Shown: positions 1-36,707, counted from the first letter of the stretch. The stretch: 36,707 nucleotides of DNA from Propionibacteriaceae bacterium (GCA_031272825.1 JAISTE010000010.1:1-36707), one strand, 5' to 3'. Numbers and translations: made by a program. Notes: generated by a model from the sequence alone, not told the origin.

Positions 1-487
1 AGTCCAGGCCGGGGAAGGATACCTGCCGGGGTTCGTAGAAGGAGCTGGCCGAGTCGTCGCCGCGGCCGCATACCTCTTGGTACTTATCGCACCCCCAGGT
101 CCACACGGTACCGTCGTCAGCCAGGGCCGCCGCCGCGTGGCCTGGTTCATCGGTAAACCCGCGGTGGGAGGTGGTATCTGCCGTCACAACCTTGCGATCG
201 CCGGGCAGGCACAACTGGGTGGCCGGGTCGTCGGAAGGCACCGAAGCTTGCCCGTTTCCCGCCATTCCGTGTTCCCGGTAACCCCAGATCCACAGGCAGC
301 CCTCCTGATCCTTGGCCATGGCTGTGCCCGGGGCGAGGGTGTCGAGCGGGTCGAGGTCGAGGGTAGCGTCGAAGGCGATGGCCACCCGGCCAGCTTCGGT
401 ATCGGTAAAGCTGGCCAGCGACATCGGAACGCAGGCGATCGCGGCCAGGGTCAGCAGGCCGACGACCAGTGACACTCCCCTTCTCAC
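1..487 (-). CDS. Secreted RCC1-repeat protein, partial (3' end off the window), cassette copy 1
   Basis: Not in ORF track. Reverse-strand GTG start at 487 overlaps the signal peptidase stop (484-486) by 4 bp. Translation VRRGVSLVVGLLTLAAIACVPMSLASFTDTEAGRVAIAFDATLDLDPLDTLAPGTAMAKDQEGCLWIWGYREHGMAGNG...GTVWTWGCDKYQEVCGRG matches the protein at 2175-3704. Confidence 0.88.
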   Translation of the reverse strand, partial: MRRGVSLVVGLLTLAAIACVPMSLASFTDTEAGRVAIAFDATLDLDPLDTLAPGTAMAKDQEGCLWIWGYREHGMAGNGQASVPSDDPATQLCLPGDRKVVTADTTSHRGFTDEPGHAAAALADDGTVWTWGCDKYQEVCGRGDDSASSFYEPRQVSFPGLD

Positions 488-1119
488 GCCTGGGTTGCTC
501 CCTCCAATTTCGCTTCACGTGTGCGTGCGTTTTCAGTCTCGGTGCGCACCCCCGAGACGTCGGTTCCGGCCTGTTTCATGGATTCGACCAGCCGCTTGGC
601 CGAGGCGCGGGTCAGCCCTTTCACTACCGAGCCGTCCGGCATGACGACGGAAACCCGCGGCCCTCCCGAAAAGGAGAAGACGATGATGGCGAGCAGGATC
701 AAGCCTGCGATCACCAGGTTGTTGCGCACCCAAACGCACACGTAGCCGAGCACCGGCACCGAGCCCAGGTACTGCCCCACCTCGGAGACGAGGTAGGGGG
801 CCGGGTCGTCTTGGCCGTTGGCGTCGCCCCTCAAGGTGAGCTGGGTGAGGCCGTCGGGGCCCTCGGAACTCGCCACCACGCGGTGGGTGACGTACTCGCG
901 GCTCTCCTTTTGCAAGGTGACGACGTCCCCGACCTTGGCCTGGCTGGCCGGGATGGGCCGGTCGAAGGCCAGTGCCCCGGTGTGGATCTGCGGCTCCATC
1001 GAGCCCGAGGCGACGATCACCGGGCGCAGGCCGAAGGCCAGCATGAGCCCGAAGGCGATTATGGATATCGCTCCCAGCGCACAGAGCACTGAGAGCGATA
1101 CGCGGCGGGCAATCGTCAC
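484..1119 (-). CDS. Signal peptidase I, ER/SipW-type, cassette copy 1
   Basis: N-terminal TM, catalytic VASGSMEP box, YVTHRVV (Ser-His type), GDANGQDDPAPY, second TM, C-terminal tail. Overlaps the next upstream gene by 4 bp. Confidence 0.92.
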   Translation of the reverse strand: MTIARRVSLSVLCALGAISIIAFGLMLAFGLRPVIVASGSMEPQIHTGALAFDRPIPASQAKVGDVVTLQKESREYVTHRVVASSEGPDGLTQLTLRGDANGQDDPAPYLVSEVGQYLGSVPVLGYVCVWVRNNLVIAGLILLAIIVFSFSGGPRVSVVMPDGSVVKGLTRASAKRLVESMKQAGTDVSGVRTETENARTREAKLEGATQA

Positions 1120-1811
1120 GGAAGCACCGATTCGCCGTCGATGTGGGCCATCAGATAGGCCTTGGTGTCGAGCAGGCTGTTGACGCTGGCCGAATCTTCC
1201 AGCTTCACCTTGATCGAGACGGTAGCGATGTCGCCGCCGGCGAGCTTCGTGCCGATCTCCAGGCCCTTACCCGAGTTCATCGCGTTGATGTCGTCGATCT
1301 TCTGAGCGGTAGCGTCGTCACCGGCATCCGAGGTGACGTCCAGGCGCAGGGCATCCCACAGGTCGGCCGAGCCGTTGGCACCGAGGGTGGCGGCATCGTC
1401 GTCGAACTTGAGGTAGAGCTTGGTCGGGTTGTTGGACGTAGAGGCGTTCTTGATCTGGAAGTCCGGGATGTCGATGTAGTCGCCGAGCTTGAGCAGTTGC
1501 TCGCCGCTGGCCAGATCGATGGGCAGAGCGGCGGAGGGATCGTCGCGGTCGGCGCTGCCGTTAGCGGTGTCCTTCCAGCCGCTGTTGCCGGACTGGATCT
1601 GCAGGTTATAGGAGCCGACCGCGAGGCCCGCGTCCTTGTCGTTGCCGGCCAGGCGCGCAAACTCGGAATCGGTGAAGGCCGCGAGGGTGACCGTCCCAGC
1701 CAGTGCCAAAGCCATGAACCCGGTTGCGAGCAGGCCCGCCGACCGGAACTTGGAACGTTCTTCGATGATGATGGGTTCTTCGGCGTCAAAGCGCTTTCCC
1801 AACTGCTTCAT
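1116..1811 (-). CDS. TasA/camelysin-like exported protein with SipW-dependent-type signal peptide, cassette copy 1
   Basis: Hydrophobic segment followed by LAAFTDSEFARLAGNDKDAGLAVGSYNLQIQS; DIPDFQIKNASTSNNPTKLYLKF resembles TasA/camelysin-type proteins. RBS ggagg upstream of the ATG. Confidence 0.82.
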   Translation of the reverse strand: MKQLGKRFDAEEPIIIEERSKFRSAGLLATGFMALALAGTVTLAAFTDSEFARLAGNDKDAGLAVGSYNLQIQSGNSGWKDTANGSADRDDPSAALPIDLASGEQLLKLGDYIDIPDFQIKNASTSNNPTKLYLKFDDDAATLGANGSADLWDALRLDVTSDAGDDATAQKIDDINAMNSGKGLEIGTKLAGGDIATVSIKVKLEDSASVNSLLDTKAYLMAHIDGESVLP

Positions 1812-1857
1812 ACCTAGCCTCCAAAGCAGATTGTTGACGATAGAAATACGTCCGCGA

Positions 1858-1879
1858 CCTTACCGCCGGGTAAAAGTGC
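1858..1879 (-). promoter_or_regulatory. Putative operator/promoter motif CCTTACCGCCGGGTAAAAGTGC upstream of cassette copy 1
   Basis: TTACC-GCCG-GGTAA inverted repeat 47 bp from the start codon; near-identical motif at 5135-5156 before copy 2. Confidence 0.55.
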
Positions 1880-1926
1880 AACAAAGGATAATCGCTAGAT
1901 AGTTGCATTTAGAGAGCTAGTGAGCA

Positions 1927-1949
1927 CACTTCGGTGGTACACCGAAGTG
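1927..1949. terminator. Perfect 10-bp stem, 3-nt loop hairpin (CACTTCGGTG-GTA-CACCGAAGTG)
   Basis: Read directly from sequence; lies between cassette copies. Could be terminator or regulatory; no strong U-tract. Confidence 0.5.
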
Positions 1950-1962
1950 CCTGCTCCGCCCC

Positions 1963-2040
1963 TTCGTCATGCTGCACACAAACACCCATTCGTCATCCTG
2001 CACACAAACACCCATTCGTCATCCTGCACACAAACACCCA
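1963..2040. repeat. Tandem array, 3 x 26 bp (ttcgtcatcctgcacacaaacaccca)
   Basis: Units start at 1963, 1989, 2015; the array runs directly into a full palindromic element at 2041. Confidence 0.95.
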
Positions 2041-2115
2041 TTCGTCATCCTGCGCGTAGTCGCAGGATCTTGCCGAACTGTATAGAGCTCCTGCGACGAC
2101 GCGCAGGATGACGAA
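2041..2115. repeat. Head-to-head pair of dispersed palindromic elements
   Basis: ttCGTCATCCTGCGCGTAGTCGCAGGATCT (2041-2070) and the inverted copy aGCTCCTGCGACGACGCGCAGGATGACGAA ending about 2115. Confidence 0.92.
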
Positions 2116-2174
2116 GAACCCAACGAGGGATTACGGAAAACCCACAGCCATTTCAACTGCCCATAACCCTGTGC

Positions 2175-3704
2175 TTATCGGCTCCAGGTGTCCAAGAGAG
2201 TAGCGGGCTGGCCAACCGAGGTATTGGTGGTGCTGGTCTTGAGTAGGTAGTCACGCACGATGGAATACGGGTTGCCGGAGGGAATCTGCTCTCTGCCTCC
2301 GCCGACGGTGAAGAGCAACCCATCTGTGCGCTTGACCATTGCCGAATCTCCGAAGCCGACAATTTTGGCGATCTTGCCTTTCTGCCAGGCGGGGTAGGTG
2401 GTACCGCCATCGATGGCGAAGGCCAGGTTTGCAACGTTTGGCAGCTCATACGGAGCGCCGTCCTCACGGGGGAATTTGTCGGTGTGTTTGCGTTCGCCGT
2501 AGAAATAGGCCTGACCCGCCGAATCCCAATAGAAGATGAATTCGGTTCCAGTAGCCAAACCGACAATCGGATTTGCGGCAGTTATCAGGGCAGGCTTTCC
2601 GCCAGTCTTGCTAATTCCTGCCCCAGAGGCACCATGGCTTCCGTATCCCCAGCTCAGCAGCGAGCCGTTCTTCAGCCTAATCGAGGAGCCATAGTACTGG
2701 CCTGTCATATCCTGAAAAGTTCCGCCATCTTGAGCAGAACCCATCCGCACTCCCAAAGTGGCGTTGTCATCGGTATTCGCGCCCAGCGTCGAATCCCCGT
2801 CTTTGTAATCGAGGTAATTGGCCAAGGTGCCAGTCAGCGCAGAGGGAGTGGACTTGACCACAGTGTCCGCGATGGAAGTATCACCGGAAGGTCGCCCGTA
2901 GCTGCCAGCGTTGCTACCCCAAAACACCACCGCCGCTTTATTGCTCGAAAGGGTGTCGTTGCTGGCCGCGTCTTTGCCTGAACGCCAGCCGGCTGCAGCA
3001 ATCGCCCATCCGCAGAAGATGGAAGTCCCGAATGAATGCACTTGCGTCAACATGCGCACGGGACTCGTGAGGTTGGTACCTTGAGTTCCGTTACCCAAGA
3101 CACCGAAGGTGGCCTCACCCCAGGTGAAGAGCTGCCCTCCGCTGCTCAGTGCGGCGAAAGCATTGTTCAGAGCCTTCAGATCGACGATCTTTTCCCCGCT
3201 TGCCAGGTTGGGGAACGTTACCTGCTGCGGCGAGTAGTACTGCGTATCTCCTGCGCTATTGTCCTTATCGGCGGCACCAACGCCGCACAGGCGCAGGTAA
3301 TAGCAGCCCCAAGTCCAGACGGTTCCATCATCGGCAAGAGCAGCTGCCCCGTACGTCAGATCGTAGTTTTGGCCGTACTGGGAGGTCGCGTCGGCGGTCA
3401 CAATCTTGCGCGAATCCGGAAGGCACACGCGGCTAGCCGGATCCTCAGAGGCGACCGTCTCTACCCCGACGCCCGCCATGCCATATTTGCGTAAACCCCA
3501 AATCCACAGACATCCAAACTGATCTAAAGCCATGGCCGTGCCCATGGCCATGGTGTCGAGGGGTTCTAGATCCAGCAAAGGATCATCGAACGCGATAGCC
3601 ATCTTCCCAGCCTCTGTATCGGTAAAGCTGGCGGCGGTGATCGGCGCGGAGGCGATCAGGGCCAGGGCCAGCAGGCCCGAGAGCAGGGAGAGCGCGCGTT
3701 TCAC
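2175..3704 (-). CDS. Secreted RCC1-repeat (beta-propeller-like) protein, cassette copy 2
   Basis: SipW-type signal (ITAASFTDTEAGKMAIAFD) then RCC1-like repeats: GCLWIWGLRKYGMAGVG, GTVWTWGCYYLRLCGVG, GQLFTWGEATFGVLGNG, GSLLSWGYGSHGASGAG. Confidence 0.87.
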   Translation of the reverse strand: MKRALSLLSGLLALALIASAPITAASFTDTEAGKMAIAFDDPLLDLEPLDTMAMGTAMALDQFGCLWIWGLRKYGMAGVGVETVASEDPASRVCLPDSRKIVTADATSQYGQNYDLTYGAAALADDGTVWTWGCYYLRLCGVGAADKDNSAGDTQYYSPQQVTFPNLASGEKIVDLKALNNAFAALSSGGQLFTWGEATFGVLGNGTQGTNLTSPVRMLTQVHSFGTSIFCGWAIAAAGWRSGKDAASNDTLSSNKAAVVFWGSNAGSYGRPSGDTSIADTVVKSTPSALTGTLANYLDYKDGDSTLGANTDDNATLGVRMGSAQDGGTFQDMTGQYYGSSIRLKNGSLLSWGYGSHGASGAGISKTGGKPALITAANPIVGLATGTEFIFYWDSAGQAYFYGERKHTDKFPREDGAPYELPNVANLAFAIDGGTTYPAWQKGKIAKIVGFGDSAMVKRTDGLLFTVGGGREQIPSGNPYSIVRDYLLKTSTTNTSVGQPATLLDTWSR

Positions 3705-4393
3705 CTTGATACCGCCTCCAGGATGGGTTCGTGGCTGGGCTCAGGTTCGGGGCCCTCCCCAGTCTCAGGGCGGGGTTCCGTAACCGGCTCGGGTTGCTCT
3801 GGCTCGGAGCCTTCCCTATCCCCCGCGCTTGCCCCGCCCGAGGTGGCTTTCACGGATTCGACCAGCCGCTTTGCCGACGTCCGGGTCAGGCCCTTCACTA
3901 CCGATCCGTCGGGCATGACGACGGAAACCCGCGGCCCACCCGAGAAGGAAAAGGCCGCCAGGGCCAGGAACAGGATCGCGGCGATCACCCAGTTGTTGCG
4001 TACCCACATGGCCGCATAGCCCAGCCACGGGATCGAGCCCAAGTGCTTCCCAACCTCGGAAACCAGGTAGGGCGTGGGGTCGTTTTGGCCGTTGGCGTCG
4101 CCTTTCAAGGTGAGCTGAGTGAGCCCCTCAGGGCCCTCGGCGACCGCCACGACCCGGTGGGTGACGTAGTCACCGCCGGTTCTCTTCACCGTGACGATGT
4201 CGCCGACGGCCACCTGGTTCGCGGGAACCGCGCGGTCGAAGGCCAGTGCCCCGGTGGGTATGGCCGGTTCCATGGAGCCGGAGGCCACCATGATCGGGCG
4301 GATGCCGAAGGCCAGCATGATCCCGAACGCGATTAGGGATATCGCTCCCAGCACGCAGATAACTGAAAGCGATATCCGCCGGGCGATTCTCAC
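3701..4393 (-). CDS. Signal peptidase I, ER/SipW-type, cassette copy 2
   Basis: VASGSMEP, YVTHRVV, GDANGQNDPTPYLVSEVG, FSFSGGPRVSVVMPDGSVVKGLTR; 4-bp overlaps on both sides; acidic/Pro-rich C-tail. Confidence 0.92.
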   Translation of the reverse strand: MRIARRISLSVICVLGAISLIAFGIMLAFGIRPIMVASGSMEPAIPTGALAFDRAVPANQVAVGDIVTVKRTGGDYVTHRVVAVAEGPEGLTQLTLKGDANGQNDPTPYLVSEVGKHLGSIPWLGYAAMWVRNNWVIAAILFLALAAFSFSGGPRVSVVMPDGSVVKGLTRTSAKRLVESVKATSGGASAGDREGSEPEQPEPVTEPRPETGEGPEPEPSHEPILEAVSR

Positions 4394-5085
4394 GGCAGAA
4401 CCGAGATGCCGTCAACGTGGGCCAGCAGGTAGGCCTTCGTATCGAGCAGGTTGTTCACATCCGCCGAATCTTCCAGCTTCACCTTGAGCGAGACCTTGGC
4501 GATGCCTCCGCCGGCGAGCTTCGTCCCGATCTTTAGGCCCTTGTTGGCGTTGAGCGCGTTGATGTTCGCAATGGTCTCGGCCGTCACGTTGTCGCCAGCA
4601 TCGGAAGTGACGTCCAGCAGTAGGGCATCCCACAGGTCTTGAGAACCCGTGCCGCCGACCGCAGCGGCATCGTCGTCGAACTTCAGATACAGCTCGGTCG
4701 GGTTGTTGGACGTCGAGGCGTTCTTGATCTCGAAATCAGGGATTGTGATGTACTCGCCGACCTTGAGTAGCTGCTCGCCGCTGGCCAGGTCGATCGGGAA
4801 CGTCGGCTTCTTGTCGCGGTCAGGATTGCCGTCTGCTGAGGTGTCCTTCCAACCGCCCGAACCGGATTGAATCTGCAGGTTATAGGAGCCGACCGCCAGG
4901 CCTGCCTTGTCGTCGTTGCCCGCCACCCTGGCGAACTCGGAATCTGTGAATGCTGCGAGGGAAACCGTCCCGGCTAGCGCCAATGCCATGAATCCGGCGG
5001 CGAACATGCCCGCCGTGCGGAACTTAGAACGTTCCTCGATGATGATGGGTTCGGATGCGCCGAACCGCCTTCCTATTTGCTTCAT
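4390..5085 (-). CDS. TasA/camelysin-like exported protein with SipW-dependent-type signal peptide, cassette copy 2
   Basis: Same length (231 aa) and closely similar to the 1116-1811 product throughout; LAAFTDSEFARVAGND motif. Confidence 0.82.
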   Translation of the reverse strand: MKQIGRRFGASEPIIIEERSKFRTAGMFAAGFMALALAGTVSLAAFTDSEFARVAGNDDKAGLAVGSYNLQIQSGSGGWKDTSADGNPDRDKKPTFPIDLASGEQLLKVGEYITIPDFEIKNASTSNNPTELYLKFDDDAAAVGGTGSQDLWDALLLDVTSDAGDNVTAETIANINALNANKGLKIGTKLAGGGIAKVSLKVKLEDSADVNNLLDTKAYLLAHVDGISVLP

Positions 5086-5134
5086 ACCTTACCTCCATAA
5101 GCACCAATGGGATTAGCACGATATGTTGGCACGC

Positions 5135-5156
5135 CCTTACCGTCGAGTAAAAATAC
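5135..5156 (-). promoter_or_regulatory. Putative operator/promoter motif CCTTACCGTCGAGTAAAAATAC upstream of cassette copy 2
   Basis: Matches the motif at 1858-1879 with few substitutions and similar distance (50 bp) to the ATG. Confidence 0.55.
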
Positions 5157-5255
5157 GCAAGCGTAAACTGAGCCGAAAGTATCAATCCGAGCCTTTAGCG
5201 CCACAAGAAGCAGGAGCAGAAAAGCAGCAGTACATATGCCGTCAGGCAGCTACCC

Positions 5256-6155
5256 CTACTGCTCTTTCATTTGGCGCTTGGTCGACCACACGGCGAAGAC
5301 GACGACGCCCACCAGCAGCGCAAAGGAGATGTACCACATGTACTGGGTGTAGACCTCCATGACTTTGACCGCGGGTTCACCGATCCACCAGCCGAGTGCC
5401 AGATAGATCGACTGCATGACGAGCGCGGAGGCGATGTCCACACCCAAGAACTTCTTCAGCGACGTCCCGGCCTCGCCCAGCACCGCGTAGATGACGGCCG
5501 CGGGGATCGGAATCGGCAGGTAAGTGATGACGATGGCCAAGGTCTCGTACTTGCGGGCGATCTTCTCGGCCCGGGCGTTGCGCTTCTTCGCGCGCTCGCT
5601 CTTGCCTGACCACATCTCGATGATGCCCCGGCCCCAGAGCTTACCGGCCCACCAGTAGATCCAGTCGAACTTCGCAGACAGCAGCGTTCCCAGGCCGAGA
5701 ACTAGGGGCCACCAATGGTCGCCCATATACGCCTGGACGCCCGTCAGGATCATGCCGGTGCGGTAGCCCAAAGCGCCGAGCACCTGGGGCGCCCAGCCGA
5801 GCACGACCGGTTGCAGCGGCAACATGATCAGGGAGTAGATGGCGACGGCGGAGATAAGGCCTAAGCACACGAAGTCTTTGCGGCCGGGCTTGTGATCGAA
5901 GGGCAGGCCGGGTTCTTGCCACCACTCGAGTTCATCTTGGCTTGCCGCCGCCGTTCCCGCGGGCTCAACTCCCGGAGCGGACGTTCCCTCACCCGTCGAT
6001 TCACTGATCTCGAGATAGTACGGGCCCTCGCCGTCGTATATCTTCTCGCTCAAACTCAACCCTTCGTCTTGGCCCATTCTAGTGCCGTACATGCGCAAAA
6101 ACGCCTGCCCACCGTTAGCTTGAACCCCGAGCGCACCCTGGAATATTCCCGCCAT
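5256..6155 (-). CDS. VTT/DedA-like (SNARE-associated) membrane protein
   Basis: Multiple TM segments; KIARKYETLAIVITYLPIPIPAAVIYAVLGEAGTSLKKFLGVD resembles the DedA/VTT family. The true start may be downstream of 6155. Confidence 0.7.
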   Translation of the reverse strand: MAGIFQGALGVQANGGQAFLRMYGTRMGQDEGLSLSEKIYDGEGPYYLEISESTGEGTSAPGVEPAGTAAASQDELEWWQEPGLPFDHKPGRKDFVCLGLISAVAIYSLIMLPLQPVVLGWAPQVLGALGYRTGMILTGVQAYMGDHWWPLVLGLGTLLSAKFDWIYWWAGKLWGRGIIEMWSGKSERAKKRNARAEKIARKYETLAIVITYLPIPIPAAVIYAVLGEAGTSLKKFLGVDIASALVMQSIYLALGWWIGEPAVKVMEVYTQYMWYISFALLVGVVVFAVWSTKRQMKEQ

Positions 6156-6293
6156 CCAAAAGCGTGAGAGCTGCTTGGACTTTGGTGGTATCCGTGCAAG
6201 AATGTGCGTGGTTGAGGATCAACCAGCTACCCACAGTAGCTTTCCACTACGGATCGTCGGGCACGTACCTGCCCGTGGAAGGAGATGTGGTCA

Positions 6294-7382
<1,089 letters not shown>

Positions 7383-7403
7383 CACGCGAACACTTCAACG
7401 TCC

Positions 7404-7431
7404 GGCCCCTGGGCTAACAAGCTCAGGGGCC
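7404..7431 (+). terminator. Hairpin terminator after the ABC ATPase
   Basis: GGCCCCTGGGCT aaca AGCTCAGGGGCC, 12-bp stem with one mismatch, just after stop at 7382. Confidence 0.75.
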
Positions 7432-7466
7432 GTTCGTATACTTGTCCGAAAAGCACTACTCAAGGG

Positions 7467-8831
7467 ATGTCGATGCCTCACTTCCTGTCCGCAAGGCCAG
7501 ATTCGCGGTTCATACCGCTTCCTTGGACTATCCCCCTGGCCCAGTGGCCGGAGTCCTATCTGGTGGCGCTCCCCCGCGGCATTTCCCGCCACGTTGTGCG
7601 CTTCATCCAGGTCGGCAACTCGGTGTACGCGGCCAAAGAAGTGATCGAACACCTGGCCTTGCACGAGTACGAGATGCTGGTTGACCTGCACCGGCTGGAC
7701 GCCCCGGCTGTCGAGCCCGTGGCCGTCGTCACAGACAGGATCGACGAGAACGGCAAGCCCCTCGATCCGGTGCTCATCACCCGGCACCTGGAGTTCTCGC
7801 TTCCCTACCGAACCTTGTTTGACTACGGGGTTCGCCCGGAGACAGTCGGGCGTTTGATCGACGCCATGGTGGTGTTGTTTGTCCGGCTGCACCTCATCGG
7901 TTTCCTGTGGGGCGACGTCTCACTGTCGAACGTGCTGTTCCGCCGCGATGCCGGGGCTTTCGCCGCTTACCTCGTCGACGCCGAAACCTCCGAAATCCAC
8001 GACGCGCTCTCCGACGGCCAGCGCGAGGCCGACCTCGACATCGCCCACGTCAACCTCTTCGGCGAATTCTCCGACTTGGAGGCCGGGGGGATGCTGGATT
8101 CTTCCTTGTCTCCGCAGGAACTGGCCGATTCGATCATCAACCGCTACCGCGATCTGTGGAACGAGCTGACCGGCGTCGAGCAGTTCGCCGGTTCGGAGAT
8201 CGTGCGCATTGAAAACCGCGTGCGCAGGCTCAACGCCCTGGGCTTCGACGTCGCCGAGCTGGACATCACCACCTCCCCCGACGGCTCCCAGGTGCAAATC
8301 CAGCCCAAGGTCGTCGACGCCGGGTATCACCAGCGCAAACTCCTACGCCTCACCGGGCTGGACACCGAGGAGAACCAGGCCAGGCGCCTGCTCAACGACA
8401 TGGGCACGTTCAAGGTGCGCACCGGCCAGCAGCACGTCGACGACGCGGTGGTCGCCTCCCAGTGGCTCACCCAGTGCTACAAGCCGGTTCTGGATGCCGT
8501 GCCGCCCGAGCTGCGCGGCAAGCGCGATGGCGCCCAGGTCTACCACGAGGTGCTGGACTACCGCTGGTACCAATCCCAGCGAGAATGCCGCGAGGTTCCG
8601 CTCATCGAGGCCGCGCAGGGCTATATCCGCGACGTCCTCACCACGCTGCCCGAGGAGAAGGTGTCGCTGGATCGCACGCTCACGAACCCCTACGACCCGT
8701 CCCACGGTTTCGCTGGGGACGAGGAGGACGGCCCGCCGCCGCACGACCCCTGGGAGGACGACGCCGAGGAGCAGCCCGAGCCCAGCGGGTATCTGGATAT
8801 CGCGGCGCTTCGGGCCAAGCATTCGAAGTGA
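7467..8831 (+). CDS. DUF4032 / Kdo-WaaP kinase-like domain protein
   Basis: Resembles actinobacterial DUF4032 proteins; LHLIGFLWGDVSLSNVLFRRDAGAFAAYLVDAETSEI has kinase-like catalytic and metal motifs. Confidence 0.75.
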   Translation: MSMPHFLSARPDSRFIPLPWTIPLAQWPESYLVALPRGISRHVVRFIQVGNSVYAAKEVIEHLALHEYEMLVDLHRLDAPAVEPVAVVTDRIDENGKPLDPVLITRHLEFSLPYRTLFDYGVRPETVGRLIDAMVVLFVRLHLIGFLWGDVSLSNVLFRRDAGAFAAYLVDAETSEIHDALSDGQREADLDIAHVNLFGEFSDLEAGGMLDSSLSPQELADSIINRYRDLWNELTGVEQFAGSEIVRIENRVRRLNALGFDVAELDITTSPDGSQVQIQPKVVDAGYHQRKLLRLTGLDTEENQARRLLNDMGTFKVRTGQQHVDDAVVASQWLTQCYKPVLDAVPPELRGKRDGAQVYHEVLDYRWYQSQRECREVPLIEAAQGYIRDVLTTLPEEKVSLDRTLTNPYDPSHGFAGDEEDGPPPHDPWEDDAEEQPEPSGYLDIAALRAKHSK

Positions 8832-8899
8832 ACTGCGCGTAGTCGCAGGCCGCAGCGGGGGTTCTCTCGGCCTCCTTTTCAGCCAGTAGACTTACGCCC

Positions 8900-10294
8900 G
8901 TGACTTTCCGACTGTACGATTCCGCGCTGAAGCGCGTTGTCCCGCTCGAACCCGTGATTCCCGGACAGGTGTCCATCTACCACTGTGGTTTGACCGTGCA
9001 GTCCGCCCCGCACCTGGGGCACATCCGCAAGGAGGTCGTCTTCGACGTGCTGCGCCGCTGGCTGACACACACCGGCTACAAGGTGAAGATCGTTGCCAAC
9101 GTGACCGATGTCAACGACAAGATCGAGGCCAAGGCCGCCGAGCGCGGGATGGAGTGGTACGAGCTGGCCTACGAGGTCGAGCTTGAGCTGCACAAGGCCT
9201 ACACCGCGCTGGGCTGCATTCCGCCCTCCTATGAGCCGCGTGCCACCGGGCACATCACCGAGATGATCGAGCTCATTCAACAGATCATCGACAACGGCCA
9301 CGCGTATGTGGCTCCCGACGGCTCGGGGGACGTCTACTTCGACGTGAAGTCTTGGCCGCGCTACGGCTGGCTGTCCGGCCAGCGGGTCGATGAGATGAAG
9401 GCCGCCGAGGATTCCGATTCGCTGGACAAGCGCGATCCGCGCGATTTCGCCTTGTGGAAGGGCGCAAAGCCGAGCGATCCGGCAACCGCTACCTGGCCGT
9501 CGCCTTGGGGACGCGGGCGGCCTGGCTGGCACATCGAATGCTCGGCGATGGCGGGCAAATACTTAGGCGATGCGTTCGATATCCATGGCGGCGGCATGGA
9601 TCTCAAGTTCCCGCACCACGAGAACGAGCTCGCCCAGTCGCAGGCGGCGGGCAAGCCCTTCGCCAAGTATTGGATGCACAACGGGCTGGTCACCATGTCC
9701 GGGGAGAAGATGAGCAAGTCCCTGGGCAATGTGGCGCTGGTCTCCGAGGTGGTCAAGCGCTTCCCGGCCAGGGCCGTGCGGCTGTATCTGCTCGCCCCTC
9801 ACTACCGTTCGGTGATTGAGCTATCCGACGCGGCGCTCGGCGAGGCCACCGCACAGCTGGAGCGCATCGACTCGTTCTTGGAGCGGGCCGCCGAACACAT
9901 TTCCGCCCCGGGTTCTGTGCCCGATGCCTTCGCCGCTGCGATGGACGAAGATCTCGGCACCCCGCAGGCCTGCGCAGTTTTGTTCGACGCCATCCGCGAG
10001 GGGAATCGGGCGCTGGATGCCGGGGATACCAAGGCCGCCGGAAGCGCCTGCGCCGATGTGATCGCAATGTTGGGGATTCTCGGGCTTGATCCGCAAGACC
10101 CGGCGTGGGCCGTCGAATCTGGGGGTAAGGATCTCAAGCCGGTTGTGGACGGCCTGGTGGCGCAACTTTTGGCTGAGCGCGCGGCGGCCAGGGAGGCTAA
10201 GGACTGGGCCAAGGCGGACGCGATCCGTGATAAGTTCAACGCTTTGGGCGTCAAGATCGAAGACACGCCGAACGGCGTGAGATGGAGTGTGTAA
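8900..10294 (+). CDS. cysS: Cysteinyl-tRNA synthetase
   Basis: [71 protein letters not shown]. Confidence 0.97.
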
Positions 10295-11230
10295 ATGGCC
10301 GGCAATTCCCAGCGCAAAGGCGCAGTTCGCAAGCGCGGCAGGGCCCAGGCCCCAGCAGGTTCGGGGGGCCGCATCCGCCGCGGTTTGGAAGGCAAAGGGC
10401 CGACGCCCAAGGCCGAAGATCGCCCCTACCACAAGGCATATCGCGATAAGAACAAACCAACTTCGCAAAAGTCCAGGAAACCCGCCCAGCGCACCCACTC
10501 GTCCTCTGATTGGATTTTCGGGCGTAACCCGGTGCTGGAGGCGCTGCAGGCCAACGTGCCGGTGAAGCAGGCGCTGGTGGCTGAGGGCGTCGAGCGTGAT
10601 TCGCGGATGAAGGAGATCCTCTCGTTCGCCGCGCAGAACGGGATTCCGTTCCTGCAGGCAACCAAGCACGACCTCGACCGCATCACTGGAGGGGCTGCCC
10701 ACCAGGGTGTCGCCCTGCGCATTCCGCCGTTCGAGTACGCCGATCCGGGCGATTTGCTCGAGCAGGCCCTTGAGCGCGGCAACGGCGTGGCCGTGGCGCT
10801 GGATTCGGTAACCGACCCGCACAATCTCGGCGCCATCGTGCGTTCTGCCGCGGCCTTCGGCGCCTACGGTGTGATCATCCCGGAGCGCCGCTCGGCCCAG
10901 ATGACCGCCGCCGCATGGAAGACTTCCGCTGGTGCGGCCGCCCGCCTCCCCGTTGCCAGGGCCAAGAACCTTAACCAGGTGCTGAAGGCCTGGTCGAAGG
11001 CCGGTGTGCTGGTCGTCGGCCTGGCCGGGGACGCCGAGCTGCCCATCGAAGCGGTGTCGGCTCTCAACCAGCCGGTGTTGATCGTCGTCGGTTCCGAGGG
11101 TGAGGGCCTGTCGCACCTGGTTCGCCAGAACTGCGATCAGCTGGCCTCGATCAAGATCACGGGCATGGAATCGCTGAACGCGTCCGTCGCCGCTGCCATC
11201 GCCTTGTATGAGCTGACGCGGGAAAACTGA
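10295..11230 (+). CDS. rlmB: 23S rRNA (guanosine-2'-O)-methyltransferase (SpoU/TrmH family)
   Basis: Basic N-terminal extension; DWIFGRNPVLEAL, DSVTDPHNLGAIVRSAAAFG, VVGSEGEGLSHLVRQNCD, ESLNASVAAAIALYE. Confidence 0.95.
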   Translation: MAGNSQRKGAVRKRGRAQAPAGSGGRIRRGLEGKGPTPKAEDRPYHKAYRDKNKPTSQKSRKPAQRTHSSSDWIFGRNPVLEALQANVPVKQALVAEGVERDSRMKEILSFAAQNGIPFLQATKHDLDRITGGAAHQGVALRIPPFEYADPGDLLEQALERGNGVAVALDSVTDPHNLGAIVRSAAAFGAYGVIIPERRSAQMTAAAWKTSAGAAARLPVARAKNLNQVLKAWSKAGVLVVGLAGDAELPIEAVSALNQPVLIVVGSEGEGLSHLVRQNCDQLASIKITGMESLNASVAAAIALYELTREN

Positions 11231-11382
11231 GTGGAAGCCATCTGCGGCACCGCGGCTGTCGGGGAGGGATTCATAACCCCGCCCGTCATTTCGCGGATGA
11301 CGAAGAATCGGCGGCGCGCGCTTCCACGGTTGTCAACCGTTGCGCACGTACAATTGTCGAACCCGAGTGTCGGAAGTGGAGT

Positions 11383-13470
11383 ATGAGCGGTAAAGCCGGT
11401 GAGCCCATCGTGGGTCGCGTGCTGGTGGGCCGCTATCAAATCCTGCGGATGATCGCCAAGGGCGGCATGGCGACGGTCTACGAAGCCAAAGACCTGACGC
11501 TCGGGCGCTCGGTGGCCGTCAAGGTCATGCACGACGGCCTGTGCACCGATCCCGCGTACGTCACCCGTTTCAAGCGCGAGGCCATCTCCGCCGCCGGGCT
11601 CCAGCACCCAGGTATCGTCTCCATCTTCGACCAGGGGGTCGACGAGGGCCGTCCGTTCATCGTCATGGAATACGTGCCGGGCGGGACGCTGCGGCACCTG
11701 ATCACGAACACCGCACCCATCGGGCCCAAGCGCGCGGTCGAGCTGATGCTTCCGATCGTCGACGCCGTGGCCTACGCCCACGAATCGGGCATCTTGCACC
11801 GCGATCTCAAGCCCGAGAACGTGCTGATCGCCCAGGGCCGCAACCAGATCAAGGTCGCCGATTTCGGCCTGGCCAAGCCCGTCGCCTCGCAGATGAACTC
11901 GAATCCGGGCACGCTGATGGGCACGGTTTCGTATGTCTCGCCGGAGATCGTCACCAACTCTCCTTACGATGCCCGCGCGGACGTTTACGCGCTGGGGATC
12001 ATCTTGTTCGAGATGCTGACGGGCGTGAAGCCGCACACCGGGGACTCGCCCGTGGCCGTCGCGTATTCGCATGTCAACACGGATACGCCCGCCCCTTCCA
12101 CCATGTTGCCCGCCGCCGATACCGCCATCCCCGACTACCTGGATGCGCTGGTGTTGGCCGCCACCGCGCGTCAGCCCGAAAAGCGGCCCGCCAACGGCTC
12201 GGTGCTGCTGGAAATGATGCGCAAGGTGTACACCGAACTGCAGGCCGGGGTGCGCTCGAACCCTGCGCTCGCCGCTGAACTGCTCAACTACCACTACGAT
12301 CCGGCGACGCTGAACACCACCTCGCTGCCGGATCTGTCGGAATCCGAACCCAGCTTGCAAGAGCGCACGCCGGTAATGGCCGACCAGATCCCCGTTCTGA
12401 ACCAGGCGGTCGCCGATCCCGGGGTTTCCAATCCCCCGATTCCCAACCCCGTGGTTCCCGCACCTGCCGGGGTGTACGCGCCTTCGCCCGTCGCTCCCCC
12501 GTATAACGCGGCCCAAGGCCCATCGCCGCGGGCGGTGAAGCTCAAGAACCAGCAATCTCGGCGCAAGTGGCGCGGCCTGGTGCTGGTGCTGGTGGTCTTC
12601 TTGATTGCGGGCTTGGGCGGCTTCGGCGCCTGGTACTACCTGCAGGGCCGGTTCGTGCCCGGCGGTACCCCCGATTTCGGCGGCATGGACGAGAAGGCCG
12701 CCGCGGCGCTGGCTACCCAGCACGGCATCAAGATCAGATGGCCAAGTGAAGACGATTCGGAACACCACGTCTACTCCGAGGACATTCCCGCCGATCACAT
12801 CGTCTCCACCGACCCGGCCTCCGGGATGCCGCTGGAAATCGGCGGCACAGTGAGCGCGTTCGTCTCCAAGGGCCAGGAGCGCTACGCGGTTCCCAAACTC
12901 ACCGGCAAGACCGAGAGCGCTGCCGCCGATGCCCTGGCCAAGACCAACCTCAAGCTCGGCAACGTCACACACGACTACTCCGACGACGTCGAGGCGGGCA
13001 AGATCATCTCCCAGTCCATCGCCAAGGGCGAGTCGGTCAAGCGCGATACCGTGGTGGACGTCGTCGTCTCCGACGGCCCGGCACCGGTCGCCATCACCTC
13101 GTACGTCGGCAAGGCATATTCCGAGGCCAAGGCCTATTACAAGGAAGCCGGGCTGAAGGTGAAGAAGACCGAGGCCTATTCCGAAGAGCTGGAAGCGGGG
13201 CTGGTGATCTCCCAAGACCCCGCCGAGGGTACGGAGGCGCACCGGGGCGACACCATCACGTTTACGGTTTCCAAGGGTTCAGAGTATGTGACCGTACCTG
13301 AAGTAGTGATGATGGGCACCAGCGCCGCGAAAGAGAAGCTGGAGAACCTGGGCCTGGTCGTCGAGGTTGTTTACGATTCGCCGTTCAAGCTCAACATCGC
13401 CACCTACACCGAGCCGGGGGCGGGCAACAAGGTAAAAATCGGCTCGACGATCACGCTGCATTCGAACTAG
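11383..13470 (+). CDS. PASTA-domain Ser/Thr protein kinase (PknB/Stk1 type)
   Basis: Kinase motifs (AVKVMHDGL, ILHRDLKPENVLI, VADFGLAKP), TM LVLVLVVFLIAGLGGFGAWYY, about four PASTA repeats. Confidence 0.95.
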   Translation: MSGKAGEPIVGRVLVGRYQILRMIAKGGMATVYEAKDLTLGRSVAVKVMHDGLCTDPAYVTRFKREAISAAGLQHPGIVSIFDQGVDEGRPFIVMEYVPGGTLRHLITNTAPIGPKRAVELMLPIVDAVAYAHESGILHRDLKPENVLIAQGRNQIKVADFGLAKPVASQMNSNPGTLMGTVSYVSPEIVTNSPYDARADVYALGIILFEMLTGVKPHTGDSPVAVAYSHVNTDTPAPSTMLPAADTAIPDYLDALVLAATARQPEKRPANGSVLLEMMRKVYTELQAGVRSNPALAAELLNYHYDPATLNTTSLPDLSESEPSLQERTPVMADQIPVLNQAVADPGVSNPPIPNPVVPAPAGVYAPSPVAPPYNAAQGPSPRAVKLKNQQSRRKWRGLVLVLVVFLIAGLGGFGAWYYLQGRFVPGGTPDFGGMDEKAAAALATQHGIKIRWPSEDDSEHHVYSEDIPADHIVSTDPASGMPLEIGGTVSAFVSKGQERYAVPKLTGKTESAAADALAKTNLKLGNVTHDYSDDVEAGKIISQSIAKGESVKRDTVVDVVVSDGPAPVAITSYVGKAYSEAKAYYKEAGLKVKKTEAYSEELEAGLVISQDPAEGTEAHRGDTITFTVSKGSEYVTVPEVVMMGTSAAKEKLENLGLVVEVVYDSPFKLNIATYTEPGAGNKVKIGSTITLHSN

Positions 13471-13510
13471 GCGTGCGGTTGCATCTGGCTTCCCATACGG
13501 TAGAAGCCAT

Positions 13511-13630
13511 CCCCCACCGTCATTCTGCACGCCCCACCGTCATCCTGCGCACCCCACCGTCATCCTGCACGCCCCACCGTCATTCTGCGCACCCCACCAT
13601 CATTCTGCACGCCCCACCGTCATTCTGCGC
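13511..13630. repeat. Tandem array, 6 x 20 bp, with alternating subtypes (40-bp dimers)
   Basis: ccccaccgtcattctgcac/g and ccccaccgtcatcctgcgc/a types alternate from 13511; ends in a full palindromic element. Confidence 0.95.
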
Positions 13631-13646
13631 GAAGTCGCAGAATCTC
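13618..13646. repeat. Dispersed palindromic element, TTCT/AGAA stem variant
   Basis: CGTCATTCTGCGCGAAGTCGCAGAATCT. Confidence 0.9.
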
Positions 13647-13662
13647 AAATTCGAATTCCCCC

Positions 13663-14298
13663 TCAGAACTCAACGGCCCCGCGCCCGCGCAGATCGGTCA
13701 GTTCGGTGGGGATGAAATTCCCAATCTGCTTATAGCTCAGCGCCCATCCGTTGTCGGACAACAGCCGGTCGTGGATCAAGAAGCCGATGGGCGCGGCCAC
13801 CTCTCGGCCCCAGTCGATGACCTCTTTCATCGCGGCCCAGGGCCCGTAGGCAGGCACTCCCACGATGTCGATTCCAGCCGGGGCGACGGCCAGCGAATCT
13901 CCCGGGTGGAAGAAGCGCGGTTCCCCCTCGGCCTCGATCACGAATCCGACGTTGCCCACGCGCGGAATCTCCTTGTAGATAACCTGATGCAGGCCCCCCA
14001 CGGCGCTGATTGTGGTGGTACCGAGCTGGATGGCGGCGTCGGCGTGGAAGGGTTCGGCGCTTTCCAACCCGTAGACGTCCTTCACTGACGGCTCAACCAG
14101 CAGGCGGGCCTGCGGGTTGGCCTTGATGAGGTCGGGGGCGTTCTGGGGATCGAAGTGGTCGGGATGCTGGTGGGTGACGATGATGGCGTCGAGATCGGTG
14201 ATCCCATGCCATTCGGAGCTGAAGTTTCCGGGGTCTACCAGGATGCGCTGGTCGGTCTCGACGAGCACCGTCGAGTGGCCCAGGTGCGTGATTTTCAT
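13663..14298 (-). CDS. MBL-fold metal-dependent hydrolase (UlaG-like)
   Basis: [42 protein letters not shown]. Confidence 0.9.
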
Positions 14299-14792
14299 TC
14301 TCCCTGCCTCTGGTTCAGGTCGAAGACGACGTGCGGATAGGGGGCGTCGGATTTGGGCGGGTTGACGTGCGAGATTGCGTAGTCGAGGGCGTAGCGGTAG
14401 CCATCGGCTCCCAGGCCCGCGATTACGGCGACCGCGACGTCGGACAGGTAGGAGTGGTGACGGAATTCCTCGCGGGCGTGCACGTTGGAGATGTGCAGCT
14501 CGATGAACGGGATCGCGGAGCCGACGAGGGCGTCGCGGATGGCGACGGACGTATGCGTGAAGGCCCCGGCGTTGATGACGATGTACTGCACCCCCGCAGA
14601 CTGTGCCTCCTGGATGCGGTCGACGATGGCCCCCTCATGGTTGGACTGGAAGGTCTGCACTTCGACGCCCGCCTCGCGGCCTTGTTTGACCAGCGAGGAT
14701 TCGATCTGGGGCAAGGTGGTGTGGCCGTAGATTCCCGGCTCCCGTGTGCCGAGTGTGTTTAAATTCGGGCCGTTGATGACGAGCACGCTCAT
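14295..14792 (-). CDS. aroQ: 3-dehydroquinate dehydratase, type II
   Basis: [74 protein letters not shown]. Confidence 0.96.
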
Positions 14793-14808
14793 AGGCCAAC
14801 TCTATCGG

Positions 14809-14881
14809 CGCCCCGGGCGGGGGTCGAACCCACAACCTGCAGATTAGAAGTCAGCTGCTCTATCCATTGAGCTACCGGGGC
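14809..14881 (-). tRNA. tRNA-Arg(TCT)
   Basis: Reverse strand GCCCCGGTAGCTCAATGGATAGAGCAGCTGACTTCTAATCTGC...GTGGGTTCGACCCCCGCCCGGGGC; cloverleaf with TCT anticodon. Confidence 0.92.
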
Positions 14882-14923
14882 TGGCTAGGCAATCATACTC
14901 CGGGTCGGAGCATGCCCTTTGCT

Positions 14924-15517
14924 TCACTCGAGCACTTTCTCGGCGATCTCCTTGAGTTCCTCCGAGGTCGGCCCGGGTTCGGCGGGGAACAGTGCGAGAC
15001 GGTAGTACTTCAGCTCGTTCACCGAGTCGATGATGTCGCCGAGCGCGCGGTGGTTGCCGGTCTTCTCGGGTGCGTTGAAGTAGACCCGCGGGTACCAGCG
15101 GCGGGCGAGTTCTTTGATCGAGGAGACGTCGACGTTGCGGTAGTGCAAGAACTCTTCGAGCTCGGGCATATCTCGGGCCAAGAACGTGCGGTCGGTGCCG
15201 ACGGAGTTTCCGGCCAGCGGCACCTTGCCGGGCTCGCTGACGTACTCCTTGATGTACTCGAGAACCTGGTTCTGGGCGTCTTCAATGGTGGTGCCATCGG
15301 CCAGCAGCGGCAGCAGCCCGGAGTTGGTGTGCATCTGCGTGACGAAATCGCCCATCTGATCCAAGGCCTCCTGCGGGGGCTTGATGATGACGTCGACGCC
15401 CTCCCCCAAGATATTGAGGTCAGAGTCCGTCACCAAGGCCGAGATCTCGATCAGGGCGTCCTTCTCAAGCGAGAGACCGGTCATCTCGCAATCTATCCAC
15501 ACCAGATAATCATTCAC
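14924..15517 (-). CDS. orn: Oligoribonuclease
   Basis: YLVWIDCEMTGLSLEKDALIEISALVTDSDLN, GNSVGTDRTFLARDMPELEEFLHYRNVDVSSIKEL, NHRALGDIIDSVNELKYYR. Confidence 0.96.
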   Translation of the reverse strand: MNDYLVWIDCEMTGLSLEKDALIEISALVTDSDLNILGEGVDVIIKPPQEALDQMGDFVTQMHTNSGLLPLLADGTTIEDAQNQVLEYIKEYVSEPGKVPLAGNSVGTDRTFLARDMPELEEFLHYRNVDVSSIKELARRWYPRVYFNAPEKTGNHRALGDIIDSVNELKYYRLALFPAEPGPTSEELKEIAEKVLE

Positions 15518-15685
15518 AAAGGACTACTTTACGACTTGGACGGCTGCAGCGGTTATTCGGTTGTCCTAAGGCTGATTGGAGCCGAGCAAGAAGGGTGTTC
15601 GACGGCTCTCGACAGTTCCTGCAGCGAGCCTCAGTTCGACTCTCAGCGCTAGATGAGCTAGTATTACCAAGCCGAAAGGCACATG

Positions 15686-15758
15686 GTGGCTGTAGCTCAG
15701 TTGGTAGAGCACCTGGTTGTGGTCCAGGTGGTCGCCGGTTCAAGTCCGGTTAGCCACC
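15686..15758 (+). tRNA. tRNA-His(GTG)
   Basis: GTGGCTGTAGCTCAGTTGGTAGAGCACCTGGTTGTGGTCCAGGTGGTCGCCGGTTCAAGTCCGGTTAGCCACC; GTG anticodon; encoded G-1 at 15685. Confidence 0.96.
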
Positions 15759-16052
15759 CCGAGTTAGCGTCGTCCGTCGAGCCGAAGGCTCATAAGGATG
15801 ACCGAGCGAGGGGCAGTTAGTCGTTCCAAGTTCCCTAGCAGTTTCTTAGTTATCTCACAAGTAGCTTGTGCCGCAGCTCTGGCACACCAGGAAGTTCCCC
15901 CTAGCTTCGAAGGAAACCCCTTCACAAAAATCGCATGGCACCCGAAACAGATGCTTCGAATCCGCGCTTCCGGAGAGAGCGCCTGGGTCGTTAACAGAAC
16001 CAACAAAGGATACTGGGCATGCGGTCAGGTTTTCTCAGGGCATACCCACAGC

Positions 16053-16472
16053 TCAGGGAGCCACAAACTCGACGCCCAAGGCAAGGTACGTGGCTTCGGC
16101 GCGCTTGTCGCAAGTCAGCAGCGGCAGCCCGTGTTCGCGAGCGGCAGCTGCCACCAGCGCGTCGTAAACCTGGCCTCCGGCAAGGCCAAGCTTTCGGAAC
16201 TCCTCTAGCAGCTTCGCTTGCGAGGACGCCCCGAGAAAACGCGGCTCGGGGAATTCGGCTCGGATCAGGCGCAGGGCGTCATCGCCCGAGATTCGATACG
16301 GCATGGGCAGGCGCGTCAGAACCGAGTAGACCTCGAAGTTTGCGTGCCCCGACAGCCCAATCGCGCGCCCCTCGACCTGCTCGGCTATCCAATCGTGAAA
16401 GGGGTTGTCCGGCTGCACCAGCGCCAACGCGGCGCTGGTATCTAAAAGCAGCAGGTCAGCGTTGATCGTCAA
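16053..16472 (-). CDS. vapC: PIN-domain ribonuclease toxin, VapC-like
   Basis: LLLLDTSAALALVQPDNPFHDWI, ANFEVYSVLTRLP, GQVYDALVAAAAREHGLPLLTCDKRAEATYLALGVEFV; overlaps the upstream AbrB-like gene. Confidence 0.9.
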   Translation of the reverse strand: MTINADLLLLDTSAALALVQPDNPFHDWIAEQVEGRAIGLSGHANFEVYSVLTRLPMPYRISGDDALRLIRAEFPEPRFLGASSQAKLLEEFRKLGLAGGQVYDALVAAAAREHGLPLLTCDKRAEATYLALGVEFVAP

Positions 16473-16689
16473 AGCGGAACTCCCTCAGCTGATCGCCGTA
16501 CAGCGCTGGTCCTCCCTCTGGCAGCGACAGATGCCCGTCGCGCTCGACAAGGTGGCTCTCGACCGGGATCTCCACCCTCAGGGCGTTGCCGTCCGCTTCG
16601 ACGACCACCTTCCCTGGGCGGAACCCGAGCCTGTCGCGCAGCGGCTTGGGAATCACCAGCCGCCCGGCAGCATCAATGGTTGCGATCAT
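16456..16689 (-). CDS. vapB: AbrB/SpoVT-type antitoxin, VapB-like
   Basis: MIATIDAAGRLVIPKPLRDRLGFRPGKVVVEADGNALRVE. The track's longer ORF (to 16863) is rejected; start set at the AbrB motif. Confidence 0.88.
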   Translation of the reverse strand: MIATIDAAGRLVIPKPLRDRLGFRPGKVVVEADGNALRVEIPVESHLVERDGHLSLPEGGPALYGDQLREFRFDDQR

Positions 16690-16825
16690 GGTTAGGATTC
16701 TACCATTTGCCTTGGTTAGGCTCTGCGCGAGAAGAGACGTTGGCCGAAAACGGAAGAACTCACGGCGGCCTTCGGCGATCCAGTTACATGTTCGAGATAG
16801 CGGTTCGGCTTGCACCAAGAAGGGC

Positions 16826-16867
16826 GCGCATGATCGTGCACATCTTCCAACGCGCACGATCATGCGC
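16826..16867. promoter_or_regulatory. 14-bp perfect inverted repeat upstream of vapBC
   Basis: GCGCATGATCGTGC (16826-16839) / GCACGATCATGCGC (16854-16867). Confidence 0.6.
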
Positions 16868-16912
16868 TTCTTCTAGCCCTTTGCCACCCGACAGCTTTAC
16901 CGCCACAAGGAT

Positions 16913-17671
16913 TCAGGACGACCACACATAGCTTGATCCGCAGTGCTCGCAGAGGAACAACTCGTCGTCCTTTTTGAAGCTCACCCCTCCGCACCCCTTG
17001 CACGTCAGCCGTATCAGCTTTCGAGGGGCTCTGGGCTTTTCGGCTTCAGCCTTCGGCTCGGGAGGCTCTTCGGCTTGGATCCACTGAGCACTCCCAGATG
17101 CATCCGGCACCCAACGATCCCCGACCAAGCTCGGTTGCTCGGCCTTGATGTAATCAAGCAGGTTAATCATCTTGCGAATCTCGTTCGTCATATTCTCCGA
17201 TGAACCATCCGCCCACGTTTCCGCGCCGGGGCCTACGAACACCAGCCTCCACAGCGGGTGATTGTCGTCGTCGACGCGAATGCGCAGCTCAAGGCTCGAG
17301 ATAGGGGTCTTAGCCCGTGTGGCAGCGACGAGAACATCGACACCCCTCTCCTCCCCGTTCATGTAGATGCTGTAGCCGACCAAGTCTGGCATCGCGTACA
17401 ACTGAGCGGTCTTGTCCTTGCTAGTGCGCATGGCAAAACACTTCCTAGAGTCGTCCACCAATACCGCAAGGCAGCCCCAGGCAGCCTTATTCGAGATCAG
17501 GAAGCCTCCGCCCGGGAACTTGATAGCCTCGCGAGCTTGCCGCGTGGACGCAGAATGCGACTCCGACGAAACAAATGCAACCCAGGCAATAAGGAGCACG
17601 GCGGCAACAAAGAACGCGATGACCGCTTCTCCCATGATCCTCCAATCAACTGAGCTAGTGAATACCCGCAC
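16913..17671 (-). CDS. Hypothetical membrane-anchored protein with C-terminal zinc-ribbon-like CxxC pair
   Basis: N-terminal TM (AVIAFFVAAVLLIAWVAFV); C-terminus CKGCGGVSFKKDDELFLCEHCGSSYVWSS. Confidence 0.65.
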   Translation of the reverse strand: MRVFTSSVDWRIMGEAVIAFFVAAVLLIAWVAFVSSESHSASTRQAREAIKFPGGGFLISNKAAWGCLAVLVDDSRKCFAMRTSKDKTAQLYAMPDLVGYSIYMNGEERGVDVLVAATRAKTPISSLELRIRVDDDNHPLWRLVFVGPGAETWADGSSENMTNEIRKMINLLDYIKAEQPSLVGDRWVPDASGSAQWIQAEEPPEPKAEAEKPRAPRKLIRLTCKGCGGVSFKKDDELFLCEHCGSSYVWSS

Positions 17672-17767
17672 GACTTGGCACCCGCCGTTTTATCTAGCCT
17701 ACCGAACGGCAACAAACGCCGCGCACAGACGGCCTATGCCGTGGCAAACCCTTCCCGCTACAAAGAC

Positions 17768-17798
17768 GCCGAACCCCAGGTTTCCCCGGGGCTCGGCG
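17768..17798 (-). terminator. Hairpin after the E1 gene
   Basis: CGCCGAACCCC...GGGGCTCGGCG stem, about 27 bp beyond the stop at 17825. Confidence 0.65.
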
Positions 17799-17824
17799 CC
17801 GGAACTACTTCAGAGTTGTGAGAT

Positions 17825-20275
<2,451 letters not shown>

Positions 20276-20289
20276 TAGTTCCTCTTTGA

Positions 20290-20590
20290 ATGTCATCCTG
20301 CGTCGCGGCAGGCTCTGTTTTTCTTGTCCTGCTTTCACAGGATTTCTGTCTTCGTCATCCTGCGTGTAATCGCAGGATCTATTTCCTTATGTTGTTGTGA
20401 GATCCTGCGACTTCACTACGTTCCGCGCAGGATGACGGTGGTTGGTTCCGTCGGGTGACGGTGGTTGGTTCCGTCATGTGACGGTGGTTGGTTCCGTTAG
20501 GAATCGCTTCTTCGTCATTCTGCGCGCAGTCGCAGAATCTAGTGGTTCTTATCGGATCCTGCGTTGGCAGGATGACGGGGGACGGTATGG
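20290..20590. repeat. Repeat cluster: several palindromic elements in both orientations plus a 3 x 23-bp tandem array
   Basis: Elements about 20291, 20352-20380, 20400-20437 (inverted), 20511-20540, 20554-20575 (inverted); tandem tgacggtggttggttccgtc.. from 20433, 20456, 20479. Confidence 0.93.
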
Positions 20591-20608
20591 GTGCCGTCCC
20601 CCTGCGTC

Positions 20609-21979
20609 TTAGAGTTTGACGGCCCAGGCGGCCTCCCTGATTCCCTCGGAAACGGTCGGGTGCGGGAAGACGACCTGGCGCAAGTCCTCGACGGTGAGCT
20701 CGAGTTCCAGCGCGGTGGCGGCCCCCCAAATCATTTCGGGAGCGTAGGGCCCGAGTACTGTGATTCCGAGGACGACGCCCGTGGCCTTGTCCGCGATAAG
20801 CTTCACAGCCCCGGGGGCCTTCATTCCGTTTTCGGCGATGAAGCGGCCCGAGAGCAGCAGCGGCACGGTGGCCTTGGCGATCTCGTAGCCTTGTGCGAGC
20901 GCTTGCGCCTCGGTGAGCCCGACCCCGGCGGCCTCCGGCATGGAGTAGACGGCCCACGGGATGGTGTTGGTGCGCAGGATCTGCCCGGTCTTGGCCGCCT
21001 TCTCAGTGTCGAGGATGTGGGACACGGCGATTTCGGCCATCCGGTAGGCCGCATGGGCCAGCAGGGACTTGCCCGTGACGTCGCCCACCGCCCAGACGTT
21101 CGGCAGGTTGGTGCGCATGGTGTCGTCGGCGGCGATGCCCTTGGGCGTGTACTCCAGCCCGGCCTCCTTCGCGCCCCAGCCCTCGACGAGCGGACGGCGT
21201 CCGACCGCCATCAAGATGACGTCGGCTTCCAGTCGCTGTTCTTGGCCTTTGGCGTCGGCGAACACGAGCGTGCCGTCTTCTACGGCTTTTACCTGGCATC
21301 CGAGATTGAAAGTCACTCCCTTGGTGCCCTTGCGCAGCTTGGCGGCCATCTCGTCGTCCATGAACGGCAGGATTTCGGGCAACATCTCGACGACCGTCAC
21401 CTCGGTTCCGAGAGCGGCGAACAGTGAGGCGAACTCGACGCCGATAACTCCCCCGCCGATCACGGCAAGCTTGCCGGGGATATGGTCGATGGCGAGCAGA
21501 CCGGTGGAGTCGAGCACCTTGGGGTTGTCCTTGGTGCCGGGGATGGGCGGCATGGCCGGGGTGGAGCCGGTGGCGATGATGATGTGGTCGGCGCTCTTCA
21601 CTTCGCCGTTCACCTCCACCTTGCCCGGGCCGAGCAGCTTGCCCTCGCCCATGATCACTTCGACTTTGGCCTTCTTCTCAGCCGCGCCGACGCCCCCGAC
21701 GAGAGTCTTCACGACCTGCGCTTTCCAGGCCTGAACCTTCGCCCAGTCGACTTCGACGCCGCTGGCCGTGACGCCGAATTGTTCGGCGTGCAGCGCGTGT
21801 TCGTACTGTTTTGCCGAGTTGAGCAGGGATTTCGTCGGGATGCAGCCCACGTTCAGGCAGGTGCCGCCCAGGTATTCCTTCTCGATCAGGCAAACCTTCT
21901 TACCGGCGTGGCCGAGCCTTTCGGCGGCAAGGTAGCCACCGGGGCCCGCGCCGAGGACGATTACGTCGTAATCACTCAT
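20609..21979 (-). CDS. lpdA: Dihydrolipoyl dehydrogenase (E3)
   Basis: VIVLGAGPGGYLAAERLGHAGKKVCLIEKEYLGGTCLNVGCIPTKSLL; AVIGGGVIGVEFAS; VFPHPTVSEGIREA. Confidence 0.96.
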   Translation of the reverse strand: MSDYDVIVLGAGPGGYLAAERLGHAGKKVCLIEKEYLGGTCLNVGCIPTKSLLNSAKQYEHALHAEQFGVTASGVEVDWAKVQAWKAQVVKTLVGGVGAAEKKAKVEVIMGEGKLLGPGKVEVNGEVKSADHIIIATGSTPAMPPIPGTKDNPKVLDSTGLLAIDHIPGKLAVIGGGVIGVEFASLFAALGTEVTVVEMLPEILPFMDDEMAAKLRKGTKGVTFNLGCQVKAVEDGTLVFADAKGQEQRLEADVILMAVGRRPLVEGWGAKEAGLEYTPKGIAADDTMRTNLPNVWAVGDVTGKSLLAHAAYRMAEIAVSHILDTEKAAKTGQILRTNTIPWAVYSMPEAAGVGLTEAQALAQGYEIAKATVPLLLSGRFIAENGMKAPGAVKLIADKATGVVLGITVLGPYAPEMIWGAATALELELTVEDLRQVVFPHPTVSEGIREAAWAVKL

Positions 21980-21982
21980 TTC

Positions 21983-23404
21983 TTACCCCAATACCGTTAG
22001 GTCGATGTTTTCGATTCGCTTCACCAAGTCTTGCAGGATGCGCGCGGCGTCTGCACCGTCGATGACCCGGTGGTCGGCCGTCAGCGAGAAGCCGATGCGC
22101 TGCTGGACCCCGACCGTGCCGTCGGCGTTGATTACCGCGCGCGGGGTGATGGCGTCGACGCCCAGGATCGCCACCTGCGGCTGGTTGACGATCGGCGTGA
22201 ACGACTCGATCCCGAACGCGCCCAGGTTGGAAACCGTGAAGGTTCCGCCGGAGAGCAGGTCGGGGTTGATGCCGCCGCCGATGGCCTCTTGGGCGAGCAC
22301 CTTGGAGGCGTCGGAGAACTGCTTGAGGTTCATCAAGTCGGCGTAGCGTAGCGTCGGAACGAGCAGACCGCGCGGCGTGTCGACGGCCATGGCCAGATGC
22401 ACGTGCTCGTACTTGCGCCAAACCCCGTCAGCGAGCGTGGCGTTCGCGCCCGGGAACTGCTTCAGCGTCTGAACCAGGGCAAAGCCGACCAGATCGCCGA
22501 TGGTGACCTTGGTATAGCCCAGTTCCGGATCGGAAGACTTGAAGCGCTTGCGCAGGGCCTGCAGCCCGGCGGCGTTCGCCGTGGAGGTGTAGGAAAGCTG
22601 GGCCGAGACCTGCAGGGATTCGAGCATCCGCTCGGCAACGATCTTGCGCACGCCCTTGAGCGGGGTGTCTTCGAAGGCGCCGGGGAAATCGGCGGTGTCG
22701 ATGCTCGGGCTCGCGGCAGTGATCGGTGCAGCCGCTTGCGCCCCGGTTCCGCTTGCCAGGTTCGACGCCGTAACCCGCCCGCCGATACCGGTTCCGATGC
22801 GGCCGACCGTTCCGCCGGCTAGCTTCGCCGCCGAGGTCAGGCCCGGGGCCGAGGCGGCGGCGGTGAGCACGTCACGCTCGATCACGCGGCCGTTGGGGCC
22901 AGTGCCGACTATCGCGGTAGCGTCGACGCCCTTGGCCGCGGCGGTGTTGCGGGCTCTGGGGGAAGCGAGGGAGGTGCCGGTTGGTGCCATCTTGGCCCCA
23001 ACCACGTCATCCTGCGCGCTAGTCGCAGGATCTCCACCTCGCTGTGGTGCAGCAACAGAAACACCGGCAGCTTGGGCCGAACCCCCAGCATCCGCAGCGG
23101 ATGCACCCTGCTGTCCTTCGCCCGTCGTTCCTTTTGAGCCGAGCAGCGCCGGATCGACGCTCTCACCCGGCTCACCGATGACGGCGATGGGTTCCTTCAC
23201 CGGAACCTCGTCACCTTCCTCGGCCAGCAGGGCCAACACGGTTCCCTGCGCGCCGACCGGGATTTCCATCGAGGACTTGTCGGTCTCAATCTCGCACATG
23301 ATCGTGTTGTCCTTGACGGCATCGCCAACGGCGATGTCCCACTTCGTGATCAGACACGATTCCACGGTGTTCCCCGCCTGGGGCATCACCACTACTGTTG
23401 CCAT
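21983..23404 (-). CDS. 2-oxoacid dehydrogenase dihydrolipoamide acyltransferase (E2)
   Basis: Lipoyl domain (IETDKSSMEIP), PSBD (SPRARNTAAAKGVD...GTGPNGRVIERDV), catalytic HRVIDGADAARIL. Confidence 0.95.
   Translation of the reverse strand: MATVVVMPQAGNTVESCLITKWDIAVGDAVKDNTIMCEIETDKSSMEIPVGAQGTVLALLAEEGDEVPVKEPIAVIGEPGESVDPALLGSKGTTGEGQQGASAADAGGSAQAAGVSVAAPQRGGDPATSAQDDVVGAKMAPTGTSLASPRARNTAAAKGVDATAIVGTGPNGRVIERDVLTAAASAPGLTSAAKLAGGTVGRIGTGIGGRVTASNLASGTGAQAAAPITAASPSIDTADFPGAFEDTPLKGVRKIVAERMLESLQVSAQLSYTSTANAAGLQALRKRFKSSDPELGYTKVTIGDLVGFALVQTLKQFPGANATLADGVWRKYEHVHLAMAVDTPRGLLVPTLRYADLMNLKQFSDASKVLAQEAIGGGINPDLLSGGTFTVSNLGAFGIESFTPIVNQPQVAILGVDAITPRAVINADGTVGVQQRIGFSLTADHRVIDGADAARILQDLVKRIENIDLTVLG
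23005..23033. repeat. Dispersed palindromic element inside the E2 coding sequence
   Basis: CGTCATCCTGCGCGCTAGTCGCAGGATCT; encodes (reverse) GDPATSAQDDV in frame. Confidence 0.93.
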
Positions 23405-23412
23405 CTGTACTC

Positions 23413-24165
23413 CTATGCTTGTTTCAACGGCACTGTCTTTTGCAAAAGTTCTTTGACGTCGGGAGCGAGCCCGGCGTCCATCACCATCCCGGCCAGTTCG
23501 TCCAGCCTGAGCACCGAGACGAATCCGGCCTTCCCGTACTTGGAAGAGTCGGCGGTGAGCCAGGTTTCCTCGGCGCGTTCGTGCATCGCCTTGATAATCT
23601 CGGCTCCCTCGGCGAACTGCGTAGTCAAACCGCGTTCCGCGGTGAAGCCGTCGGTACCGACGAACGCCAGCCGGGCGTTGAAGCCTTGGATCGTTCGCTG
23701 AGCAATGGGGCCGACCAACGATTCGGATTCGCGGTGGAAAGAGCCGCCGGTCAGAATCACCTCGAGGTCGGGGTTGGTGCGCGCGTAGGAAAAGACGAGG
23801 GTGGAGTTGGTGACGATCTGCACGCCTTGAAGCCCTCCCAGGAACTTGGCGATGCGGGCGGTGGTGGTTCCGGCCTCGATCATCACCCTGTCGCCGTCTC
23901 TGACTAGCTCGGCGGCCTTCTTCGCGATGCGATCCTTTTCGGAGTCGTTGATGGCGTCGCGCTCAAGCACGTTGCGGATGGAGGAGGCCTGCGCACCGCC
24001 CCAGGTGCGCGAGAGCAGCCCGCGTTCTTCGAGTTCTTTGAGCTGAGAGCGGATTGTCACTTCGGAGACGCCGAGCTCTTCGGAAAGCACAGACACCGAC
24101 AGCGAGCCATCCTTGGCCAGACGCTGCAGTATGTAGCTCTCGCGCGCGGTGCGATCCGACGCCAT
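23413..24165 (-). CDS. DeoR-family transcriptional regulator
   Basis: RESYILQRLAKDGSLSVSVLSEELGVSEVTIRSQLKELEERGLLSRTWGGA; sugar-phosphate-sensor-like C-domain (DRVMIEAGTTTARIAKFL). Confidence 0.93.
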   Translation of the reverse strand: MASDRTARESYILQRLAKDGSLSVSVLSEELGVSEVTIRSQLKELEERGLLSRTWGGAQASSIRNVLERDAINDSEKDRIAKKAAELVRDGDRVMIEAGTTTARIAKFLGGLQGVQIVTNSTLVFSYARTNPDLEVILTGGSFHRESESLVGPIAQRTIQGFNARLAFVGTDGFTAERGLTTQFAEGAEIIKAMHERAEETWLTADSSKYGKAGFVSVLRLDELAGMVMDAGLAPDVKELLQKTVPLKQA

Positions 24166-24180
24166 CGTCCTCCTTCTGAC

Positions 24181-24230
24181 CTTTCGAGTCTATATCGATT
24201 CACTTTCGATTTGCAACCTAACTCGAAAGT
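24181..24230. promoter_or_regulatory. Putative DeoR-type operator cluster
   Basis: CTTTCGAGT (24181), CTTTCGATT (24203) and inverted ACTCGAAAG (24221); ACTTTCGA-N13-TCGAAAGT perfect inverted repeat. Confidence 0.6.
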
Positions 24231-24284
24231 TTCGGAAGTTTATGGAGGGTAGGTGGGGGCGAGCCGAAACAGTAATCTGGAGGC

Positions 24285-24809
24285 ATGGATACTCTGTGGT
24301 TCGACCTGGGCGTCAGCTGGGATCAGGCTCTGGCCGTCGTCATCTCCGGAACCTTCCTGTATTGGTTCTTCACGCTGGTGCTCAAATTGCTCGGCCCGCG
24401 CTTCAAGCTGCGGGTCTCGACGGCCTCGGTCGCCATGATGATGCTGATCGGCGCGCTCACCGCCCGTGCCATACTCGGACAATCTCCGACGATGCTGGGC
24501 GGGGCTATCGCACTTCTGACGGTCATGTTCTGGGAATGGGTGTTGTTCCACACTTCCAGGTGGATGCGCGGGCGCTCGTTCATCACACGCGACGCCCGGG
24601 CTGTGGTCGTAGACGGAAAAGTGGTACTAGATCAGCTAGCCGCAGTCGGCATCAGCGAAGGGAACCTCTACATCAGGCTGCGGCGGGCAGGAGTCAGCCG
24701 CTTGGATCAGATCAAGTACGCCATCATCGAAACCGACGGCTCGCTAACCGTAATGCGCGCAGGGCAGGAGGTCGACAACGAGCTCTTGACGGACGTGGTT
24801 TTGGACTAG
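24285..24809 (+). CDS. DUF421 (YetF-like) membrane protein
   Basis: TM segments then RSFITRDARAVVVDGKVVLDQLAAVGISEGNLYIRLRRAGVSRLDQIKYAIIETDGSLTV. Confidence 0.85.
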   Translation: MDTLWFDLGVSWDQALAVVISGTFLYWFFTLVLKLLGPRFKLRVSTASVAMMMLIGALTARAILGQSPTMLGGAIALLTVMFWEWVLFHTSRWMRGRSFITRDARAVVVDGKVVLDQLAAVGISEGNLYIRLRRAGVSRLDQIKYAIIETDGSLTVMRAGQEVDNELLTDVVLD

Positions 24810-24810
24810 C

Positions 24811-24836
24811 GTAGCGCCCTCGCACATGCGCGCTAC
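24811..24836. terminator. Hairpin between convergent DUF421 and bcp genes
   Basis: GTAGCGC-N12-GCGCTAC. Confidence 0.45.
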
Positions 24837-24860
24837 ACCGGAGCTGCCCAAGTGCACCAC

Positions 24861-25340
24861 TTACGCAATCCCGAGCTCCTCCAGCAGGCGGCCCACGTGG
24901 CCCGTCGCCTTTACGTTGTATTTGGCCAGGCGAACCTTGGCGCTGCCGTCTTCGGCGACGTCCAAGACTAGGGTCGAGCGGATGACGCCTTCCAGCTTCC
25001 TGCCGTAGAGCACCTTTTCGCCGTAGGCCCCGTAGGCCTCCAGCACCTTGTGCTCCGGGTCGGACAACAGCGGGAATGGGATGGATTCCTTGGCCTTGAA
25101 GCGGGCGAGCTTCTCGGGTTTGTCAGGAGAGACGCCCAACACCGCATATCCGGCGCCTTCGAGTTTGCCGTAGTCAGAGGTGAAGTCCACGGCCTCGCGG
25201 GTGCAGCCCGGGGTCATGGCCGCCGGGTAGAAGTACAACACGACTGCCTTTCTGGCGAAATCTGCCAGGGATACCGGGTTCCCGTCTTGATCGGGAAGCG
25301 TGAATGCGGGGGCTGCCTCACCGGCTTCGAGTCTGCTCAT
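24861..25340 (-). CDS. bcp: Thioredoxin-dependent peroxiredoxin (BCP/PrxQ)
   Basis: APAFTLPDQDGNPVSLADFARKAVVLYFYPAAMTPGCTREAVDF. Confidence 0.95.
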   Translation of the reverse strand: MSRLEAGEAAPAFTLPDQDGNPVSLADFARKAVVLYFYPAAMTPGCTREAVDFTSDYGKLEGAGYAVLGVSPDKPEKLARFKAKESIPFPLLSDPEHKVLEAYGAYGEKVLYGRKLEGVIRSTLVLDVAEDGSAKVRLAKYNVKATGHVGRLLEELGIA

Positions 25341-25480
25341 GGGGTCAGTCTAACTGAGCAGCAGCAGGCACCTGCTCTTGTCGACCCGCCCGCGCCGCCC
25401 CAGTGCCCGCAAATGCAGGCACCTGCTCCCACCATTGTCAGGCTGCGTGCAGCCCCTGCATCCTGCTCAGTCACAGGTAT

Positions 25481-25593
25481 AGATCCCGCGACTGCGCGCG
25501 GGATGACGAGTGAGGGAACTCGGCGATGGCAAAGGCGGGAACTCGGAGATGACGAGTGAGGGAACTCGGAGATGGTAAGGGCGGGTACTTCAG
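25481..25593. repeat. Palindromic element (CCCGCG stem variant) followed by 4 x 23-bp tandem array with alternating subtypes
   Basis: AGATCCCGCGACTGCGCGCGGGATGACGA, then units at 25502, 25525, 25548, 25571 (A,B,A,B; 46-bp dimers). Confidence 0.92.
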
Positions 25594-26552
25594 CGTTTGC
25601 GCAGGTCGGCGATCTTGATCAGGAGCTGTTCCAGGGCGAAAGCGGAATCCGCCTCTCCGCCCTTGACAGCTACGTCGGCCTTGGCGCAGGCCTTGATCCC
25701 CTCGGCGATGGCATCGGGCCGCCAGCGGTTCGCCAGCGGCTGCAGAAATTTGAGCTGGTTTGGCCCTACCCCCACGTAGGAGGCTAGATCACCGCCGCGC
25801 AGCCCTTCGGCCATGGCTCCGTGGTATTTGCCGAGCTGTACCAGCTTGTTGGCGATGGCCGTAACGATCAGAAACTCGGGAACCTTGTCCTTTGAGCTTT
25901 TGTATTCCCTCGCCCACCGCGATTGAGCTAGGGCCTGGGCGAGGTTTCCCGAAAGCACAGCGTCGGCGACCTTGAAGGAGGTGATCTCGGGCCTGCCGGA
26001 GAAGTAGCTGCGGATCTGCTCTTCGCTCACCCGCCCGCCCTCGGAATCCTCTTGAAGCTGGCGCAGCGCGCCGATCAAGGTAGGGATGTCCGTGCCGATG
26101 ACCTCGATGAGGGCGTTTGCGGCGTGCTCGTCCAGCTTGCCTCGCCCCGCCTCGGCCTGAAGGAATTTGGGCAGCTCCCACGGCTTGAGTTCCTTGACTT
26201 CCTCAACCGGGATTTTTGCCTTCTTCAGCTTGTTGACCACGCCGATGCCCTTGGTTCCGCCCGGAAAAGACATGACCAGCGAGAGCTCTTCCCCCGGTTG
26301 GGTAGCAAGTGCAACCAGCTGCTCATGCAGCGAGCTGTCGAGCATGTCCAGGTCGGTGATGGAGACGATCGACTCGTCGGCGAACAGCGAACCCCCGGTG
26401 ATCTCCGCAAGCTCGCCAGAAGCCAGCCCTTGCCCGGAAACCTCGGTGAACACGGCGTCCGGGTGCTGCTGCCTGGCCTGGTCAAGGAAAAGCTTGCGCT
26501 TCCTCCCGACGCGATAGGGATCCTTGCCGATGATGAGCAGAGCATTAGTCAC
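25590..26552 (-). CDS. holA: DNA polymerase III subunit delta
   Basis: TNALLIIGKDPYRVGRKRKLFLDQ...; EDSEGGRVSEEQIRSYFSGRPEITSFKVADAVLSGN. GTG start at 26552 with ggagg RBS preferred over the track's 26579. Confidence 0.88.
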   Translation of the reverse strand: MTNALLIIGKDPYRVGRKRKLFLDQARQQHPDAVFTEVSGQGLASGELAEITGGSLFADESIVSITDLDMLDSSLHEQLVALATQPGEELSLVMSFPGGTKGIGVVNKLKKAKIPVEEVKELKPWELPKFLQAEAGRGKLDEHAANALIEVIGTDIPTLIGALRQLQEDSEGGRVSEEQIRSYFSGRPEITSFKVADAVLSGNLAQALAQSRWAREYKSSKDKVPEFLIVTAIANKLVQLGKYHGAMAEGLRGGDLASYVGVGPNQLKFLQPLANRWRPDAIAEGIKACAKADVAVKGGEADSAFALEQLLIKIADLRKR

Positions 26553-26596
26553 GGCCCAATCCTCCCACGGGCATCCCACACTTTGCCCGTCGGCGA

Positions 26597-28702
26597 TTAT
26601 TCCCTTTGGTAGTAGACGTTCAATCCAGTTCCTTTCGCTACGGCTATTGAGCCGTTCAGATCGGTTCGGTAGACGACCATGCCATAGCTCCTCGCCAACG
26701 CCAGCGTCTTTTCGGTGGGATGGCCGTAGCTATTGCCCTTGCCAACCCCGATGAGTGCGACCGCAGCTCCCACCCGCTTCCACAGTTCTTCCGATTGGCT
26801 CGACGAACCGTGGTGCGGCACTAGGAACACCTCGGCGCGCAGATCCACCCTGTCCAACGCGACCGAGAGCTGCGCTTCGCTTTCCAGATCCCCGCACATC
26901 AAGATGCTCAGCACTGAGGAACCGGTGCTGGTGCCCACCGTTGCACGCAGCACGAGCGAGGCGTTGTTTTCTTCAGAGGATTCGCCCGCATACTCGCTCC
27001 CGGCTTCAGAGCTCTCAGAAACCGGCGGACGCAGCAGCGAGAGCGCGGCCAGGATCTCGATCGAAACCTCCCCCACCCCGATCCGCATCCCGGTTTTCGC
27101 GGTGACGACCTCGGCTTGCGGCAGGGCACCCCTCACCAGCGCCCATCCCGAGGCCGGTTCACGCACATCCGAGACCAATAGCTGCCGCACGCCGCCGAGC
27201 GCGCTCACCCCGGTGATGTGATCGGCGTGCAGATGGGTGAGCACCACCAGCGGTACCTCTTGGACGCCGAGTTGCTCTAGACAGGTCTTAAGCAGCCGCG
27301 GCTCCGGCCCGGCGTCCACCAGCACCGCCTTTCCGCCGCCAGCGTTGAGTACCGTCGCATCCCCCTGCCCGACGGAACAACTCACCACCTGCCACTGGGC
27401 CGGAGGCCAGCCGGGCGGGGCCACCACCCGAACCGTGAGCACGGCCAGTGCCAGCAGCAGCGGGGGTAACCACCGGATTCCATTCCCAGCGAGCAACAGC
27501 ACCATCGCCGCGGCGAGCGCAGCGCTCAGAGCCGGGCCCAGTGCCCCGGATGGCCAGGGTATGGCCGCCTGCGGCAGGCCCGCACAAGTGTGAGCGATGG
27601 CGAGCAGCCCATTCGCGAACACGCCTGCCACTAGCGCAAATACACTTGCCAGCGGCATGGCTACTACCGCCAGGAACAACGCGATAAACCCGCACACTGT
27701 TGCGGGGGCCACCAGCGGGGCGGCCGCGAGATTGGCGAAGACTCCCACTACCGAGAGCTGACCCGAGATTGTGGTGATCAGCGGCTCGGTGGCTACCTGG
27801 GCCGCCAGCGGAACGGTAACCGCTTCGGCTAGCAAGAGCGTGAGCGGCCCGGCCCGCGTGTCCCCAGGATCAGCGCTCCCCTCCCCCGGTTCAGCACTCC
27901 TTCTCATCGCAAGCCCAAGCCACGTTCTAACTCTCCCGACCGCCCGCGTGGCCAACCCGGCCAGACCTTCAGCCCACGGCCCTGCCCACAGGATGATCCC
28001 CATGGTGGCGCTGACCGAGAGCGCAAAGCCCAGCGAGTGCGAGTGCACCGGCGAGACGACGAGCACTCCGACCACCGCCCAGCTCAGAAACCGCAGCCCT
28101 TGCGCCGGGCCGGATAGCCCGAGGGCCAGCAGCCCGACCGTACCCATGGCGGCAGCCCTGATCACGCTGGGTTCGCCCTTGCACAAGATCACGAATCCAA
28201 CCACGGTGGCCGCCGACAGCAGCCGCAGCCACCACCCGCGCACACCAAGGCGCGAAGCGAGCGCCAGCACGAACCCCAGCAAGATGGTCAGGTTTGCCCC
28301 GGAAACCGCCACCAGGTGGGTCAAGCCGGTCGCCTTGAAATCGGACTCGATCTGCACGCTGAGGGCCGAGGTGTCGCCCACGACCAGCGCTGGAACCAGC
28401 GCCCGCGATCCGGCTTCCAGAACTAAGGCAGCCTGCCGCAGCCCCTCGTGGAGCTGCTCGACCACCGCGTCGATTTGCGGGGTGAAGCTCAGCGACGCCG
28501 GTGCCCGCGCGTTTCCTGAGATGAACCACGCCGCCAACCAAACGAGCCCGGCCACAAGCACCGGACGCCAGTCCTTGCCGCCCTCGCGCCTATCGAGCAG
28601 GTTGAACAAACACCAAAGTCTGCGGCCAATACCGGCGAGCGACCCGCCAAGAGCAGACAAACCACTCGCGTCAACAACTCCGGGCTGCGAGGCCGCCCTC
28701 AC
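26597..28702 (-). CDS. comEC: ComEC/Rec2-family DNA uptake channel with C-terminal MBL domain
   Basis: TGLTHLVAVSGANLTILLGF; polytopic membrane region; VVLTHLHADHITGVSALGG; EVFLVPHHGSSSQSEELW. Confidence 0.93.
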   Translation of the reverse strand: MRAASQPGVVDASGLSALGGSLAGIGRRLWCLFNLLDRREGGKDWRPVLVAGLVWLAAWFISGNARAPASLSFTPQIDAVVEQLHEGLRQAALVLEAGSRALVPALVVGDTSALSVQIESDFKATGLTHLVAVSGANLTILLGFVLALASRLGVRGWWLRLLSAATVVGFVILCKGEPSVIRAAAMGTVGLLALGLSGPAQGLRFLSWAVVGVLVVSPVHSHSLGFALSVSATMGIILWAGPWAEGLAGLATRAVGRVRTWLGLAMRRSAEPGEGSADPGDTRAGPLTLLLAEAVTVPLAAQVATEPLITTISGQLSVVGVFANLAAAPLVAPATVCGFIALFLAVVAMPLASVFALVAGVFANGLLAIAHTCAGLPQAAIPWPSGALGPALSAALAAAMVLLLAGNGIRWLPPLLLALAVLTVRVVAPPGWPPAQWQVVSCSVGQGDATVLNAGGGKAVLVDAGPEPRLLKTCLEQLGVQEVPLVVLTHLHADHITGVSALGGVRQLLVSDVREPASGWALVRGALPQAEVVTAKTGMRIGVGEVSIEILAALSLLRPPVSESSEAGSEYAGESSEENNASLVLRATVGTSTGSSVLSILMCGDLESEAQLSVALDRVDLRAEVFLVPHHGSSSQSEELWKRVGAAVALIGVGKGNSYGHPTEKTLALARSYGMVVYRTDLNGSIAVAKGTGLNVYYQRE

Positions 28703-29589
28703 AACGTCACCAGCGGCGCTATCTCGGCATATTTCTTCTCTCCAATCCCTGACACCTGCAAAAGCTCCCTGACTTCGGTAAACCCGCCGTTTTCATCGCG
28801 ATAGGCGATGATCTTTGCCGCTAGGGCCGGGCCAACGCCCGGCAAAGTCTCCAGCTGATCGGAAGTCGCCTGGTTCAAGGAGACGAGCACCGCCGCGTCC
28901 GAGCCAGCCGCGCCGGAACCCCCGACGCCTGCGCCTCCGGCCTGCCCGGCTCTGATCTCCCCTCGCGGCTCCTTCTTTGTGCCCACGATCACCTGGTCGC
29001 CGTCGTTGAGAACCGATGCGTAGTTCAGCTCTGCGGTGTCGGCGTCCTTCTTCAAGCCCCCGGCGGTCTTCAGCGCGTCCAACACCCTTGAGCCGACCGG
29101 CAGCGAGACCACCCCAGGGTTCTTCACCGCGCCCAGCACGTGCACGAGTATCCGCAGATCCTCATCCGAACTCGGAGCAGCCGCAGTTTCTCCTGCTTCC
29201 TGAGCCGAAGCGCTGGCACTTCCAGCAGAACTCATGCTGGCGGCCGGAACCTCGGCTGAACCGCCCAGCTCCGCCGAATGCACTTGCGAGGAGGCATAGA
29301 AGATCGACAAACAGACCCCGAGCAGCACGATGCCGAGCACGCTCAGGTGGTTCTTCAGCCAAAACAGGGCGTTAGACAACCGCCCGGCCCAACCGGAGTC
29401 GTCATCACTGAACTCCACGGCTGGGACTACGACAGGTTGCTCCCGGACAAGTTCGGGCTCTGGCTCCCAATCCGGATCCGAATCCGTTTCCGGCAATCCC
29501 CGCCTGGGCGAGGACGGCTCGGCACGGCGATTGGGAGCCGCCGCTAGCAGCGCCTGCAAGCGCTCGTTGACATCTTCTTCATGCTTCAC
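28699..29589 (-). CDS. comEA: ComEA-like protein (SLBB + helix-hairpin-helix)
   Basis: Single TM; ILVHVLGAVKNPGVVSLPVGSRVLDALKTAGGL; VSLNQATSDQLETLPGVGPALAAKIIAYRDENGGF. 4-bp overlap with comEC. Confidence 0.93.
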   Translation of the reverse strand: MKHEEDVNERLQALLAAAPNRRAEPSSPRRGLPETDSDPDWEPEPELVREQPVVVPAVEFSDDDSGWAGRLSNALFWLKNHLSVLGIVLLGVCLSIFYASSQVHSAELGGSAEVPAASMSSAGSASASAQEAGETAAAPSSDEDLRILVHVLGAVKNPGVVSLPVGSRVLDALKTAGGLKKDADTAELNYASVLNDGDQVIVGTKKEPRGEIRAGQAGGAGVGGSGAAGSDAAVLVSLNQATSDQLETLPGVGPALAAKIIAYRDENGGFTEVRELLQVSGIGEKKYAEIAPLVTL

Positions 29590-29661
29590 GCCAGCGGTCT
29601 TGGCGGCAAGAAGACAGATTTGTCACTTATCCACAGGGAAATTCCAAGGAATTTCCAACAC

Positions 29662-32157
29662 TTAAGCCGGAACGATAGACACCAGTTTCGGAGCCCTGAC
29701 GATGGTCTTGGCCACCGACCGTCCGTCCAAGGCCCGCTGCACGCCCGCGTCTGCCAGGGCCAGCTCCTCAAGCTCGGCTTCGGAAATCGACGGCGAAACC
29801 GTGAGCTTGGCGCGCACCTTGCCGCCGACCTGCACCACGCAGGTAACCGACTCTGCGACCAGCAACTGAGGATCGGCAACCGGCCAGGTGCCCTCGGCAA
29901 CCGACGGCTCGTGCCCGAGCAGCTCCCACATTTCTTCGGCCAGGTAGGGCGCGATCAGGGAGACCATGACGGCAACAGCCTCGGCCGCCTCGCGCACGGC
30001 CGGATCGGCTGCGCCCGGGCCCGAATCGATGGCCTTGCGGGCGGCGTTCACCAGCTCCATGATGCGCGCGACCACCACGTTGAAGCGCTGCGAATCCAAA
30101 GCCTCCGTCACCGCCGCAATAGTGCGGTGCGTGCTCTGGCGCAGGGCCTTGTCGCCGGTTGCGAAGTCAACCCCCTTGTCGGAGGCCACATCGTAGGCGA
30201 TGCGGTAGGCGCGCTGCAGGAATTTCACTGTCGAGGCAGGCGAGACGTCCGCCCAGTCGATGTCGTCTTCCGGCGGGCCGGCGAAGACGATCGTGGTGCG
30301 GATAGCGTCCACACCGTAGGCGTCGATCTGCTGTCCAAGGTCGACGCCGTTGCCCAGCGATTTGCTCATCGCCTTGCCCTCGTTGATGACCTGGCCTTGG
30401 TTCATCAGCCGGGCGAAGGGCTCGGTGAAGTCGACCATCCCCAGGTCGTACAAGACCTTGGTGAAGAAGCGCGAGTACAGCAGGTGCAAGATCGCGTGCT
30501 CCACGCCGCCGACGTACTGGGCCACCGGCATCCACTTTTCTACGTCTTCGCGGTGGAAGGGCGCGTCGTCGGCGTGCGGCGAGCAGTAGCGCAGGTAGTA
30601 CCAGGACGAATCCACGAAGGTATCCATGGTGTCGGCGTCGCGCTTGGCCGGGGCACCGCAGATCGGGCAGGTTGTGTTCACCCAGTCGGTGGCCGCAGCC
30701 AGCGGGGAGGAGCCCTTCTGACGCAGCTGCTCGCCGCGCAGATCGGGCAGACGAACCGGCAGCTGATCGTCGGGCACCGGAACTTCCCCGTGCTCGGGGC
30801 AGTGAATGATCGGGATCGGGCAACCCCAGAAACGCTGACGGGAGAGCAGCCAGTCACGCAGCCGGTACGTCGTCGCGGCCTTGCCCGTGCCATCGGCCTC
30901 AAGCTTGGCGTTCATCGCCGCAATGCCCGCAGCCTTGTCGGTGAGGCCCTCTAGCGCCGGGGAGTTCACGTAGGTTCCGTCCCCAGGAGTGGCGACGCCG
31001 GACTCGGCCGGGTCGGGAAGCCCGGTTTCCAGCACGGTGATGACGGGCAGGTCGAACTTGAGTGCAAAGTCGAGGTCGCGTTGGTCGTGCGCGGGGACGG
31101 CCATGATCGCGCCGGTGCCGTAATCGGAAAGCACGTAGTCAGCGGCGTAGATCGGCAGCTTCGCGCCGTTGATCGGGTTGGTTGCGTAGGAGCCCAGGAA
31201 GACGCCTGTCTTCTCGTGCTCGGTGGACTGGCGCTCGATCTCGGTGGCTTTCTTGACCTTCTCCAGGTAGTCCTCAAAGGCCTCGCGGTTCTCCTCGGTC
31301 ACCAGCTTCGGGGCGATCTCGGCGTCGGGGGCGACCACGAAGAAGGTCGCGCCGTAGAGGGTGTCGGGCCGGGTGGTGAAAACGGTGAGGGGCTCGCCCA
31401 GGACGTCGACCTGGAAATCGACGTACGCGCCTTGGGATTTGCCGATCCAGTTGCGCTGCATCGCCAGCACTCGATCGGGCCACTTGCCCTCGATCTGGTC
31501 CATGTCTTCGAGGAGCCGCTCGGCATACTCGGTGATCTTGAAGTACCACTGGTTGAGCTTGCGCTTGGTGACGTCGGTGCCGCAGCGCTCGCACTTGCCG
31601 TCGATCACCTGCTCGTTGGCCAACACAGTCAGGTCTTTGGGGCACCAGTTGACGTAGGAATCCTTGCGGTAGGCCAGGCCGCGCTCGAAGAAGCGCAGGA
31701 ACAGCCACTGCGTCCAGCGGTAGTACTCCTCGTCGGAAGTGTGGATGCGCCGCGACCAGTCGACGCTCAGGCCGTAGCGGCGGAACGACGCGGCCTGGGT
31801 TTCGATGTTCGCGTACGTCCACTCGGCGGGGTGGGCGTTGCGCTTAATGGCGGCGTTTTCGGCGGGCAGACCGAAGGAATCCCAGCCGATCGGGTGCATG
31901 ACGTCGTAGCCCTTGAGCTTCCAATAGCGCGCAACGACGTCACCGATCGCGAAAGCCTCGGCGTGGCCCATGTGCAGGTCGCCGGAGGGATAGGCGAACA
32001 TGTCGAGCACGTAGCGGCGTTCCTTGGAGCCGTCGTCGAGCGGCTTGAACGTCTCGTGTTCGGCCCAGTACTTCTGCCAGCGCTCCTGGGCGGCGTTTAC
32101 GTCGTAGCTAGCATGCCTCGAATCGGCACCCACAATCTCTCCTTGCCTAGACACCAA
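29662..32157 (-). CDS. leuS: Leucyl-tRNA synthetase
   Basis: [67 protein letters not shown]. Confidence 0.97.
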
Positions 32158-32221
32158 GGCCCAATCTTATCCGCGCTTGCTGGCTTGGCGAAACGCGCCC
32201 AGCTCTCCCTCAGTTTGCGGG

Positions 32222-32258
32222 CCCGGCGGTTGAGTTGTACGCGAACCCAACCGCCGGG
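32222..32258 (-). terminator. Hairpin after the surface-protein gene
   Basis: CCCGGCGGTTG...CAACCGCCGGG, 11-bp perfect stem; just downstream of stop at 32269. Confidence 0.65.
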
Positions 32259-32268
32259 TGCCTTTACC

Positions 32269-34056
32269 TCAGACGACGTTCAACTTCAGCTTGGCCGACT
32301 TGCCTTTCACAGACTTGTTGCCCGGGTACTGCACTGAGATGGTGTATTTACCCTTGGCTAGCTTGGGCAGTTTCACGCTGGCATTGCCCGACTTGCCGAT
32401 TTTGACCGTAAGCGTCTTTACCCGCTTGCCGTTCTTATCAAGGATGCGGATTTTCACCGAGGCCTTGACGTTCTTGGCGGCCGCCACCCTGAGCGTCAGC
32501 TTTGCTCGCTGCTTGGCTTTCACGGACTTGGCGAGCTTGAGCTTGAGCGTCGGCTTGGCTTTGGTCTTCGGCTGCGGCGAGTTTTCTTCTGCCGGCTGGA
32601 CAGTGGGCGCTGAGCTGGGGATTGCGTTCCCATTGTTCTGTGACGGCACACTCGGGTTCGCGCCTGAGTGGCTTGAGTTCCCGCTGTTAGGTTGCCCGCC
32701 CCCGCTTTGGCTGCCGCCGCTGGGCTTGTCCCCTGGATTGGGATTGTCGCCGCCGTCGGGCTTATCACCCTGGCCGGGATTATCCCCGCCGCCAGGATTC
32801 TCAGTACCCGGGGCTTTCAGAGCGATGTTGTAGATCACCGGCTCGCGGTCACCGTTTTGCACCACGACCCGCAGCGTGCGCGAAAGCGGCGCTTTGGAAA
32901 ACGTTCGGGAAGCCCCCTTGACCCCGCCGATATAGACATTTTCTGGGGCACCCTCGACTTGGACGTCGAGCTGAGCATCCAAATCGACCGTAACCTCAGC
33001 ATTCGCATCGAGGGTGAGAGCTTTGCCGTTGACCTTGATCGCCGTGGGTGCGCTCGACCTGCCGACCTGCGCCGCGGCTTCCGGTGCTGCCTGGATGGCG
33101 CTGACCTCGGTGGACTTTTCGCCGATCGCGCCCGCATAGATGTGTGAGGCCGTCGAGACCTTTATGTAGTGGATTTCGTCCAACGCCACGGGTTTGCCCC
33201 GCTCGTCGACGGCCCAGTCCAGATCGAAGCCGTCACCATAGCCGCCGCTTTTCATCAGGGTATCGACGTTCCGGTACGGGTTGCCCGGTTCGGTACTGGT
33301 TGGACCTGTTGGGGTGTGGACGTCGGCGTAACCCCAGTCGGGGAAAGCCGCCGATGCGGAGGTGTTGGGTTTAGCGAGATCACCGACAAGAAATGGCCCG
33401 CTGAAGGTGAGTGAGTTGACGTCGCTAGGCCATTGGAAGAGCGGATAGTTCTCTGGCAGCGGGAAGCGGTAGCTCGTACCGGGATCGTCCGATTTGCCCT
33501 GGTTATCGGCCCAATCGGAGTTCCCATCCGCGTCCTTCGTGTAGGTGACCTGGTAATCGCGAATGGTGTGATCCTCGAAATAGTCTGAGCCAGCCAGCAG
33601 GTAGAACTGTTTGCCGTCCTCGGAGACGTACACGTTGCCGGGTTCCGAAAACGCCGAACCCAATGAATTGCCGTACACGGTAAAGTCGACGCCAAACTTG
33701 TGCTTGGGATCGTTCTTGATTCCATCTGCGTAATAGGCGGTCACATATCCGCCGAAGTTACCCAAAGAGATCACCTGCCCCTCCAGCATCCGGTTCGGAT
33801 TCATGCCGTACGGAGTCTTATTGGAGTACTGGCTAGCGGGAACGATGTAGTCGACGACCGCATCGGGCAGCCCGTCCGTGCTCTGTTTGGTGTAGGAGGT
33901 TTGCCCGAGGGCGGTGCCGCCCCGGGCGGGGTTGGCTTGGCCGATTCCGGGATCGGCCATGACTGTTGGTGCCATGTTGAGGGTTAGTGCTGCGGATAGT
34001 AGGACGGTTATCGCTTTGAGAGCCGAAATCCCGCCAGCTCTTGCGTGTGGAACCAT
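32269..34056 (-). CDS. Secreted cell-surface protein with Bacteroidetes 'cell surface protein'-like N-domain and Lys-rich Ig-like C-terminal domain
   Basis: Signal peptide; VVDYIVPASQ, VISLGNFGGYVTAYY, FGVDFTVYGN, EPGNVYVSEDGKQFYLLAGSDYFEDHTIRDYQVTYTKDADGNSDWADNQG, FDLDWAVDERGKPVALDEIHYIKV; GGDNPGQGDKP linker; TLKLKLAKSVKAKQRAKLTLRV domain. Confidence 0.82.
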   Translation of the reverse strand: MVPHARAGGISALKAITVLLSAALTLNMAPTVMADPGIGQANPARGGTALGQTSYTKQSTDGLPDAVVDYIVPASQYSNKTPYGMNPNRMLEGQVISLGNFGGYVTAYYADGIKNDPKHKFGVDFTVYGNSLGSAFSEPGNVYVSEDGKQFYLLAGSDYFEDHTIRDYQVTYTKDADGNSDWADNQGKSDDPGTSYRFPLPENYPLFQWPSDVNSLTFSGPFLVGDLAKPNTSASAAFPDWGYADVHTPTGPTSTEPGNPYRNVDTLMKSGGYGDGFDLDWAVDERGKPVALDEIHYIKVSTASHIYAGAIGEKSTEVSAIQAAPEAAAQVGRSSAPTAIKVNGKALTLDANAEVTVDLDAQLDVQVEGAPENVYIGGVKGASRTFSKAPLSRTLRVVVQNGDREPVIYNIALKAPGTENPGGGDNPGQGDKPDGGDNPNPGDKPSGGSQSGGGQPNSGNSSHSGANPSVPSQNNGNAIPSSAPTVQPAEENSPQPKTKAKPTLKLKLAKSVKAKQRAKLTLRVAAAKNVKASVKIRILDKNGKRVKTLTVKIGKSGNASVKLPKLAKGKYTISVQYPGNKSVKGKSAKLKLNVV

Positions 34057-34119
34057 TGTTCCCTTTCTTGTTCAAGGAGGCGGGGAACGACGGGGGACAA
34101 CCGAGCCGACTCCATCCGC

Positions 34120-34290
34120 ACTCCGCGACGGATATAGAGTCCGAAACAGTCCGAAAGATCTGGCTTGGGATCTCTCCGTCACAGTCGCGGGTCGGCACCG
34201 GTTTCGCACCGGTTTCCTCCGAACAGCTTCGGGAGCCATCACCCTAGCCACTGGGCCAAGATGTCGCAACCGCGAGGTTGGCGACCGTCG
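34120..34290 (-). promoter_or_regulatory. Cobalamin riboswitch (boundaries approximate)
   Basis: Reverse strand GAGGAAACCGGTGCGAAACCGGTGCCGACCCGCGACTGTGACGG (34176-34219) matches the conserved B12-riboswitch core; B12-box-like AAGCCAGATCT at 34156-34166. Confidence 0.92.
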
Positions 34291-34484
34291 GGTAACGCCC
34301 AAGCCTCCGATGAGGACAGCTTCAACATGGCTGCCGTATATACCTCCAGAAACACCCCGAGACGCCCGCACTGTAGCCCCTTTTCCGTACCCCTATCACC
34401 CTTTAGACGCATCAAGGCTTGACTCATATTTTCCGGGTAGATAAATTCACTTATACAGACGGTTACCTATAAGAGGACATAACA

Positions 34485-35087
34485 ATGGCTAAACATAAGC
34501 TCCGACAGGTATTGACATCTGCAATCGTTGCACTCGGTATCGCTCTGTTCCTACCTCAGGCATCAGCAAATTCCACAACGGCTACCTCTGAGCCCGATCA
34601 AACAATGATAAATCGCGCATTTTTAGGATCTCTAAGCCCCGACGAACAGCAATATCTCATCGAGAACTACCCAGATCTCGCGGCACATCTCCCCGGAAAA
34701 TATGTCGTGACTGAGGAAATTGTCCCGCTTCCCAGCTCACGCGCTGCCGGAAAGTGCAAGACCCATCGAGGCAAAGGCGAGCTGAAATCACTCCTTGGCT
34801 TTACCATCTTCAAGTTTTCGCATGCCGCAAAGGTGTGCACCAACGGCTCTAAGGTGACAAGTCACTCTAAACCGACTTACGAGATTACCGACCCAGACAT
34901 ACTGATCGAAAGTTGGAAAGTAGTGGATCGTAGTGTATCTGGAGTAGGAACTGGCTCTTCAAGATCGCGAATTCAGGTTCAGGTCAAACATTGCGTCGTG
35001 AAGTATGGGTGCTACGCCACTTACTATCCGACTGGTGTAATTTCTGTAACCAAGACGGGCCGTGAAAAAGTTACGACGACAGTCTAG
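34485..35087 (+). CDS. Secreted protein of unknown function
   Basis: RBS-like aagaggac; signal peptide MAKHKLRQVLTSAIVALGIALFLPQASA; Cys-containing C-terminal half; no family recognised. Confidence 0.72.
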   Translation: MAKHKLRQVLTSAIVALGIALFLPQASANSTTATSEPDQTMINRAFLGSLSPDEQQYLIENYPDLAAHLPGKYVVTEEIVPLPSSRAAGKCKTHRGKGELKSLLGFTIFKFSHAAKVCTNGSKVTSHSKPTYEITDPDILIESWKVVDRSVSGVGTGSSRSRIQVQVKHCVVKYGCYATYYPTGVISVTKTGREKVTTTV

Positions 35088-35105
35088 ATTCCGAGGAACA
35101 GAGCC

Positions 35106-35282
35106 GTGAAGATACTGACCACAGTACTCGTGATAATCGCCTGGTTTGTAGTTCCAATACTGGCCGCAAGTCTGGTGAGCTGTTGGGTTGGAATCGGATC
35201 CGTCGAGGTTGCCCTCCTCTATCTGTTTTGGACGGCAATCATCTGGTTGGCTCTGCGCTCACGAAGAAGGCAGGAAAGCTGA
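35106..35282 (+). CDS. Small (58 aa) hydrophobic membrane peptide, GTG start
   Basis: Not in ORF track: VKILTTVLVIIAWFVVPILAASLVSCWVGIGSVEVALLYLFWTAIIWLALRSRRRQES; gaggaac RBS; 18 bp after the previous stop. Confidence 0.6.
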   Translation: MKILTTVLVIIAWFVVPILAASLVSCWVGIGSVEVALLYLFWTAIIWLALRSRRRQES

Positions 35283-35461
35283 TCGTAACCCCAAGACTCA
35301 CGCCCAGTACCTGATACCTGCCGAACCGATAAGCTTCGAGTTCAGCTTGCAGGGGATTTAGTGCCGAACCGCCCTATAGCGGCAACGGGTGAGCCACATC
35401 AACCAGCAGCCAAATAGTCGCTCCTCCTCGTTTCGCACACACGGCTTCGCTTAGGCTTCCC

Positions 35462-36190
35462 ATGCTTGCGCGAATCTGGAAAGTCGTAAAGAGTTGGCAT
35501 GTGGCGAAGAGCAAGAGCGAGAATCTGTCCAGTCGGCTGAACTGGCTGCGGGCCGGGGTACTCGGGGCGAATGACGGCATCATCTCGACGGCCGGCATCG
35601 TGTTCGGCGTCGCCGGCGCCACAGCCAATTCCTTCGTGATTATGGTCTCGGGGCTGGCTTCGCTGGTTGCCGGGGCGCTGTCGATGGCCGGCGGCGAGTA
35701 CGTCTCCGTCAGTTCCCAGCGAGACACCGAGCTTTCCGCCTCGAAGCAAAAGCGCGAGGAATTCCAACGGGATCCGAAGGCCAGGCGCAAGGCGCTCGTG
35801 CAAAGCTACATCAGCAAGGGTATTCCTCCTAAGATCGCCGAAGAGGTTGTGCAGCACTACTCGGATGCGGCCGTCGAAGAACACGATCTGGAGAGCTTGG
35901 GCATCGACGTCGAGCGGCCCGTCTCGCCCTGGACTGCGGCTTTCGCCTCGCTCATCTCCTTTACCTGCGGTTCGATCATCCCGCTGCTTGTCATGACCCT
36001 AACGCCTGTCGCCTACCGGCTTACGGCGACCGTCGCGGCGGTGGTGGTCGCGCTGTTCATCACCGGCTATCTGTCCTCACGCTTCGCAAAAGTTCCCTGG
36101 GTCAAGCCCGTCATACGCAACGTGCTGGTGGGCTTCTTGACCATGAACGTGACCTATCTGGTCGGCTCCATGGTGCAGGGGCTGGCTTAG
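35462..36190 (+). CDS. VIT1/CCC1-family (Fe/Mn) transporter
   Basis: LNWLRAGVLGANDGIISTAGIVFGVAGA, SMAGGEYVSVSSQRDTE, five predicted TMs. Confidence 0.92.
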   Translation: MLARIWKVVKSWHVAKSKSENLSSRLNWLRAGVLGANDGIISTAGIVFGVAGATANSFVIMVSGLASLVAGALSMAGGEYVSVSSQRDTELSASKQKREEFQRDPKARRKALVQSYISKGIPPKIAEEVVQHYSDAAVEEHDLESLGIDVERPVSPWTAAFASLISFTCGSIIPLLVMTLTPVAYRLTATVAAVVVALFITGYLSSRFAKVPWVKPVIRNVLVGFLTMNVTYLVGSMVQGLA

Positions 36191-36220
36191 GCTGCCCCGG
36201 GACGTAAGAAACACTGTGGC

Positions 36221-36238
36221 TGCCCGCACTTGCGGGCA
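36221..36238. terminator. Short hairpin after the VIT-family gene
   Basis: TGCCCGCA-CT-TGCGGGCA. Confidence 0.4.
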
Positions 36239-36300
36239 TAGGGGTGGCGTGGGCGGGACAAATGTGACTGACCTTTCTTGTCACAGAGATTTCCCCATCT

Positions 36301-36374
36301 CGTCATCCCGCGCGCAGTCGCGGGATCTATCCCCACAGCTGGACAAGATGCTGCAACTACGCGCAGCATGACGA
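36301..36374. repeat. Inverted pair of dispersed palindromic elements (CCCGCG and GCTGC stem variants)
   Basis: CGTCATCCCGCGCGCAGTCGCGGGATCT (36301-36328) and AGATGCTGCAACTACGCGCAGCATGACGA (36346-36374). Confidence 0.92.
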
Positions 36375-36403
36375 TGTGAGGTGCAGGCAAGCGTTACCCC
36401 TTC

Positions 36404-36707
36404 TCACGCGGCTTCCAGCCGATCGTCGGAGTGCAGCAAGCTAACCAGCTCCTCGACCAGGGTTTCTTTCAGCTCTTCCCATTGCGACGGAGGCACGGCC
36501 AGATCGCCGATCTCGTAGAGCAAACCGGCTGCCGCGCTGCCCATCTCGGTGAGCTTTTCGGCGCAGATCAGCTGCAGCACGCCATCGCCCGCCACCCATG
36601 CTGCCAGACCGGTCAGCGCCAAGGGTTCAGCCAACCCAGGCTCGGCGCGAACCGCCCGGATTAGTGCCTCAAGCGCCTCGCTGGATTCACGATCCAGAGA
36701 GTCCGCC
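36404..36707 (-). CDS. DUF4192-like protein, C-terminal part (5' end off the window)
   Basis: Frame open to the window edge: ADSLDRESSEALEALIRAVRAEPGLAEPLALTGLAAWVAGDGVLQLICAEKLTEMGSAAAGLLYEIGDLAVPPSQW... Confidence 0.5.
   Translation of the reverse strand, partial: ADSLDRESSEALEALIRAVRAEPGLAEPLALTGLAAWVAGDGVLQLICAEKLTEMGSAAAGLLYEIGDLAVPPSQWEELKETLVEELVSLLHSDDRLEAA

Follow-up and report, generated by a model that had tools for sequence, protein, structure and literature searches.

Recurring actinobacterial cassettes combine SipW-type signal peptidases with TasA-like proteins and RCC1 beta-propellers in a candidate surface system

Findings

In a 36,707-nucleotide stretch of DNA from a Propionibacteriaceae bacterium (GCA_031272825.1, JAISTE010000010.1:1-36707; hereafter the window) we identify two tandem cassettes, each coding for a TasA-like secreted protein, a SipW-type signal peptidase and a secreted RCC1 propeller. 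The pairing of these genes recurs in the same genome, in its genus and in several other families and is not a local oddity; to judge from the sequences it represents an undescribed surface system. SipW, TasA-like clients and RCC1 propellers are each already known, and it is their combination that appears to be new: a literature search of open papers found none that mentions SipW and RCC1 together. To our knowledge, almost all that is known of SipW systems comes from the biofilm fibres of Bacillus.

The tandem cassettes

Positions 1-5085 of the window hold six ORFs, all on the minus strand, in which the order TasA-like protein, SipW-type peptidase, RCC1 protein occurs twice (Table 1). A 4-bp GTGA stop/start overlap is found at all four junctions within the copies, bearing out the preliminary description of two adjacent copies with the same gene order and 4-bp overlaps. 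The copies share 78.6% identity in DNA (1,245 aligned columns), and in protein 78% for the TasA-like member, 66% for SipW and 62% for the visible part of RCC1. Whole-genome matches to TTTTTACYCGRCGGTAAGG lie only upstream of the two tandem copies, and since it is found nowhere else in the genome the duplicated unit takes in the promoter region. A single operator common to all the cassettes discussed below is ruled out, the motif being present at the two tandem copies only.

Table 1. Features of the tandem cassettes (window coordinates)
Feature	Coordinates	Strand	Remarks
TasA-like secreted protein, copy 1	4390..5085	-	231 aa; signal ...SLAAFTD/SEFARV; TIGR04088 14.9 bits, slightly below cut-off; alignments
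SipW-type (ER/archaeal-type) signal peptidase, copy 1	3701..4393	-	Ser40/His79; TIGR02228 75.7 bits against cut-off 51.85
Secreted RCC1 propeller, copy 1	2175..3704	-	509 aa; signal ...ITAASFTD/TEAGKM; PF00415 48.7 bits; model
TasA-like secreted protein, copy 2	1116..1811	-	231 aa; 78% identity with copy 1
SipW-type signal peptidase, copy 2	484..1119	-	TIGR02228 73.0 bits; 66% identity with copy 1
Secreted RCC1 propeller, copy 2	1..487	-	N-terminal 162 aa; truncated by contig end; probable continuation C48:1-1039
Promoter-proximal motif TTTTTACTCGACGGTAAGG (TTAC-N6-GTAA), before copy 1	5135..5153	-	2 genome-wide matches, one per copy
Promoter-proximal motif CTTTTACCCGGCGGTAAGG (TTACC-N4-GGTAA), before copy 2	1858..1876	-	Same motif as before copy 1

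Window base 1 is the end of its contig (C150) and falls inside the second RCC1 gene. The start of another contig, C48, codes for the missing C-terminal 345 residues (57% identity with copy 1); next come the gene of an unrelated secreted protein and an argininosuccinate-synthase-like gene. Comparison of the two contig ends found no sequence overlap between them; C48 probably continues the copy-2 RCC1 gene. Because C48 runs from the RCC1 C-terminus into unrelated genes, it gives the probable end of the array, and the number of copies, which had been proposed to be counted by extending the contig leftward, is likely two. The three-gene tandem duplication looks specific to this genome, the genus g34 having a tandem RCC1 pair of its own, and taken alone it is a minor local feature. 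Direct repeats of 26 bp (three in all) and an inverted repeat of 30 bp lie in the segment between the copies (window 1959-2115); the palindrome found there, CGTCATCCYGCGCGYAGTCGCRGGAT, has 281 copies in the genome (at up to 2 mismatches) against 0 for the reversed control and is an interspersed REP-like element.

The peptidase and its two kinds of clients

Both window peptidases exceed the curated cut-off of TIGR02228, the archaeal/ER type of signal peptidase I that includes SipW (73.0 and 75.7 versus 51.85 bits), with serine and histidine in the expected boxes. The catalytic serine (SGSM) and histidine (VTHR, replacing Lys) do not vary among the six SipW paralogs of the genome. They differ from Bacillus SipW in that the Bacillus-specific model NF046067 gives them 54-58 bits, far below its 190-bit cut-off.

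The RCC1 proteins of both copies score above the PF00415 cut-off (copy 1, 48.7 versus 21.7 bits). A single-sequence RCC1 scan of genome contigs gave no matches; an alignment of closer relatives succeeded. The predicted model of copy 1 (pTM 0.79) has UVR8, HERC1/2 and RCC1 as its nearest solved folds, at E about 1e-18, and superposes on UVR8 with E 6e-19 and a TM of about 0.77 (by target length). It thus resembles the RCC1-like propellers (RCC1, HERC2, UVR8 and the secreted bacterial BLIP-II) in its PF00415 repeats, but its identity to solved propellers is 12-18%, with no sign of a nucleotide-exchange function, and unlike them it bears a SipW-type signal and belongs to a TasA-like operon. A hydrophobic segment ending in A-x-[FYWH]-x-D is present in all 23 compact RCC1 proteins of this family with an intact N-terminus, and the motif is found in none of the 8 RCC1 controls unlinked to SipW.

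The TasA-like proteins are more divergent. Against the model of the SipW-dependent signal (TIGR04088, cut-off 19 bits) the two window proteins score 18.2 and 14.9 bits; in a search of the genome copy 2 reached 20.3 bits and the N-terminus of the RCC1 protein of contig C135 22.7 bits, both above 19, the coordinates of the latter match falling within the C135 RCC1 gene. The Pfam TasA/camelysin family matched none of the 11 TasA-like members, and searching solved structures with a profile of the TasA-like alignment returned nothing significant. The predicted model is beta-rich and of low confidence (pLDDT 62). In Foldseek, chains of the CanA cannula subunit of Pyrodictium make up three of its top six matches; these are weak (E 5e-3 to 2.5e-2, TM 0.28-0.43), too little to claim homology, and TasA is absent from the top 50 fold matches listed. 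Going by this model, the resemblance to known fibre subunits is weak. Since there is no Pfam family, a near-threshold signal and a low-confidence model, the name TasA-like reflects signal, operon context and rough fold and not family membership.

The preliminary description had proposed a Ser-His peptidase with two clients, and the analysis agrees with it: the peptidase is of the ER type, and the unrelated TasA-like and RCC1 proteins share one signal motif. Their co-secretion by SipW is well supported, and we infer that the neighboring SipW cleaves both kinds of client.

Recurrence in the genome, the genus and beyond

Five of the six SipW genes of this genome adjoin RCC1 genes: the two window copies and three more, on contigs C147, C135 and C167. 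The chance of four independent RCC1 places lying less than 6 kb from a SipW gene in this genome is about 4e-7. The three additional cassettes are larger, with three small clients bearing [FYLV][TS]D ends and one protein with an ordinary Sec signal, which has an LPFTG tail in C147 and C135; SipW and RCC1 come last, in either order. The sixth SipW (contig C163:23515-24201) has no RCC1 nearby, and toxin-antitoxin-like genes lie upstream of it. A further RCC1 fragment is found at the start of contig C97.

Among 30 genomes of the genus, 22 carry SipW; an RCC1 protein with a SipW-type signal is present in 16 of these 22, and lies beside SipW in 14. In 12 genus genomes this partner, adjoining SipW and TasA-like genes, is a protein of about 1000 aa (some truncated by contig ends) whose signal is of the ATLASFVD type and which has about 16 RCC1 repeats; these were detected with Pfam and a repeat-level profile, and in the four full-length members scanned Pfam finds 13-14 RCC1 repeats at E <1e-110. 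The genome G020 has a seven-gene cassette in which the SipW and RCC1 genes overlap, and in G016 and G012 (loci L068 and L072) RCC1 adjoins TasA-like genes with SipW on a different contig. A reverse-transcriptase-like gene, recognized by eye only, adjoins the G016 RCC1 cassette (L068:10804-12012), from which the adjoining SipW has been lost. Elsewhere in G016 (L045:8930-10915) two SipW-like peptidases, one with a proline/charged N-terminal extension of about 250 aa, stand side by side with no obvious client genes nearby.

Within the wider family the cassette is complete in G176; RCC1 genes form a tandem pair in G208 and G210, in G208 with TasA-like and SipW genes near an RCC1 gene; and G212 combines RCC1 with three TasA-like genes. 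Cassettes were found in the Propionibacteriaceae genera g28 and g34, Cellulomonadaceae, Promicromonosporaceae, Rothia and a Bifidobacteriaceae MAG. Named carriers are the Propionibacteriaceae MAGs Md513_bin89 and bin21, Cellulomonas biazotea, C. hominis, C. triticagri, Cellulomonas sp. ACRRI, Cellulosimicrobium cellulans, Rothia santali, a Micrococcales MAG with two cassettes and the Bifidobacteriaceae MAG; in Cellulosimicrobium and Cellulomonas sp. ACRRI another SipW is adjoined by a further RCC1 protein that differs from the first. A publication about the termite Mastotermes darwiniensis (PMC12483993) mentions Md513, which points to the termite gut as the source.

Other genes accompany several of these cassettes. 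SpaA-type sortase pilin genes lie directly downstream of that of C. hominis (L112:10010-13560). Many subtype II and III cassettes (as defined below; L042, L043, L072, L098, L105, L110 and L186) have beside them a protein of about 825-868 aa, a candidate dedicated regulator whose L105 version combines a LuxR-type (GerE) C-terminus with an AAA match below threshold. Anchor-like proteins that lack a SipW-type motif but combine L[AP]xTG with a membrane segment and a basic tail are encoded at L013:5865-6551, L014:2067-2633, L098:9230-9820, L107:6210-6827, L110:3833-4450 and L112:6252-6851.

A ranking of the 80 closest RCC1 matches from named genomes has only Actinobacteria in its first 11 positions, and 8 of these 11 have SipW within 7 kb, a linkage rate that is biased upward outside the genus because those loci were found via RCC1; none of the 69 more distant matches has SipW within that distance. 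No such bias affects the genus and class samples, which were selected on SipW. At 40 SipW loci sampled across the class there is no RCC1 gene within about 6 kb. RCC1 is thus rejected as a general partner of actinobacterial SipW and, being absent at these loci, is dispensable for SipW systems in general; its pairing with SipW is a specialization of certain lineages. Inconsistent linkage in relatives had been named as one observation that would count against the proposed system; linkage held, beside SipW in the 14 genus genomes and in several families. Of the two elements that had been singled out as unusual, the duplication keeps that standing, whereas the RCC1 partner loses it, given three more cassettes here and the 14 genus genomes.

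Phylogenetic trees of SipW and RCC1 resolve the same three subtypes: I, with the window, g34 and the Bifidobacteriaceae MAG; II, with C147, C135, C167 and G176; and III, with G020, G012 and G016 together with Cellulomonadaceae and Promicromonosporaceae. Two members, L186 and the Rothia SipW, have no settled placement. In the RCC1 tree a branch with 100% support separates the 22 SipW-type RCC1s from 8 others. A single clade of all RCC1-linked SipWs was not recovered, and is not clearly rejected (p-AU 0.055) in a test that counted 12 SipW loci with the ~1000-aa RCC1 proteins as RCC1-free. Two residues after the motif Asp, subtype I clients have a glutamate in 7 of 7 RCC1s and 8 of 8 small clients, as against 0 of 14 and 0 of 38 in subtypes II and III, an agreement that is in effect one event because it involves one clade.

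These data bear on the explanation that chance or hitch-hiking made operon neighbors of functionally unrelated genes, the FTD motif being a generic signal-peptide end. While A-x-A-like ends are common in secreted proteins and RCC1 is missing from the class-wide SipW loci, this would have to accommodate the improbable co-location in this genome alone, the recurrence of the pairing in other families, the restriction of the motif to linked RCC1s and the matching subtypes of the SipW and RCC1 trees; we strongly disfavor it and regard it as highly improbable.

A possible SipW-built surface structure

The closest known parallel is the tapA-sipW-tasA operon of Bacillus subtilis (and sipW-calY of B. 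cereus), in which a dedicated ER-type SipW peptidase is likewise co-transcribed with secreted beta-rich clients from overlapping genes, the signals end in A-A-[FYW]-x-D, and one major candidate fibre subunit accompanies one minor, unrelated client. The present cassettes differ in that an RCC1 propeller takes the place of TapA as minor client, the TasA-like proteins have diverged beyond what Pfam recognizes, the larger cassettes include an L[AP]xTG-tailed protein and 3-5 small clients, and the window unit is tandemly duplicated. In B. subtilis SipW removes the signals of TasA and TapA, mature TasA begins at residue 28, and the TasA N-terminus serves as donor strand of the next subunit, the first one coming from TapA (PMC9674648, PMC10151520).

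On balance we favor, with some reserve, the reading that each copy is an operon for a SipW-built surface structure in which the propeller would most likely be a minor subunit at the end of a TasA-like fibre, where it would bind a ligand. The dedicated peptidase would cut the signals of two unrelated clients, the beta-rich TasA-like protein as candidate filament subunit and the RCC1 beta-propeller, both of which have A-x-[F/Y/W]-x-D in the cleavage region. The TasA-like proteins may then form the shaft, which in the larger cassettes might be attached to the wall by the L[AP]xTG-tailed proteins; the propeller, with a free N-terminal segment and no TasA-like acceptor fold, would sit at an end of the filament and bind a ligand, whether as a tip or adhesin or as a TapA-like starter with a propeller head. 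Linkage, co-duplication, the common signal motif and the matching peptidase and propeller subtypes support a surface structure. A role of RCC1 as the anchor is disfavored because the larger cassettes have a separate anchor candidate, the protein with the ordinary Sec signal and L[AP]xTG-like tail. Against this reading speak the missing Pfam TasA/camelysin match and weak fold matches of the TasA-like proteins, the absence of RCC1 from the 40 class-wide SipW loci, and the separate RCC1 and SipW loci of G016 and G012.

A bolder version, in which the SipW-cleaved propeller N-terminus inserts into the first TasA-like subunit, making the propeller the obligate, exchangeable tip of Gram-positive donor-strand fibres, is attractive but seems unlikely to us. 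If true, it would liken these tips to those of the adhesin-tipped pili of Gram-negative bacteria, and exchangeability would be in keeping with compact single propellers in three subtypes and, in other genomes of the genus, large proteins with about 16 repeats. A specially conserved post-cleavage N-terminus finds no support: this segment is no better conserved than the propeller (36-42% versus 44-52%), which leaves a donor-strand role unsupported.

The propeller might instead be a SipW client outside any filament, a released or wall-associated binding or inhibitor protein that shares the operon only for the peptidase. BLIP-II, a secreted RCC1-like propeller that inhibits beta-lactamases, is among the solved relatives of the large genus proteins, ligand binding is usual for propellers, and the RCC1 proteins have no LPxTG or C-terminal membrane segment of their own. 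This idea, to which we give roughly the modest credence of the donor-strand version, sits poorly with RCC1 and TasA-like genes having been kept together across three subtypes and several families, and with RCC1 still adjoining TasA-like genes where SipW lies elsewhere, as at L068 and L072.

A little less probable again is that the TasA-like proteins are non-polymerizing matrix or surface proteins and that the cassette makes a coat or biofilm matrix with the propellers as main component. The TasA-like proteins have no recognized TasA/camelysin domain and a low-confidence model, a cassette can have up to five small clients, and propeller partners can be very large, with about 16 repeats, all of which would suit a coat; fibre-forming CanA is, however, among the best (if weak) TasA-like fold matches, and the Bacillus SipW-TasA pairing yields fibres (PMC9674648).

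Conclusions

The cassettes described here are a conserved, recurring actinobacterial version of the SipW system whose second client is a beta-propeller, a ligand-binding fold. If, as in the terminal-subunit reading that we favor, the propeller is the functional end of the fibre, the system would be a Gram-positive counterpart to tip adhesins and would offer a handle on the attachment of termite-gut and of cellulose-degrading actinobacteria.
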